Assembly: GCF_029016285.1 (NCBI RefSeq)
Contig: NZ_CP091975.1
Location: 2,666,001 to 2,730,000, forward strand
DNA from: Vibrio sp. DW001
GTDB lineage: Bacteria; Pseudomonadota; Gammaproteobacteria; Enterobacterales; Vibrionaceae
Reading direction: 5' to 3'
Length of the DNA stretch: 64,000 nucleotides
Shown here: piece after piece, positions 1-64,000 of the stretch
Position numbering within the stretch: the first letter of the stretch is position 1
Layout: each line of letters opens with the position of its first letter
The notes under the pieces: model-generated
Seen by the model: only the letters and a program-made list of their open reading frames with translations
What the model was told of the DNA's origin: nothing
Databases searched by the model: none
Made by a program: the position numbers and the translations under genes

Positions 1-776
1 AAAACTGTTGAACCAGAAATATTGAAGCTTATTGAGTTTGAATGTGAGTATGGTTTACCATTATTTCCAGTGAAAGGTTGTTCCCAAGCAGGAAAAGCTG
101 ATTGAATTTGGTTTCCTCTGAGTTGTATTCGCAACTTTATAGTCTTTAGAGGGGCATTCACCAAAGCGTACCCATAAAGTACTCCAGCTCCTTGTTCTGA
201 TGTTGGGTAATTAGAATCATCGTTATCAATATTATCAAAGGCTTCGGTGAGGATCTTGATAATATCATCTTCTGTGTATCCTACAGGGTATAGCGTCTTC
301 CAAAGGTACCCTGATTTATAATAGTTGTCAGGTTGCATAGTTATTCTAGCTGCGCTACCCGTAAATAACTGTCGGGGAATTTTTAAAGTAATAACTCCGT
401 TCTGAAGTTCTCGAGCGAAGAACCAATCGTCATGCCTATCAACATCGTATTCAAGAAGGTGCGCGATGTTTGTATGGTGCGATAGTAAGTTCTCCCAACC
501 GTCCAAGGTGTGAAGTCCACCAGAGAGAACTACTTCGGTCGTTCTAACACCTTGTGAACTTACCGGTCTAATTGCAGTATCACCGGAAAAAATATGTTTG
601 AGAGCAGACTCAGTTAACTCATACTCTCCTTTCTTCCCGAAGCGAATAGGGTACACCTTTGACATTGTCACTCTCTCACCTATCTTAAATAGTTCTTTTT
701 TTGAACGTAAGAGCTCTCGCAGTTGCTTACGTATTTTTTTCATCCTGATCTTAGAACCAACTCGCCCCATTAGCAT
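1..776 (-). CDS. Left-truncated CDS of unknown function, possibly a secreted nuclease/toxin region
   Basis: An uninterrupted minus-strand frame runs from a start near 776 off the left edge, at least 258 codons, with the C-terminus missing. ATG 776 or ATG 770 may be the start; a GAAGG lies 8 bases before ATG 770, and an in-frame stop at 813-815 limits extension. The N-terminus is rich in Lys/Arg; the rest is mixed and aromatic, with no obvious membrane segment. A HIFSGD motif near residue 65 followed about 20 residues on by GGLHT is loosely reminiscent of EndoU-type bacterial toxin domains, which use two histidines, but I cannot confirm that. Frame continuity over 776 bases and normal codon content make it a real gene. 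Function is not known. Confidence 0.6.
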   Translation of the reverse strand, partial: MLMGRVGSKIRMKKIRKQLRELLRSKKELFKIGERVTMSKVYPIRFGKKGEYELTESALKHIFSGDTAIRPVSSQGVRTTEVVLSGGLHTLDGWENLLSHHTNIAHLLEYDVDRHDDWFFARELQNGVITLKIPRQLFTGSAARITMQPDNYYKSGYLWKTLYPVGYTEDDIIKILTEAFDNIDNDDSNYPTSEQGAGVLYGYALVNAPLKTIKLRIQLRGNQIQSAFPAWEQPFTGNNGKPYSHSNSISFNISGSTV

Positions 777-928
777 CACCTTCACGTATATTCCTACGTC
801 AAAGATACACATTTAAAACTCTAATGTAGAGACCTGACAGGGAAAAATCCCAAGGCGATATAGCAGATCTTGCGTGTTACAACGCACTATTTTTTATATT
901 AAAACTTGCTGATTCTCTATAACGTCTT

Positions 929-939
929 CAGATGCGTAA
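929..939. repeat. Left arm of an inverted repeat that brackets the tandem introns
   Basis: CAGATGCGTAA here is the exact reverse complement of TTACGCATCTG at 4783-4793. Removing the two group II introns would bring the arms about 30 bases apart, forming a hairpin with the intron insertion point in its loop. This resembles the habit of some group II introns of entering stem-loops (attC sites or terminators). The rest of 777-948 is AT-rich and has no gene I can support. Confidence 0.6.
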
Positions 940-948
940 CAAACTTTT

Positions 949-2856
949 GTCGGGTGGACGACACTTGTTACCAAGTGCCGTCTCCCTAAGAACCCAGCGT
1001 GCAACTTTCACTGCACTAGGCTCAAGCCTCCACAAAGGCATCAAATGATACCCAGCAACTTATAACGCAGTCGGGACAGGCTCTTTCCAAGAGTTACGCG
1101 CTAGCCTTTTAGACTTTCTCTTTGCCAAGTACTCTTGGTATTGAGGGGCAAATGGTGTCGCTGCACTTCGGATTTTCACATGCCTTTCTATCGGCACTTT
1201 GGCTATTTGGAAGAGATCGAACTGGCAATCCATATCCATGATCTTCTGCCAACCGTGAAACTGCCATTGGCCTTTACGGTTGATGAAGTAATTTTAGGGC
1301 GATCCAACTTTTAGACTTTGTTGGATGACGCCTTTTAGCCCAGTGCCATAACGTATGGAATAGCTTGTGACCGACATATCCGAATACCTGTTTAGCCACG
1401 CAATGTCGATAATAGTTCGACCCCCCCTGAGTTTCGGATTTATCAGTTTGATAAGATCATTCACTGGAAGGGTTACGTGCTTTTTGATGAGTTCACGCAG
1501 ATTACTTAAGAACATCAACGTATTGGATTTACTCGGCTTAATGAGCAGTTTCCCTTTGTATTTTCTGTGGTTGAACCCAAGAAAGTTAAAGCCATCGTTG
1601 ATGTGGGTGATATGCGTTTTCTCTTCGGATAGTGTCAAGCCTCTTTCTGCTAAGAAGTCAGCAATCAACGGTTTGATATCGTTCTCTAGCACTTCCTTTG
1701 AAGCGCAAGTGACGACGAAATCGTCGGCATATCCAATAAAGTTAGCTCTTGCTCCTTTTTTGAGAGCGGTAGACTTAATTTGCTGTTCGAGACCAGAGAG
1801 CGTCATTAACATCAAGGTTGGGGATATAATCCCACCTTGAGGCGTGCCTTCATCAGTGTCGTAAAACAGCCCTTTGTCTACAAAACCAGACTTCAACCAT
1901 TGTTCCAACATACGTTTATCGATAGCAACATTGTCCATGAGCCATTGATGTCCGATTTTGTCGAAACAGGCTTTTATATCCCCTTCAAGAACCCATTGCG
2001 CTGAACGCTTTTGACTCAAGCAAATAAAACACTGCCCGATAGCATCAGCGGTACTGCGTTTTGGTCGAAAGCCGTAACTGTTAGGGTCTGCAAGGCATTC
2101 CGACACGGGCTCTAACGCTAATAGGTGAAGCGCTTGTTGCGCTCTGTCTATCATACATGGGATACCCAGTGGTCGAAGTTTGCCATTCTTTTTGGGGATG
2201 TAGATACGCTTGAGTGGTCTAGCTTGATAAGCCTTTCGACTCAATTGATTCACTGCTTTCATACGGCGTCCATCTGTATTCCAGATGACACCGTCTATTC
2301 CAGACGTTTTACTGCCTTTATTTTGTGATACTCGCTTAACAGCAAGAAGCTTTGCTGAACGAGAATGAGTCAATATCCACTGCAACGCTTTCACTTTGCC
2401 GTGTTTACCTTCTCGTGTTGCCTTTGCGATACGCATCTGAAGCTTTAACACATGCAACTCAATGGGTTTCCAGTCGATTGACTACCATTGGGCGCTGTCA
2501 GGAGAGGCACTAATCTCGGTTGAAATCATCATTTGCATTTCTCCTTGAATAAAGTTCTTCAAATTCTCTCGCAACGGGAGACCAGTCAGAAGTGGGCTCA
2601 CTTTCGTGATCAGACACAAGTCTGTATCTGCATCGTTACAATGCAGCCTTCGCTTTTTCCAACCTCCTCTACCTGCACCACTATCGGCCACAGAGGCTTT
2701 CCCATAGGGAGTGATACAGGCTTACCCTGTTCCGTATGTTAGGTAAATGTCAGCTTAGATGCCCACTCTAGTGCGGAGAGTACTCTGATCACGAAAGGGC
2801 AATGCCCAACTCCTTTCCGACTCTCATTGCCATTTTGGCCACAGCGTATAACGCAC
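949..2856 (-). mobile_element. Group II intron, left copy (maturase decayed)
   Basis: The intron starts with GTGCG (minus strand, first base 2856) and ends at about 949 in ...CCACCCGAC. Its boundaries are set by where it stops matching the neighbouring copy at 2859-4765. A domain V-like hairpin (GAGCC...GGTTC with GAAA-type bulge sequence) lies at about 987-1026, and the maturase reading frame occupies the middle. Only two bases (2857-2858) separate it from the right copy. The encoded protein carries three lesions, so mobility or splicing would need a maturase supplied in trans, possibly from the intact right copy. Confidence 0.85.
1060..2532 (-). pseudogene. ltrA: Degenerate group II intron reverse transcriptase/maturase
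   Basis: This is a homologue of the intact maturase at 2970-4442. By alignment it has a stop codon (TAG at 2482-2484) where the intact copy has Gln, just after SAQW. It also has a one-base loss in the C7 run at 1421-1427 (RGWANYY becomes RGG then out of frame) and a compensating one-base gain near 1290. Reverse transcriptase motifs remain readable: NSYGFRP, GTPQGGIISP and YADDFVVT. The expected start is ATG 2532 behind AAGGAGA, and the expected stop is at 1060-1062. Retention of most of the frame suggests recent decay. Confidence 0.85.
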
Positions 2857-2858
2857 CT

Positions 2859-4765
2859 GTCGGGTGGACGACACTTGTTACCAAGTGCCGTCTCCCTAAG
2901 AACCGTACGTGCAACTTTCACTGCATACGGCTCAAGCCTCCACAAAGGCATCGTTTGATACCCAGCAACTTATAAAGCAGTTAAAACAGGATCGTTCCAA
3001 GAGTTGCGAGCTTTCCTTTTGAATTTTCTCTTCGCCAAGTATTCTTGGTGCTGAGGGTCAAATGGCGTTGCGGCACTTCGGATTTTCACATGTCTTTCTA
3101 TTGGTACTTTGGCTATTTGAAATAGATTGAACTGACAATCCATATCCATGATCTTCTGCCAACCGTGAAACTGCCACTGGCCTTTTCGGTTGATGAAGTA
3201 CTTATGGGTGACCCAATTTTTTGATTTAGTTGGGTGACGCCTAACAGCCCAGAGCCATAATGCTTGGAATAGTTGGTGCCCGACATATCCGAAAACTCGT
3301 TTGGCAACACAGTGGCGATAGTAATTCGCCCATCCCCGTATTTTGGGATTTATCATTTTGATAAGGTTATTTACTGGGATCGTTGCGTGAGCTTTGATGA
3401 GTTTACGTAAGTTACTTAAGAATGACAGTACGTTGGTTTTACTCGGTTTTATGAGTAGCTTCCCTTTGTATTTTCTGTGGTTGAACCCTAGAAAATCAAA
3501 TCCATCATTAATATGAACTATGCGTGTTTTTTCATCGGAGAGTGTTAGACCTCTTTCTATTAAGAATTCAGCAATCAATGGTTTTATATCGTTCTCTAAT
3601 ACATCCTTTGATGTACAAGTGACAACGAAGTCATCAGCGTATCCAATAAAGTTAGCTCTTGCTTTCTTTTTAAGAGCCAAGGACTTTATTTGTTGTTCAA
3701 GCCCTACGAGAGTCATTAGCATCAAGGTTGGAGAAATTATTCCACCTTGTGGCGTACCTTCGTCAGTACGATAAAACAACCCCTTGTCAATAAAACCAGA
3801 CTTCAGCCATTGTTCCAACATACGCTTATCTACAGCGATGTTATCAAGAAGCCACTGATGCTCGATTTTATCAAAACAAGATTTAATATCTCCTTCAAGA
3901 ATCCATTTAGCCGCCTTCTTTTGAGCCAAACATAAGAAACACTGCGCTATTGCATCAGTGGTGCTGCGATTTGGTCTAAATCCGTAACTATTTGGGTCTG
4001 AGATTGTTTCTGAGATAGGCTCCAATGCAAGGAGGTAGAGCGCTTGTTGCGCTCTATCAGTCATGCAAGGAATACCAAGTGGTCGAAGCTTACCGTTCTT
4101 TTTAGGGATGTAGATTCGCTTGAGTGGTTTAGCTTGATAAGCTTTCCGACTCAATTGATTCACTGCTTTCATGCGACGCGCATCTGTATTCCAGATGACG
4201 CCATCTATTCCAGGCGTTTTACTACCTTTGTTTTGAGATACTCGCTTAACAGCAAGAAGTTTTGCTGAACGCGAGTGAGTCAGTATCCATTGCAACGTTT
4301 TCACTTTACCGTGTTTACCTTCTCTAGTTGCCTTTGCGATACGCATTTGAAGCTTTAAGACACGCGCCTCCACAGCCTTCCAGTTAATGGATTGCCATTG
4401 TGCACTGTCAGAAGATGCACTAATCTCGTTCGAAATCATCATTTGCTTTTCTTCCTTAATAAAGTTCTTCAAACTTTCTCGCAACGGGAGACCAGTTGGA
4501 AGTAGGCTCACTTTCGTGATCAGGTATATTCCTGTATCTGCGTCATTACAATGCAGCTTTCGCTTTCTCCAACCTCCTTTACCTGCATCACTATCGGCCA
4601 CAGAGGCTTTCCCAGAGGGAGCGATACAGGCTTACCATGTTCCGTATGTCTCGTAATGTCAGGGGAGATGCCCACTATAATGCGAAGAGTATTTCGATCA
4701 CGAAAGAATACATTCAAATTTCTTTCCTACTCTCGTTGCTTATTTAGCTACAGCGTCTAAACCAC
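2859..4765 (-). mobile_element. Group II intron, right copy (intact maturase)
   Basis: The 5' end GTGGT is placed at 4765 by aligning the first ~45 bases with the left copy (shared ACGCTGT, GAGAG, GGAAAG blocks). The 3' end at about 2859 is ...CCACCCGAC, the point where the two copies stop matching. Domain V is the hairpin at about 2897-2933, GAGCCG paired with CGGTTC. The first bases differ from the usual GTGYG consensus (GTGGT), so the 5' boundary should be confirmed. It encodes the intact maturase inside the loop-out domain, as is normal for bacterial ORF-containing introns. Confidence 0.88.
2970..4442 (-). CDS. ltrA: Group II intron reverse transcriptase/maturase
   Basis: This 490-residue multifunctional protein helps the intron fold and splice and copies it into new sites. 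The frame is open up to 4601, but ATG 4442 with AAGGAAG seven bases upstream fits the family start, and the extra upstream codons overlap intron RNA structure. In order it has an N-terminal RT0-like segment (QSINWKAVEARVLKLQMRI), palm motifs NSYGFRP, GTPQGGIISP and the catalytic YADD, then a maturase (X) domain with RGWANYYRHC. The protein ends soon after a basic tail (KRKFKRKARNSW) and shows no Cys/His HNH endonuclease domain. It is therefore an endonuclease-less type that would depend on other priming for mobility. It is the only intact maturase of the tandem pair. Confidence 0.93.
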   Translation of the reverse strand: MMISNEISASSDSAQWQSINWKAVEARVLKLQMRIAKATREGKHGKVKTLQWILTHSRSAKLLAVKRVSQNKGSKTPGIDGVIWNTDARRMKAVNQLSRKAYQAKPLKRIYIPKKNGKLRPLGIPCMTDRAQQALYLLALEPISETISDPNSYGFRPNRSTTDAIAQCFLCLAQKKAAKWILEGDIKSCFDKIEHQWLLDNIAVDKRMLEQWLKSGFIDKGLFYRTDEGTPQGGIISPTLMLMTLVGLEQQIKSLALKKKARANFIGYADDFVVTCTSKDVLENDIKPLIAEFLIERGLTLSDEKTRIVHINDGFDFLGFNHRKYKGKLLIKPSKTNVLSFLSNLRKLIKAHATIPVNNLIKMINPKIRGWANYYRHCVAKRVFGYVGHQLFQALWLWAVRRHPTKSKNWVTHKYFINRKGQWQFHGWQKIMDMDCQFNLFQIAKVPIERHVKIRSAATPFDPQHQEYLAKRKFKRKARNSWNDPVLTAL

Positions 4766-4782
4766 TTCCGCTGCTTGTGAAA

Positions 4783-4793
4783 TTACGCATCTG
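4783..4793. repeat. Right arm of the inverted repeat that brackets the tandem introns
   Basis: TTACGCATCTG is the exact reverse complement of 929-939. It lies 18 bases outside the 5' end of the right intron and five bases before the first structured repeat unit. Confidence 0.6.
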
Positions 4794-4797
4794 ACGT

Positions 4798-5019
4798 GGA
4801 TTCACTTCTGTTCATCATACTGACTCCCTAGCACTTACCCGATTTATGTGGTTATCAGGAGGAGCGTCCTCTCACGATTCAGTTCCCGCCTATTAGATAG
4901 ACTTTGTTACATTGTCAGGCTCGCTTCTTTATTCAGAGCCATAGGGTCATTTGGTGATACAAATGGTTCGCTCTTTTCGTGGCGAACAACGATTCATACG
5001 ACTTCATGTCGCACTAAAT
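4798..5019. repeat. Structured direct repeat, unit 1 (putative structured RNA or ssDNA element)
   Basis: First of two tandem copies, period about 222 bases. Hairpins visible in order: GAGGA/TCCTC inside an outer GTG/CAC pair; GGCTC/GAGCC around a ~12-base loop; CATTTG/CAAATG around GTGATA; GTTCGC/GCGAAC; and CGAC/GTCG. Where unit 2 differs inside the third, second and fourth stems, both sides change together so that pairing is kept. No open frame covers the unit on either strand. I do not recognise the family, and the strand of transcription is unknown. Confidence 0.7.
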
Positions 5020-5239
5020 GGATTCACATTCGTTCATCATACTGACACCCTAGCACTTACCCGAATTGTGGTTTTCAGGAGGAACGTCCTCTCACGATTT
5101 CGTTCCCACTCAGCCTAACGACCAAGTTTCGTTACATTGTCGGATTCGCTGCTTTATTCAGAATCCTAGGGTCATCTGGTGATACAGATGGTTCACTCTT
5201 TTCGTGGTGAACAACGCTTCATACGACTTCAGGTCGCAC
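5020..5239. repeat. Structured direct repeat, unit 2
   Basis: Second copy of the unit beginning GGATTCAC. Stems here read GGATTC/GAATCC, CATCTG/CAGATG and GTTCAC/GTGAAC. Compared with unit 1 this gives four base pairs exchanged on both strands and one mismatch converted to a pair. The stretch from its end to the IS21 boundary at 5311 shows nothing recognisable. Confidence 0.7.
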
Positions 5240-5533
5240 GGGCAGAAATGAGTTTGGCAACATCGCCTCTGTTAGATTCCAATCAGCAAAGAAAGCACTA
5301 CCTCTATAAGTGCGTATTTCGGAGCATTGCGATCACCTATTTCGGCATTATTCGATCACCTGTTTCGGTTTAAACCGATCGCTCATTCCGCAATAATCCG
5401 ATCACTTTAGCCCAAACTCCGAAATGGGCGATCGGAATAGCGAAATCACTGATCGGATACTCCGAAACCCTCCCTTTTTCTCTTTTAAATCAACCAGTCG
5501 CTATCCTTGTTAGTAGTCGTATACAACTAGGAA

Positions 5534-7072
5534 GTGATGATGCCAAAAAAGAGAACACCAATGACAAAAATTAAAGAGGTTTTACGCCTTAAATTCGAGT
5601 GCGGATTGTCATACAGAAATATCGCTTCCTGCCTGAAAATTGGTTGTGCGACCGTATCTGAAATCATCAGCCGTTTTAATCAAAGCCAAATAGGTTGGCC
5701 GCTCCCTGATAGCTGTTCAGATACAGAGTTAACCAATGCGCTTTATCACCCTAAAGGAGCGAATAAAACCAAAGCGATGCCAAACTTCGCTAACTGTTGT
5801 ACGGAACTAAAAAGAAAAGGCATGACGAAACTGCTGTTGTGGGAAGAATATTACGAGCAATATCAGGAGCGAGCCTACGCTTATACTCAGTTCTGTGAAC
5901 ATTACATGCGTTGGTTAAAAAAGCAGAAGCGTAGCATGCGACAGACCCACATCGCAGGTGACAAACTGTTCATTGATTACTGTGGCCCAACGATCCCAGT
6001 CGTTAACCCTGACACAGGAGAGAGCCGTCATGCCCAGGTTTTTGTTGCCACTCTTGGTGCATCCAATTATACCTACGTGGAAGCAAGTGAGAGTCAAAAA
6101 CTAGAGCACTGGCTGGAAGCCCATGCCAATGCCTTCGAGCACTTCGGCGGGGTTCCAAGGTTGTTAGTCCCTGATAACCTGCGTTCGGCTGTCACTAAGC
6201 ATGACCGCTATGAACCTCAGCTCAACGATAGTTACCAGAAGCTATCTAACCATTACCAGACGGCTGTCATGCCTGCTCGACCATACAAACCTAAAGACAA
6301 AGCAAAAGCTGAAAATGCAGTGCTCATTGTTGAGCGTTGGATAATGATGCGGCTACGACACAATACCTTCCACACGTTCAAAGAGTTAAACCTAGCCATC
6401 CGTGAACTAATGAATGACTTGAACCAAAGGGAAATGAAACAGTTAGGAGCCAGTCGTCAGGCACTGTTCGAGCAGTTAGATAAACCAGCACTGAGGCCAC
6501 TTCCAATCCAACGTTACATCTATACCGAAACTAAGCGGGCAAAAGTTGGGCCTGACTACCACATAGAGTACAGAAAACATTACTACTCTGTGCCTCACCA
6601 GTTAGTGGGACAACATGTTGAACTGGAAGCCACTTCTCGCTTGATACGCATTTATTATCAAGGAAACCTAGTCTCACAACATCCATGTAGCCTAAAAGAA
6701 CGAGGGATAAGCACTTACCCCGAACACATGCCCAGCAACCATCGGTATCAGAAATGGTCTCCTGATCGGTTATTGCGCTGGGGAGAACATATTGGTGCTG
6801 CTATTCGTGAAATGGTGAATGTTCAACTGATGAAAAAGGCACACCCTGAACAAGCTTATCGCAGCTGCCTTGGCTTATTGAACCTGAGTAAAAAGTATGG
6901 TGATGTTCGTCTAGAGCAAGCCTGTAAGGATGCGCTTTTAATCAATAAACCCTATCTTAAGTTCGTCAAAAACTTGTTAGTAAATCATCGGGAAGGCCAA
7001 CTCTCATCAGAAACTCAAACTACACCCAACATAAAGCACAGTAATGTTCGTGGCCCTGACTTTTACCACTAG
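5534..7072 (+). CDS. istA: IS21-family transposase IstA
   Basis: A 512-residue DDE transposase. A helix-turn-helix lies at about residues 13-48 (LRLKFECGLSYRNIASCLKI), followed by the RNase H-like catalytic core with Asp148 in FIDYCGP, Asp214 in LVPDNLR and Glu260 in KAKAEN, all present. The length matches full-size IstA proteins, so this gene looks intact. It ends nine bases before istB, the standard IS21 arrangement in which IstB is the AAA+ helper. ATG 5534 is one of two nearby starts (5534 and 5537). Confidence 0.93.
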   Translation: MMMPKKRTPMTKIKEVLRLKFECGLSYRNIASCLKIGCATVSEIISRFNQSQIGWPLPDSCSDTELTNALYHPKGANKTKAMPNFANCCTELKRKGMTKLLLWEEYYEQYQERAYAYTQFCEHYMRWLKKQKRSMRQTHIAGDKLFIDYCGPTIPVVNPDTGESRHAQVFVATLGASNYTYVEASESQKLEHWLEAHANAFEHFGGVPRLLVPDNLRSAVTKHDRYEPQLNDSYQKLSNHYQTAVMPARPYKPKDKAKAENAVLIVERWIMMRLRHNTFHTFKELNLAIRELMNDLNQREMKQLGASRQALFEQLDKPALRPLPIQRYIYTETKRAKVGPDYHIEYRKHYYSVPHQLVGQHVELEATSRLIRIYYQGNLVSQHPCSLKERGISTYPEHMPSNHRYQKWSPDRLLRWGEHIGAAIREMVNVQLMKKAHPEQAYRSCLGLLNLSKKYGDVRLEQACKDALLINKPYLKFVKNLLVNHREGQLSSETQTTPNIKHSNVRGPDFYH

Positions 7073-7081
7073 GAGTACATA

Positions 7082-7737
7082 ATGAACCAGATAAATGAAC
7101 AACTAAAAGCACTTCGCCTTGGTCATGCAGCACAAGCTTTAGAGCAGCAACGTGAGCAGCTATCCACTTACGCAGAGCTAGCGTTCGAAGAAAGGCTAAG
7201 CTTACTTCTAGAGAGTGAATTACTTAACCGTAACCAAACTAAAATCCAAAGGCTCAAGCGACAAGTAAAGCTAAGAGTAGATGCGCAGGCAAAACCTATA
7301 TCGCTTGCGCTTTATCGGGTCAGGCTTGCGAGCAGCAACATAGCGTTCGATATTACCGTTTGAGTCGCTTACTGGATGATCTAAGTTCAGGCCGTCTTGA
7401 CGGCACATATCAAAAACAACTACTGGCACTGTCGAAAAAAGGCTTACTCATCCTCGATGACTGGGGAATGGAAAAGCTCACACAGGATCATGCAGGTCAT
7501 TTACTGGAGTTACTTGAAGACAGGTATCAGGTCCGCAGCACGATTATGATAAGCCAACTTCCTGTAAAAGAATGGTACAACATGATAGGAAACGCCACGG
7601 TTGCTGATGCTGTTTTAGACCGATTAATCCATAACAGCCACCGACTGGAACTAGGGGGGAGAATCAATGAGAAAACTGGCGCAATCCGATCAGTTAGAGT
7701 AAAACTAGAGGTAGAGAAAAGCGGTAGGGTCAGATGA
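7082..7737 (+). pseudogene. istB: IstB helper ATPase with internal deletion and frameshift
   Basis: The N-terminal 70 residues match IstB (MNQINEQLKALRLGHAAQAL...). Around 7290 the sequence jumps straight from the N-terminal domain to GKTYIACALSG in another frame. The segment containing most of the Walker A loop is therefore missing and translation stops at 7361-7363. The remainder is readable in the second frame: RYYRLSRLLDDL, the Walker B region LLILDDWG, then the sensor regions to the stop at 7735-7737. Combined length is about 218 codons against about 250 for the family. Without the P-loop the protein could not work as an ATPase. Confidence 0.88.
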
Positions 7738-7786
7738 TCGGATTAAACCGAAACGCCCGATCGGAATCGCCGAAATACGCAATAAG

Positions 7787-8381
7787 AATAATGCTTTAGT
7801 TCAGTTAACCCTTACAACCGTAGATATTAACCACTAAGATAGATGTTACACTTTCAAGGATACATATCAAACTACCAACACAGGCGGTTTCTGCAATAAA
7901 TCTGGAAAGATACAAAGGGAAAGGTATTAGAGCCTTGTCCAGAAAAACCGACTTTTTAGTGTTTTTTTCCTAAAAATGCTAGGCTAACTATACCACTTTC
8001 CGGAACTTTCACTACAGGCAACAGCTCTATTTTTACCTGTCATTAAATCATTTATGCCCCAATAAATGAGCCAGAGAGGGATTGAACATGCTTTATCAAT
8101 CTTTTGAATTTGACTTATATTTCCTCATGCAAGAATAGGCAAAAATGTCTACTGGAGTCTGGGCATTCCAAGATTGGTTAACTTAGTGTCTAGTCTTGAT
8201 GGTGCAGATCAAATAGCTTGTAGTTAATTTTGACAATAAAGATTGATCAATTTTAAACACGTTTTTGGACACAAAACCTTCTTAGAGTAATCACTTAAAT
8301 TAGAAAAATACAGATAACTTTTGATATCGGAAAGTCACTTCGTGAAATATCCAGTTCTGCTGGTACGGATTAGAAACCGCA
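7787..8381. other. Non-coding or decayed accessory sequence
   Basis: No frame of convincing length or composition was found on either strand. Short coding-like snatches and multiple stops suggest decayed insertion-sequence material ahead of the transposase tail at 8382. Confidence 0.4.
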
Positions 8382-8522
8382 ATGTATCTAGTTAAACAGT
8401 TGCTTGGTGGCCGTTTAAGTTTAAGAAATTACAATGCACAGGTGGGGGGAACTTGCGCCATGATCAAAGCGTTGAATAAGCTTAGTGGGTTAGGTATGCC
8501 TATAACTTGTCGTATTGGCTAA
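8382..8522 (+). pseudogene. C-terminal remnant of an IS5-like transposase
   Basis: A 46-codon frame beginning MYLVKQLLGGRLSLRNYN and continuing through AMIKALNKLSGLGMP matches the C-terminal end of IS5-type DDE transposases. In those proteins the Y-x-V-K-x-L-[LF]-G-G block and the (Q)V(A/G)E block sit near the third catalytic acid. The Glu expected after QVG is Gly here, and the N-terminal three quarters are absent, so it is a dead fragment. Family assignment is from memory of the motif only. The 300 bases beyond it to 8820 hold nothing recognisable. Confidence 0.5.
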
Positions 8523-8824
8523 TAAGCACGCGAAATGGGACGACTCTGTCTCTAGACTGAATTACGCAACAAAGCAGTTCTAGGGCTATAAAATGCGTAA
8601 ACATCCCTTACCCTAGCTATTGCATGGATTTAGTCATTAAATGCTTAGGCCGGTTATGAAGAACGTTGAGCTTTTATCTATTAGGCATCAAAAAATGAAA
8701 GGTCACAATGACAAAATTAAAGCACTCAGCAGCACCAAACACACAGGGTTAATATTGGTGAGTATTGTACCAATACAGTATACTATTTAAATAATACTCA
8801 CATAATTACGAATATCCAAAAAAA

Positions 8825-8850
8825 ATGCCAATCAATAAATTGATTGGCAT
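8825..8850 (-). terminator. Intrinsic terminator after iolI-like gene
   Basis: A perfect 12-bp stem (ATGCCAATCAAT with its complement) and 2-base loop. On the minus strand it is followed by a run of eight T, so it ends the minus-strand transcript of the 8899-9726 gene. Confidence 0.85.
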
Positions 8851-8898
8851 TTATCTTTATGTTGGTAACCATATAAGAAACAACTATCTTTTATGGCA

Positions 8899-9726
8899 TT
8901 AATCCATCAATGCCTTCATACCTTTTAGCATATCTTCAGCGATGGTGTAGTGGTCAGCTTCCCACAGTTGGTCATTTAGGAACTCACCAGAATAGAAGCC
9001 TTCGTAGCCTGTGCTGCGGATTGCATCAACCCACTCTTTCAGTGGAATATCGCCTTCGCCGACAATTACACCACGAAGTTCTTTTTCATCGACCCAAGGC
9101 TGACCTACATCAGGGCGAGAACCATCCGCAATATGTACGTTGTAGATAAGTTCTTTATCAATGCGAGCCATCTCTTCAGGTGTTGCACCACGACACGCCC
9201 AAAAGTGCCAAGTATCTAGGATAAAGCCAAAGTTATCACGACCAACAGCATCGTATAGGCGGCAGTAATCATCCAGAGATGAGATAGGGCACCAAGCTGC
9301 GCCTTCATACTGAAAACGAATACCGTGCTCTGCACCAATATCAACCATATGACGGATATTTTGCGCAGTCAGGCGAATGTTGTCTTCTTTAGAAAAACCA
9401 TTCAATGCTTCAAATGCGTTTAGCTGGATTGTTGGGCAACCAATCTCTTTTGCAAATTTAGACAGCACTTCTACTTCATTGAATATACGCTTTTGCATCT
9501 CTTTATCTGGCGCTTCACAGTGGCCAATAATATCGATAGCTGATGGTGCGATACCTGCAGCATCCATATGTGCTTTGAAATCTTGTGCTGTAAAGCCAGC
9601 ATTGATGTAGCGCCAAAGCTTTTCAGTGTGGATTTCTAGGCCTGTGTACCCAGTTTCTTTTGCTAAACGGATATCACTAACAATATTTCCGTGTAGAGAG
9701 CACATACCATGTAATGCAAATTTCAT
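8899..9726 (-). CDS. iolI: Sugar phosphate isomerase/epimerase, IolI-like inosose isomerase
   Basis: A 275-residue TIM-barrel protein of the xylose-isomerase-like/AP-endonuclease-2 family, the size of Bacillus IolI, which interconverts inososes. Metal-ligand segments are visible: EIHTEK, QYEGAAWC, FILDTWHFW, NVHIADG and GEGDIP...YSGEF. ATG 9726 was chosen over ATG 9732 because AAAGGA lies eight bases upstream of 9726 but only two from 9732. The gene is divergent from iolG, with two AT-rich palindromes between them, so both are probably under the same repressor. It could instead act on another keto-inositol or sugar; the neighbourhood is the main support for an inositol role. Confidence 0.72.
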   Translation of the reverse strand: MKFALHGMCSLHGNIVSDIRLAKETGYTGLEIHTEKLWRYINAGFTAQDFKAHMDAAGIAPSAIDIIGHCEAPDKEMQKRIFNEVEVLSKFAKEIGCPTIQLNAFEALNGFSKEDNIRLTAQNIRHMVDIGAEHGIRFQYEGAAWCPISSLDDYCRLYDAVGRDNFGFILDTWHFWACRGATPEEMARIDKELIYNVHIADGSRPDVGQPWVDEKELRGVIVGEGDIPLKEWVDAIRSTGYEGFYSGEFLNDQLWEADHYTIAEDMLKGMKALMD

Positions 9727-9784
9727 ATTCATATCCTTTCTTATAAACCAAGTATCTTCATTTACTGAATAGCATACAATGCGA

Positions 9785-9801
9785 TGGAAAATATTTTTTG
9801 C
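9785..9801. promoter_or_regulatory. Candidate iol operator 1
   Basis: TGGAAAATATTTTTTGC, 59 bases before the iolI-like start. It is one of a set of GAAAA...TTTTC palindromes found near iol promoters and resembles the GGAA-N6-TTCC type of site reported for rhizobial IolR. Confidence 0.45.
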
Positions 9802-9902
9802 TTAATGTCTCACTTTTCAATAAAATCAAACGAAAGATGAAAATCTTGTTGTTATATTACCCTCAACTCCTGATCTTGAAGGGGTTTAACTCTCGGCGTA
9901 AT

Positions 9903-9916
9903 GAAAATTATTTTTC
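9903..9916. promoter_or_regulatory. Candidate iol operator 2
   Basis: GAAAATTATTTTTC, within the near-palindrome TGAAAATTATTTTTCA, 48 bases upstream of iolG. It has the same motif as the other sites in this locus. Confidence 0.5.
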
Positions 9917-9964
9917 AATTACGTGTTTTGGGTCACCATGTTGTTAGTTTATTGAGGAATTGTT

Positions 9965-10999
9965 ATGTTTAATATCGCGCTATTTGGTACAGGTCGTATT
10001 GGTAAAGTTCATGCGGAAATTATCGACAGCCATCCTGAAATTAATCTTTACTCTGTCATTGACCCATACCTACTAGGTGCAGAAAGCATTGCGCTGAAAT
10101 ATCAAGCGGTGATCCAGTCGATTGAAGAAGCAATGACAGATGAGAATGTACATGCTGTATGTATCGCATCAGCAACGGATACACACGCAGACTTAATCGA
10201 GCTAGCAGCCAAAAATGGCAAAGCTATCTTCTGTGAAAAACCAATTGACCTATCTTTGTCTCGCATCCAAGAGTGCTTGGCTGTAGTAAACGAATTTAAA
10301 GTACCGTTCTTGGTTGGTTTTAACCGTCGTTTTGATCCTAACTTCAGTTACGTAAAAGAACAGTTCAGTCAAGGTAAGATTGGTAAAGCAGAGTCATTGG
10401 TAATCACTTCTCGTGACCCACTTCCACCACCAGCAGAATACTGCAAAGTATCTGGCGGAATGTTCCGTGACATGAGTGTTCATGATCTAGATATGGCTCG
10501 TTATATGATTGGTGAAGAACCAATTTCAATTACAGTACACGCATCTTGTGTTGTAGATGCCGCAATTGGTGAAGCCGGTGATGTAGATACAGCAACTATC
10601 GTGCTTGGTTTTCCATCGGGTGCAAGCGCAACCATTATCAATAGTCGCCGTTCTGGTTATGGCTATGATCAGCGCCTTGAACTACACGGTGAGAAAGGCC
10701 TACTGAAGGTCGATAACCAAACTGAAAATCTTGTCCAATACTGGGGTGAACAAGGCTGTACAGGTACTAACCCAGAGTTCTTCTTCCTTGAACGTTACAA
10801 CAATGCCTATATCGCAGAATGGAAACACTTTGCTGACATCCTAGCGGGACGCACTGAACCATGCTGTAGCGGCATTGATGGTCAGATAGCCTTACAACTA
10901 GCGGAAGTAGCAGAAGAAGCTGCACGTACTAAGAAGACCATCACCCTAAATTTGGTAAAAAGCGAGTGCACTGAGAAAGTAGCTGAGCTGACGGACTAA
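9965..10999 (+). CDS. iolG: Inositol 2-dehydrogenase (Gfo/Idh/MocA family)
   Basis: IolG oxidises myo-inositol to scyllo-inosose with NAD+. The 344-residue protein begins with a Rossmann fold (FGTGRIGKVH, residues 7-16), has the family CEKP signature near residue 93 (FCEKPIDLS), FNRRFDP near 117, and the catalytic Asp/His region GGMFRDMSVHDLDM near 165-178. Length fits IolG. It is the first gene of a plus-strand unit with iolD, divergent from the iolI-like gene, and follows GAGG eight bases before the ATG. Other Gfo/Idh/MocA dehydrogenases are similar in sequence; the flanking iol genes make IolG the best reading. Confidence 0.88.
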   Translation: MFNIALFGTGRIGKVHAEIIDSHPEINLYSVIDPYLLGAESIALKYQAVIQSIEEAMTDENVHAVCIASATDTHADLIELAAKNGKAIFCEKPIDLSLSRIQECLAVVNEFKVPFLVGFNRRFDPNFSYVKEQFSQGKIGKAESLVITSRDPLPPPAEYCKVSGGMFRDMSVHDLDMARYMIGEEPISITVHASCVVDAAIGEAGDVDTATIVLGFPSGASATIINSRRSGYGYDQRLELHGEKGLLKVDNQTENLVQYWGEQGCTGTNPEFFFLERYNNAYIAEWKHFADILAGRTEPCCSGIDGQIALQLAEVAEEAARTKKTITLNLVKSECTEKVAELTD

Positions 11000-11027
11000 T
11001 CCCCCTAAGCAACATCGTGAAGCGAGA

Positions 11028-11059
11028 CTATGGGGCATGCACTATTGACGGCCCCATAG
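11028..11059 (+). other. Stem-loop between iolG and iolD
   Basis: CTATGGGGC pairs perfectly with GCCCCATAG around a 14-base loop, 28 bases after the iolG stop. There is no T-run, so it is more likely an mRNA-stability or attenuation element than a full terminator. Confidence 0.55.
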
Positions 11060-11142
11060 GTAATAAAATAATGAAAACAAACATGCTCTTGGCCTACTTA
11101 AAGATGCTGAGAATAAAGCTAAATTGTGGAGCAAATTGAATT

Positions 11143-13083
11143 ATGAATACTATCCGCCTAACCACTTCTCAAGCTCTGGTTAAATTCTTGAATCAACAGT
11201 ACATCGAAGTAGATGGTAAAGAAGAAAAATTCGTTCACGGCGTATTTACTATCTTTGGTCACGGTAACGTGGTTGGTCTTGGCCAAGCACTAGAGCAAGA
11301 TGCAGGTGAGCTTATCGTTCACCAAGGCTGTAACGAGCAAGGCATGGCTCAAATCGCGGTAGGCTTTGCTAAGCAGCAGAAACGCAAGAAAATTTATGCG
11401 GTAACATCTTCTGTAGGCCCTGGTGCTGCAAACATGGTAACAGCAGCGGCAACAGCTACAGCTAACCGCATCCCTGTACTATTACTACCTGGCGACGTAT
11501 TTGCTACTCGCCAACCTGACCCTGTAATTCAACAGGTAGAGCAGTTCCACGATTACTCAGTAACCACCAATGATTGCTTCCGCCCTGTATCTAAGTTCTT
11601 CGATCGTATCTTACGTCCAGAGCAACTAATGACAGCGATGATCCATGCAATGCGTGTACTGACTGATCCAGCTGATACAGGAGCTGTCACTATTTCATTA
11701 CCGCAAGATGTACAAGGTGAAGGCTATGACTTCCCTGAGTCTTTCTTTGCAAAACGTGTTCACCGTATTGAGCGCCGTCCTGCAACTTCTGCGATGATTC
11801 AAGATGCAGTTGAACTAATGAAAGGCAAAAAGAAACCTATGCTTGTATGTGGTGGTGGTGTTCGTTATTCAGAAGCACACGAAGCGTTTGCTGCATTTGC
11901 TGAGAAGTTCAATATCCCATTCGGTGAGACTCAAGCGGGTAAATCAGCAGTAGTATATGACCACGAACTGAATTGTGGTGGTATCGGTGCAACTGGCGCA
12001 ATGGCAGCTAACCTACTCGCTAAGGAAGCAGACGTTATTATCGGTGTAGGTACCCGTATGACTGACTTCACAACGGCTTCTAAATCTCAATACCAAAACA
12101 AAGACGTTGATTTTATTAATATTAACGTAGCGTCTTACGATGCATATAAACTTGATGGTACTCGTATTGTTGCCGATGCACGTGAAGGTCTAAATGCACT
12201 GTCAACGGCGCTTGAGGAAATTGGTTACCAGTCTGGTTACACCGACGAAATCTCTGATGCGAAGCAACGTTGGACAGCAGAGCTTGCTCGCATTGATAAC
12301 GTAACTTACGAGAATGTCGAGTTTACTCCAGAAATCTCAGGTCATGTTGATAACAGCTTACTGGATGAGTACTCTGCAATTTTAGACTCTAAGCTATTAC
12401 AAACTCGCGTTCTTGGTATTCTGAATCAAGAGCTTGAAGATGATGCAATAGTTGTTGGCGCAGCAGGTTCTATTCCTGCAGATCTACAACGTGTATGGCG
12501 TCCAAAACAACCAGATACTTACCATATGGAGTTTGGTTACTCTTGCATGGGCTATGAAATTGCAGCGGCAGTCGGCGCTAAAATTGCACGCCCAGATCAG
12601 CCTGTATACGCCTTCCTTGGTGATGGCTCATATATGATGCTCCACTCTGAAATCCAGACCGCAATTCAAGAAGGTATCAAGATTAACATCGTATTATTTG
12701 ATAACATGAGCTTTGGTTGTATCAACAACCTGCAGATGAGCCAAGGCATGGGTAGCTTCGGTACTGAAAACCGTCATCGTGATCCGAAAACAGGCAAACT
12801 AACGGGTGATCCTGTACCAGTGGATTTTGCTAAAAATGCGGAAAGCTACGGTTGTGTGACTTACACAGCTCGCACAGAAGAAGAACTGATTGCAGCACTA
12901 GCTGATGCTAAGAAGCAAACAGTATCAACTTTGATTGATGTGAAAATCTTACCTAAAACCATGACGCACGGTTATGAGTCATGGTGGCGTGCAGGTACGG
13001 CACAAGTAGCAGACAAACCTGAAATAGAAGCTGCTGCTGCTAATATCAAAGAGGTGTTAAGCACTGTTGCTCGTCCGTACTAA
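11143..13083 (+). CDS. iolD: 3D-(3,5/4)-trihydroxycyclohexane-1,2-dione hydrolase
   Basis: IolD opens the six-carbon ring to 5-deoxy-glucuronate and needs thiamine diphosphate. The 646-residue protein has the three-domain fold of ThDP enzymes: an N-terminal Pyr domain with the activating Glu in [10 protein letters not shown] (about residue 66), a central domain ([13 protein letters not shown]), and a C-terminal PP domain with the ThDP motif GDGSYMM...NIVLFDN. Length matches IolD and is longer than acetolactate synthases, supporting the call. It follows iolG by 143 bases with a stem-loop between, so both are probably co-transcribed at different levels. A strong hairpin ends the unit. Confidence 0.93.
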
Positions 13084-13127
13084 TCTCGTTTATTGAAGTC
13101 CTCTAAGGTATTGGGGGGCAACAAACA

Positions 13128-13167
13128 AAGAATCCTCATTGCTCGTTTAAGTGCAATGAGGATTCTT
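13128..13167 (+). terminator. Terminator after iolD
   Basis: AAGAATCCTCATTGC pairs with GCAATGAGGATTCTT, a 15-bp stem with a 10-base loop, followed by ATTTT. It lies between convergent iolD and the RpiR-type gene and may serve both directions. Confidence 0.8.
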
Positions 13168-13219
13168 ATTTTAGGAGGAATGGTGTGGTAGTGTGCAACC
13201 TAGAAATAGAAAGTAATGC

Positions 13220-14056
13220 TTATTCAATTATGGTGTTTTGACACATCAAACTCACTGCCAAACTCTGTGTTAAATAGATAGAAGAGCTCAATGAGCGAAA
13301 GCCCATTAGGTTACCTTCTTCAACAACAAAACAAACATCGGTCTTTTTACCAATTTCGTTAATGTGAGAATCACTGATCACAATAGAAGGTACATCTTTC
13401 CCTTTAGCCAATTCGATCACCTCAGTGGTCTCGGGAGCATAAGGAGTAAAGGTAACGGAAAATAGTACATCTTTACTATTCATTGCTCGGGTAAGCGGTT
13501 TGAGCATCCCCCCAGCATCATCCAACAACACCACACTCTTGTCAGACTTCATCAACGCATACCAAAAGTAAAACGCGACAGGAAAAGCACGACGAGTACC
13601 GTGAATATAAATAGTTTCAGCGTTATTGAGCATGTGTAATGCGCGATTGAGTTTATCTGCTGACACTGAATGCTGCAGGTTTTTCATTGCTTCTAGGTTA
13701 GCGTCACCAAAACTCTTAAAGATATCGAGTGAGCTTTTACTAGAAAGATCGTTATAGATATATGCTTTTTTAATGCGATTTTCATACTCGACAGGGATAT
13801 TAAAGAAGTGATCTTTAAATAGGATTTGCATCTCACTAAAGCCAGAAAAACCCATAGTATTAGAAAAGCGACTTAAGGTAGAAAGTGGAACATTGGCTTT
13901 TTCAGCAATCACTGTCATCTTCTCAATTGCAATCACCATTGGCTCTGCAAGAATAAAGTCAGCAGTTTGCTGCAACCTAGCGCTCAAGCTGTCATATTTC
14001 TTGGCGATCAACTCTTTTAGCAGGTCAAGATCTTGTGGTTGCTTATTTTCTGCCAT
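13220..14056 (-). CDS. iolR: RpiR-family transcriptional regulator, likely inositol repressor
   Basis: The 278-residue protein has an N-terminal HTH_6 domain (residues about 15-90; helix-turn-helix near 45-70, MTVIAEKANVPLSTLSRFSN) and a C-terminal SIS sugar-isomerase domain from about 130 on (IYIHGTRRAFP at 149-159). The SIS domain binds phosphorylated sugar ligands in this family. In inositol loci of proteobacteria such as Salmonella and rhizobia, RpiR-type IolR represses the iol genes, so that role is inferred here. It is convergent with iolD and has its own candidate operator upstream at 14232-14244, suggesting autoregulation. Confidence 0.85.
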   Translation of the reverse strand: MAENKQPQDLDLLKELIAKKYDSLSARLQQTADFILAEPMVIAIEKMTVIAEKANVPLSTLSRFSNTMGFSGFSEMQILFKDHFFNIPVEYENRIKKAYIYNDLSSKSSLDIFKSFGDANLEAMKNLQHSVSADKLNRALHMLNNAETIYIHGTRRAFPVAFYFWYALMKSDKSVVLLDDAGGMLKPLTRAMNSKDVLFSVTFTPYAPETTEVIELAKGKDVPSIVISDSHINEIGKKTDVCFVVEEGNLMGFRSLSSSIYLTQSLAVSLMCQNTIIE

Positions 14057-14231
14057 TTTTGCCTTTCCTGTCTCTTTAATTCGATAAGCTGTATGATAAA
14101 ATTTTATCGAACCAACTGTGCATTTAACACTTTATCGACAAATATTTAAAATAGAACAAGTTTCATAACTTGTTGAGCTTGTATAACAACAATTTTGCTG
14201 AATGATACAGCTAAAAAAGCATACGTGTATA

Positions 14232-14244
14232 GAAAATAATTTTC
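14232..14244. promoter_or_regulatory. Candidate iol operator 3 (regulator promoter)
   Basis: GAAAATAATTTTC, a perfect odd palindrome, lies in the 300-bp gap between the RpiR-type gene (14056) and the LysR pseudogene (14358). The rest of that gap holds only AT-rich promoter-like DNA. Confidence 0.5.
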
Positions 14245-14357
14245 ACAATCAACTCTGAATGCAGATCATGGGTTTTAGATGTGAACCGTATTACCTTCCT
14301 TAGAAAAGAGGGTTTAATCTCTAATCGTTCAAATAACCAACAACAACGGGGTGTGAA

Positions 14358-15076
14358 ATGCTCGATAAAATGGCCTTTTTTGTTTACGTAATCCGCACCG
14401 GTTCAATATCGTCAGCAGCTAGGCAATTTAATATTTCGGTCTCAGCGGGTAGTCGCTTGCTACAAGATCTCGAACAGCATTTTAGTACCACTTGATGTCG
14501 CCGCTCTAATCGTTTATTGGAAGCAACACAGGCTGGGTAAACACTCTACGAGGAGTTTCCCCATTAGTGGATAATGCCGAGCGGATAAGCCGTAAGCTAG
14601 AAGGGTTTCAGGAAACAGAAAAAGGTCACATCAAGATTGCATGTACACCTGTCTACGCCAACCATTTCTTAATGGATCAAATTGCAAAGTACAGAAAAAT
14701 GAACCCACAAGTGACTTTCAATATTAACGTCACCCCATGGGCGCTCGATCATGCAACCACTAACGATTTAATGATAACCGCAAATGCTAGCTTTCGAGGT
14801 TATAGGGAAAAAGACTTACTCTTGGTCAAACGTGAATTAATACAATGTCCCTTTGTGGTCGTGGCTTCACAGGAATATCTGCTCGAAAACTCCGAACTAC
14901 AGCACCCTGATGAGTTGCAGCACCATGCGTGTCTTGTCGCCACAACACTTACAGGAAGCAATGATTGGATCTTTAGGCAAGGACTGGACAACTTGGTCCT
15001 TAAAGTTCCTAAGGCCATAGAAGTGAATGATAGCGACTTACTGCTCACTTCTAAAGTAGAGGCACAACCGGCTTAA
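14358..15076 (+). pseudogene. LysR-family regulator, broken
   Basis: The N-terminal winged-helix is readable from ATG 14358 (MLDKMAFFVYVIRTGSISSAA). It is then interrupted by TGA (about 14490) and TAA (about 14538), and a one-base loss near 14560 moves the rest into another frame. From 14567 the ligand-binding half reads GHIKIACTPVYANHFL and onward, but stops at 15074-15076 about 60 residues short of a normal LysR C-terminus. It resembles the intact LysR at 56280-57260 (shared IK-x-x-CTP-x-YA, VASxxY, WIFxQ blocks), so the two are paralogues. It sits inside the iol region and may once have controlled the neighbouring transporter. Confidence 0.85.
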
Positions 15077-15101
15077 CAGACTAGAGTTCTAAACCCGTCC
15101 A

Positions 15102-15131
15102 AGCCCACAACATCTGTTGTGGGCTTTTTTG
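15102..15131 (+). terminator. Terminator between LysR pseudogene and GPH transporter
   Basis: AGCCCACAACA pairs with TGTTGTGGGCT around a 2-base loop, followed by TTTTTTG on the plus strand. It separates convergent units. Confidence 0.85.
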
Positions 15132-15167
15132 TTCACATAGGGTACAGTTTTACCCTGTTTACCCTGC

Positions 15168-16604
15168 TTAGACTGGTTTTGTTATTAGGTCATCTTTCTT
15201 AGAAGCGTCATCGAGTGGCTCTTCGTCAATCATGCCTTTAGATTTCATTTCAGCCATAATATTTGAGTAATTCTTGTCTAGCTGGTAGCGCCACATGAAA
15301 AATACGATTGCAGTCCAAGATAGTGCGATACCCCAAACATACATGTTATTTGTCATTTGAACTGCGCTTGGAATCTCTTTCTCTAGACCTGTAAAGCCAG
15401 AGCTTCCCATTAACCAACCGATTACTGCAGACGACACACCACCACCAACTTTCTGACCGATAGTAAATGCAGAGAAAACAACAGCCTGAAGACGAATGCC
15501 TGTTTTCCAATGTCCGTAGTTCACTACATCCGCCATCATTGTAAACATCAGGCCAAACAATGGTGCTTGTCCTAGACCACGGATAGCGGCAATAACACAA
15601 GCAGTTATTGGATCAGGTTCAGTAACTAGGAATGTAAGCTGCGCAATAACAATGAGAACTGCACCACCCAAAACTAAGTCACGCTTACTAAAATTAAACT
15701 TAACAACCAGTGGAATCATCGCAATGATACCAAGGATCTTTGGTACCGTTTCCGCAATGGTTAACCAACCAAAGTATTCATTGTTACCTAAGATGTACTG
15801 CGCGTAATATGTTGCACCCGTGCCACTGAAGTTCATATAGAAACCTAGTGCAATAGATGACAACGTGATGTTAATGAAGTATTTGTTTTTGAAAAGTAAA
15901 ACAAGTTTTTCCTTCACTGGTAGCGTTTCGGCTTCTTTAGCTGCAGCCATATTAACGCGTTCTTTAGTACCGAGGAAACACCAAGCTAGACAGCCAATGG
16001 CAATCACTGAATATAAAGTGATTGCTTTAATCCAAGCATCTTGACCGCCACCTAACCAGTTGATTAGAGGGAAAGAACATGCCGATACAATCATAAATGC
16101 GATTGGTGACATAGACATTCTGAACACGTTGATCTTAGTTAGATCTTTCTCATTAGTTGTCATGAGAGGTGCTAAGAGGCCGTAAGGTAGGTTCAAGGCT
16201 GTGTAAACGACAGTGGTACAAAGATTATAGGTAATGAATATGTATATACCTTGCACTAACGTTGACGCTTCGGCGGGTATTGAGAACAGCATGATTGCTG
16301 AAATGGCGTAAGGAAGTGCCATCCATAACACCCAAGCTCTTGCCCGACCATGTGGCGAGTGGATTTTATCTACGAGGAAACCAATAGCAAAATCGGTGAA
16401 GCCATCAAAGAATTTCGAACACATGATGATAGTACCTACCATCATTGCTGAAATTCCCATTACATTTGTGTAGAAGTAAACAACTAAGCCTGATGTTAAT
16501 GCAAAAACCACATTACAGGCTACATCACCCATCCCGTAAGATACTTTTTCAGAAAACGAAGTTTTAATATTCGACGATCCTGAACTATTAGAGGTACTGT
16601 CCAT
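15168..16604 (-). CDS. GPH-family (MelB-like) sugar:cation symporter, probable inositol-region transporter
   Basis: A 478-residue, 12-helix inner-membrane transporter of the glycoside-pentoside-hexuronide:cation symporter family. The N-terminal signature is clear: EKVSYGMGDVACN, then the helix-3/loop motif DGFTDFAIGFLVDK and GRARAWVLW. The C-terminus is a charged cytoplasmic tail. It is divergent from iolE across a 1.27-kb promoter region carrying several candidate iol operators and a CRP-like site, so its substrate is probably an inositol or derivative; this is inference, since GPH members also carry melibiose, xylosides and glucuronides. The start at 16604 precedes a Ser/Asn-rich leader, and no alternative start is better supported. 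Confidence 0.82.
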   Translation of the reverse strand: MDSTSNSSGSSNIKTSFSEKVSYGMGDVACNVVFALTSGLVVYFYTNVMGISAMMVGTIIMCSKFFDGFTDFAIGFLVDKIHSPHGRARAWVLWMALPYAISAIMLFSIPAEASTLVQGIYIFITYNLCTTVVYTALNLPYGLLAPLMTTNEKDLTKINVFRMSMSPIAFMIVSACSFPLINWLGGGQDAWIKAITLYSVIAIGCLAWCFLGTKERVNMAAAKEAETLPVKEKLVLLFKNKYFINITLSSIALGFYMNFSGTGATYYAQYILGNNEYFGWLTIAETVPKILGIIAMIPLVVKFNFSKRDLVLGGAVLIVIAQLTFLVTEPDPITACVIAAIRGLGQAPLFGLMFTMMADVVNYGHWKTGIRLQAVVFSAFTIGQKVGGGVSSAVIGWLMGSSGFTGLEKEIPSAVQMTNNMYVWGIALSWTAIVFFMWRYQLDKNYSNIMAEMKSKGMIDEEPLDDASKKDDLITKPV

Positions 16605-16898
16605 AAAAAACCTTTTTTATTTTAATATAAAAAGAACTGCATAAATTTGTATATTGTTTGCAGAACTTTCAAGAATAAATCTAACTAATTCACGGTTTCG
16701 AGAGAATAAGTAAGAATATAAATAAAAAAATTTTTCCAAATCCTTTGTGTGAATACTAATGCTTAAAACAAATTATCACCATATGTAATCTATTTTTTAT
16801 CAATAGAATGATATGCCCGTCACGATAACTTGCCTTGTCAAATAGAAATCATTCTCAATTGTCATTTAACTATTTGATTTTACAAAGAAATAAAATAT

Positions 16899-16914
16899 AG
16901 TGAACAAGATCACA
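16899..16914. promoter_or_regulatory. CRP-like binding site
   Basis: AGTGA-N6-TCACA, one mismatch from the symmetrical consensus TGTGA-N6-TCACA, lies 295 bases upstream of the GPH transporter and 958 upstream of iolE. Catabolite control of sugar uptake is expected in this group. Confidence 0.5.
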
Positions 16915-16971
16915 TTTTATTGCAGTTAAAGAACACGGACTTGACATTAATAAAACAACAAACAAGAAAGC

Positions 16972-16986
16972 GGAAAATTTTTTTCA
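16972..16986. promoter_or_regulatory. Candidate iol operator 4
   Basis: GGAAAATTTTTTTCA, a member of the recurring iol-region palindrome set. A weaker cousin is at 16724-16738. Confidence 0.35.
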
Positions 16987-17565
16987 ATTAGGTTGAGAAT
17001 AGATATCAAGAGTAGATTGGGGGTTTTTACGGTTGACAACTAACCATAGAGGAAATTGAAGTCATTATTGATCTAGATATTGATCACACTTTCTTTTACA
17101 TGAGCTTTAATATAGACACGAAACTAACCAATTCTTATAACATGCTTAGTTGTAATCTATTGATGTCACATATTAAAAAACGCGGATAAATTAAAAATAA
17201 CATGTAGAATCTTTTATAAAAAAGGCATGAGAAACTCTCGTTTTTACCGAAGGGAAGTCATTCTTTAATCAGACAACAAACGCACTTTTCTTTAAAAGTC
17301 AGGTTCAACCCAAAAGCTTTGAAAACAACAGAAGAAATGGCCAGTTATTCAAAAAATGATGATTTGACACTTATTCGGACCAGCCCCCCATTTACAGTGG
17401 TATTATTTCTTGAAGCGTTTGCTTGTCAACCTATCAAACTGACCGCAGTAACACCAACTAGGTCTGCACTAGCTCGACAAGCATCAGTACTCACTGTCTC
17501 CTCTATATTATTCCTCAATAAAGACATTGTTAATTGTATGCTTCCGCAGTGTTATGGAAGTAATA

Positions 17566-17578
17566 GAAATTATTTTTC
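17566..17578. promoter_or_regulatory. Candidate iol operator 5
   Basis: GAAATTATTTTTC, about 290 bases upstream of iolE; same motif set. Confidence 0.35.
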
Positions 17579-17782
17579 ATAATTATTTACCATTGATTCC
17601 TTAATAAAAGGAGACCCTCGTCACGTTACATTACATTCATGAACTTATAAATCTTCACAATCCAACCACGATTGAATGTAAATATTTGTTTTTTATGAAT
17701 AAATATTTAATGTCGATTGGGCCACAAAGATTAGCAAAATTTCAACACTGCTTTGTTAGTGAGATCTATGACAAAAAATCAT

Positions 17783-17796
17783 GAAAAATATTTTCC
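17783..17796. promoter_or_regulatory. Candidate iol operator 6 (iolE promoter)
   Basis: GAAAAATATTTTCC, within ATGAAAAATATTTTCCAT, ends 75 bases upstream of the iolE start, a good place to block transcription. On the opposite strand it reads GGAAAATATTTTTC, nearly identical to site 1. Confidence 0.5.
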
Positions 17797-17871
17797 ATTT
17801 TGTTTTCTGTTATGTATATTGAACTTGTTTCGAGTGAATAAGTAGTTTTGAACAAATATTGGAGTTTCAAA

Positions 17872-18765
17872 ATGAGCAATGTTGAGTTTGGTATTAGCCC
17901 TCTGACATGGACTAATGATGACATGCCTGAACTAGGCGGCGATATCCCTTTAGATACGTGCCTAAGTGAGATGGCTTTAGCAGGTTTTACAGGCACAGAA
18001 CTAGGTACTAAGTACCCACGCGATCCAGAAGTGCTGATCCCACTACTGCAAGGCCACGGATTAAATCTTGCGTCTGGCTGGTTCAGTGGTGGTTTGATGA
18101 CTAACACACCTGAACAAGAAATTGCGGCAATGCAAGATCACATCAAGTTGCTTAAAGCCGCTAACTGTAAAGCTATGGTTTACGGTGAAGTAAGTAACTC
18201 TGTTCACGGTGATATTAATAAGCCACTTTCTCAACGCGTGATTCTTTCAGACGCAGAGTGGAAAGCTTACGGTGCGAAACTAACAGAGGTCGCTGATTAC
18301 TTGCTAAATGAGCATGACATCAAGCTTTCTTACCACCATCACGTGGGTACTATTGTTGAAACAGAAGCAGACATTAACCGATTAATGGAAGCAACTGGCC
18401 CTTCAGTTCATCTAACTCTTGATACTGGCCACATCACATACGGTGGTGGTAATCCAGCAAACATGATTAAGCGCTGGGGTCACCGTATTGGTCACATGCA
18501 CTTTAAAGACCTACGCCTTGGCATTATGGAAACAGCTCGTTCTGCCGATAAATCATTCCTAAATGCAGTTCTCGACGGTGTCTTCACGGTTCCGGGTACT
18601 GGTGATGTGAACTACGACGATGTGTTCCAAGCGCTAAGCGATCGTGACTACAAAGGTTGGTTGCTTGTTGAAGCCGAGCAAGACCCTGCAAAAGCAAACC
18701 CACTGGAATACGCAACAATCGCGTACAAAAACATTAAAGAATATGCGGTGAAATACGCACTATAA
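17872..18765 (+). CDS. iolE: Myo-inosose-2 dehydratase
   Basis: IolE removes water from scyllo-inosose to give 3D-(3,5/4)-trihydroxycyclohexane-1,2-dione, the substrate of IolD. The 297-residue TIM-barrel protein carries the family segments FGISPLTWTNDD, LGTKYPRDP, SYHHHVGT, LTLDTGHITYGG, IGHMHFKD and LLVEAEQDP, the last three holding metal ligands. ATG 17872 is preceded by GGAG nine bases upstream; an in-frame TTG at 17848 is less likely. It is the first gene of the operon iolE-iolC-iolB-iolJ. Confidence 0.93.
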   Translation: MSNVEFGISPLTWTNDDMPELGGDIPLDTCLSEMALAGFTGTELGTKYPRDPEVLIPLLQGHGLNLASGWFSGGLMTNTPEQEIAAMQDHIKLLKAANCKAMVYGEVSNSVHGDINKPLSQRVILSDAEWKAYGAKLTEVADYLLNEHDIKLSYHHHVGTIVETEADINRLMEATGPSVHLTLDTGHITYGGGNPANMIKRWGHRIGHMHFKDLRLGIMETARSADKSFLNAVLDGVFTVPGTGDVNYDDVFQALSDRDYKGWLLVEAEQDPAKANPLEYATIAYKNIKEYAVKYAL

Positions 18766-18845
18766 GCGCAGCGTTAAATAGCGCTACTTCGATTGCAGGA
18801 GTAGTGCCATTATTTAATAACATTTGTGCGAATAAAGGATTAAAA

Positions 18846-19850
18846 ATGATAAAGGTTACTCTACAAGAAAATAAAAAATTGGATGCAATCGTTCTTGGTC
18901 GCGCAGGTGTGGACCTTTATGCACGAGAAGCAAACACAGATATTGTTGATATTTCTGGCTTTGAAAAATTTGTTGGTGGCTCAGCGGCAAACATCGCCGT
19001 AGCGATCAACCGTTTGGGCGCAAATGTTGGTTTTATTGGCTGTGTGGCAGATGACTCTTTTGGTCGTTATGTAAAAGGTTACATGACAGGTCAAGGCATC
19101 AACCTAGACGGCATGATGGTCGATGATTCAGGTTCGCGTACATCCGTTGCCTTTACTGAAATGAAGCCATCTAACTGTGATGTTCTGATTTACCGAAATA
19201 AAGCATCAGACTTGACGCTTAAGACAGAACAAGTTGATGAAAGCTACATTGCCAATAGCAAGATTCTGGTAGTTACAGGCACAGCACTCTCTGAGAGCCC
19301 AAGCCGAGAAGCAACGCTATTAGCGATGCAATATGCTCGCAAAAACAATGTATTAGTAGTAATGGATATCGACTATCGCCCTTATTCATGGCGCACAGAT
19401 GTAGATGCTTCTATTTACTATGGTATTGCAGCAAGTCTATCTGACATCGTGATCGGTAACCGTGAAGAGTTCGACATGATGGAAACGATCGTTGCTCCAA
19501 ATAATAAAGATGATGCTCAAACTGCTGAACGTTTCCTCGGTGGTAACACTCAAGTTGTTGTAATTAAAGCCGGTGAACTTGGCTCACGAGTTTACTGTGC
19601 AGATGGCACGCAATTTACTCAGGGTATCTTCCGAGTAGAAGCGAAAAAACCATTTGGTTCGGGTGACTCTTTTGCCGGAGCACTGATTTGGACACTGATT
19701 AATGGCGGTACACTACAGCAGGGAGCTTCGAATGGTTCTGCAGCTGCGGCGATTAACGTAAGCGGTACTAGCTGTACAGAAGCAATGCCAACAAAAGGCC
19801 AGCTAGAAGACTTTATGGCGACATTCACGCAAATGAATCGAGCAGACTAA
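18846..19850 (+). CDS. iolC: 5-dehydro-2-deoxygluconokinase (PfkB family)
   Basis: IolC phosphorylates 2-deoxy-5-keto-gluconate with ATP in the inositol pathway. The 334-residue ribokinase-fold protein has the PfkB motif 1 (VGGSAANIAVAINRLGA) and motif 2 with the catalytic Asp (KPFGSGDSFAGA). ATG 18846 with AAAGGA upstream is preferred to an upstream in-frame start at 18804. It follows iolE by 80 bases and precedes iolB by 18 bases, consistent with one operon. Substrate assignment rests on the neighbours because PfkB kinases are broad. Confidence 0.9.
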   Translation: MIKVTLQENKKLDAIVLGRAGVDLYAREANTDIVDISGFEKFVGGSAANIAVAINRLGANVGFIGCVADDSFGRYVKGYMTGQGINLDGMMVDDSGSRTSVAFTEMKPSNCDVLIYRNKASDLTLKTEQVDESYIANSKILVVTGTALSESPSREATLLAMQYARKNNVLVVMDIDYRPYSWRTDVDASIYYGIAASLSDIVIGNREEFDMMETIVAPNNKDDAQTAERFLGGNTQVVVIKAGELGSRVYCADGTQFTQGIFRVEAKKPFGSGDSFAGALIWTLINGGTLQQGASNGSAAAAINVSGTSCTEAMPTKGQLEDFMATFTQMNRAD

Positions 19851-19868
19851 TTTTTATAGGTAAAAAAA

Positions 19869-20714
19869 ATGGGAAAACACATTGCACCTTTCGATAATAA
19901 GAACCAACCAATTATCGATGTAAACGACGAGACAACACCACTATGTTACTTCAACTCAGTAAAGCTGACGCAAGGCGAGACTTTTACCCATCAAGTTGAT
20001 GGCTACGAGACCGTTATCGTACTTGCGGGTGGTACATGCGCAATCACAGTGAACGGTGAAACGTTCGATAATATTGGTAAGCGTACCAACATTTGGGAAG
20101 GTGACCCTGAATCTGTTTACGTACCTGTCGGTATGGAAGCAACAATTCAATGTGTTAGTGATACTGCTGACATTATGATTGCAGGAGGTAAATACGATGA
20201 AGTACTAGAGCCATTCACAGTTGTTCAGGGCGACGTGGATAAGATCCAGTACGGCTCAGATGACACTAAAACGCACCGCAAGATTAAGCATGTTTTAGGT
20301 CAATCCAACGCTGACAAACGTGGTCGTTTATTAGTTAGTGAGCTATTCACTGTAGGCGCCGGTGGTTGGTCTGGTTTCCCTGCCCATAAACACGATTGCG
20401 AACGCGCCCCTATAGAAACGAACTATCAAGAAGTTTACCAGTTCCAATTTAACCCAGGCCAAGGCTTTGGTGCACAGTTCCTTTACGAGCACGAAGATGA
20501 TTGCGGTCCGGTATACCACGTTAAATCTGGCAGTGTTATTGCAATTGATAAAGGCTACCACCCAAGCGTTGCCGCACCTGGATATGAGATGTACTACTTC
20601 ACAATCATTGTGGGTGAGAAGTCTAAATCACTGATCCAATACTTTGACCCGCATCATGAGTACCAAGTGCATACGATTCCGGGCATCAAAGACATGGTCA
20701 GTAAGTTTAAATAA
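19869..20714 (+). CDS. iolB: 5-deoxy-glucuronate isomerase
   Basis: IolB converts the IolD ring-opening product to 2-deoxy-5-keto-gluconate. The 281-residue bicupin has the C-terminal cupin metal residues visible in GFPAHKHD followed by EVYQFQF (His, His, Glu) and a later His near YHPSVAAPGYEMYY, typical of IolB/KduI. Length is near the family norm (about 270). The operon position between iolC and iolJ supports the call; 19 bases separate it from iolJ. Confidence 0.93.
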   Translation: MGKHIAPFDNKNQPIIDVNDETTPLCYFNSVKLTQGETFTHQVDGYETVIVLAGGTCAITVNGETFDNIGKRTNIWEGDPESVYVPVGMEATIQCVSDTADIMIAGGKYDEVLEPFTVVQGDVDKIQYGSDDTKTHRKIKHVLGQSNADKRGRLLVSELFTVGAGGWSGFPAHKHDCERAPIETNYQEVYQFQFNPGQGFGAQFLYEHEDDCGPVYHVKSGSVIAIDKGYHPSVAAPGYEMYYFTIIVGEKSKSLIQYFDPHHEYQVHTIPGIKDMVSKFK

Positions 20715-20733
20715 CATTGTAATAGGAACTTAT

Positions 20734-21561
20734 ATGTTAGTAAGCCTAAATGAGATTTTACCGGATGCCGCGACGTCAAATTCCGCCGTACCCTGTTTTA
20801 ATGTGTTTGGCTATGAAGACGCTAAAGCGGTAGTGGAAGCTGCTGAAGAAGCGAAAAAGCCAGTCATTCTAGCTTGTAATAAAGATGTAATTGATTTCTA
20901 CGGTCCTCGGGATGCAGCGAACCTGTTCCGTTGCATGGCAGAAGAAAGCTCACAGAAAATCGTTCTTCATCTCGATCACACCTATGAAGAAGAGATCATC
21001 TACCAAGCGATCAAAGCTGGTTTTAGCTCAGTGATGTTTGATGGCTCTCAATTGCCGTTGGAAGAAAACATTCGCAGAACGAAAGCTGTTGCTCAAGTTG
21101 CTCACGCGTGTGGTGTTTCAGTAGAGGGTGAAATTGGTTCAGTTCCTTATGAAGAAGGTCGTGACCACATTAAGTCCATCCTAACTAATGCTGAAGAAGC
21201 ACAGAGATATTCGCAAGAGAGTGACTTGGATTGTATGGCACTTTCAGTGGGGAATATTCACCGCTTAACCGAGAAAACGAGCGTGATTGATTTTGGGCTG
21301 CTTGACCGCGTGGAGTCTCTTGTGGATAAACCACTTGTGATTCACGGTACAAGCGGCATTAAAGATGAAGACATTCTCGCTCTCAAACGTACTCGCGTTT
21401 CCAAGTTCAATATTGGTACTTGCCTAAGACAAGCACTGGGTAACAACTTAAGACGCTATATGAATGAAGAAGTGAATAAGTTTGACCGTTTGTATTTTAT
21501 GAAAAAAGCGATGCCTCACGTGCGCGAAGAAGCGCTAAAAAACATCGAATTACTTTCGTAG
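20734..21561 (+). CDS. iolJ: Class II aldolase, 6-phospho-5-dehydro-2-deoxy-D-gluconate aldolase
   Basis: IolJ splits the IolC product into dihydroxyacetone phosphate and malonate semialdehyde. The 275-residue class II zinc aldolase shows the catalytic Asp/zinc-His segment VLHLDHTYEEE, SVEGEIGSVP and the second zinc-His VIHGTSGIKDED, then the phosphate-binding KFNIGT. The start at 20734 (AGGA 10 bases upstream) is favoured over the longer frame overlapping iolB. Fructose- or tagatose-bisphosphate aldolases are close relatives, but the operon context argues for IolJ. Confidence 0.88.
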   Translation: MLVSLNEILPDAATSNSAVPCFNVFGYEDAKAVVEAAEEAKKPVILACNKDVIDFYGPRDAANLFRCMAEESSQKIVLHLDHTYEEEIIYQAIKAGFSSVMFDGSQLPLEENIRRTKAVAQVAHACGVSVEGEIGSVPYEEGRDHIKSILTNAEEAQRYSQESDLDCMALSVGNIHRLTEKTSVIDFGLLDRVESLVDKPLVIHGTSGIKDEDILALKRTRVSKFNIGTCLRQALGNNLRRYMNEEVNKFDRLYFMKKAMPHVREEALKNIELLS

Positions 21562-21589
21562 TTTATAATTGGTAGTGAATGAGTCAGAT

Positions 21590-21621
21590 AAAGAAATGGT
21601 GGAGACATCATTTCTTTTTTT
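21590..21621 (+). terminator. Partial terminator between iolJ and MFS transporter
   Basis: AAAGAAATG pairs with CATTTCTTT and is followed by TTTTT. It lies just ahead of the transporter's ribosome site, so some read-through is likely. Confidence 0.6.
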
Positions 21622-21637
21622 ATAATGAAGGTTCGAA

Positions 21638-22843
21638 ATGGAAAACAGTTCCAAAAAAGTAATTGCGTTACTCTCTGCTGTTTTTATGACTTGGGGAGTA
21701 ATAACCTCGGCAAATGCGGTTTTAGTACCGTATTTTAAAGATATTTTTGCGCTGAACTATCAGCAATCCATGCTGGTACAGGTTGCCTTTTATCTTGCGC
21801 CTTTTGTCGCTTGTATTCCAACTTCTATATTGATGAACTCAAAAGGATACAAAAAGACGTTATTGTATTCTTTAATGTCGACAGTGATCGGTTCAATCTT
21901 GTTTTATATTATGTTTAGCATGCACTCGTATGCTGGCGTTCTAGTGGCTATTTTCATCATTGCTGTTGGAATTGCCGCAATGCAAGTGGTCGCCAATCCA
22001 TATATTATCAAACTTACACCACAGATCTCATCGGTAAAGATCTTAACCTTCACCTCGTCCATTAATTCTTTGGGTACTGTAATCGCGCCCGTTGGTATAG
22101 GAGTGATTCTAGCAACAATGGGCCTCGCTAATATCTATTTGGTAATGGCGCTGCTAATTGCACTACTGGCCTTTCAGATTCATCGTACTAACATTCAAGA
22201 TTTCACCTATGCGAAAAATAGCTCTGCATTTACTCCGTTAAAAGCTTTGCGCCATCATCGTGAGTTTATCATTGGTGCGATGGCTATCTTTACCTACGTG
22301 GGTATTGAGGTAGCGATTGGCACACTGACGATCAGTTACCTTCATGACCCCGAAGTTGGCAATATCTCGATGGCGAAAGCAACGGCTATGCTTAGCATCT
22401 ACTGGGCATGCGCCATGGCAGGCCGATTTGGCTACAGCATAATCGCAGATAAAGTGAACCCTACAGTATCATTAATGGTGTCGGCAACAGTTGCATGTGG
22501 CCTACTTTTATTTGCAATTCATAGCCAAAGCTTCATTGGTGGTGTCGCCTTAATTGCGATTGGTTTGTGCAATTCATTCATTCATCCGGTTATTTTTGCT
22601 ACCTCCATAAAGAAACTAGGATCATTGACAGGATTAGGGGCTGCCATTTTGATCATGTGTAATATTGGTGGTGGCGTTGTCCCACTAATACAGGCAAGCG
22701 TGATTGACATGACGGACATTGCAACCAGTTACTACGTGCCTCTGATTGGTTATATTGTTATTGCTTGTTATACAATAAGTGTACGGTACTTCAGAAATAG
22801 CCCCCAATGGTTGGACACACAAGCTAATTCCATAAGTAGTTGA
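21638..22843 (+). CDS. MFS sugar transporter, FHS/FucP-like
   Basis: A 401-residue major facilitator with 12 predicted helices. The family-like features are AVFMTWGVITSANAVLVPYFK in helix 1 and PYIIKLTP after helix 4, as in fucose:proton symporters (FHS family). It ends the plus-strand iol run and probably carries an inositol, an inositol derivative or a related sugar; the substrate is inferred from position only. It has GAAGG upstream of ATG 21638. The sequence after it is a mobile-element scrap, so it marks the right limit of the intact iol locus. Confidence 0.75.
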   Translation: MENSSKKVIALLSAVFMTWGVITSANAVLVPYFKDIFALNYQQSMLVQVAFYLAPFVACIPTSILMNSKGYKKTLLYSLMSTVIGSILFYIMFSMHSYAGVLVAIFIIAVGIAAMQVVANPYIIKLTPQISSVKILTFTSSINSLGTVIAPVGIGVILATMGLANIYLVMALLIALLAFQIHRTNIQDFTYAKNSSAFTPLKALRHHREFIIGAMAIFTYVGIEVAIGTLTISYLHDPEVGNISMAKATAMLSIYWACAMAGRFGYSIIADKVNPTVSLMVSATVACGLLLFAIHSQSFIGGVALIAIGLCNSFIHPVIFATSIKKLGSLTGLGAAILIMCNIGGGVVPLIQASVIDMTDIATSYYVPLIGYIVIACYTISVRYFRNSPQWLDTQANSISS

Positions 22844-22926
22844 TCTATCTTATACAGCGGCCTTCTTCATCCATGCAGAACCGTATGCCATGTTCAAGTA
22901 AGGCTTGAGTGAATGATCCGCACCAG

Positions 22927-23346
22927 AAGTTTTGGACACTGAGTTAAGTACAATCACTAACGAGGTGGACGATTTGGTCGTATATTATCCATTGCACATT
23001 CTTATCTTGTAAAACCCGTGGATTCCATATACGAAGTAGGTGGCTGCCTTTTTTACAATATCTAGCTCTTCAGCTTGTTCGGCCAGTTGTCGTTTAAGTT
23101 TGGCTACTTCAACGGCAAGATTTTTTTCTCTTTGGCTAGAACTGGTGTCTTTCGTTGCAGCTTTACACCAGCCGTAGATTTGAGATTCATGTAGCGAGAG
23201 CTGTTTTGCGGTGGCAGCTACACCTACTTTCTCTGCTAGCCTCAGAGCTTCGGCTTTGAATTCAGGAGAGTGGAGAATACGTTTCTTCTTGTTTGTCATG
23301 GTTCACCTCGTTAGTGATTGTACTCACTTAACGCAGTGTCCAAAAC
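22927..23346. mobile_element. IS3-type remnant bounded by inverted copies of its own end
   Basis: The ~45-base ends at 22927-22971 and 23302-23346 are inverted copies (AGTTTTGGACACTG..., AATCACTAACGAGGTG). The right copy is the upstream end of the orfA on the minus strand. The left copy is the same upstream end, not the normal downstream end, so this is a rearranged product of two copies or a MITE-like derivative. No orfB remains. Confidence 0.65.
22985..23299 (-). pseudogene. IS3-family OrfA, 3'-altered
   Basis: The 104-codon frame begins MTNKKKRILHSPEFKAEALRL, a helix-turn-helix typical of IS3-family OrfA, followed by a leucine-zipper-like helix (EVAKLKRQLAEQAEELDIVKK). Intact OrfAs of this group end soon after ELDIVKKAATYFAK; here the tail VYGIHGFYKIRMCNG looks like read-through into foreign sequence. 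No orfB or -1 frameshift window follows, so the transposase cannot be made. Confidence 0.75.
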
Positions 23347-23373
23347 TACTGGTTCAGATCATTGGCAGGTGCT

Positions 23374-23406
23374 ATCACTGACTATACATACAGCGTAGTC
23401 AGTGAT
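23374..23406. other. Perfect 11-bp hairpin of unclear role
   Basis: ATCACTGACTA pairs with TAGTCAGTGAT around an 11-base loop, between the IS3 remnant and the antitoxin-like frame. It has TGATTATTTT on the plus-strand side, so may act as a weak terminator. Confidence 0.4.
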
Positions 23407-23448
23407 TGATTATTTTCCAGATTCAAATACGTGTGTAAGATGCTTTTC

Positions 23449-23881
23449 CTACACTAACCTGTCATAGTAACAAACTTTATTGTCTTCCGACAGTATGGCT
23501 TCCGCAGGCGTACAACTTAAATCTGTATCTTGCGCGGTAAGCCATTGAAAGACACCATAATCGTTTATGCCTTGCAGTATCTGGAAGAGATCGGGGACTA
23601 CTTTAACGATGCCTCTGCCTATAGTAGAGAATTGAAAAGCTGGAATTTTTAAATTGTTATCATCACCGAAGGAAAACGCAAACAACTGGTTTTCTAGTTT
23701 TTTTTTCTTAATAATCTCAATTGGATCAGTTGTGCGAGAATAGCCAAGACACGCTATTGCTTCATCTGGAGTGACAAGTACGAACTTGGTTATAAGGGAT
23801 TCAATACCACTTAGTTGTTTTTTTATTAATAACTGAGTTGTATCTTCAGGCTTAGTGATCGAAATTTTTTTTTGAAATCAT
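23449..23881 (-). pseudogene. Xre/MbcA/ParS-type antitoxin-like protein, frame broken at a poly-A tract
   Basis: The minus-strand frame is open from the stop at 23449 upstream to about 23878 and reads a family-like layout. An N-terminal helix-turn-helix-like part (LVTPDEAIACLGYSRTTDP) is followed by IPAFQF, then VVPDLFQILQG, GVFQWLT and TPAEAILS, resembling the C-terminal toxin-binding domain of MbcA/ParS antitoxins. There is no normal start in that frame. Possible ATGs at 23879-23881 and just upstream are out of frame by one or two bases, separated by an A9 run (23865-23873). A second A9 run lies at 23698-23706. One base more or less in the first run would restore an ATG-started protein of about 145 residues. 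No partner toxin is visible. Family call is from motif memory. Confidence 0.45.
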
Positions 23882-24249
23882 TAGGCATAAATCCGCTCAC
23901 ATATTTTTATAGACTCTATGGTAACGGCTTACGCCTAAGTTTGCTCGTATATAGTCGCGATGATCTATCAGATGGTTTGATATTAACTGGAGAACTACTA
24001 AAGGCTAATCATTTTGTTCAAAGGCATACCAATAGATACAATAGCAATCGCTAATACTTATGGTAATGCTTTTAATAAAACAGTTGGGTTGAATATTTAT
24101 TCACAGAAACCGAATATCAGAAAGCGTTTATACTTTGAGTTGGTCACATATAATTAATTGACAGTCGTCAAAACATAAGGGGCAGGAAATGAAAAAATAA
24201 CAAGCTAATTATCAATACGTTAAGGGTGTATACTTCAAGTTTGACAATA

Positions 24250-24354
24250 TCAGTCAATGGATAAAAAACACTTACCGCATCCGTCACAGAGAGATTCCCA
24301 CTCACTTTCTGTCATTTCTTCTAGAGATTTTTCTTGCCAAAATGCGTTTGTCAT
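24250..24354 (-). pseudogene. ycgN: ycgN (UPF0260) 5' fragment
   Basis: A 34-codon frame from ATG 24354 reads [19 protein letters not shown] and then SLCDGCGKC. That is the conserved N-terminus of the YcgN/UPF0260 cysteine-cluster proteins of about 145 residues. It then diverges (FLSID) and stops. The remaining three quarters are gone, so the accessory scrap at 22.9-24.25 kb replaced the 3' part of this core gene. The normal upstream end faces the ykgJ-like gene. Confidence 0.75.
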
Positions 24355-24489
24355 TGAAGTCTACTTAATTTCTATTTGGGCGGGTTTTATACCCCTACAC
24401 CTGTAAAAGTGCAAGAAAATAGTTGCTGAATGGCAAAGGGACTTTTGTTACTATCGCGCTCCGTTTTATCATTATATAAAGGGTTAGGT

Positions 24490-24738
24490 ATGGAGTGTCG
24501 ATTAGGTTGTGGCGCATGCTGCATCGCCCCAAGTATATCTTCATCGATTCCAGGAATGGAGAATGGTAAACCCGCAGGTGTTCGCTGCATTCAGTTAGAC
24601 AACAACAACCTTTGCAAGTTATTTGGTCGTTCTGAACGGCCTAAAGTCTGCCATGACTTTAAAGCCTGCCCTTCACTGTGCGGCAAATCAAACCAAGAAG
24701 CGTTCGAGAATATCCAAGAACTAGAGCGGCTTACTTAA
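24490..24738 (+). CDS. YkgJ-family cysteine-cluster protein
   Basis: An 82-residue protein starting [16 protein letters not shown], with CxxCC-type and later [20 protein letters not shown] cysteines. This is the pattern of the YkgJ/UPF0153 family, thought to bind zinc or iron-sulfur. The start at 24490 has GGG nine bases upstream; an in-frame ATG at 24430 would add a hydrophobic stretch not expected in the family. Biochemical role is unknown. It is followed by aqpZ on the same strand, 185 bases on. Confidence 0.75.
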
Positions 24739-24923
24739 AGCACTCCCTTTCGGGTTCTGCTTTAGTTCAAAAACTAAATAAATCAGCACAATTTTTCTTA
24801 TTTATTGGAATCTACACATTAATTAGCATTTACTTTCGCTATCGCTTCCATAATGCCAACGCAAAACTACTCGTTAATGTCTATAGTTCTCATGTTATTT
24901 ATCTGAATTTAAAGGCTATTAAT

Positions 24924-25616
24924 ATGAATAAGTACATTGCTGAACTGTTTGGCACATTTTGGTTGGTCCTTGGCGGTTGCGGCAGTGCTGTATTGGCCGC
25001 CGCATTCCCTGATGTAGGCATTGGCTTACTTGGGGTTTCTCTTGCCTTCGGTTTAACCGTACTCACCATGGCCTACGCAATAGGGCATATATCTGGTTGT
25101 CACCTTAACCCTGCGGTATCTATTGGGTTGTGGGCGGGTGGACGGTTTGAAGCAAAAGAACTTATGCCATACATTATTTCACAAGTTATTGGTGGTGTGC
25201 TTGCAGGAGGGGTTTTATTTATTATCGCTTCTGGTCAACCTGGATTTGATGCTGTCGCGTCTGGATTTGCAGCAAATGGTTACGGAGAACACTCTCCTGG
25301 TCAGTATTCCATCATGTCAGCACTCGTTATTGAAGTCGTTATGACCATGATGTTTCTTGTCGTCATATTAGGTGCGACCGATAATCGAGCCCCTGCTGGT
25401 TTTGCCCCTATTGCTATCGGTTTATGCCTGACATTGATTCACCTAATTAGTATTCCCGTCACAAACACGTCGGTGAACCCCGCTCGAAGCACTGGTGTCG
25501 CGTTGTATACAGGTGATTGGGCAATGTCACAGCTCTGGCTTTTCTGGGTCGCCCCTATTATTGGCGCAGTTCTCGGGGCGATGGTTTATAGGGTAATCAG
25601 TAAAGAAGAGAGTTAA
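24924..25616 (+). CDS. aqpZ: Aquaporin Z
   Basis: A 230-residue water channel with six membrane helices and both half-helix signatures: NPAVS at 62-66 and NPARS in the C-terminal half. The [10 protein letters not shown] segment and the selectivity-filter residues expected of AqpZ are present. ATG 24924 with AAAGG upstream is chosen; the open frame extends upstream to 24678 but that part is not family-like. A strong terminator follows directly, between it and convergent recR. Confidence 0.95.
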
Positions 25617-25633
25617 GTTGACACTTAAATAGT

Positions 25634-25661
25634 AAGGGTTGCCAATCGGCAACCCTTTTTT
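25634..25661. terminator. Terminator between aqpZ and recR
   Basis: AAGGGTTGCC pairs with GGCAACCCTT around AATC, followed by TTTTTA on the plus strand. It abuts the recR stop on the other strand. Confidence 0.88.
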
Positions 25662-26259
25662 ATAGTTTTTGTCTGCCAAGCAATGAGTGGGACAGGGTTG
25701 TACCATCCACAAATTCAAGCTCACCACCAACCGGCACGCCATGAGCAATCCGGCTAGCATTTACACTGTGAGCATGGCAAAGCTCTGCGATGTAGTGTGC
25801 AGTGGCCTCACCTTCAACCGTGGGGTTAGTCGCAAGAATAACCTCATTGATGTTGCCTCTCTGTAGGCGGTAATCCAATACATCTAATCCAATATCACTA
25901 GGGCCTATACCATCCAAAGGCGACAGATGCCCCATCAATACAAAGTAACGTCCAGAAAACTGTCCTGTTGCTTCTACAGCGGCAATATCTGCAGGGCTTT
26001 CAACCACGCAAAGCAAACCGTTTTCTTGACGTTTGACATTGGTACATATGTGGCAAGTCTCCTCCTCCGTAAAGGTTCGGCACTCACTACAATGGCCTAT
26101 CTCTGTCATTGCTTTGGACAAGGCGTCAGCAAGCTGTATGCCACCCTTTCGATTTCTCTGTAACAAATGAAAGGCCATACGTTGTGCCGACTTAGGGCCA
26201 ACCCCAGGCAGACACCGTAAGGCCTCCATCAATTGTTCCAGCATTTGACTGGTTCGCAT
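25660..26259 (-). CDS. recR: Recombination mediator RecR
   Basis: RecR works with RecF/RecO to load RecA on gapped DNA. The 199-residue protein has the helix-hairpin-helix region ([17 protein letters not shown], about 17-33), a Cys4 zinc finger ([16 protein letters not shown]) and a Toprim domain ([18 protein letters not shown]) followed by GIGPSDIGL. Length is typical. It is the last gene of apt-dnaX-ybaB-recR, 19 bases after ybaB. Confidence 0.97.
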
Positions 26260-26278
26260 AAATATCGTCTATTTATAC

Positions 26279-26611
26279 TTAGAAAGGCATTTTCATACCT
26301 GGTGGTAACTGCATACCACCAGTTACTGATGCCATTTTCTCTTTTTGCGTCTCTTCAACACGGCGAGCCGCATCATTGAAAGCCGCTGCAATTAAATCTT
26401 CTAGCATTTCTTTGTCGTCTTCCATCAAGCTTTCATCGATATCTACACGACGTACGCTGTGAGAACCTGTAATAGTTATTTTAACAAGGCCAGCGCCAGA
26501 CTCACCAGTGATTTCCATCTTTGCGATTTCTTCTTGAAGCTTTTGCATACGATCTTGCATCTGCTGGGCTTGCTTCATCATGTTGCCCATACCGCCTTTA
26601 CCACCAAACAT
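26279..26611 (-). CDS. ybaB: YbaB/EbfC nucleoid-associated protein
   Basis: A 110-residue DNA-binding protein of the YbaB/EbfC family, with N-terminal [19 protein letters not shown] and the conserved core [18 protein letters not shown]. These small dimeric proteins bind DNA and are almost always placed between dnaX and recR, as here. Translation probably starts at ATG 26611 behind an AGAGA sequence. Confidence 0.96.
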
Positions 26612-26691
26612 TTTGTTTCTCTCTGGTTAAGTTGATTAATGTCGATTCACGTCTAATTAAATATGGGGTCAATTACAGTATCTTCAACCCT

Positions 26692-28905
26692 TTAAATTGG
26701 CCTTACACTTTCTGGATCTAATTCTGCTGCAAAACGTGTCTGAATAAATTGAACGTTTTTATCTTCTTCAAGCGCTTGATGCGCCGAGTTGAGTTTGTTC
26801 TGGTATATAGCCTCTCGCAACTCAAGGGGCGTTTGCCCTTTGTCGCTTACTTCTATCGTAAGATGACAATCTTCACCCAGAACCGTATTCAGTGCGCTAA
26901 GTAACTCGCTCTGTGCCTTGCCTTTATTAAGGTGAGCTTGCGATGCTCGCAAACTTAACACAACGGTTGAGTTTTGTTTCTCATAGGAAGAATTGAGTGC
27001 AAGTTGTTCCACTAACTTAGGGATATCTAGCTTCTGAATGAGTGCTGACCACTTGTCTTGACTAACGGCTTCATCGATGAGTTTTTCTGTCATTTCAGGT
27101 GTCTTAGTGTGCTCTAAGGCCTGCTTAATTTGTGTTGGTGTAAGTTCTGTTTTCTCTTCTTCAACGACTTGTGGTGTGGACGCTTTCCATTGATAAGGCT
27201 CACTTTCACTTTCCTCTTCCTTTACTTCAACAGCAGAACGCTCACTAGAGATATTAGGCGACACCAATTTAGTCGCACTATGTTGAGATATGCGTTCTAT
27301 TGCGGTGGAAGGTGGTGCCGCTTTAGGCTTTTTTCCGGCATTACTCACTGTTGGGCTAGAGGTTGATACTTGTGCCCGCTTTGATCGAAGCTGGTGTCTC
27401 AATCCTGCGATGGGTGACTTCTGCACAGGTGTAATCTCTTCCATAGGCGTTGATTGCTGAGCAACTTGGGATGCCTGCGGGTCATGCCCTGAGTGTTGTT
27501 CGGTAACCATCGACTGTTGAAAGGTCTCGTGTGCCATATACTCAGCAGTAGACGAGTCATCACTCATCGGCGGATAATCATCTTCTGACGGCATTGGAGG
27601 CCTATCTGAATGATAGGTATTTTCTTCCGCAGGCGACAGTATCGGCTTTTGCTCATTGACTGCTATTGATGTATTTTCCACCTTAAAAGCGGGGGCGACT
27701 TTCTCTACTGGCGCAACATTAGCCGTTGGCGTCAATTGCAGCTTTTGCTCCGTTTTCACCACAGTTACTGGTTCTTGCCGCTGTTCACTTGGCAATGTTA
27801 TTGCACTTACTGATTCAACTTTTACCGGACGAAATGCCATCATCCTAAGCACCGTCATCTCCAACCCGATTCGAGCTGAAGGAGCTAAAGGCAAATCTTG
27901 TCTGCCTTTTAGGGCAATTTGATAATAGAGCTGTACATCTTGAGGCGCTAAATATTGACTTAAGAGATCTATCTTCTCCGCATCAGGTTTGGATTTGTCT
28001 AGCGATGCGGGGAGAGCCTGAAACATAGCGACACGATGCAGCTGGCTGGCTAGTTCTTGAAGCAGACTATCCCAATCTACACCATTTTCCGCTAATCGTT
28101 GAACAGCGGACATTGCGTGAGTAACTTGTTTACTCGCCATTGCTTCTAGTAAATGAATGGCTTGATCCGTATCGAGCACGCCAAGCATACTCGAGACAAT
28201 CTCAGTTGAAACGATACCATTCCCTAACGCAATGGCCTGGTCTGATAGACTTAAGGCATCACGCATACTGCCGTCGGCTGCATGCGCTATCATTCCTAAT
28301 GCTCTTTGCTCGGTCACGATACCTTCGTGCTGCAGTATCGTATCCAGTTGTTGATGAATAACATCAACACTGATTGGCTTGAGGTGAAACTGCAAGCATC
28401 GAGATAGGATGGTGACTGGTAGCTTTTGAGGATCCGTTGTCGCCAATAAAAATTTGACGTATTCAGGTGGTTCTTCAAGTGTTTTTAGAAGGGCATTAAA
28501 ACTATGCCTGGAAAGCATATGCACTTCATCAATCAGATAAACTTTAAAGCGACCTCTTGCTGGTTTATATTGAACGTTATCGAGTAGTTCTCTGGTATCT
28601 TCAACTTTTGTTCTCGACGCTGCATCGACCTCTAAAAGGTCAACAAATCGACCTTCATCAATCTCTTTACATGTGTCGCACTGGCCACAAGGTTTTGCAG
28701 TAATACCTGTTTCGCAGTTCAATCCTTTAGCAAATAAGCGCCCAATAGAAGTCTTACCCACACCACGAGTCCCACTGAATAGGTAGGCGTGATGAAGCTT
28801 ATTCTGGCTTAAAGCATTTTCTAATGCGGTCAGTACATGAGACTGTCCAACAACTTCATTAAAATGGGAAGGGCGCCATTTGCGCGCTAAGGCTAAGTAA
28901 CTCAT
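26692..28905 (-). CDS. dnaX: DNA polymerase III tau (and possibly gamma) subunit
   Basis: The 737-residue clamp-loader subunit has Walker A GTRGVGKT (45-52), a Cys zinc module (CETG...CGQCDTC), Walker B (LIDEVHM) and the sensor regions, then a Pro/Ser/Glu-rich linker and the C-terminal tau domains that bind DnaB and the polymerase alpha subunit. The linker contains a perfect slippery heptamer A AAA AAG at codons 524-526 (27334-27328), giving a stop two codons later in the -1 frame, so a short gamma form is likely (separate entry). It is 80 bases upstream of ybaB and 43 bases downstream of apt. Confidence 0.97.
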   Translation of the reverse strand: MSYLALARKWRPSHFNEVVGQSHVLTALENALSQNKLHHAYLFSGTRGVGKTSIGRLFAKGLNCETGITAKPCGQCDTCKEIDEGRFVDLLEVDAASRTKVEDTRELLDNVQYKPARGRFKVYLIDEVHMLSRHSFNALLKTLEEPPEYVKFLLATTDPQKLPVTILSRCLQFHLKPISVDVIHQQLDTILQHEGIVTEQRALGMIAHAADGSMRDALSLSDQAIALGNGIVSTEIVSSMLGVLDTDQAIHLLEAMASKQVTHAMSAVQRLAENGVDWDSLLQELASQLHRVAMFQALPASLDKSKPDAEKIDLLSQYLAPQDVQLYYQIALKGRQDLPLAPSARIGLEMTVLRMMAFRPVKVESVSAITLPSEQRQEPVTVVKTEQKLQLTPTANVAPVEKVAPAFKVENTSIAVNEQKPILSPAEENTYHSDRPPMPSEDDYPPMSDDSSTAEYMAHETFQQSMVTEQHSGHDPQASQVAQQSTPMEEITPVQKSPIAGLRHQLRSKRAQVSTSSPTVSNAGKKPKAAPPSTAIERISQHSATKLVSPNISSERSAVEVKEEESESEPYQWKASTPQVVEEEKTELTPTQIKQALEHTKTPEMTEKLIDEAVSQDKWSALIQKLDIPKLVEQLALNSSYEKQNSTVVLSLRASQAHLNKGKAQSELLSALNTVLGEDCHLTIEVSDKGQTPLELREAIYQNKLNSAHQALEEDKNVQFIQTRFAAELDPESVRPI
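27326..27336 (-). promoter_or_regulatory. dnaX programmed -1 frameshift site
   Basis: The codons GGA AAA AAG contain the heptamer A AAA AAG in the right phase. A -1 slip gives GCC then TAA, ending the protein at about 527 residues. E. coli dnaX uses the same heptamer to make gamma. GCGG at the next codons could pair with a CCGC 12 bases on, a weak candidate stimulatory stem; no clear upstream Shine-Dalgarno-like enhancer is seen. Confidence 0.7.
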
Positions 28906-28948
28906 TCAATATTTCCAGCTTAGATTGTCTTCGTGAATGTTGATCGAA

Positions 28949-29500
28949 TTAATGACCTTCAAATTCACAGATGCTGTAAACGTTAAGATCTAGAGCTTTA
29001 AGACGCGCTTCACCGCCAATTTCAGGGAGGTTAATAACAAACGCGGCATACTCTACAACACCACCTAAACGACGAATTAGTTTAGTAGTGGCTTCAATAG
29101 TACCACCCGTTGCAAGTAGATCATCAACAACAAGAACTTTGTCGCCTTCTACTATTGCGTCCATATGAATCTCCAATATATCCGTGCCGTATTCCAATTC
29201 ATATGATTCAGCGATCGTCGCACGAGGTAATTTACCTGGTTTTCTTACCGGTACAAAACCTACACCAAGTTCAAGAGCGAGAGGTGCACCGAAAAGGAAA
29301 CCTCGTGCTTCGGTACCCACAATTTTCGTGAAGCCCATATCTTGGTATTTTTCTACAAGCAGTTGAATCGTTGCTTGATACGCCGTCGCGTCTTCCATGA
29401 GGCTTGTAACATCACGAAATAAGATACCTGGCTTTGGATAATCAGGAATAGTTTTAATGCTTGCTTTAATTAATGTGATTGTTTCAGTAGTCATATTCAT
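28949..29500 (-). CDS. apt: Adenine phosphoribosyltransferase
   Basis: Apt salvages adenine to AMP using PRPP. The protein is 183 residues (181 from the second Met, 29494). The PRPP-binding signature [13 protein letters not shown] is at about 122-134, and the conserved [15 protein letters not shown] and [10 protein letters not shown] segments are present. The gene is first in the run apt-dnaX-ybaB-recR, as in vibrios. The 276-base gap before it holds its promoter and the terminator of the rssB-like gene. Confidence 0.96.
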
Positions 29501-29625
29501 TCAAATTTTGTTGTGATTTGCTTGTGTCATATCGCTGTAATTTATAATTATTATTTTTAGCGTGACAAGCTAAGAAACTATGCTCTGTTTATACTTTTAA
29601 ACAAACCAAAACATAGAAAAACAAA

Positions 29626-29647
29626 TGCCCACTCCGAAGAGTGGGCA
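29626..29647 (-). terminator. Terminator after the RssB-like gene
   Basis: TGCCCACTC pairs with GAGTGGGCA; read on the minus strand the loop is TTCG, a stable tetraloop, followed by TTTGTTTTTC. Confidence 0.82.
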
Positions 29648-29776
29648 CACTTCCTCATTATGTTAGTGATTTTCTTCCTCATGAGCAACAAGGGAAAAGG
29701 AAGCAAACGTTCAAACCTGTCATTGTGTGCAATAAATCTACTTATTGCCTTTTTTCCGCTGTTTATTTGGTCATAT

Positions 29777-30895
29777 TCAGCGAGTAGAATCGGGTTTTAT
29801 ATCTAGACTAAAATGGCTTACCCCGATATTGGCAATGTTTAACTTGCCACCAGAGAGGATGCTTAGGTTTTCGGCCAATTCATTTTTCACACAACCCGTG
29901 CCAAGGTGGTAACCCCCTTCTATATGCGTTTTTCTTTCCCCTTCCGTCCAAATCGCGTCTAAACCAGCAGGTAAAATACTCACCGTTCCATCGGTCATGT
30001 CAGCGATGCCTACCAGCGCTCCGATCGAAGAGACAGAATCAATACAATTGATCCCCCGCTCTAGGTTTTCAGCAAATTCGACTAACATATCTTTGCTTAA
30101 TTGTTGTCGCCGTAGACTGTCATTGAACAATGCTCGAACCAATAAAGACGTTGCCACACCGCAACCATCGACGGTGGTTGAATCAATGAGATAAAAGGCA
30201 AATTGCCCATCGATTAACCAAGCATAATCAAATACTAAAGGCATGTTCTCTGATGATTGAAGCAAACTATAGCTGCATCTCCACTTACCTTGTCTGGTAT
30301 CTCTATCAGGCAGTAAAGCCGTCAGTAAATCTTTTGCTGCATTCGGATTCTCTTTTAAATGGTCCAAATGCCAGTAGAGTTCTTTGTCTTCCGGAATATC
30401 CCCTTCCTCACCGACTCTAAACCATTGACTAGCAAAATCACGAGAGGAGCTAACGTGTTTATTTTCTTCATCTAAAATATTCGAGATTGCAGATAATAAA
30501 TGTTTTGGTGCGGAGATGGGTTTGGTTAAAAAATCCTTAATACCAAATCGCAACGCACGTGCAACATCAGACATATCTTCCGTCGCGGAAACAACAATCA
30601 TTGGGACTTCTGGATACTCCCAACTCACCTCTTCTGCAAACTCAATACCGTTAAGTATTGGCATTGATAGATCACAAACAATAAGATCGGGAACCTCTTC
30701 GCGCAGTTTTTGCAATCCATCTAAGCCATGTTCCGCCTCAATGATAAAATATCCTTCTTTTTCTAGTACTACTGATGTGAATCTACGAAAAATCGGATCA
30801 TCATCTACCAACATTATTGTACGACTATCCAAACGACTCTTTTGCTCAAAAAGAACAGAGTCGGCTTGACTATTCATCATATAAACCTCACCCAT
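29777..30895 (-). CDS. rssB: RssB-like response regulator with PP2C-type output domain
   Basis: The 372-residue protein has an N-terminal receiver domain (phospho-Asp75 in LIVCDLSMP; Lys125 in FLTKPIS; DDDP acidic pocket at 31-34) and a C-terminal half resembling a degenerate PP2C/SpoIIE phosphatase fold. The pattern ISATEDMxDVARALRxGxxDxLxKP is that of RssB, the adaptor that delivers sigma-S to ClpXP in E. coli, so the same role is likely. An alternative is a RsbU-like regulator. The gene lies alone, divergent from a LysR gene, and ends in a TTCG-loop terminator. Confidence 0.8.
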   Translation of the reverse strand: MGEVYMMNSQADSVLFEQKSRLDSRTIMLVDDDPIFRRFTSVVLEKEGYFIIEAEHGLDGLQKLREEVPDLIVCDLSMPILNGIEFAEEVSWEYPEVPMIVVSATEDMSDVARALRFGIKDFLTKPISAPKHLLSAISNILDEENKHVSSSRDFASQWFRVGEEGDIPEDKELYWHLDHLKENPNAAKDLLTALLPDRDTRQGKWRCSYSLLQSSENMPLVFDYAWLIDGQFAFYLIDSTTVDGCGVATSLLVRALFNDSLRRQQLSKDMLVEFAENLERGINCIDSVSSIGALVGIADMTDGTVSILPAGLDAIWTEGERKTHIEGGYHLGTGCVKNELAENLSILSGGKLNIANIGVSHFSLDIKPDSTR

Positions 30896-31089
30896 CTGAT
30901 TTTGGGTATGTCTTATTATTGTTATTGAATTCCCCTATAAAAGGTAGTTCTGATTCTTGATTTATACAACATATGCGATCTTGTTAAGGAATTACTTAAA
31001 AACAGAACCACATATTGACGTAAAGCAAATTTAGAATACAAAGAACAGTATAAATTGACCGGACAAGTAATTAGGAACTTTCGCTGTTG

Positions 31090-31968
31090 ATGAAATTTGA
31101 TGATCTAAATCTATTTCGACTTGTAGTCGAAAATGGAAGCTACACAGCAACGTCTAAAAAGACACTTATTCCCGTAGCCACAATTACACGGCGAATTCAG
31201 GCGCTTGAAGACTCTGTAAACCTGCGACTTTTGAATCGCCATGCGAGAAAGTTATCACTGACAGAAGCCGGTGAACGTTTCTATCAAGAGTGTGCTCCTA
31301 TCTTAAAGCAACTCTCTAGTACCACTGAAGTCATAACCGACGATTGTCGTGGGGCGGCAGGAAAGCTGCGGGTATCTGCGCCGTCAAATCTTACTAAGCG
31401 GGTCATTCTTCCAATGCTCAGTGATTTTATGGCGAGTTACCCCGACATCAACATTGAACTGACGATGAGTAATGATGCCGACCAGATCGACCCCATCGAT
31501 TGGGACATTATATTTCGAGTTGGGCCTCAAAGAGATTCGACCCTTATTGCACGCAAGATAGATTCGGTCAAAGACATACTCGTTGCCAGTCCCGAATATC
31601 TAAAGAGCAGTAAAGCACCGCTGACTCATGCTGACGACTTGTCTGAACACGCATTGTTAAAAGGCAGCCCTTTGCTTAAGTGGTTATTAACAAATAGTAG
31701 TGGCGAGACGGTTCTTAATAACGACAAAGCACGATTTGAGGCGAATGCGCTCAACGTCGTTCGTCGAGCGTCAGCAAGAGGCTTAGGTATTACGCTAATG
31801 CCGGACATAATGCTTCAAGAATACTTTGAAAATGGTAGCTTGGTTCGCATTCTGGATGACTGGAGCGCCAACCCAAGAGATATCTACATGCTTTATAATC
31901 ATAAAGATCATCAACCGGAGAAGGTTCGTCTGCTAATTGATTACATCACTCATTATCATGATAAGTAG
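31090..31968 (+). CDS. LysR-family transcriptional regulator
   Basis: The 292-residue protein has an N-terminal winged helix (MKFDDLNLFRLVVENGSYTA, with TITRRIQALED recognition helix) and a periplasmic-binding-like effector domain (LRVSAPSNLTKRVILP, WDIIFRVG). It belongs to the CrgA/DmlR-like branch that often controls neighbouring oxidoreductases, but the neighbour here is only rssB, on the other strand. Target and effector are unknown. ATG 31090 follows a TTG at 31087; AGGA lies 12 bases upstream. Confidence 0.9.
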   Translation: MKFDDLNLFRLVVENGSYTATSKKTLIPVATITRRIQALEDSVNLRLLNRHARKLSLTEAGERFYQECAPILKQLSSTTEVITDDCRGAAGKLRVSAPSNLTKRVILPMLSDFMASYPDINIELTMSNDADQIDPIDWDIIFRVGPQRDSTLIARKIDSVKDILVASPEYLKSSKAPLTHADDLSEHALLKGSPLLKWLLTNSSGETVLNNDKARFEANALNVVRRASARGLGITLMPDIMLQEYFENGSLVRILDDWSANPRDIYMLYNHKDHQPEKVRLLIDYITHYHDK

Positions 31969-32040
31969 CCATTCATGTTGGTCAAAAACTTAACTGGCTT
32001 GGCATTAAGCGCTCAACATTGATGACATTCAAACAATAAA

Positions 32041-32064
32041 AAACCAGAGCAACTGCTCTGGTTT
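32041..32064. terminator. Bidirectional terminator between LysR gene and purF
   Basis: AAACCAGAGCA pairs with TGCTCTGGTTT around a 2-base loop, with T-runs on both strands. Confidence 0.88.
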
Positions 32065-32093
32065 TTTTGAATACTATTTAAAAGCTAACAACC

Positions 32094-33608
32094 TTATACC
32101 CCTTCGTTGTATAACTCCAAACTTGCTAAATCTTGCTGAATATCTTTTTGCAATCGAGAGTCATCATTTCTTAAAGAATCCAAGAAGTCTAAATATTTTT
32201 GGTCGATATCACCAGTAACATACTCACCATTAAAGACCGACGTTTCAAACTGCTTAATATCGACATTGCCTAAACCAACAGCGGCAACCAAATCTTCCAG
32301 TGTTTGGTAAATTAGGGCGTCTGCGCCAATAAGTTTAGCGATTTCTTCCGCATCACGGCCATGAGCAATCAATTCGTTCGCACTAGGCATATCGATGCCA
32401 TAGACATTTGGGAAGCGAATTTCCGGTGCAGCTGAAACCATGTATACATTGCTGGCACCGGCTTCACGTGCCATCTCTATGATCTGCTCGGAAGTGGTAC
32501 CACGGACAATAGAATCATCAACCAACAGCACGTTTTTACCTTTAAACTCAGACCGAATAGCATTCAATTTACGACGCACCGATTTTCTACGTTGAGTCTG
32601 CCCCGGCATGATAAAGGTGCGGCCAACGTAACGGTTTTTCACAAAACCTTGGCGATAAGGCTTATTCATAATCTGAGCAATCTGAAGCGCAATATCACAG
32701 GATGTTTCTGGAATCGGTATGACGACATCAAAATCCAGATCAGACCATTCTCGTTGAATTTTCTCACCGAGTTTCTTGCCCATTTCAACGCGAGCACTAT
32801 ATACGGAGATTTTGTCGATAAATGAATCTGGACGAGCAAAATAAACATACTCAAAGATACAAGGGTTTACTTGCGGGTTATCCGCGCATTGCTGAGTAAA
32901 CAACTGGCCGTCAAACGTAACGTAAATAGCTTCGCCTGGTGCAACATCTCGCACGAAATCAAAACCCACTGCATCAAGTGCAACAGACTCGGAAGCCACC
33001 ATATACTCAATGCTACCCTCTAACTCTCTTTTGCCTAAGCAGAGCGGACGAATCCCGTGTGGGTCGCGAAAAGCAATCATACCGTGGCCGATAATCATGG
33101 CCGCTACAGCATAAGCGCCTTTTATCGTTCTGTGCACGTTAGTTACGGCTCTAAAAACATCTTCCGACGTAACATTACCTTTAACGGTATCAATCTCATG
33201 GGCGAGAACATTCAACAACACTTCAGAGTCAGAAGTGGTATTGACATGGCGGCGATCTTTTTCGAACAGCTTTTCACGAATTTCGGCGGCATTGGTTAAG
33301 TTACCATTGTGTGCCAGCGTGATGCCAAATGGCGAATTCACATAAAATGGTTGTGCTTCAGAAGCACTAGAACTTCCCGCAGTTGGGTAGCGGACGTGGC
33401 CGATACCCACGTTTCCTTGAAGGCGTTGCATATGTTTAGAGTCAAACACATCTCTAACTAAACCGTTCGCTTTACGCAAACGAAAACGATTGCTTTCTAT
33501 GGTAACAATACCAGCAGCATCTTGGCCACGATGTTGCAATACAGTCAGTGCGTCATAAATTGACTGATTGACTGGATTTGTACCCACGATTCCAACAATA
33601 CCACACAT
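32094..33608 (-). CDS. purF: Amidophosphoribosyltransferase
   Basis: PurF makes 5-phosphoribosylamine from PRPP and glutamine, the first step of purine synthesis. The 504-residue protein begins MCGIVGIVG so that Cys2 becomes the N-terminal nucleophile of the glutaminase domain. The PRPP-binding loop [17 protein letters not shown] lies near 365-381. It follows cvpA by 31 bases in the conserved dedD-cvpA-purF order. Confidence 0.98.
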
Positions 33609-33639
33609 GTGTTAACCCTCAGTTTCTATAAAAATGGCA

Positions 33640-34131
33640 CTAAATAGCGCCAGATAAAAAGCTCGATGTTTGTTTCAAATGGTCAAAAAATGGTGCGATA
33701 ATACGACTAAATTCAGGTATTAACACCGATTCTTTCCACCACTCTGAATTTGACAATGCAGTAAACGCATCCATAAAAAACAGGGTGGCAGCAATGATAA
33801 GTACACCTCTTAGTGTGCCAAAAACCACACCAAGTACTCTATCAGTGCCTGATAAACCTGTTTTCTGTACCAGCTGAGCTATAACGTAGTTGACGATGGC
33901 ACCGACAACTAGCGTAGCCACAAAGAGAGCTGCTATCGCACTTCCTCTGCGAAACATATCATCTTCTATTCCGGAAAAATAAACGGATAGTCTTTCATAA
34001 TATTGACTTGCTATGAAAAACGCACCAAACCAGATAACTAATGACAATGCTTCTTTAACAAAGCCTCTTACTAAACTGATCAAAGCGGAAAGCCCGATCA
34101 CACCTAAAATTACAAAATCTATCCAATTCAT
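33640..34131 (-). CDS. cvpA: Colicin V production family membrane protein
   Basis: A 163-residue inner-membrane protein with about four hydrophobic helices (MNWIDFVILGVIGLSALISL; LSLVIWFGAFFIA; GSAIAALFVATLVVGAIV; GTLRGVLIIAATLFFM). The family is linked to envelope homeostasis and bile/colicin phenotypes. Position directly before purF is the classic arrangement. Confidence 0.95.
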   Translation of the reverse strand: MNWIDFVILGVIGLSALISLVRGFVKEALSLVIWFGAFFIASQYYERLSVYFSGIEDDMFRRGSAIAALFVATLVVGAIVNYVIAQLVQKTGLSGTDRVLGVVFGTLRGVLIIAATLFFMDAFTALSNSEWWKESVLIPEFSRIIAPFFDHLKQTSSFLSGAI

Positions 34132-34193
34132 TTATTTTACATCTTTAAGTTGGCGCGCATTTTAACAGAAAAATTCGCGACGCAAACGTTTTC

Positions 34194-34721
34194 TTATGGG
34201 TTTAGGGGCTTAAATTTCAACAATTGACCTTTTGAGCCGGTAACTTTTTGAAGTTCTTTGATTTGTCTTTCCAATTTACTTTTGGAAGTGTCAGGTCCAA
34301 TGATAATACGAGTAAATTCTTTTTCTTGCTTAATATGCGCTTGATATCCACGTTTTTGCAGATCTTTTACCAGAGTTTTCGCATTATCGGCGTTTTTTAA
34401 CGCCATCAATTGAATAATCCAGGCACTCTCTTGGTATTCATTCTTTTCAACCACATCATTAACCACCACCACTACTTCTTCAACATCAGGCATAGAGGTC
34501 GTCGCCTTAACGGGGCTTTCTGGCAAAGCCGTTTGAACGGCAATAGGTTGTAATACTTCGAACGATTCCACCTCCGTTCCAACATCAGGCTTAAGAGGGA
34601 TAGCGGCGAGATCTTCTTTATAGTGCTTTTTTTTACCATCTAAGACATCCGGTAAGACAATGACTCCAACAGCGACTAAAATGATGGTTCCAACCAAACG
34701 GCTTTGAAATTTACTTGCCAT
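34194..34721 (-). CDS. dedD: SPOR-domain cell-division protein DedD
   Basis: A 175-residue bitopic protein: one membrane helix near the N-terminus (LVGTIILVAVGVIVLPDVL), a linker, and a C-terminal SPOR domain (about 100-175, WIIQLMALKNADNAKTLVKD) that binds denuded septal peptidoglycan. It overlaps the end of folC by 11 bases, which indicates translational coupling. Confidence 0.93.
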   Translation of the reverse strand: MASKFQSRLVGTIILVAVGVIVLPDVLDGKKKHYKEDLAAIPLKPDVGTEVESFEVLQPIAVQTALPESPVKATTSMPDVEEVVVVVNDVVEKNEYQESAWIIQLMALKNADNAKTLVKDLQKRGYQAHIKQEKEFTRIIIGPDTSKSKLERQIKELQKVTGSKGQLLKFKPLNP

Positions 34722-35985
34722 TTGTACTCCTTTGCAACTGTAAATAGACTAATACTTCGGCGACCGTTCTAAACGAACCCGCGACGAGAATAACATCTTC
34801 CTTTCGGGCCTGTGACAATGCAGCTTGATAGGCGAATGTAGGAGACGAATACTTATTACACGATGTCTGAATATGTCCAATCAATTCATCGGCACTCGCC
34901 GCTCTAGGGCCATCTAATGAGCTTGGATACCACATTGTTACTACAGGCTCTAATACCTTTATGGTTTGAGCAATATCTTTATCATGAAGCATACCAAGTA
35001 CACAATGAGTCGTTTTACCAGCATAGCGTTGTTGTACTTGCTGCGCTAAGTATTCCGCAGAGTGAGGGTTATGCGCAACATCCAAGATAACAATAGGTGC
35101 ATTGTTAACTTTTTGCATCCGTCCTGACAATTTCGCGCGCTTTAATCCGTTGACAATATTGACGTCTGTAATGTCAACGTCTGCCGCACCCAGTGCCATT
35201 ATTGCCGTGGCGGCATTTGGCAAGGGCAATCCGGGCTTTGGAAGCTGAGTAAGGTCAAAGGCACCGCAACACCAATCCCAATGCTCTGCCTTTTCCACAT
35301 ACCGATACTGTATACCAACTTGATGAAGCTCGGCGCCTATTTCATCCGCATAGGCTGCAACCGTAAACGGCGCATTCGGTTGACCGCATATTGCTGGTTT
35401 ACCTGTTCTAAATATTCCGGCCTTTTCTTGTGCGATAACATTAATGTCATCACCCAACCAGTCAACATGATCAATCGCTAAGCTAGTAATCACGCTAACA
35501 TCGTGGTCAACAATATTAGTCGCATCTAGACGCCCCCCAAGACCCACTTCTAATATAACAACATCCACGGCTTCTTGTTGAAACAAGCGTAAAGCCGCAA
35601 GCGTACCAAACTCAAAAAAACTTAAGCTGGTTTCGCCACGTTGCGTATCGACAAATGAGAAGGCCTCAGCGTGTTTTGCATCGGGTAATATTGCGCCATT
35701 GATTCTTACTCGTTCGTTATAGCGAATAAGATGTGGGGAACTATAGACGCCAACAGAATATCCTGCATCTAAAAGGATAGCTTCAAGGATGGCACAGGTT
35801 GACCCCTTGCCATTTGTTCCAGCAACGGTGATCACTTTATTGGCAGGTTTTGTGAGATTTGCACTTTCAGCAACAATTAGAACGCGTTCTAATCCAAGAT
35901 CGATAGCGCTGGTATGAATATTTTCTAAATAATCAAGCCACATCGATAAGGACGATGTGGCTTGAGGTATCTTGCTTTGACTCAT
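34711..35985 (-). CDS. folC: Bifunctional folylpolyglutamate/dihydrofolate synthase
   Basis: FolC adds glutamate to folates and to dihydropteroate. The 424-residue Mur-ligase-like protein has the P-loop VAGTNGKGSTCAILE near 53-67, the SPHLIRYNERVRING segment and the GGRLDATN motif, then ILDVAHNPHSAEYLA in the C-terminal domain. It overlaps dedD by 11 bases and follows accD by 40 bases, the usual operon. Confidence 0.97.
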   Translation of the reverse strand: MSQSKIPQATSSLSMWLDYLENIHTSAIDLGLERVLIVAESANLTKPANKVITVAGTNGKGSTCAILEAILLDAGYSVGVYSSPHLIRYNERVRINGAILPDAKHAEAFSFVDTQRGETSLSFFEFGTLAALRLFQQEAVDVVILEVGLGGRLDATNIVDHDVSVITSLAIDHVDWLGDDINVIAQEKAGIFRTGKPAICGQPNAPFTVAAYADEIGAELHQVGIQYRYVEKAEHWDWCCGAFDLTQLPKPGLPLPNAATAIMALGAADVDITDVNIVNGLKRAKLSGRMQKVNNAPIVILDVAHNPHSAEYLAQQVQQRYAGKTTHCVLGMLHDKDIAQTIKVLEPVVTMWYPSSLDGPRAASADELIGHIQTSCNKYSSPTFAYQAALSQARKEDVILVAGSFRTVAEVLVYLQLQRSTNGK

Positions 35986-36025
35986 TAACTTACATCACGA
36001 TTAGACGTTTAGGTTAGTCAATACT

Positions 36026-36961
36026 TTACTCTTTTTCTTCCGGGACTGGAACTTTATATTCAGCTTCTGCCGGTACTTCTGGAGCGTCATCAACTGAAAC
36101 AACTAACGGTGAACCGTGATTGGTCATTTTAGCAACCAAACTCGCCACTCGTTGACGCATTTCACGACGATCAACGATCATATCTATTGCACCGTGTTCG
36201 AGTAAAAACTCACTACGTTGGAAGCCTTCTGGCAAATCTTCACGTACTGTTTGTTCAATAACCCGACGACCTGCAAAACCAATAAGCGCCTTAGGTTCGC
36301 CGATATTTACATCGCCCAACATAGCCAAACTCGCAGAAACACCACCCATTGTAGGGTCAGTCATAACGGAGATAAAAGGCAGCCCTTTATTTGATAAGCG
36401 TTCCAATGCTGCACTGGTCTTCGCCATTTGCATTAAAGACATCAATGCCTCTTGCATGCGAGCACCACCACTTGCAGAAAAACAAACCAATCCGCATTCT
36501 GCTTCCATTGCGGCTTCAACGGCTTTAACAAAGCGAGCGCCAACAACGGAGCCCATCGACCCCCCCATAAAGGAGAACTCAAAGGCACATGCAACAATAG
36601 GTAAGCCTAATACTTCCCCTTGCATAACAACCATCGCGTCTTTTTCACCACTGTTCTTTTGAGCAGCAACGATACGGTCTTTATAGCGCTTCGAATCTTT
36701 AAACTTCAATTTATCTTGAGGTTCTAGATCGTTGGCTAGCTCTACACGGTTATTCTCATCTAGAAAGGTTTCTAAACGACGACGTGCTTTCATACGCATA
36801 TGATGATCACATTTTGGACATACTTCCAAATTGCGTTCTAGTTCTGCGTGATATAGAACTTGTTCACAAGATGTACATTTGGTCCATACACCTTCAGGGA
36901 TAGAAGCTTTACGAGAGCTTACAATGTTACTTTTCGTTAATATTTTTTCAAGCCAACTCAT
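36026..36961 (-). CDS. accD: Acetyl-CoA carboxylase carboxyltransferase beta subunit
   Basis: AccD pairs with AccA to make malonyl-CoA. The 311-residue protein has the Cys4 zinc finger (Cys29, Cys32, Cys48, Cys51) and the crotonase-like carboxyltransferase core ([32 protein letters not shown]). It ends in an acidic Pro/Glu tail common in this genus. It precedes folC in the same operon. Confidence 0.97.
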
Positions 36962-37158
36962 GGAAGACCTTTTCTTTTATTTCTTCCACCAAATGGCGAA
37001 AGAGTTATAATTCAATAATATGCGGACAGATTAAACCACAGATCTTTAACGCTGTAGACAAAAAACTGGTTGTACCTATTTATAGCCTAGCAACAAGTTT
37101 TAATAAATCACTATTATTTGAGTGTGTTAGCGGCAAATAGTTCCATCGCGGCTTTATT

Positions 37159-37953
37159 TTATAGTAACGTATCCGGTAAAAAAAGTGGTCCAATGGCAAC
37201 TCTAGGAAGTTCAAACTCGGCTGGATAATCCACATCAACCAAATACAGACCACCTGGCTTTGCCGTTGCACCAGCTAACGACCGATTCTTCTCTGCAAGT
37301 AACCATTTTATCCATTCAGTGCTCTGCTCGCCGCGACCAACCTCAATTAAACTACCAGTAATATTTCGAACCATATGGTGTACAAATGCATTCGCTTTGA
37401 TATCGATAACAATGTAATGACCATTACGCGATACGTTCAAATGATGGATGTTTCGCCATGGGCTGTTCGATTGACAATGGGCCGCCCGAAACGAACTAAA
37501 GTCATTCTCACCCAGAAGAAATTGTCCCGCTTCATGCATTTTTTCCGCATCTAACTCCCCGTGGTAGTGACTAACTCCGGAAGAGAGAATGGCGGGACGA
37601 AACGCATTATTAAAAATGATATAGCGATAACGTCGAGCGGTAGCGGTAAACCGAGCGTGGAATGCATCTGGAACTTCTTTCGCCCAACGAACCGCGATAT
37701 CTTTGGGCATATTGGTGTTCGTGCCCATTACCCACGCAACCAGTTTTCTAGTCGAACTGGTATCAAAATGAACGATTTGTCCTGTGCCATGAACGCCAGC
37801 ATCAGTGCGTCCAGCACATTGAACCTCAACGGGGTGTGCAGCAACAATAGACAACGCTTTTTCTAACTCTTGCTGCACACTGTTGACATGTTTTTGCCTC
37901 TGCCAACCAGAATATTTCGTACCGTGATATTCAACACATAAAGCTATACGCAT
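37159..37953 (-). CDS. truA: tRNA pseudouridine(38-40) synthase
   Basis: TruA modifies uridines 38-40 in the anticodon arm. The 264-residue protein has the catalytic Asp51 in [10 protein letters not shown], the start [20 protein letters not shown], and [10 protein letters not shown] and [17 protein letters not shown]. Its place between fimV and accD matches the E. coli and Vibrio order. Confidence 0.97.
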
Positions 37954-38141
37954 GTTAATTCCTAGGGGCTTTCAATATGTCACGTCTAAAGTGCATTACT
38001 AATATGGGAGGTGGATTTTAGGGGCCAGATTAACGATTGTCCAGACCTGACTCTACCGTGATGTATTCGAAGCTCAAGTAACCTACATAGTTGGAACAAC
38101 ATATAAGGTTACTTGAGTGACTACCATTCACAGTTTGCTTG

Positions 38142-41100
38142 CTATTGATTTTCTATTTTATCAAGTAACTCTCTAGCTTGCTGACGAATGGCTTCTTCGC
38201 CATATAACAACGCTTCTTCAAGCAATCGTGTGGCGCCTTCCGTGTCATTCATTTCGATGTAGATCTTCGCCAGGTCTAGTTTTCCTGCCGCCTCAGCATT
38301 GGCGTCAACATCAAACTGCTCAACATTCCCAATAACATCAGGAAACTCGTTTAAACCCACATCTAATTTTAACTCTTCCTCGTCAGGGTCGATTTCATTC
38401 TCATCCACGACATCCGCTTGCGCCATCAGTTCATCGACACTCATAAACGTCTGTTCATTTTCTAAAGACTTAGCATCAATTTCGGATTGTTCACCCCAAT
38501 CTTCTTCTTGAGCCACCGGTTCCTCTGTCTGAGATCCCCATACATCCTGTTCGTCTTCAGGAATGTCTGTCGGTATATTCGCTTGCTGCTCTTCAGATAG
38601 CGCAAAACCATTCCAGTCCTCACCACCAACATCCAACATGGTATCGATATCCATGCCTGCACTCGCGATCGTTTTCTCATCTAAAGTGACATCATTTCTC
38701 AACGCTGGGGCTTCATCATCACTGAGTAGTTCGGCCAGCGTGGCTGACTCATCATACTGATCAAGCTTTTTCTTGTCGCCGACTTCACGGACACTGTCAT
38801 CAACACCTTCAGCAACCGCGTCAGAATCATCCATTTCAGCAAAGAAACTGTCAAACTCATCTAGAGACTCTTCTTTCTCTGATAGAACCGCTTCGTTAAA
38901 TGCGTGAATTTCTTCTTTATCTTCTTGTTGTTGCTCATTGCCTGAATCACTGAAGATTGCATCAAGCTCTGAAAGTTTTTCCGGTGTCGTCTCTTGTTTT
39001 TCAGAAACAAAATTTAATGTTTTCTCTAATTCAGCCCGATCTTCAGATGAAGGTTCAGCAGGCGATGTATCATCTTTGACGTCATTCAGAAGAGCACTTA
39101 GCTCGTTATTTTCGTCATCGTCATCAAGTGCGTCACCGCTGAGTCCAAGTGTTTCCTCTGGTTCTTCAAGTCGTTCAGAATCGTTCTCTAGAATGGTTTC
39201 CAGATCAGGCTCATGTAATACATCACTAAGCGCGCTGGTTTCGTCATATTCGCCAAGCTCATCGTCGTTGAGTTCCAATGTCTCCGTTGGTTCTCTAAGT
39301 GATTCAGGATCGATATCTGGTAGTATTTCAAGATCTGGTTCTTGTAAAACATCGACAAGCGCGCTGGTTTCGTCATATTCACCAAGCTCCTCGTCACTGA
39401 GTTCCAGTGTCTCTGTTGGCTCATCAAGTAATTCCGGATCGATCTCTGGAAGCGTTTCAAGATCTGGCTCTTGTAAAACATCGACAAGCGCGCTGGTTTC
39501 GTCATATTCACCAAGCTCCTCGTCACTGAGTTCCAGTGTCTCTGTTGGCTCATCAAGTAATTCCGGATCGATCTCTGGAAGCGTTTCAAGATCTGGCTCT
39601 TGTAAAACATCGCCAAGCGCGCTGGTTTCGTCATATTCACCAAGCTCGTCGTCACTGAGATCCAGTGTCTCTGTTAGCTCATCAAGGGCTTCCCGCTCGA
39701 TTTCTGCTAACGTATCAGGCTCTGGCTCTTGTAACGCATCATTAAGCGCGTTAACTTCATCGTCTTCACCGAACTTGTCGTCGCTGAGTTCCCGTGCCTC
39801 TGTTGGCTCCTCAAAGGCTTCCGGCTCGATTTCTGCTAACGTATCAGGCTCTGGCTCTTGTACCGCATCATTAAGCGCGTTAACTTCATCGTCTTCACCG
39901 AACTTGTCGTCGCTGAGTTCCCGTGCCTCTGTTGGTTCCTCAAGGGCTTCCGGCTCGATTTCTGCTAACGTATCAAGTTCTGGCGCTTCAACCAATGTTG
40001 ATTCATCACTTGCTTCTGGCTTTTCATCTGTTTCAAGGTCCCAATCTTCATCTTGAGGGGTACCAAATTCATTCGCTATCGCTTCATCTTTAAGATCAGA
40101 GAGTTTTTCATCTGGATGAACAATGGCACCGTCAACAGATTCGGTTGGCGGCTCATAATCAACTTCTTGCTTTCCCTCGTCAGGTTCCTCTACATCAAAA
40201 TCTTCGATTTCAGACATGTAACTGTCTATATCATCTAGTTCTTCAATTTTGTCGGCATGCTCAGAGCCATCAATATGCGGAGTAAAATCAAAGCGGCCTT
40301 TTTGTGCCACATCACTATCAGTGAGCGTTGACACCTCTCGTTCAAGAAGCCCATCAAAAGGTTCATCTTCCGATAACAATTCATCCAACAAAGCCGTGCT
40401 ATTTTCATCTAGTTCAGATTCTTCTCCAATTGAACCTTCTCCCGCTTGTGGCTCTATACCAAACTCGGCTAACAGGTCATCAGGATCCGTACTCGTCTCG
40501 CCAGATTCTTTCTCGGCATCCTCAAGCAACTCATCCAGAAGTGCTGTGCTGTCTTCACTGACTTCAATATCATCAGAGGCATCCGCACTAGCACTAGCAA
40601 CATCATCACCGTCATCAGAGATCAACTCGTCTAACAATGCCGTGTTGTCTTCTAGATCTAATTCCGAGTCGTCGGAACTTTCAGGTGCATCAAAAAGCTC
40701 ATCCAGCAGCTCAGTGCTGTTTTCTGATAATTCGGGTATATCGTCGTCATTTGAATCTTCGTCATCAAGTAAATCATCTAATAACGCCGTACTATCCTCT
40801 GAAAGCTCAGCGGCGGCGTCTTCTTGCTCTAAAACGTCATCGAGCAGTTCGGTACTATTTTCTGCAAGCAGGTCATCAATTGAGTCTGCATCAACTGACT
40901 CAGTTTCCATTTGATAATTAGCGAGTATATCGTCTATATCATCGGATTCCGCCGCGTCGTTCTGTGTCGCTGCCGGTTGATAACTGGACAGTATATCGTC
41001 TATATCATCAGACTCAGCCGCGTCGTTCTGTGTTGCTGCTGGTTGATAACTGGACAGTATATCGTCTATATCATCAGACTCAGCCGCGTCGCTCTGCGCT

Positions 41101-42707
41101 GCTGCCGGTTGATAACTGGATAATATATCGTCTATATCATCAGAATCGCTATTATTTTTCTCATCACCACTGTCGAGGTCAAAATCGTCAAGGTCACTCT
41201 CATTACTATTTTCTTCTTTGACGCTATTAAATAGGTCATCGAGTGCTGACTGGTCAATTTCGTCTGCAGCTAGTGCTTCTGCGTCATCTTCACCGGCCAA
41301 TAACTCGTCCAGATCATCTTGTGACATCCCATTTTCGTCAGAGAGATCAAACTCACTCTCAAATTCATTCTCGTCCCTGGAAGATTCGTTATCTAACGCT
41401 CTTTCCATATCTTCTAGACTGAGTGCTTCCTCGTCACCGTCTACACTAATCCCGTTTGAGCTCTGTTCGATCTTATCGAGTTCTGTATCGAAATCACCAT
41501 TATCTGCAATGCTTGCAAATGGGTCATCCTCACCATCATCTAGATTAAAGTCCAAATCACTGTCGTCGAGGTTAGCAAAGACATCGTCCTCCGCTAATTG
41601 TTCATCTTCATCATCTATATCAAAGATATTCTCGTCTGAAAGCTCTCCGAACAGATCATCATCAATACCGACATCTTCATCAATATCTTCATCTAAATTA
41701 ATCTCTGGCACGTCATCTGAATCATCATCCATCAACGAGATGACTTCTGGCCCTTCGGGGATCAACTGCTCTTGAGGTTGTTCTGCTCCGCCTTTACGAG
41801 TCAATAAAAGAACGATAATAAGCACAAACAACAACCCAGGGATTAAGGCTAGCAATACGACAAACCAAGTATTGGCCAAAAGCATGTCGAGTTGACTTGG
41901 TTCTATTTGAGCCGTCTCAAGCGCTTTTTTACGCTCTTCTCCTAGCAGTTTCTCTACCTCATCACGAATTCGGCTTTCGTCACCAAGTTCATCTTTTAGA
42001 TTGCCTACTTCATCTTGGACATCCGTCAACATGAGACGAAGCTTATGATTTTTTTCTTCTAAAGCGGCTAACTCGCCTTCTGTAGTCGTGAGATCTTGTT
42101 TTAATTTAGTGACATGCTCACGCTGTTTAGAATCAACTTTAACCTCGTTACTCTCAACAACTGCGACTTCAATAGGCTTTGGTTGTTTAGGCGCTTGCGG
42201 TGGAGTGAGGTCTGTCTCTGTTATCGGTGCTGGTTTTGCAACAGGACTAGAGACGACCGTTGTCCCTTTTTGCTGCTTATTATGCGCTTGCATAATACGA
42301 ACCGCTTCATTGGTATTCTCTGCTTGAACTTGTTCTAGAGATGGCACCCTTAATCGACTACCCGACCTCAATTCATGGATATTTTGTTGGTCAAATGCTT
42401 GCGGATTCAGTTTATAGATCGCAAGTAAAGTCTGCTGTACAGAGTATCGTCGTGACGGTCGTAGTTTGGTCGCGATTGACCAAAGGGTTTCATTATTCGC
42501 TGTTGGCCCATAGAAATCAGCGCTATTTCCGACGACGTTTGAAACGGAGGCGTTGGAAGGCTGAGTGGCCTGTTGCGTAATCTGAACTGAAGATTGAACT
42601 TCACCATCAGGCCCAATTAGGCGAATAGATTCAGCAACAGCGAGATCGGCTGAAACTGTTAAAAGTAACGCTAAAGGCGTAATGAGACGCTTTAGGATTG
42701 GATGCAT
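38142..42707 (-). CDS. fimV: FimV/HubP-family polar-organising protein, with acidic repeats
   Basis: A 1521-residue membrane protein: N-terminal signal peptide (about 1-26), periplasmic LysM-like peptidoglycan-binding domain (ETLWSIATKLRPSRRYS), coiled coil (about 195-265), one transmembrane helix (WFVVLLALIPGLLFVLIIVL, about 287-306), then about 1100 residues of strongly acidic cytoplasmic sequence. The C-terminal FimV domain/TPR-like segment reads KLDLAKIYIEMNDTEGATRLL. In Vibrio, HubP anchors polar chromosome-partition and flagellar proteins. The acidic region contains two families of tandem repeats (22 and 43 residues), suggesting a length-variable domain. Position beside truA and asd fits fimV of this group. 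Confidence 0.95.
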   Translation of the reverse strand: MHPILKRLITPLALLLTVSADLAVAESIRLIGPDGEVQSSVQITQQATQPSNASVSNVVGNSADFYGPTANNETLWSIATKLRPSRRYSVQQTLLAIYKLNPQAFDQQNIHELRSGSRLRVPSLEQVQAENTNEAVRIMQAHNKQQKGTTVVSSPVAKPAPITETDLTPPQAPKQPKPIEVAVVESNEVKVDSKQREHVTKLKQDLTTTEGELAALEEKNHKLRLMLTDVQDEVGNLKDELGDESRIRDEVEKLLGEERKKALETAQIEPSQLDMLLANTWFVVLLALIPGLLFVLIIVLLLTRKGGAEQPQEQLIPEGPEVISLMDDDSDDVPEINLDEDIDEDVGIDDDLFGELSDENIFDIDDEDEQLAEDDVFANLDDSDLDFNLDDGEDDPFASIADNGDFDTELDKIEQSSNGISVDGDEEALSLEDMERALDNESSRDENEFESEFDLSDENGMSQDDLDELLAGEDDAEALAADEIDQSALDDLFNSVKEENSNESDLDDFDLDSGDEKNNSDSDDIDDILSSYQPAAAQSDAAESDDIDDILSSYQPAATQNDAAESDDIDDILSSYQPAATQNDAAESDDIDDILANYQMETESVDADSIDDLLAENSTELLDDVLEQEDAAAELSEDSTALLDDLLDDEDSNDDDIPELSENSTELLDELFDAPESSDDSELDLEDNTALLDELISDDGDDVASASADASDDIEVSEDSTALLDELLEDAEKESGETSTDPDDLLAEFGIEPQAGEGSIGEESELDENSTALLDELLSEDEPFDGLLEREVSTLTDSDVAQKGRFDFTPHIDGSEHADKIEELDDIDSYMSEIEDFDVEEPDEGKQEVDYEPPTESVDGAIVHPDEKLSDLKDEAIANEFGTPQDEDWDLETDEKPEASDESTLVEAPELDTLAEIEPEALEEPTEARELSDDKFGEDDEVNALNDAVQEPEPDTLAEIEPEAFEEPTEARELSDDKFGEDDEVNALNDALQEPEPDTLAEIEREALDELTETLDLSDDELGEYDETSALGDVLQEPDLETLPEIDPELLDEPTETLELSDEELGEYDETSALVDVLQEPDLETLPEIDPELLDEPTETLELSDEELGEYDETSALVDVLQEPDLEILPDIDPESLREPTETLELNDDELGEYDETSALSDVLHEPDLETILENDSERLEEPEETLGLSGDALDDDDENNELSALLNDVKDDTSPAEPSSEDRAELEKTLNFVSEKQETTPEKLSELDAIFSDSGNEQQQEDKEEIHAFNEAVLSEKEESLDEFDSFFAEMDDSDAVAEGVDDSVREVGDKKKLDQYDESATLAELLSDDEAPALRNDVTLDEKTIASAGMDIDTMLDVGGEDWNGFALSEEQQANIPTDIPEDEQDVWGSQTEEPVAQEEDWGEQSEIDAKSLENEQTFMSVDELMAQADVVDENEIDPDEEELKLDVGLNEFPDVIGNVEQFDVDANAEAAGKLDLAKIYIEMNDTEGATRLLEEALLYGEEAIRQQARELLDKIENQ
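39130..40010 (-). repeat. 43-residue (129-bp) tandem repeats inside fimV
   Basis: About seven copies of a 129-base unit encode variants of an acidic motif (LQEPDLETLPEIDPELLDEP, then TETLELSDEELGEYDETSAL). Two adjacent copies around 39330-39590 are nearly identical at DNA level, a sign of recent duplication; the flanking copies have diverged. Confidence 0.85.
40921..41150 (-). repeat. 22-residue (66-bp) tandem repeats inside fimV
   Basis: Four copies with exact 66-base spacing (ATATCGTCTATATCATC at 40927, 40993, 41059, 41125) encode SDDIDDILSSYQPAATQNDA and variants. The middle copies are nearly identical. Confidence 0.9.
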
Positions 42708-42965
42708 ATAAGGCTCGTCTTTCTGCGTTAAAACTTAATTAATTAATATAGAGCAAATACCCGTGGGTAAATGAACTTATATCTCTAAAAAGGGGACAGC
42801 TTCTAAATATATCGGATATCAGATGGAAAACTATAGGTCTCTACAAAAAAAAGTCGATAAATCATCAAAATATCAATTTTTATTACTAAATTAAGGGGTG
42901 GCCTACATTTCAGGGAAGCCTTTGGTCCGCTTTACTGCCAACCAAAACTTGGCATATTCCAAAAA

Positions 42966-42993
42966 AAAGCCCTAGCAATCGCTAGGGCTTTTT
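42966..42993 (-). terminator. Terminator after asd
   Basis: AAAGCCCTAGC pairs with GCTAGGGCTTT around AATC, with runs of A/T on both sides. It lies between asd and the fimV promoter; the rest of the 310-base gap is AT-rich promoter DNA. Confidence 0.88.
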
Positions 42994-43017
42994 CATCGAA
43001 CAGCTTAAAAGTCGTGA

Positions 43018-44031
43018 CTAAAAATAGTCTCGAATAAGTAATTCAGCAATCTGTACTGCATTGGTGGCGGCGCCTTTACGCACATTGTCCGCAACCACCC
43101 ACATATTGATACCACTGTGATGGCTAATATCATTTCTGATACGACCTACCATAACATGGTCTTTACCGCCGCTATCACGCACTTGAGTTGGGAAGTCTTG
43201 CCCTTGGAATACTTCGACACCATCTGTGTCTTCAAGCATTTGAATAACTTGCTCAGCATCAATTGGCGAACGAGTTTCAATATGAATCGCTTCTGCATGA
43301 CCATAAAATACGGGAACTCGAACACAAGTAGGGTTCACCATTATAGAGGTGTCATTGAAGATTTTCTGTGTTTCCCAAACCATTTTCATCTCTTCTTTGG
43401 TATAGCCGTTCTCCATAAAAGCATCGATTTGAGGAATACAGTTAAATGCGATTTGTTGGCTAAATGCTTCAGGTTCAGCGGGCACGCCACTCAATAGTTT
43501 TGCCGTCTGGCCTGCTAGCTCATCAATGCCTGACTTTCCTGCTCCAGACACGGATTGGTAGGTAGATACATTAATTCTTTCAATCCCTACTTCATCATGA
43601 ATCGGCTTAAGGGCAACCAACATCTGAATAGTTGAGCAATTTGGATTCGCAATAATGTTGCGATTACGAAAGTCAGCTATTGCTTCTGGGTTAACTTCAG
43701 GAACGACGAGAGGGATATCATAATCGTATCTGAATTGAGAGGTATTATCGATAACAACCACACCCTCATCAGCGGCGATAGGCGCCCATTTTTCTGACAG
43801 TTCAGCACCGGCAGAAAATAACGCAATATGCACCTGAGACCAATCAAAGTTCTCTACATTTTCAACCAAGATTGACTTACCATTAAAACGATAGCTTTTA
43901 CCTTCACTGCGTTCACTAGCTAACAGGTACAAGTTCCCTACAGGAAAATTACGTTCTTTTAGAACATCCAGTATGGCTTCGCCAACAGCGCCCGTGGCAC
44001 CAAATACTGCTAAATTAAATTCTTGGCTCAT
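43018..44031 (-). CDS. asd: Aspartate-semialdehyde dehydrogenase
   Basis: Asd reduces aspartyl phosphate to the semialdehyde for lysine, methionine and threonine synthesis. The 337-residue protein has the NADP fold ([11 protein letters not shown], 10-20), catalytic Cys132 in NPNCSTIQ, and [10 protein letters not shown] near the end. ATG 44031 has GAGGTGG upstream and overlaps the pdxB stop as ATGA, so the two are coupled; a longer frame to 44082 is not family-like. The sequence type (NPNCSTIQM) is the second Vibrio Asd class. Confidence 0.95.
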
Positions 44032-45182
44032 TTTTCCACCTCTATTTGGAAACCTAATTGTCTCAATGGCTCTAGCTGGCATGTTTTGTCACCAACTAAG
44101 CGAATAGCACTATATTCTCTTCTATCCCAATAATTTTTACGCATCGCATCAAATGCGCTTTCATTCTCTGATTCTGTCTGTTCACGGGAGATTTCGCGAC
44201 GAAATATGGCGTCATCATGTCGTACATCATAAGTTAATTGAATAAGATTATGCAGTACAGCTTCATCCCATTCTCGGTCAACAGAAACCTGAGGAATTGG
44301 GGCTATTGGTAATAAATCTGAAGCATTTGATCGTTCTTTTCTTTTTAAAAACGCGCAATAAAAGTTGAAAATCATGGTTGTCCCACGAGCCTTACCTTCT
44401 AAACCGTAGCCCGCAACATGAGGGGTGGCAAAATCGAGAAAAGGCAAAAGTTCAAGATCAACAGCGGGTTCGTGTTCGAACACGTCTAAACTCGCGCTAA
44501 ATCCATCTTGTTTCATCAAACGTCGTTTAAGCGCCAGATTATCGACGACCGGTCCTCTAGCCGCATTTATCAATATTTGATCCGCTCTCATATTGTCGAG
44601 TCTATTTTCATCAATTAAATGATACGTAGGATATTTACCGACCTTTGTGATCGGTGTATGCAGCGTAATAACATCAGATTGCTCGAGCAAAAAATCCAAA
44701 TCTACAAACTTTCTATTATCACCTTCCGCTTGTTTTATCGGATCATTAAGTAAGACTTTGATACCTATACCCTGTAACGCTTCGGATAGATAACTTCCAA
44801 CCTGACCCGCACCTACAATCCCGACGGTTTTTTCTAAAACAGAAAATCCTTTCTGTTGAGCCAACACCATCAATACACTAAAGACGTATTCTGCAACACC
44901 GACTTTGTTGCAGCCTGGCGCTGCGGTAAAGAAAACGCCTCTCTGTTTAAGTAGCGCCTGATCGACATGATCCATTCCCGCCGTTGCTGTCCCTACAAAT
45001 TTTAGTCGATTTGCATGTTTAAGAAGGGCCGAATTCACTTTGGTGACTGAACGAATCATAAGTGCATCAACATCAACCAGATCTTCTGCTTGAATCTCGC
45101 GGCCAGATTTAAATGTCACTTCGCCAAGTTGACGAAACAGAGCGTCCGCATAAGGCATGGCCTCATCGATAAGAATTTTCAT
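44028..45182 (-). CDS. pdxB: 4-phosphoerythronate dehydrogenase
   Basis: PdxB oxidises 4-phosphoerythronate in pyridoxal phosphate synthesis. The 384-residue D-2-hydroxyacid-dehydrogenase protein has the NAD motif [17 protein letters not shown] (about 117-133), catalytic Arg ([11 protein letters not shown]), Glu (DVFEHEP) and His ([16 protein letters not shown]) regions, and a PdxB C-terminal dimerisation domain. Start [16 protein letters not shown] at 45182 matches the family; the open frame continues upstream but lacks support. It overlaps asd by four bases. Confidence 0.95.
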
Positions 45183-45311
45183 AAACACGTTTTTTTCTAG
45201 GTTGCTAGGAGGGGGGATTGTGGCGCAATAAAATATTATTCGCCAGTATATTTTTACGTGACGCGACACTATTTGATCAACCAACATCTTCAGATGATTG
45301 AAAATAAAAAT

Positions 45312-45342
45312 GCCCGGTCACCAAATAAATTGATAACCGGGC
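45312..45342 (-). terminator. Terminator after fabB
   Basis: GCCCGGT pairs with ACCGGGC around a 17-base loop; the minus-strand side is followed by ATTTTTATTTTC. It lies between fabB and pdxB. Confidence 0.75.
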
Positions 45343-45468
45343 TAAATCCAGAACAAAAGGATCACGTTCCGCTCTCAAAGGAACATGTTTGCGTCTGTCT
45401 GATCAGTCAAGCTGACCGATTCTGGAAACCTTTTCCGTCTTCCGTTTCAGATAGGGTTCTAAAACGAA

Positions 45469-46680
45469 TTACGCTTTATATTTTTTAATGACCAAAGTCG
45501 CGTTCGTGCCGCCAAAGCCAAAGCTATTTGACATAACCGTATTTATTTCTTGATCACGTCTTTCGGTTACGATATCCAAGCCTGCTGCTGCTGCATCTAA
45601 CTCATCAATATTGATGCTTGGTGCAATAAAGCTGTTCTCTAGCATCAATGTTGAATAGATAGCTTCATGAACACCTGCCGCACCAAGAGCGTGGCCTGTC
45701 ATTGCTTTTGTCGCAGAAATCGCAGGGCTGTTACCACCAAATACGTCTTGGATTGCCTCTAGTTCTTTACCATCGCCAATCGGTGTTGATGTACCATGAG
45801 TGTTTACATAGTCGATGCTGTCAACATTTTGCATTGCGTCTCTCATGCAACGAGCCGCGCCTTCACCTGAAGGTGCAGTCATGTCGTAGCCATCAGAAGT
45901 CGCACCATAACCGACAATCTCACCATAAATCTTCGCACCACGAGCAAGAGCATGTTCTAGCTCTTCAACGACAACAATACCGCCACCGCCTGAAATAACG
46001 AAGCCATCTCGGTTAGCATCATAAGTACGTGAAGCTTTTTCTGGTGTTTCATTATATTTAGTTGATAGTGCGCCCATTGCGTCAAACATCATTGTTTGAC
46101 TCCAGTCTAGCTCTTCACCACCACCCGCAAAAACAACATCTTGTTTGCCAAGTTGGATAAGCTCTACCGCATGACCAATACAGTGTGCAGAGGTTGCACA
46201 CGCCGAACTCATCGAATAGTTAACACCAAGAATTTTAAATGGTGTAGCCAAACAAGCCGATACCGTCGATGACATGGTACGAGTGACCATATAAGGGCCC
46301 ACACGACGCACGCCTTTTTCACGAAGCGTATCAACAGCTAAAGTTTGGTTCAGCGCGGATGCACCACCAGACCCAACGACAATTCCGGTACGAATATTAG
46401 ACACTTGATCTTCAGCTAGAGCTGAATCTTCAACGGCTTGTTCCATAGAAAGGTAAGCATAAGCGGCTGCATCTCCCATAAAGCGCATTTTTTTGCGGTC
46501 AATATGATCGGCTGGTTTGATCTTGAGATCACCCCAAACTTGAGAGCGTAAGCCCATTTCTTTGAACTGTTCAGATTCGTTGATACCTGATTTGCCTGCT
46601 TTAAGAGACTCTAGTACTTCTTCAACGTTATTACCGATACTAGACACAATACCCATACCAGTGATGACAGCGCGTTTCAT
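45469..46680 (-). CDS. fabB: Beta-ketoacyl-ACP synthase I
   Basis: FabB elongates fatty acids, including the unsaturated branch. The 403-residue thiolase-fold protein has catalytic Cys161 in [14 protein letters not shown], His in [11 protein letters not shown] and His in [12 protein letters not shown], the Cys-His-His triad of KAS I. It ends [17 protein letters not shown]. It is divergent from mnmC, the standard E. coli arrangement. Confidence 0.97.
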
Positions 46681-46823
46681 TTTACATTCCTATAAATAAT
46701 AAAATCTTTAAGATTACTGCACGATAATACCCAAGTTAACCATCAAAAGTGGTCAGCTTTCCCATAAAAACGTACAATTTAGTCTAATCTACGACTAACT
46801 ATAAGCCAAACAGTTCAAAAACC

Positions 46824-48830
46824 ATGACGTCAATTACAAACGCAACCCTCGAATGGAATGAAGCTGGGATACCTGTTTCCGAACAATTTGGTGACGTATA
46901 CTTCTCTAACGTAAACGGTTTAGAAGAGACACGCTACGTATTTCTTAAGCAAAATGATCTACCTAATAGATGGCATTCATATGACCAACGCCGTTTTGTT
47001 GTGGCTGAAACCGGTTTTGGCACTGGCCTGAACTTCCTAGCAGTATGGCAGTCGTTTGAGAAATATCGAGCGGAATTTCCAAATGCACCACTAAAAGAGC
47101 TTCATTTCATTAGCTTCGAGAAGTTTCCCTTAGATATTACGGATTTAACAAAAGCACATCAAGCTTGGCCTGAACTGGCACAATACGCGAAACAGTTGCA
47201 AGAAGCCTACCCAATTAGCGTGCCCGAATGTCATCGAATTATATTAGCTGGCGGTGCTATAACCCTTGACCTCTGGTTTGGAGACATCAAAGAATGCATG
47301 CCTCTCGTGCCAACAAATGAGTCAGGTATTGTTGACGCTTGGTTTCTCGATGGCTTTGCGCCCAGTAAGAATCCTGAAATGTGGAACCAAAATCTATTTG
47401 AAGGTATGGCTAAATTGGCTAAGCAAAACTGCACTTGTGCAACCTTTACCGCCGCGGGTTTTGTTCGAAGGGGGCTTATAGAAGCAGGGTTCGCAATGAG
47501 AAAAGTCAAAGGCTTTGGAATCAAAAGGGAGATGATCGCTGGCACATTGGCACATAAAAAACCCTTTTCTAATATTCAACCTTGGTTTGCCCGACCTAAC
47601 CAGTCACCCGTAACCGACGTCGCCATCATAGGCGGTGGTATCGCTAGCGCGGCACTGGCAGCAAGCTTGTGTCAAAGAGGAGTAAACGTAACCCTGTACT
47701 GCAAAGACTCGCAACCTGCTCTCAATGCGTCCGGAAATAAGCAAGGCGCACTCTATCCATTACTGAATAGCAACCATAGTGGTGCCTCACGAATTTATGC
47801 CCCCGCATTTTTATTCGCCAGACAGTTTTTTGACCAAGCCGCAAAGCGATTTAATTATGACCACGATTGGTGTGGTGTCACTCATCTTGCTTGGAATGAC
47901 AAAGCGAGTCAAAAGCTCGACAACATACTTTTAGGTGACCATGTAACAGACTTAGTTGTCCCTGTTTCTGCAGAAGAGATGGATCAGTTGGTCGGTTTAT
48001 CAACGGGGTTGGCAGGTATTACCTACCCTATGGGAGGGTGGCTTTCTCCAAGTGAGCTCACTCAAAAGCTTATCCAAGAACAGATTAATGGTGGTCGACT
48101 GACTCTCATCAGTCATACCCAAATTAAAACATTGGAACAAAATCAGGATAACCACTGGACACTGCATAGCGAAAACTCGAACTTTCAACATGATGTTGTC
48201 GTGGTGGCAAACGGCCATGATGCTGGTCAGTTTAACCAAACCTCAACGATACCCCAGTCAGCAGTTAAGGGACAGGTAAGCCACGTTCCCACAACACCTA
48301 CACTGAAACAACTAAAAACAGTACTGTGTTATAACGGTTATATGACACCCCACAATCCCAACAATCAATATCACTGTATCGGAGCCAGTCACGATCGAGA
48401 CAATATTGACCACAACTTCGATGTTCTAGCGCAGCAAGAAAACGCTTATAAATTGGTTAGAACATTACCCGATAAAACCTGGGTGAAAGAGGTGAATATT
48501 GGCGATAACCTAGCAAAACAAGGTATTCGCAGTACGAGTCGAGACCATTTACCTTTTGTAGGTAATGTGTGTGATTTTGAATCAGTAAAAAGTGAATATG
48601 CCCACCTACTCCAAGACAAAAATGTCGGCCCGATAGCAGACTACCGTAACCTCTATTGCTTCATGGCGTTAGGGGGCCGTGGGCTCTGCTCTGCTCCTTT
48701 AATGGCGGAGGTTTTGGCCTCTCAAATATGTAACGACCCCATACCATTGCCAGTCGATTGTTTAGAAGGTATCCACCCCGCGAGAATGTGGGTTCGTAAG
48801 CTATTAAAAGGACGGCCAGTCGGCCAATGA
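46824..48830 (+). CDS. mnmC: Bifunctional tRNA 5-methylaminomethyl-2-thiouridine enzyme
   Basis: MnmC completes the mnm5s2U wobble base. The 668-residue fusion has an N-terminal methyltransferase ([32 protein letters not shown]) and, from about residue 265, an FAD-dependent oxidoreductase ([19 protein letters not shown]). The length and both halves match full MnmC. It is convergent with glgA, with a shared terminator. Confidence 0.97.
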
Positions 48831-48831
48831 A

Positions 48832-48871
48832 AAAACGCCTCGAAAGATCAGTAGACCTTAGAGGCGTTCTT
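48832..48871. terminator. Terminator between mnmC and glgA
   Basis: AAAACGCCTC pairs with GAGGCGTT around a ~20-base loop, followed by CTTTTAA on the plus strand. Confidence 0.75.
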
Positions 48872-48876
48872 TTAAT

Positions 48877-48904
48877 GAATACTCGATACTAGTATCGAGT
48901 ATTC
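48877..48904. repeat. Perfect 28-bp palindrome over the glgA stop codon
   Basis: The sequence from GAATACTCGATACT reads identically on both strands with its centre at 48890/48891, inside the glgA stop codon TAG (48889-48891). It has no loop bases, so it may extrude as a cruciform, be an mRNA 3' hairpin, or bind a dimeric protein. Confidence 0.75.
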
Positions 48905-50364
48905 GCATGTTCATACAACTCTTCATATTCTGTTGCGGTAAGTTGCCAAGAGAAATCTGTCGTCATTCCGTTAACCATCATTCGTTCGAAGGCGGGTTTA
49001 TCATTGCGATAAATAGACGCCGCCCAACGCATCGTATCTCTCAATGCGGCAGGGTAAAGATCGTAAAACTTAAATCCAGTCGCATGTTCAAGATTGCCTG
49101 CCGAATAATTATGTACCGTATCTTCAAGACCGCCGGTTGATCTTACAATCGGCACGGTTCCGTATTTCATACTGTACATTTGATTAAGGCCACATGGCTC
49201 ATATCGTGATGGCATAACAAAGAAATCTGCGCCCGCTTCAACTAAATGAGCAAGCTTGTTGCTGTATCCAATATATGCGCCGAATTTATGAGGATATCGT
49301 TTAGCATAATCGGTTAATGCCGACTCTTGCCAACTCTCACCAGAGCCAACAATGACAAACTGAACATCATCTTGCTCTAGCATCTCATGAATACATTCAA
49401 TAAATACATCAAGCCCTTTCTGAGTAGCAAGCCTTGAAACCACGCCATAAATAGCGACATCAGGTCTTACTTCTAAACCAAATTCTTTCTGCAGCTCCGC
49501 TTTACACAACGCTTTTCCTGACAAGTCATTGTGTGAATAGTTGTGAGGCAACAAGGTATCTGATTCTGGATCCCACTCTTGAATATCTATCCCATTAATG
49601 ATGCCACGCAGTTTGCCTTTTACAGCTTTGTGCTGAAGCGCATTCTCCAAACTGAAGCCATATTCTGCTGTCAATATTTCTTCGGCATAGGTTGGGCTTA
49701 CGGTGGTCACCATATCCGCCGACAATACGCCCGCTTTTAGGAAGTTAAGTTGATCATAGAATTCTAAACATTGGAAGTTAAAGTAATCCCAAGGGAGCCC
49801 TGTCAAAGGAAGATTAGACTTGTTGAATACACCTTGGTAACCGATATTGTGGATCGTCATAATAGACTTTGTTTCTGAGAAGTTACTGTAGGCGTTATAC
49901 AGATCACTTTTCACATACACGTTACACAATGCGACGTGCCAATCATTACTGTGCAATACGTCGACTTTGATATCTAACGCTAGAACGGCCTGCATAATGG
50001 CTCTAGAAAGAAAAATAAAGCGTTCTGCATTATCTACATACTCACTTCCACCCCAGTCATACAGCTTAGGACGGTCGTAAAACTTGTCGTACTCAATAAA
50101 ATAAAATGAGAGATTTTCGCTGATTTTGTGTTGTCTTATTGACGCCCACTCTTCATTTTCTTCGCCAAATGGAACGCCCAACATTTCATAAACGCGTTCT
50201 GTTTGTTCGCACCTTTCTCCCATGACTTGGGGATAATAGGGCATGATGACCGATACATTGTGTCCATTTTCCGCCATCGCATAAGGAAGCGAATACGACA
50301 CATCAGCTAACCCACCGGTTTTTGCATAAGGGGCAGCTTCACTTGTAGCCCAGACTATATTCAT
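48889..50364 (-). CDS. glgA: Glycogen synthase, GT5 family
   Basis: GlgA transfers glucose from ADP-glucose to glycogen. The 491-residue GT-B protein has the ADP-glucose-binding KTGGL at residues 15-19 (APYAKTGGLADVSYSLP), and in the C-domain VSRLATQKGLDVFIE and the EPCGLNQMYSMKYGTVPIV retaining-GT signature. It is complete, but glgC, glgB or glgP are not beside it, and its place between mnmC and yfcL is not the E. coli order. Confidence 0.92.
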   Translation of the reverse strand: MNIVWATSEAAPYAKTGGLADVSYSLPYAMAENGHNVSVIMPYYPQVMGERCEQTERVYEMLGVPFGEENEEWASIRQHKISENLSFYFIEYDKFYDRPKLYDWGGSEYVDNAERFIFLSRAIMQAVLALDIKVDVLHSNDWHVALCNVYVKSDLYNAYSNFSETKSIMTIHNIGYQGVFNKSNLPLTGLPWDYFNFQCLEFYDQLNFLKAGVLSADMVTTVSPTYAEEILTAEYGFSLENALQHKAVKGKLRGIINGIDIQEWDPESDTLLPHNYSHNDLSGKALCKAELQKEFGLEVRPDVAIYGVVSRLATQKGLDVFIECIHEMLEQDDVQFVIVGSGESWQESALTDYAKRYPHKFGAYIGYSNKLAHLVEAGADFFVMPSRYEPCGLNQMYSMKYGTVPIVRSTGGLEDTVHNYSAGNLEHATGFKFYDLYPAALRDTMRWAASIYRNDKPAFERMMVNGMTTDFSWQLTATEYEELYEHANTRY

Positions 50365-50574
50365 TATCTATTACCTCAAAGACTAAATATGCGTTGAGTA
50401 AAGTGGTTCAATTAGAACAACAAAGAGTTTGTAAACCCAAACACACTAATACACTCACCAAATAGTCTTTTGTAACATAAAGATTTTACCGACTCCACTG
50501 CGAGTCCGCCAAAATAGAAAAGAGTTATATTTACTTATGAAAACCTTGAATTTCGTTAGGTTTTTTGCCAACAA

Positions 50575-50835
50575 TTATGCTTTTATAAGCTGAGCCCATA
50601 GATCGGCCACTATCGTACGATCGGCTGGTGTTAGCTCTGAACGCGCATCTTCTAGGCTTTGCTCTACCTTCTTTTTAAATGACTCTACATCTTCGATACC
50701 TTCTGCTTCGCAGTCCGCTGCAGAAAGAGAGATGTGTCCTCTTAGGTAACCTCCTGCAAACAGTTCATCATCCGATGCACTCACTACCGATGCGTCAATC
50801 ATTTCTAACCATTTTTCTTCATGTTCAATAATCAT
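50575..50835 (-). CDS. yfcL: YfcL-family small protein
   Basis: An 86-residue soluble acidic protein with the YfcL pattern (EEKWLEMIDASVVSASDDELFAGGYLRGH). The function of the family is unknown. It precedes epmC in transcriptional order after it (45 bases apart), as in E. coli where yfcL sits between mnmC and epmC. Confidence 0.88.
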   Translation of the reverse strand: MIIEHEEKWLEMIDASVVSASDDELFAGGYLRGHISLSAADCEAEGIEDVESFKKKVEQSLEDARSELTPADRTIVADLWAQLIKA

Positions 50836-50880
50836 TGATATTCTCTATATTCCACTTTAAATACTATTTCACTTAGCACA

Positions 50881-51411
50881 TTATTTTACTTCAAACTGAT
50901 GTATTTCTAATTCTGGAGTGTGGTAAAAATCACGTAATGCTTCCGAGAGCAATTTTACTCTATATGGGCTCCCCTGCACTAAAATATCTTTTACCTGTTG
51001 ATGTACGATATTCATAAATGCCAATCTATCCGGTTCCACATCACCTTGCAGGTTGTCACAACTGACATTAAATGGGAACCCAGCACTTACGGCCAATATC
51101 CACTCGTAAGCTTGCGGCCTCACCTCTACTTTCTCAAACTCAGCCTGTACATCTGCAGTCCGCCCATCCGGTTCATACCAATAACCGAAATCTTCAAGTA
51201 ATCGACGCTCTGATCCCGCGACACACCAATGGGCAATTTCGTGTAGTGCAGAGGCATAAAAACCACGCGCAAAAACGATTCGATGGAATAGCACTTCTTT
51301 GTCTGCTGGCAGATAGATAGGTTCATCCCCACCAAGCTCAAGCTTGGTGTTGAACTCTTGGTAAAAGGTTTGATTGAATAGAGTGACTAGGTCTTGATAA
51401 TGATGCGGCAT
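50881..51411 (-). CDS. epmC: Elongation factor P hydroxylase
   Basis: EpmC hydroxylates the lysylated Lys of EF-P. The 176-residue protein has the HExxH metal motif at 57-61 (ASALHEIAHWCVAG) and the conserved DFGYWYEPDGRTADVQAEFE segment. Start MPHHYQDLV at 51411 fits the family; the open frame upstream overlaps the end of aroC in another frame and is unlikely. It lies between aroC and yfcL. Confidence 0.92.
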   Translation of the reverse strand: MPHHYQDLVTLFNQTFYQEFNTKLELGGDEPIYLPADKEVLFHRIVFARGFYASALHEIAHWCVAGSERRLLEDFGYWYEPDGRTADVQAEFEKVEVRPQAYEWILAVSAGFPFNVSCDNLQGDVEPDRLAFMNIVHQQVKDILVQGSPYRVKLLSEALRDFYHTPELEIHQFEVK

Positions 51412-51467
51412 GATAATGACAATTCTGGCTATAAAAGAGGCCACCCTAATGGGTGGCGACGTTAAGG

Positions 51468-52553
51468 TTAAATCTTTGGCGTTTCTGTTGTCACACCAAA
51501 GTTTTGTCCGCGGTGGCGCAACAAATGATCCATTAAAACGATCGCCAACATTGCTTCTGCAATAGGTACGGCTCGAATACCGACACACGGGTCATGACGA
51601 CCTTTTGTGATAAGTTGTGTTGACTCACCCGTTCTCGTTATGGTTTCCCCCGGAACGGTAATACTAGACGTCGGCTTAAGCGCAATATTAGCAACGATAT
51701 CTTGGCCAGTAGAAATGCCACCCAATATGCCACCGGCATGATTGGACTTGAACCCATTTGGCGTCAGAGGGTCTCTATGTTGACTTCCTTTTTGATGAAC
51801 GACATCAAAGCCATCACCAATCTCAACACCTTTTACGGCATTAATACTCATTAGACAATGTGCAATATCTGCGTCTAGTCGATCAAATATAGGTTCACCT
51901 AAGCCAACAGGAACATTGGTCGCAACAACCTGAAGCTTTGCTCCAATCGAATCACCTTGCTTTTTAAGGTCACGTATCAGTTGGTCTAAATCGTCTACTT
52001 TGTCTACATCAGGGCAGAAAAAAGCATTGTTTTCTATCTCGTCCCAGTCAACTTTATCTATTGACACATCACCCATTTGAGACAAATAAGCACGGACTTC
52101 TACACCAAATTCTTTTTGAAGATATTTTTTTGCAATTGCACCCGCCGCCACTCGCATTGCTGTTTCACGAGCAGATGAACGGCCACCACCACGATAATCG
52201 CGAACCCCATATTTTTGATGGTAGGTGTAATCCGCATGCCCAGGGCGGAATTTATCTTTTATTTCAGAGTAATCTTTTGAACGCTGATCGGTATTTTCTA
52301 TCAAAAGTCCAATTGACGTCCCTGTGGTTTGACCTTCAAACACACCAGAAAGTATTTTTACCTCATCTGGTTCACGACGTGCAGTTGTGTACTTAGAGGT
52401 CCCAGGTCTACGGCGGTCCAAATCCTTTTGTAAATCAGCTTCGGTTATCTCAAGTCCAGGCGGGCATCCATCAACAATACAGCCTAACGCTATACCGTGA
52501 CTCTCTCCAAATGTAGTTACTCGAAAGTGCTGACCAATACTATTTCCTGCCAT
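51468..52553 (-). CDS. aroC: Chorismate synthase
   Basis: AroC converts EPSP to chorismate with reduced FMN. The 361-residue protein starts [20 protein letters not shown] and keeps the three family signatures ([33 protein letters not shown]) and late [17 protein letters not shown]. It follows prmB by about 180 bases with a terminator between. Confidence 0.98.
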
Positions 52554-52688
52554 AATATCCTCACAATTCTTAACTCAATGTTTTCGCTAATCTACCCATC
52601 TAGTTAGACTGATATTTGCTATTGAGTACTTATTCGTCATACTTTCATGTTCGCTTGATACGCAGTAGATGTAAACCCTTTAGACAGA

Positions 52689-52716
52689 AAAAACGCCAGT
52701 AGAGACTGGCGTTTTT
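52689..52716 (-). terminator. Terminator after prmB
   Basis: AAAAACGCCAGT pairs with ACTGGCGTTTTT around AGAG, a 12-bp stem with T-run. Confidence 0.9.
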
Positions 52717-52732
52717 AGAATTGAATGGTGCT

Positions 52733-53668
52733 TTAGTCTTTATAGAGAGAAAATTCGTCTGCGCACGCTACCAGTTGTTCACGGGTCAACGTAAAGACAC
52801 CGTGTCCACCATTTGCAAATTCAATCCAAGTGAAAGGAAGCTCAGGGTATTGCTCCATCATGTGAACCATTGAGTTGCCAACTTCACAAATCAAAACTCC
52901 ATTTTCATTTAAATAATTGGGTGCATTGGCCAAAATTCTGCGTACCAATTTCAAACCATCCGTTCCTGCCGCTAAACCCAGTTCAGGTTCATGAGTGAAT
53001 TCATCCGGTAGACTATTCATGTCTTCCGCATCTACATAGGGTGGATTAGACACGATCAAATCGTATTTATCTAAGTCAGGTAGGTCACGGAACAGGTCTG
53101 AACGAATAGGGAAAACTTGTTGCTCCATTCCGTGCTCTTGAATATTTTTTTCAGCAACCTCTAGCGCATCAGCAGAGATATCAATAGCATCGATTTCAGC
53201 ATCAGGAAACGCATAGCCGCAAACAATAGCAATACAGCCACTGCCCGTACATAAATCCATAATTCTATGAGGCTGATCTAACAGCCACGGCTGGAATTCA
53301 GATTCGATCAATTCACCAATTGGGGAACGAGGAACAAGAACACGCTCATCAACATAAAACTCTAAGCCACAAAAGTACGCTTTGTTGGTTAAGTAAGCCG
53401 TTGGGGTGCGATCATTAATACGTTTAACGACGCGATTAACAATACGGCTACGCTCCGTTGAAGTGAGTCTGGAATTTAGAATATGTGGTGGCACATCGAT
53501 AGGAAGATAAAGCGTTGGTAGGATTAGTTGAATCGCTTCATCCCATGAGTTATCGGTACCGTGACCATAAAAAATCCCGGCAGCATTAAAGCGGCTTACT
53601 GTCCAACGAAGCATGTCTTGAAGGGTGTACAGCTCTGATACCACTTCTTCCACAAAAATCTTATCCAA
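52733..53668 (-). CDS. prmB: Ribosomal protein uL3 glutamine methyltransferase (TTG start)
   Basis: PrmB methylates Gln of ribosomal protein L3. The 311-residue protein has the SAM fold ([13 protein letters not shown]) and the amide-methyltransferase NPPY near 208-211. I place the start at TTG 53668 because GGAGG lies seven bases upstream and the protein then begins (M)[12 protein letters not shown] like other PrmB proteins and has their usual length (about 310). The ATG-started frame to 53743 would add 25 atypical residues. smrB, usually divergent here in enterics, is absent. Confidence 0.92.
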
Positions 53669-54278
53669 AATTACCTCCAAATTATCCCCATTAAAAATTG
53701 TATCTGGCACAAATAACGCTCTATTCGTTCTTAGGGGTTTCAACCACCAATTATATCTGTGCCGTAACGTAAAGCTACCCTAATCTTTCGAAGAAAATTA
53801 CTGCCTAACTTTTGATACCGTTATGACATCGAAATAATTCAAGTCTATTTGAAATCAATCTTCAGTTTTCCATAATTTCTATGTGGTTAATATTTATATT
53901 TTGAAGCCTTGCGTCATTGCTTAAGCAACCCGACTCAACCTTTCTGCAGTACTCTATTTTATAGATAATGTATCCACTGTTATGAAAATATAACGGTAAT
54001 AACATAAAAATATATTGTGCATATTCACGCAAAATCAAGAAGATGCACTTCACTTTAGTGAGGATGACCAATTTTGGTAAACTTAACCAGACAGCATTGC
54101 ACTCGAGTGAGCATTTCTAGGATGTGAGTGAGGGGGCTAAGTGCGAGTATTATCTCTGTAAATACTCGGCCATATGACGGTTAAGATTTCAGGATAACTA
54201 AGAATTTGAAAAATCGAAGCATAGTAAGAAAATAGATCACTTTCGCTTTTCTATTAAACACTCGCTTTTTATTAAACA
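53669..54278. other. AT-rich intergenic region at the core/accessory junction
   Basis: About 600 bases. A 69-codon frame at 53862-54071 (minus) lacks a ribosome site and coding-like composition. I see no gene or RNA I can support. Confidence 0.5.
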
Positions 54279-54280
54279 AA

Positions 54281-54320
54281 AGAGTAGAAAACGCAACCAT
54301 TAGGTTGCGTTTTCTACTCT
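54281..54320 (-). terminator. Strong terminator of the catabolic operon
   Basis: An 18-bp perfect stem (AGAGTAGAAAACGCAACC with complement) and 4-base loop, followed on the minus strand by TTTGTTTAATAAAAA. It lies after the second small membrane-protein gene. Confidence 0.92.
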
Positions 54321-54360
54321 TTATCGACGTCTTTCACGACGGGGAATTTTAATCTGATTC

Positions 54361-54450
54361 TTATTCTTTGTTACCAAAATACACAGTGCATGCATAAAAA
54401 ATCACACCGGATACGATAACACCTATCATCCAAATATCAGTCTGGTCCAT
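54361..54450 (-). CDS. Small single-helix membrane protein, second (29 aa)
   Basis: ATG 54450 to TAA 54361 encodes 29 residues, MDQTDIWMIGVIVSGVIFYA then CTVYFGNKE: one transmembrane helix with a short charged tail. GAGGAC lies 8 bases upstream, formed by the last codons of the previous 36-codon gene, and the stop of that gene is one base before this ATG. Tight coupling with the preceding gene and with the sodium:solute symporter suggests an accessory subunit of the transporter. I know of tiny proteins annotated as symporter accessory subunits; identity is inferred. Confidence 0.65.
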   Translation of the reverse strand: MDQTDIWMIGVIVSGVIFYACTVYFGNKE

Positions 54451-54451
54451 A

Positions 54452-54562
54452 TTATTCGTCCTCTGCTTTTGGGCTAATCAATTTTCCAACAACCACTGAT
54501 ACGATAATAATGGTAAATATCATGCCTGCTGAAGTTAAAAACAACTCTGTTGCTAAATTCAT
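54452..54562 (-). CDS. Small single-helix membrane protein, first (36 aa)
   Basis: ATG 54562 to TAA 54452 encodes 36 residues starting MNLATELFLTSAGMIFTIII, one hydrophobic helix followed by a polar tail (KLISPKAEDE). It has a strong ribosome site (AGGAGA, 6 bases before ATG) and starts 13 bases after the symporter stop. Its close spacing to both neighbours and good translation signal support a real gene and a role with the symporter. Confidence 0.72.
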   Translation of the reverse strand: MNLATELFLTSAGMIFTIIIVSVVVGKLISPKAEDE

Positions 54563-54575
54563 AACATATCTCCTA

Positions 54576-56048
54576 TTAAGCAGTCACTGGTTGATTTTTA
54601 CGACTGAATTTCGCTGGTTTTGTATCTGTAGCGAAGGTCAAAAGTACAATCGTTAAGACGAGACCGACAACCGCAGTAATGTGTGCATTTTCCAATGGAG
54701 CCGTAACAGGAATAGCTGAAATAATCATTTCTTTGATAGGACGAATTGTCCAAGCTAGATTACAAGCCCAAGATACAAGTAATGTCGTTGTCGCGACTGT
54801 CGCACTACGCTTCCAGAATAAACCCGCAACGGTGACAAAGAACAAAGGCGCCAACCATGCAAACAGCCAGTTAATCGAAGGTACGATTGCAGGTTGGTTG
54901 AAGAACGTAAGAACCGCACCCACGATACCGAAAATCATAATCATAAGTTGTATGGTTTTCTTCTCCTCAAGAGGTGCCATCTCTGTCTTGCGGTTCGCTT
55001 GAATAATATCTTTTGTGAAGATAGTTGCTGGTGCCAGTACCGTCATCGCATAGGTTGAAAGTAGAGCTCCCATGAAACCAGCTTGTAGAAGAACCACTAA
55101 CCAAGTAGGAAGAAGTTTAACAACTAAGGTCGCTCCAGCTAATTTTGGCCCAAGCTCTGCAAATTCAGGAATTGTCACAGCAGCTAAACCAACTAAAACT
55201 GGGAATACACCGAAGAGACCGTTAATAGGCGCTGCAATCCAGATAGAACGACGAATAACTTTTTCATTCTTGGCTGACATCGCGGCGGCCATACCCTGTT
55301 GATTAACAGACTGCGAGAATACAACAGAAAAAATAGTGGCGACACCAAAGCCGAATAGTAATTCAGACGTTCCGAAGATGCTAAGTTTGAATTCTTGACC
55401 ATTGTCTACATAGAATTGTCTAACACCATCCCAACCTTCAGGAAGCGCAAATGCCAGATAGAAACCAGCGACAATAATAGAACCATACATCACAACTGCG
55501 TTAACCAAGTTAACATACATTGTCTGCTTGATACCACCCATGGTCACATAGGCTAATCCGAGTGCTGCACCAACAACAACTGAGATAGGTAGAGACCAAC
55601 CGCTAGAAGAAGAGATAGCAATACCTAGCGCTTGTGTTTCAAGAGAAACGAGGCCGAAAACTACCATTCCACCAACACAAGCAGTCAGATTTCTCATCTG
55701 TTTACCAAATAAATGTCCTTGAAGTTCAGGAATAGTCGCACAACCTAAACGTCGTACCCAACGTCCAGTACCCAAGCAGATAACACACATTAGAATAGTA
55801 TGGGCAAAACAGAACCAAAGCGCCACAGCACCGATACTATAAGACATTTCCATTAAGCCATATACGTGTGCAGAACCTAAATAAGTTATCGCAAGAGTAA
55901 CCGAGAACATCGCTATATTGGCATCCGCCCCGCCTCGTGCCATATCCGTTACCTTACCGGACGCTTTGTCTTTCTGATTTAAGTACCACCCAATACTACC
56001 AATTACGACAATATTATAGATGAGCACCATTATTAATACGGAGTTCAT
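54576..56048 (-). CDS. Sodium:solute symporter (SSS family)
   Basis: A 490-residue membrane protein with about 13 hydrophobic helices, beginning MNSVLIMVLIYNIVVIGSIG. Core SSS features are visible: GGADANIAMFSVTLAITYLG around helix 2, YVTMGGIKQTMYVNLVNAVV in the helix-6 region, and QSVNQQGMAAAMSAKNEK. It probably brings in the substrate of the adjacent catabolic genes with Na+. Panthothenate/proline/solute specificity cannot be told from sequence by eye. It is downstream of the LysR gene on the same strand and is followed by two tiny membrane-protein genes. Confidence 0.88.
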   Translation of the reverse strand: MNSVLIMVLIYNIVVIGSIGWYLNQKDKASGKVTDMARGGADANIAMFSVTLAITYLGSAHVYGLMEMSYSIGAVALWFCFAHTILMCVICLGTGRWVRRLGCATIPELQGHLFGKQMRNLTACVGGMVVFGLVSLETQALGIAISSSSGWSLPISVVVGAALGLAYVTMGGIKQTMYVNLVNAVVMYGSIIVAGFYLAFALPEGWDGVRQFYVDNGQEFKLSIFGTSELLFGFGVATIFSVVFSQSVNQQGMAAAMSAKNEKVIRRSIWIAAPINGLFGVFPVLVGLAAVTIPEFAELGPKLAGATLVVKLLPTWLVVLLQAGFMGALLSTYAMTVLAPATIFTKDIIQANRKTEMAPLEEKKTIQLMIMIFGIVGAVLTFFNQPAIVPSINWLFAWLAPLFFVTVAGLFWKRSATVATTTLLVSWACNLAWTIRPIKEMIISAIPVTAPLENAHITAVVGLVLTIVLLTFATDTKPAKFSRKNQPVTA

Positions 56049-56230
56049 ACTTCATTCCTCTAAAATTATTAAAATTCATTATCTAACTCCTATTAATAAT
56101 GCACTACATGCAAATAAAAAACGCGGCACCAAATCACCATTCAACAGCTACGACGTCCCACGAATAAGAAGCTTTGTTTCATGAATAGCACGGCTTAAAA
56201 TATTAGTAAAAACAGCTATGAAAATTAAAA

Positions 56231-56260
56231 AAAAAGACCGCAATCTCTCACAGTCTTTTT
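56231..56260 (-). terminator. Terminator after the cluster LysR gene
   Basis: AAAAAGAC pairs with GTCTTTTT around a 14-base loop, T-rich on both sides. Confidence 0.65.
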
Positions 56261-56279
56261 AATAACACTAACATCACAT

Positions 56280-57260
56280 TTAAGATTTAAATTCGTTTAC
56301 TTTTTCTCGATGATTTGACAAGAAAAAATCTTTAAAAGATTTAACACAATGAGTCATAAATCGTTGTGGCAAATAATAAATATTTAGAAACCAATCATCA
56401 GTTTCATATTCATCTAACAATGAGACTAATGACCCATCTCGAATATACTTCTGAACAATAAATTCAGGTAAGTATGTAATTCCGGTAGAATGCAACGCTG
56501 CGGATAACATCATTTGCGCATCCGATACTTCGATAGACTTTACAATTCTAATAGGAATAGTTTCACCATTTTGTTTGAATATCCACTGATTTTGATTTTG
56601 CAAAGCCTTCGAGTACAAACAACGGTGGTTGACTAAGTCCTGTGGAACCAGTGGCTCCCCATACTTGCGTATATAGTCAGGTGACGCTACGGTAATAAAT
56701 TTTTGCGTAAGTAGATTTCTACGGACCAAAAGCAATTCAGAGTCTTTATTCGATGCATACCCTGAGACTGCCGATATAATAAAATCGTGGTCTTTGTAGT
56801 AATCCATTCCTCGTGGCGTCATCGTCAATTGAATATTAACCAAAGGGTTACTATCCACAAAATCACCGATGATCGGCATCACCACTTTTTCAGCATAAAT
56901 GGGCGTACAACAAACTTTTATATTACCACGGGTTTCTGTAGTAAATCCTGTTAACTCATTGATCATTAAATGAATATCATCTGTTATTTCAGAAAATTTA
57001 CTGTATAGAAATGATCCTGCTTCAGTCAGCCTTTCGTTTGGGTTATTTCGTTGATATAAGGCTATACCCAGCTCATCCTCTAGATCGCTTAACCAACGTG
57101 AACCCGTACTTGTAGAGATGCTCATCGTTTCAGCTGCTTTAGTGATTGAACCTGCATTTATCAACTCGATAAAAAATAGCATTCTGACCAGTTGATGTGG
57201 GTCAATAATACTTGAGCCATTCAGCCCTTGTGTGCCAACCGTTCCCTCTTTTAACATCAT
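56280..57260 (-). CDS. LysR-family regulator of the catabolic cluster
   Basis: The 326-residue protein has an unusually long N-terminal leader (about 30 residues) before the winged helix (LINAGSITKAAETMSISTST, then RWLSDLEDELG) and an effector domain (IKVCCTPIYAEKVV...; WIFKQNGETIPI). It lies between the symporter and the BKACE gene, so it probably controls this cluster in response to the imported compound. The pseudogene at 14358-15076 is a decayed paralogue. ATG 57257 is an equally good start. Confidence 0.9.
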   Translation of the reverse strand: MMLKEGTVGTQGLNGSSIIDPHQLVRMLFFIELINAGSITKAAETMSISTSTGSRWLSDLEDELGIALYQRNNPNERLTEAGSFLYSKFSEITDDIHLMINELTGFTTETRGNIKVCCTPIYAEKVVMPIIGDFVDSNPLVNIQLTMTPRGMDYYKDHDFIISAVSGYASNKDSELLLVRRNLLTQKFITVASPDYIRKYGEPLVPQDLVNHRCLYSKALQNQNQWIFKQNGETIPIRIVKSIEVSDAQMMLSAALHSTGITYLPEFIVQKYIRDGSLVSLLDEYETDDWFLNIYYLPQRFMTHCVKSFKDFFLSNHREKVNEFKS

Positions 57261-57363
57261 TGCATCTCTAGATATTATTTACTTCATATAATTAATACTA
57301 TTTTAGGATAAACAGAACGTCATAATTACTATCTTTGTCTACTTGTGAGAAGTTACGCAATAA

Positions 57364-57404
57364 AAAGGGGGAAGTAACCTTAGGTCAAGGTAACTCCCCC
57401 CTTT
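57364..57404 (-). terminator. Terminator after the BKACE gene
   Basis: AAAGGGGG pairs with CCCCCTTT, extended by an imperfect AGTAACCTT/AAGGTAACT arm. It separates the enzyme operon from the LysR gene. Confidence 0.75.
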
Positions 57405-57431
57405 GTCCGTCTTCTTTAGTACTTAGAAAAC

Positions 57432-58355
57432 TTATTCGTAACTTTTCCAGCTAGGAAAGTTAGTTTTGTTGAGGTTTAGAATTTGACGAGTTTCATCTGG
57501 TGTAGCAATTTCTAGATCGTTACATTCAAGCATACGTTTAGTACGCTCAACAAACTCAACATTAGATTTCGCAAGCTGCCCACGGCGATAGTAAACATTA
57601 TCTTCCATACCAACACGAATGTGACCACCTAGAGCAATACACGTGTTAACGATTGGAAGATGTCCACGGCCGATGCCTAAACCTCCCCATGTAAAGTTCG
57701 TTCCCCAGTGACGAGCTACTTCATCAAGCATTTGAATAAGGATATGAACTTCTGCAGGAGAACCACCAGGAGCACCGAGTACAAACTGGAAGTGAGGACG
57801 AACAAACGGGTTATGAACCTCTTGTTTACCGGCTTCACGCGCCTTCTCATTTGCTTTTTCTATAGACTTTCGATAGAAAATAACGTTATGAATCATACCA
57901 ATATCGAAAATTTCGATTTCTGGAGTAACACCAACTAAAGGCATTTCTTTCGCTAGTTTACCAAGAAAAATTGGCGTATTTTCAAATACTGTTGTGTGAG
58001 CCCAATTCATAGTACCAGCATCAAATGTTGCAATCTCAGGGCGCAATTCCTGGAAAGGAAGCATTCTGATTTCATCCGCAAGGCCTAAACCACCAGACGT
58101 CGTCAAGTTAATGACGATATCGCATTCTGCTTCACGAATGTAATTAACGGTTTCACGGAATTTATTGATATCCATCGTTGCATTTTGATTGTCATCACGC
58201 ACGTGGATGTGAGCAATAGAGGCACCTGCAGCATGACATGCAATGATTTCATCCGCTTCCTCACGAGGAGTGACCGGTACATCAGGGAACATATCTTTTT
58301 TAGGCCAAGCACCTGTACATGCAACCGTTAGAATTCGTTTATTTGCCAGAGACAT
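57432..58355 (-). CDS. Beta-keto acid cleavage enzyme (BKACE/DUF849 family)
   Basis: BKACE enzymes (first known member: 3-keto-5-aminohexanoate cleavage enzyme Kce) use zinc to condense a beta-keto acid with acetyl-CoA, giving acetoacetyl-CoA and a new CoA ester. The 307-residue TIM-barrel protein has the zinc His pair in ASIAHIHVRD (His49, His51), NLTTSGGLG, GVTPEIEIFDIGM and GGHIRVGMEDNVYYRRG, which are family hallmarks. The specific beta-keto acid cannot be read from sequence. It is the last gene of the enzyme operon with thiolase, cyclase, dehydrogenase, SDR, cupin and CoA-transferase. Confidence 0.9.
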   Translation of the reverse strand: MSLANKRILTVACTGAWPKKDMFPDVPVTPREEADEIIACHAAGASIAHIHVRDDNQNATMDINKFRETVNYIREAECDIVINLTTSGGLGLADEIRMLPFQELRPEIATFDAGTMNWAHTTVFENTPIFLGKLAKEMPLVGVTPEIEIFDIGMIHNVIFYRKSIEKANEKAREAGKQEVHNPFVRPHFQFVLGAPGGSPAEVHILIQMLDEVARHWGTNFTWGGLGIGRGHLPIVNTCIALGGHIRVGMEDNVYYRRGQLAKSNVEFVERTKRMLECNDLEIATPDETRQILNLNKTNFPSWKSYE

Positions 58356-58382
58356 ATCTATTACCTCATTATTTATTTTTAG

Positions 58383-58414
58383 GCACCAAATTTAACTCAA
58401 TAAGAACTATTTGG
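58383..58414 (-). other. Intercistronic stem-loop between thiolase and BKACE genes
   Basis: CACCAAAT pairs with ATTTGGTG around a 16-base loop, just upstream of the BKACE ribosome site; the 140-base gap holds no gene. Confidence 0.4.
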
Positions 58415-58495
58415 TGTGAAGTCATGTTATTTAACTGCCTCTACAACAAGCAGCTAAAATAGTTTTATTTCAACAGCAGCAGCTATTGGTATTTA

Positions 58496-59680
58496 TTATT
58501 TACGTTCAATAACAACCGCAACACCTTGGCCTCCACCAATACATAATGTTGCTAGACCATAACGTTGCTCACGTTTTGTTAACTCATGAACCAAGCTAAC
58601 AAGAATACGTGCACCAGATGCACCGATTGGGTGACCAAGTGCGATTGCGCCACCGTTCACATTGGTGATACTTGGGTCAAGGTCAAGACCTTTACAAACA
58701 GACAAAGCTTGCGATGCAAACGCTTCGTTTGCTTCAATCAATTCAATATCTGAAACCGTTAGACCCGCCGCTTTTAGTGCTTTTTCTGTCGCGGGTACAG
58801 GTGCGTATCCCATTGTTTCCGGGTCGACACCTGCTGATCCTTGAGAAACAATCGTTGCCAATGGCTTTAAACCAAGCTCTTTCGCTTTATCTGCACTCAT
58901 AAGGACCAGTGCTGCTCCGCCATCATTCAGACCAGAAGCATTAGCGGCGGTAACGGTACCGCTACCATCACGGATAAAGGCAGGCTTAGGCTTAGAAATA
59001 CTTGCCATTGTTGCGCCGAACTTTGGAAACTCATCTGTGTCTACTACGACGTCGCCACGACGCCCTGAGATAGTATGAGGTGCTATTTCGTTTACAAAAC
59101 GACCAGACGTTATAGCTTGCTCAGCACGATTTTGAGACTGAACGGCAAAAGTATCTTGTTCTTCACGAGATATTTCGTATTTCTTCGCAAGGTTCTCTGC
59201 TGTGATTCCCATATGGAAACCACCAAATGCGTCGGTTAAACCGTCATTGAGCATTGTATCGGTTAACTGAGAGTGTCCCATTTTTACACCAGTACGATGG
59301 GATTGAAGAACGTGAGCGGCATTGGACATCGACTCCATTCCACCCGCGACGACTATTTCAGCTTCGCCCAGACGAATCTGATTGGCTGCATCCATTACCG
59401 CTTTCAAACCTGAACCACATACCATAGACACGACATTGGCCGTTTTATCGTTCGGGACACCAGCAAATTTGGCAACCTGTCGAGCAGGGTTTTGGCCCAG
59501 ACCGCCGTTTAAAACATTACCTAAAACAACATTATCTACTTGGTCTGCTTTAATACCCGCTTCTTCAATTGCAGCCTTAACTGCGGTAACCCCTAAATCA
59601 ATAGCGGAAACATTGGCATAGGCACCTAAATAAGAACCGATAGCAGTGCGCTTTGCACTTACAATTACGACTTCTTTCAT
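58496..59680 (-). CDS. Acetyl-CoA C-acetyltransferase (thiolase)
   Basis: Cleaves acetoacetyl-CoA to two acetyl-CoA (or the reverse). The 394-residue protein has nucleophile Cys88 in VSMVCGSGLKAV, His in NEAFASQA and GHPIGASGARI regions, and Cys in LCIGGGQGVAVVIE. ATG 59680 is preferred over 59686 because GAGG is 9 bases upstream of it. In the context of a BKACE enzyme it would consume the acetoacetyl-CoA made and so pull the pathway. AtoB/PhaA-type. Confidence 0.93.
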   Translation of the reverse strand: MKEVVIVSAKRTAIGSYLGAYANVSAIDLGVTAVKAAIEEAGIKADQVDNVVLGNVLNGGLGQNPARQVAKFAGVPNDKTANVVSMVCGSGLKAVMDAANQIRLGEAEIVVAGGMESMSNAAHVLQSHRTGVKMGHSQLTDTMLNDGLTDAFGGFHMGITAENLAKKYEISREEQDTFAVQSQNRAEQAITSGRFVNEIAPHTISGRRGDVVVDTDEFPKFGATMASISKPKPAFIRDGSGTVTAANASGLNDGGAALVLMSADKAKELGLKPLATIVSQGSAGVDPETMGYAPVPATEKALKAAGLTVSDIELIEANEAFASQALSVCKGLDLDPSITNVNGGAIALGHPIGASGARILVSLVHELTKREQRYGLATLCIGGGQGVAVVIERK

Positions 59681-59707
59681 GATCATAAACCTCAGAATTA
59701 ATTAATT

Positions 59708-59742
59708 GATTCCATCACTAAATATAATTCGGTGATGGAATC
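59708..59742 (-). other. Intercistronic stem-loop between cyclase and thiolase genes
   Basis: GATTCCATCAC pairs perfectly with GTGATGGAATC around a 13-base loop. Without a T-run it is probably an mRNA processing or stability structure within the operon. Confidence 0.55.
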
Positions 59743-59759
59743 CAACGCGACTCTACTGA

Positions 59760-60731
59760 TTAGTGGTCGCCAAACGGATATACGCGGTCAGCGACATCAT
59801 TCACTTGGTCTTCATCGATAATGGCCATTAGACGAGTCATTGAACCGTCACCACAATACAAATTAAGTGGTGCACCAATAATTGTGCAGCGTTTGCCCGC
59901 GATTTTAGCAACATTACCACCAACGTTTTCCCAGCCAACTTTACCGTTACCTAGAAGCAATTTATGACAAGGTTCCCATGTGCCGTTACACATACCTTTT
60001 TCTTCAACAAGGCCATAAAGCTCTTTATACGCTTCTTCACCATGAATCTCTTTGTACATGTCACGATCAAAGTGCGCATACTCTTCTTTACCAAACTTCG
60101 CGATATATTCTTCTTTCAACGGTAAACCTGAATAGCCTTCAAGGTTCATTGATAATTTCCCAGCGCACTGCTCGCCAATAGAAGTATGTAGTGGGTGGTC
60201 TAGTGCCTGTTGGTCAACACCAAGTGATTTAATATCATGTTTCATACACCAGTGACCAACTGAAGCACCTACGCCTGTCGCGTAATGGTAATACTGTTTT
60301 GAATCATCCCATTTACCTGCCATACCGGTATAAATGATAACGATCATGTCTTTTAGTTCTTCATGAGTAACACCTGTTTTAACCAGTGCTGCATCCATAT
60401 GTTCAGCTTTAATCAGTGTCCACTGCTCAAGGTCTGAAAGGTCTAAACATACTGCATCACCACAATAAGCATTTAAGTCCATTTCGTGAGTATAGCGAGC
60501 ACGACGTCCATCAAACTCTGTTTCAATGACATGGCGTGGTGAATCCGCGTGTGTACCGCAGTGCATTGGCATTTTGAAAAACTGAGTCAATACACCAGAT
60601 TTTGCAAGACCATGAGCACGAGTAATCTCAGGCTGTGGGAAGTAAGGCCACTGAGGTGATTGAGAGCCCACTGGATGTGATAGATCGATGATTACTTTGC
60701 CTGCAAAAAAATTATGATTGTTGTTAGCCAT
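59760..60731 (-). CDS. Cyclase-family (PF04199-type) metal-dependent hydrolase
   Basis: A 323-residue protein of the cyclase/kynurenine-formamidase superfamily, with the metal motif HCGTHADSPRH (His57, His61, Asp63, His67) and a later GASVGHW/QQALDHPLHTS segment. Members hydrolyse amides, lactams or lactones and bind Mn or Zn. At 323 residues it is larger than KynB (about 210), closer to a separate subgroup. In this operon it may open a ring or remove an acyl/amide group from the imported compound before oxidation. Substrate unknown. Confidence 0.8.
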   Translation of the reverse strand: MANNNHNFFAGKVIIDLSHPVGSQSPQWPYFPQPEITRAHGLAKSGVLTQFFKMPMHCGTHADSPRHVIETEFDGRRARYTHEMDLNAYCGDAVCLDLSDLEQWTLIKAEHMDAALVKTGVTHEELKDMIVIIYTGMAGKWDDSKQYYHYATGVGASVGHWCMKHDIKSLGVDQQALDHPLHTSIGEQCAGKLSMNLEGYSGLPLKEEYIAKFGKEEYAHFDRDMYKEIHGEEAYKELYGLVEEKGMCNGTWEPCHKLLLGNGKVGWENVGGNVAKIAGKRCTIIGAPLNLYCGDGSMTRLMAIIDEDQVNDVADRVYPFGDH

Positions 60732-60782
60732 TTTGACTATTCTCCTGAATTTTTTTAACTGATTGCATCAGTTATCGAATAC

Positions 60783-61736
60783 TTATTTCTTTGTTGAATT
60801 ACGATATGTAGTTTGGTCGATCAAGTACTTAAATAGGCCTTCTTTCGACGCGACTGCCTGCTCTGGTGTCCAAGTCTGAAAACCTTCGCCTGTTTTAAAC
60901 CCTGACTTACCTTCGGCGACTAACTTCTTCAAGGTTTCACTTGGTTCCGTACCGGAATAAAGGTGTTGAAACATGTAGTCATGAATATTAAGGCTGAGTT
61001 CAGTCGAAACCATGTCAGCATTTTCAAACGGTGCTAGCTGTGGAATACGGAAACCAAATGAGTTTTTAATACAATCGTCGATAGTTTTCGGGTCGGCAAT
61101 ACCTTGGTCAACCATGTAGAAAGCTTCTCTCCACAACGCGTGTTGTAATCTGTTCGCTAAGAAACCCGCGACATCTTTTTTACACTCGGCTGGCGCTTTA
61201 CCGCATTCAGTTAAGAAGTCCATTGATGCTTGAATTACATCATCAGCACTGTCTTCTGTACGAATAACTTCTACTAATGGTATCAATACCGCTGGATTCC
61301 AGAAATGCATTCCAATAACACGGTCTTTTTTCTCAATAACTTCTGCAATCTCAGTGATAGATTTCACTGAAGTTCCTGAGGCAAAGATACACGTCGGTTT
61401 TGCGTGAGCTTCCATTTCGCGGAAAGTAGCGTGTTTAACGTCCATCACCTCAGGCACAGATTCGAAAATCAAATCGGCATCTGCATACGCTTCAATCTCG
61501 TCTGCAGTGATTGAGATACGATCTAAAATCGCATCTTTCTGATCAGATGCCAGAAGGCCTTCACGGATAAACATATCTAACTGACCGGACATATCTTCAA
61601 TTGCAGTACAGTTTGTTACGCTACGAGTTTTAATCGTCACGTTCCTGCCACCACCAGCAAAAATCTGAGCGATACCAACACCCATCATTCCTGACCCACC
61701 AACGATGGTGATGTTTTTAATGTCTGTAGAATTCAT
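60783..61736 (-). CDS. 3-hydroxyacyl-CoA-dehydrogenase-like NAD enzyme
   Basis: A 317-residue two-domain dehydrogenase. The NAD fold carries GGSGMMGVGIAQ (about 13-24); catalytic His is in GMHFWNPAVLIPLVEV, and the C-terminal helical domain starts DVAGFLANRLQHALWREA. The WREA... layout and single-copy length match 3-hydroxy acid and carnitine dehydrogenases as well as HBDH. Beside BKACE it probably oxidises a 3-hydroxy acid to the beta-keto acid, as L-carnitine dehydrogenase does for that pathway. Overlap with no neighbour; 12 bases from the SDR gene. Confidence 0.85.
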   Translation of the reverse strand: MNSTDIKNITIVGGSGMMGVGIAQIFAGGGRNVTIKTRSVTNCTAIEDMSGQLDMFIREGLLASDQKDAILDRISITADEIEAYADADLIFESVPEVMDVKHATFREMEAHAKPTCIFASGTSVKSITEIAEVIEKKDRVIGMHFWNPAVLIPLVEVIRTEDSADDVIQASMDFLTECGKAPAECKKDVAGFLANRLQHALWREAFYMVDQGIADPKTIDDCIKNSFGFRIPQLAPFENADMVSTELSLNIHDYMFQHLYSGTEPSETLKKLVAEGKSGFKTGEGFQTWTPEQAVASKEGLFKYLIDQTTYRNSTKK

Positions 61737-61748
61737 CTTTTTGCTCCA

Positions 61749-62564
61749 TTAACCAGCAGTACAACCGCCATCAACATAAATAATCTGACCATTAATGAAA
61801 TCAGATCCTGGAGCTGACAGGAACATAACCAAACCAATCATATCTGAAGTTTCAGCAACACGACCCATAGGAAGACGTGCAAGGAATGGAGCAATACGCG
61901 CTGGATCTTCACAGATTTCACGAGTGAGAGGAGATTTAATAAGCGTAGGAGCAATCGCATTCACATTGATAGTGAAACCTTGTTGAACACCTTTGATAGA
62001 CCATTCTGTTGCAAGCTGTTTAGTCAACGAATCCACCGCGGCTTTAGATGCTGCATAAGCGCTGTAACCATCAGGGTGACCACAGAACCCACGAACACTT
62101 GACGTGTTCACAATTTTACCATGACCCTGTTTCATGAAATATTTACCAAACACCTGGCAGGGAACCAGTGTACCCGTAACATTCACATTCATTACTTGGT
62201 TAAAGTTTTCCGTTGGCATTTCTTCACCAGGAGCGCGGAATGCCATACCAGCGTTGTTCACTAAGATATCGATACGTCCATACATTTCATGAACTTTATC
62301 AACGATAGCTTGCTGCGCTTCAACATCTGTAACATCACCAGTAATAGCAGTACATTCACCGCCAACTGCAGCGACAGATTTCACTGTTTCTTCAAGCGTT
62401 TCCATGCGACGTGCTGTGACGACAACTTTTGCGCCGTGTAGAGCAAATGCCTGAGCGTATGCCGCGCCTAATGTGCCGTTGCCGCCTGTGATAACTGCAA
62501 CTTTATCAGTAAGATCAAAGCAATTCTTAGCGAAATCATCGCTCCAACTAGGTGTCATGACCAT
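61749..62564 (-). CDS. Short-chain dehydrogenase/reductase
   Basis: A 271-residue classical SDR: cofactor motif TGGNGTLGAAYA (about 25-36), NNAG near 104, and active site Ser/Tyr/Lys (SSVRGF..., YAASKAAV). The C-terminus ends SDFINGQIIYVDGGCTAG as in many NAD(P)-sugar or hydroxy-acid dehydrogenases. It is the second oxidoreductase of the operon, so the substrate may carry two alcohol groups. The exact substrate is unknown. Confidence 0.9.
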   Translation of the reverse strand: MVMTPSWSDDFAKNCFDLTDKVAVITGGNGTLGAAYAQAFALHGAKVVVTARRMETLEETVKSVAAVGGECTAITGDVTDVEAQQAIVDKVHEMYGRIDILVNNAGMAFRAPGEEMPTENFNQVMNVNVTGTLVPCQVFGKYFMKQGHGKIVNTSSVRGFCGHPDGYSAYAASKAAVDSLTKQLATEWSIKGVQQGFTINVNAIAPTLIKSPLTREICEDPARIAPFLARLPMGRVAETSDMIGLVMFLSAPGSDFINGQIIYVDGGCTAG

Positions 62565-62594
62565 TCTGTTATTCCTTATAAATTTAAATTAATG

Positions 62595-62948
62595 CTACGC
62601 TGCGGTAATGGTTACTAAAACTTTTGCTTGGTTGTTACTGCTAACCCAAAGCTTCCGCTTTTCGTTTGGTAGCATAGAAATAGAAGCATCTTTGCCAACA
62701 ATAAATTGCTCACCAGCTTCATTTTCAACAGTAATCTCACCTTCGATAACGAAATATGATTTTTCAGTATGCGAGCCGAATGTACCTTCGCCGTACTGCC
62801 ACTCCGCTCCGCCATCAGCTTCAAACGTAGACAATCCTTGCCAAAACTTAGTCAAGCCAGTCTCTTCGCCTTGAACCTTTAAGCAAGTAACGCCAAAATG
62901 GCCCGGAGGTGTATATTCACTAACGTCCTGGATATTGGTCACTTTCAT
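62595..62948 (-). CDS. Small cupin-domain protein
   Basis: A 117-residue single cupin barrel. Metal-type residues are partly present (GTFGSHTEKSYFVIEGEITVEN, lacking the full HxH). The start codon shares one base with the stop of the upstream CoA-transferase gene (TAATG), so translation is coupled. Cupins of this size can be isomerases, dioxygenases or sensors. No function can be assigned here. Confidence 0.8.
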   Translation of the reverse strand: MKVTNIQDVSEYTPPGHFGVTCLKVQGEETGLTKFWQGLSTFEADGGAEWQYGEGTFGSHTEKSYFVIEGEITVENEAGEQFIVGKDASISMLPNEKRKLWVSSNNQAKVLVTITAA

Positions 62949-63604
62949 TATTTTTCTCCAAATGTTTTTAACGAATCTGAAATAATCAATTCTGTACCTG
63001 TCTTAGCTAAAACCTCTTCAACGGTTGTGTTGTAAGCGATTTCTGTAAGAACTAAACCTTCTTTTGTCGGATGAATAACCGCCAATTCTGTCACTATTAC
63101 GTCCACACAATTTGTGGCAGTGATAGGCAGTGTGCAGTTGTCTAAAATTTTAGGCGCACCATTTTTATTGCAATGAGCCATCATAATGATTACTTTTTTA
63201 GCGCCATTGACGAGGTCCATAGCACCACCCATGCCCGCAACCATTTTTCCGGGAATCATGTAGTTTGCTAGGTTACCGCTACGATCAACTTCCATTGCAC
63301 CTAATACAGTGGCGTCTACATGACCACCACGAATAAGAGAAAAAGAAAGCGTAGAATCAAAATATGCAGCGCCAACTGTTGCTGTCACTGGTGTACCACC
63401 TGCATTTGTTAGGTCCCAATCTTCTTTACCTTCTGCAGGTGTTGAGTCAAGGCCTACCATTCCATTTTCGGACTGAAATACAATATGTTTGTCTTTTGGT
63501 ACAAAGTTAGCGACAGAGGTCGGCATACCGATACCAAGATTGACGAGATCACCGAGGTTCAATTCATCGGCAACACGCTTTGCGATAAGATCTTTCATCG
63601 ACAT
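62948..63604 (-). CDS. atoA: 3-oxoacid CoA-transferase subunit B
   Basis: Family I CoA-transferase beta subunit, 218 residues. It has the catalytic Glu46 in FQSENGMVGL and the GIGMPTSVANF region, and MVAGMGGAMDLVNGAKKV. With the alpha subunit upstream it moves CoA between acyl-CoA and acetoacetate or succinate. In this cluster it could accept CoA from the new CoA ester or feed acetoacetate. ScoB/AtoA/PcaJ types cannot be told apart by eye. Confidence 0.88.
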   Translation of the reverse strand: MSMKDLIAKRVADELNLGDLVNLGIGMPTSVANFVPKDKHIVFQSENGMVGLDSTPAEGKEDWDLTNAGGTPVTATVGAAYFDSTLSFSLIRGGHVDATVLGAMEVDRSGNLANYMIPGKMVAGMGGAMDLVNGAKKVIIMMAHCNKNGAPKILDNCTLPITATNCVDVIVTELAVIHPTKEGLVLTEIAYNTTVEEVLAKTGTELIISDSLKTFGEK

Positions 63605-63609
63605 TTTAC

Positions 63610-64000
63610 TTACCTCACTATGTAATCGATCAGGACAGAAGGAAGAGTGAAGAAGCTAGGATCAATCTCATCAGGCTCTACTAAGGTATCTGGTTCAACA
63701 AAAACCATATCGGCCGCTAAACCCATTACCGGGTTAAAGTTAGCTGTAGTTTTATTAAATGCAGTATTGCCAAATACATCAGTAGTAGAAGATTTTAGAA
63801 GTGCAACATCCGCTTTTATAGGTTCTTCAAGCAGAAATACTTCGCCTGCTACCGTCACTTTTTGCTTACCTTCTTCGACCAGAGTATTCAAACCAGTCTT
63901 CGTTAGTACTCCACCAAGGCCTGCGCCAGCAGCGCGAATTTGCTCCGCGAGCGTACCCTGAGGAACTAAGTCGACGTCCATATCACCGGAGTTCATTTTT
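63610..64000 (-). CDS. atoD: 3-oxoacid CoA-transferase subunit A, 3' part (truncated by window edge)
   Basis: The C-terminal 130 residues of the alpha subunit: NSGDMDVDLVPQGTLAEQIR, then AGAGLGGVLTKTG and NPVMGLAADMVFVEP, which match the family's ELVPQGTLAEQIRAGGAG... and NP.MA.A. patterns. The N-terminal half lies beyond 64000 (an internal Met near 63996 should not be taken as the start). It is six bases upstream of the B subunit, so the pair is co-translated. Confidence 0.9.
   Translation of the reverse strand, partial: KMNSGDMDVDLVPQGTLAEQIRAAGAGLGGVLTKTGLNTLVEEGKQKVTVAGEVFLLEEPIKADVALLKSSTTDVFGNTAFNKTTANFNPVMGLAADMVFVEPDTLVEPDEIDPSFFTLPSVLIDYIVR

Follow-up and report, generated by a model that had tools for sequence, protein, structure and literature searches.

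The 64,000-nucleotide stretch of Vibrio sp. DW001 analysed here (the window; NCBI RefSeq assembly GCF_029016285.1, contig NZ_CP091975.1) contains intron sequences in the order a-a'-b'-b, which, judged by this anatomy, is a twintron, i.e. a complete inner group II intron lies precisely inside an outer one. We put the probability that it was formed by retrohoming of the inner intron into domain I of another group II intron at about 93%. The nesting, the exact junctions, the complementarity of IBS and EBS elements and the differing outer introns can all be read directly from the sequence.

Both introns are encoded on the minus strand. The outer intron starts with GTGCGAC at 5239, and its 5' part of 225 nt (5015..5239) covers domain I up to the insertion site. 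A second GTGCGAC at 5014 marks the beginning of the inner intron, which is complete with 2156 nt (2859..5014) and ends at 2859 (CACCCGAC); thereafter follows the outer 3' part (949..2858, 1910 nt, delimited by alignment to the inner intron), which consists of the remaining domain I, an interrupted frame for an intron-encoded protein (IEP), and domains V-VI (D5-D6). Domains V-VI are recognized by RF00029 in both introns (inner, 2859..2935, 64.6 bits; outer, 949..1025, 55.6 bits). Group II introns have the consensus ends 5' GUGYG and 3' AY, and both introns possess GTGCG at the 5' end and CGAC at the 3' end. When the two outer parts are rejoined, the outer intron aligns with the inner one over the full length, with 1749 of 2128 positions being identical; just past the junction, the outer intron lacks about 26 nt that are present in the inner intron and also in the nested copy of Vibrio sp. 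J383 (see below). The inner intron is inserted into that stem of domain I which leads to EBS1. In solitary relatives, this site is uninterrupted (e.g. GAATCCATTTAAGG), and the closest of the 49 solitary introns compared is 95% identical to the outer 5' part. What is found is therefore a complete intron with exact junctions inside another intron, as it characterizes twintrons. As a side aspect, the rejoined outer intron of the window (949-2858 plus 5015-5239) looks mosaic, as its 5' approximately 375 nt have their closest counterpart in an L052-type intron (92-95%) and the remainder is closest to the L088 type (86-100% by 150-nt window), with the switch being about 150 nt past the insertion site.

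The first-pass annotation had described the region 4798-5239 as a tandem repeat of two units with compensatory hairpin changes. Two direct copies are indeed present, and only the cut points (4798-5019/5020-5239) had to be shifted by about 5 nt, as the intron 5' ends at 5239 and 5014 set the exact limits to 5239-5015 (225 nt) and 5014-4790; the former is the outer 5' part (unit 2) and the latter corresponds to the first 225 nt of the inner intron (unit 1). The units had been placed directly outside two group II introns, which is incorrect, since they are the 5' domains of these very introns on the minus strand. All four double-sided changes and the one change from a mismatch to a pair that had been reported are visible in the alignment: between the units, the GGATTC versus (T)GGCTC hairpin shows A-T/G-C and T-A/C-G double changes, the CATCTG versus CATTTG hairpin a C-G/T-A double change, and the GTTCAC versus GTTCGC hairpin an A-T/G-C double change, and one T-T mismatch in one unit is a G-C pair in the other. 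That the folded form matters is borne out by 34 related copies, the consensus fold of which contains 57 pairs, 21 of them with at least one double-sided change, and by the Rfam family RF02012 (group-II-D1D4-7, gathering threshold 34), which matches both units on the minus strand (inner, 4966-4831, 77.5 bits, E-value 3.4e-14; outer, 5191-5053, 74.7 bits, E-value 1.7e-13). Folding energy gave no signal for the first 415 nt of the inner intron (z -0.16; 37 of 100 shuffles fold equally well). By sequence homology, each unit of about 222 nt represents a group II intron domain I and not a new RNA family, and the compensatory changes fit the ordinary upkeep of ribozyme helices. The suggestion of a ribozyme-like element was thus a good candidate, while the attribute undescribed has to be dropped in view of RF02012. 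The inverted repeat noted nearby (5353-5404 with 7735-7764) lies on either side of IS21 open reading frames (ORFs) and is unrelated to the units; in the IS21 element itself (5534-7737), a transposase ORF is accompanied by a helper ATPase region that is broken up into two short ORFs, of which the first was scanned.

The inner intron encodes its own reverse transcriptase/maturase at 2970..4442 on the minus strand, within the listed ORF 4601-2970; the start, an ATG near 4442, was deduced from the 1473-nt ltrA annotated in J383. This frame is open over 553 stop-free codons, scores 362.2 bits against TIGR04416 (cut-off 300), and contains the Pfam domains RVT_N, RVT_1 and GIIM. As there was no further Pfam match at E-values up to 1, the inner IEP lacks an endonuclease domain. 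Among its solved relatives, the maturase 6me0 scores best (E 1.2e-153), and we take this to be the TeI4h maturase of T. elongatus. The outer IEP (1294..2457, minus strand; TIGR04416 324.8 bits) has an interrupted frame with a 387 aa ORF left, the longest stop-free stretch covering 395 codons and other stretches being in separate pieces. Elsewhere, the frame is broken in the V. mytili inner and in the J383 outer intron, and it is open in the V. mytili outer intron.

The inner lineage occurs at no fewer than six loci, namely twice in the own genome, on a plasmid of Vibrio sp. J383, in V. hibernica, in V. mytili, and as one decayed remnant (G109). All six adjoin outer-type sequence, and five of them share the same 5' junction. 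Relatives were sought in 329 family genomes with a 480-nt probe spanning the a-a' junction; the counts from the genome searches are lower bounds because two candidates were scored per genome in nearly all genomes. The probe matched at E <= 0.001 in at least 108 of the 329 genomes, and 475-480 of its 480 nt were covered in one stretch at at least six places (two in the own genome, one each in G172, G197, G134 and G280). Altogether, 64 loci were mapped, i.e. 60 fetched regions plus L012, L014, L015 and L016. The nested order with both outer parts is found on the J383 plasmid (L016), where an annotated IS110 interrupts the outer intron close to its 3' end, and in V. mytili (L048). In the second copy of the own genome (L012), which has a 5' exon different from that of the window, the outer 3' part breaks off after some 120 nt, and in V. 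hibernica (L047) the contig ends inside the inner intron, so that the 5' junction alone is visible. The remnant (L109:4334-4595) is 95.7% identical to inner nt 87-225 and then continues with D5-D6 that are nearer to the outer type (98.6% versus 94.1%); on its 5' side, a few nucleotides of the intron start are left after a GGGGC exon.

Further searches addressed how restricted the lineage is. A 163-nt inner-specific stretch matched at E <= 1e-20 in at least 77 of the 329 family genomes, and among the matches listed, identities above 82% were limited to the own genome (100%, twice), G197 (93%) and G109 (93% over 70 nt). An exact inner 36-mer, which is blind to diverged copies, was present in V. 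hibernica and V. mytili records only, among 84,980 species genomes of a collection in which own-genome or near records may be absent. Plasmid records yielded J383 with 96.5% and two others with less than 80%, an exact 24-mer inner signature had no match in viral contigs, and no further nested case was detected in an order-wide search of 394 genomes at E <= 1e-75. In G134 (L049/L110), a different family member is joined to outer nt 181, and its IBS1 TTGGGT pairs with its EBS1 GCCCGA in 6/6 positions, which may possibly indicate a second homing site inside domain I; as the outer 3' remainder could not be located within 15 kb of sequence, this locus is not counted as a twintron. The locus L050 (G280) is ambiguous, because a 5' fragment of 250 nt precedes the second 5' end and the contig does not extend beyond the intron; it may be a truncation-type arrangement with a 5' fragment beside an intron.

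The two inner introns of the own genome are identical in 2156 of 2156 positions. Their outer introns, by contrast, share only 202/225 positions in the 5' part and 80/102 in the 3' part, with the differences between them setting in 16 nt upstream and 2 nt downstream of the inner intron. Pairwise over the five nested copies, inner identities are 91.6-100% (for V. hibernica, no more than about 251 nt could be compared) and outer 5' identities 78.8-90.7%. J383 and V. mytili have inner introns with 91.6% identity and outer introns with 89.6% and 87.3%. A 46-row tree places four inner introns in a single clade (support 100/100), and the outer introns of the window, J383 and V. mytili fall with the solitary introns L088, L102 and L087/L090, respectively. 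The second own-genome outer intron, the 5' side of which has 88.7% identity to its best solitary match, and that of V. hibernica, the 5' part of which is identical to solitary L077 in 225/225 positions, were too short for this tree. Identical inner introns in diverged outer introns, together with the tree, suggest repeated site-specific retrohoming.

How would such an intron find its site? The inner IBS1, CATTTA (5015..5020, minus strand), lies inside the outer domain I and pairs in 6/6 positions (one G-U) with the inner EBS1, TGAATG, in a hairpin loop at 4711..4716 (minus strand), and the second own-genome copy has the same pair. The outer IBS1, CTGCCC, constitutes the last bases of the true 5' exon (5240..5245, minus strand) and pairs in 5/6 positions with the outer EBS1, GGGCAT (2802..2807, minus strand). 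With the 6 nt upstream of each intron scored against a fixed hairpin-loop stretch, chosen as the best of 11 scorable offsets (runner-up 3.73), the mean pairing was 5.68/6 over 62 of 72 rows, the other 10 having been dropped because an EBS1 hairpin could not be read in the stretch analysed; 5000 shuffles had a mean of 3.95 and a maximum of 4.52. The other inner pairs are CGCTTA/TGTGCG in J383 and CGCTCA/TGCGCG in V. mytili (both 5/6); in V. hibernica, the contig stops before EBS1 is reached. In 39 copies, the host site is an internal loop between the helix of nt 215-219/339-343 (L103 numbering) and the next helix of the EBS1 stem. Of 49 solitary copies, 3 were dropped, and in the other 46 one particular pair of the host helix is either A-U (36 copies) or G-C (10 copies), which accounts for part of the IBS1 difference. 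The inner EBS1 seems to track this pair, with TGAATG in two A-U hosts and TGTGCG/TGCGCG in two G-C hosts, a correlation that comprises few independent events, the window and the second copy being identical. The window EBS1 would also pair in 5/6 positions with the J383 and V. mytili sites. It pairs in 6/6 positions with 13 of 60 truly unoccupied sites (66 rows minus 5 inner self-sites and the rejoined outer intron of the window), all of which are still empty. With the inner intron's own copy of the site, CACGTC, the window EBS1 pairs in 3/6 positions and the other two inner EBS1s in 4/6.

Mechanistically, the excised inner RNA together with its own reverse transcriptase/maturase would recognize the site in the outer domain I by EBS1-IBS1 pairing, and the RNA would reverse-splice between A and A of CATTTA^AGGTGCG and then be copied into DNA. 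As the inner IEP lacks an endonuclease domain, priming from the replication fork would be expected, as described for such IEPs (PMC4424553). The inner lineage appears to have repeated this insertion, since the same site is occupied in different outer introns. Because the insert splits the stem that leads to the outer EBS1, the outer intron probably folds and splices only once the inner one is removed, and inner-first splicing has been reviewed for twintrons (PMC4424553). Splicing order, maturase use and the fork-primed route are what we infer from these features. With a slight preference, we further consider the inner introns to be a dedicated autonomous lineage that lives only inside other group II introns. 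In such a lineage, the target would be one strand of a conserved host helix, so that EBS1 must follow compensatory changes therein, and the own site would have drifted out of range, which prevents self-insertion.

Which other routes could have led to this arrangement? Spreading of the inner intron between outer introns by homologous recombination or gene conversion instead of retrohoming is conceivable, as the outer introns are homologous and that of the window looks mosaic, but the differences begin within 16 nt of the identical inner introns and EBS1 is complementary to the site, and we therefore regard this route as very unlikely; gene conversion could nevertheless have contributed to the 100% inner identity. 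It is also highly improbable that the twintron moves as one composite element, with the outer intron carrying the unspliced inner one. This route has been named as a possibility (PMC2882425), nested copies do occur at different genomic sites, and as the J383 and V. mytili inner introns are hardly closer than their outer introns, this pair taken alone would also fit a shared descent of the nested pair. However, for the pair in the own genome composite movement is disfavoured by identical inner introns in diverged outer introns, and the three outer introns in the tree stand apart, each beside solitary introns, while the inner introns are one clade.

A mere local duplication of 222 bp at an intron 5' end would readily give two direct copies spaced by 220-225 nt, but it can practically be dismissed, as the 1.9-kb remainder is doubled as well, the a-a'-b'-b order has exact intron ends, and the site is uninterrupted in relatives. 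The chance that the units represent an undescribed structured RNA or a folded recombination site is similarly negligible: the covariation is genuine, but it is explained by a group II domain I that is contiguous with full introns, and the positive Rfam test refutes an undescribed RNA. The folded single-strand recombination site that had been considered is not needed either, since the anatomy with its exact junctions, the pairing of EBS1 with IBS1 and the uninterrupted sites of relatives all agree with an intron inside an intron.

Some observations on the solitary members of the family may be added. The 48 solitary introns L052-L105 have the target consensus CTAACTC(A/G)TTTTTGTCC^AAAAAYGTGTTAG, which is inverted-repeat-like in the consensus only. 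A structured target hairpin (CTAACTC...TGTCC^AAAA..GTGTTAG) was considered and rejected, as the exon complementarity was 4.46 when matched and 4.44 on average when shuffled (48 copies, 100 shuffles), and no covariation between the target halves was detected in these 48 copies. In L053, L055, L056, L058, L059, L061-L064, L069 and L072, the 5' domain I is 92-95% identical to the window outer intron and the remainder only 73-75% identical to the inner one, which suggests that the ribozyme and protein halves are exchanged or evolve at very different rates. The introns L057, L067, L068, L071, L074, L076, L078, L079, L080 and L086 are short (811-873 nt) and without most of the ORF, and they probably depend on protein supplied in trans.

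Like the IEP, which is related to the T. elongatus maturase 6me0, the behaviour of the inner lineage resembles that of Thermosynechococcus twintrons very much, and the Vibrio system is well supported as a case of this known kind. In Thermosynechococcus elongatus, TeI3 (F3) in TeI4 (F1) also combines identical inner introns with diverged outer introns, read as recent independent insertions, uses one conserved site inside another group II intron, and has EBS divergence as the explanation for new targets (PMC2882425). In contrast to Vibrio, where the inner intron carries its own reverse transcriptase frame and is inserted in domain I, the inner intron there is described as having no ORF and as being located in domain IV, between two outer-ORF start codons, and the IEPs have an endonuclease domain (PMC2882425). 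The Trichodesmium twintron Tr.e.I7-Tr.e.I8 is similar in that both of its introns bear an ORF and the inner one lies in domain I of the outer one, but the two are distantly related to each other, are situated within a protein-coding gene and occur in one genus, and sequential splicing, predicted for the Vibrio twintron, was shown experimentally there (PMC4649490). In the archaeon Methanosarcina acetivorans, site-specific homing into group II introns is likewise repeated, with up to five nested introns as compared to the two levels seen in Vibrio (PMC4424553, PMC2882425). A survey reported an increase of CL-type introns in V. campbellii_A and stated that outer introns of twintrons were not detectable with its program (PMC8919778). 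By title and abstract opening, no report on Vibrio twintrons was found in the open-access literature searched.

The RNA family as such is ordinary, the twintron is well supported, and the recurrent intron-in-intron homing lineage is moderately interesting. The covariation belongs to a known ribozyme, which closes that question. For annotation practice, the case is a warning that what looks like a tandem hairpin repeat close to a reverse transcriptase gene may be the split ends of introns, and that outer introns can be overlooked. For the intron family, the window adds a recent-looking bacterial case of introns homing into introns, with 100% identical inner introns in diverged hosts within one genome, kin of the inner intron in other Vibrio genomes, and a target variation that is tied to a helix of the host RNA.
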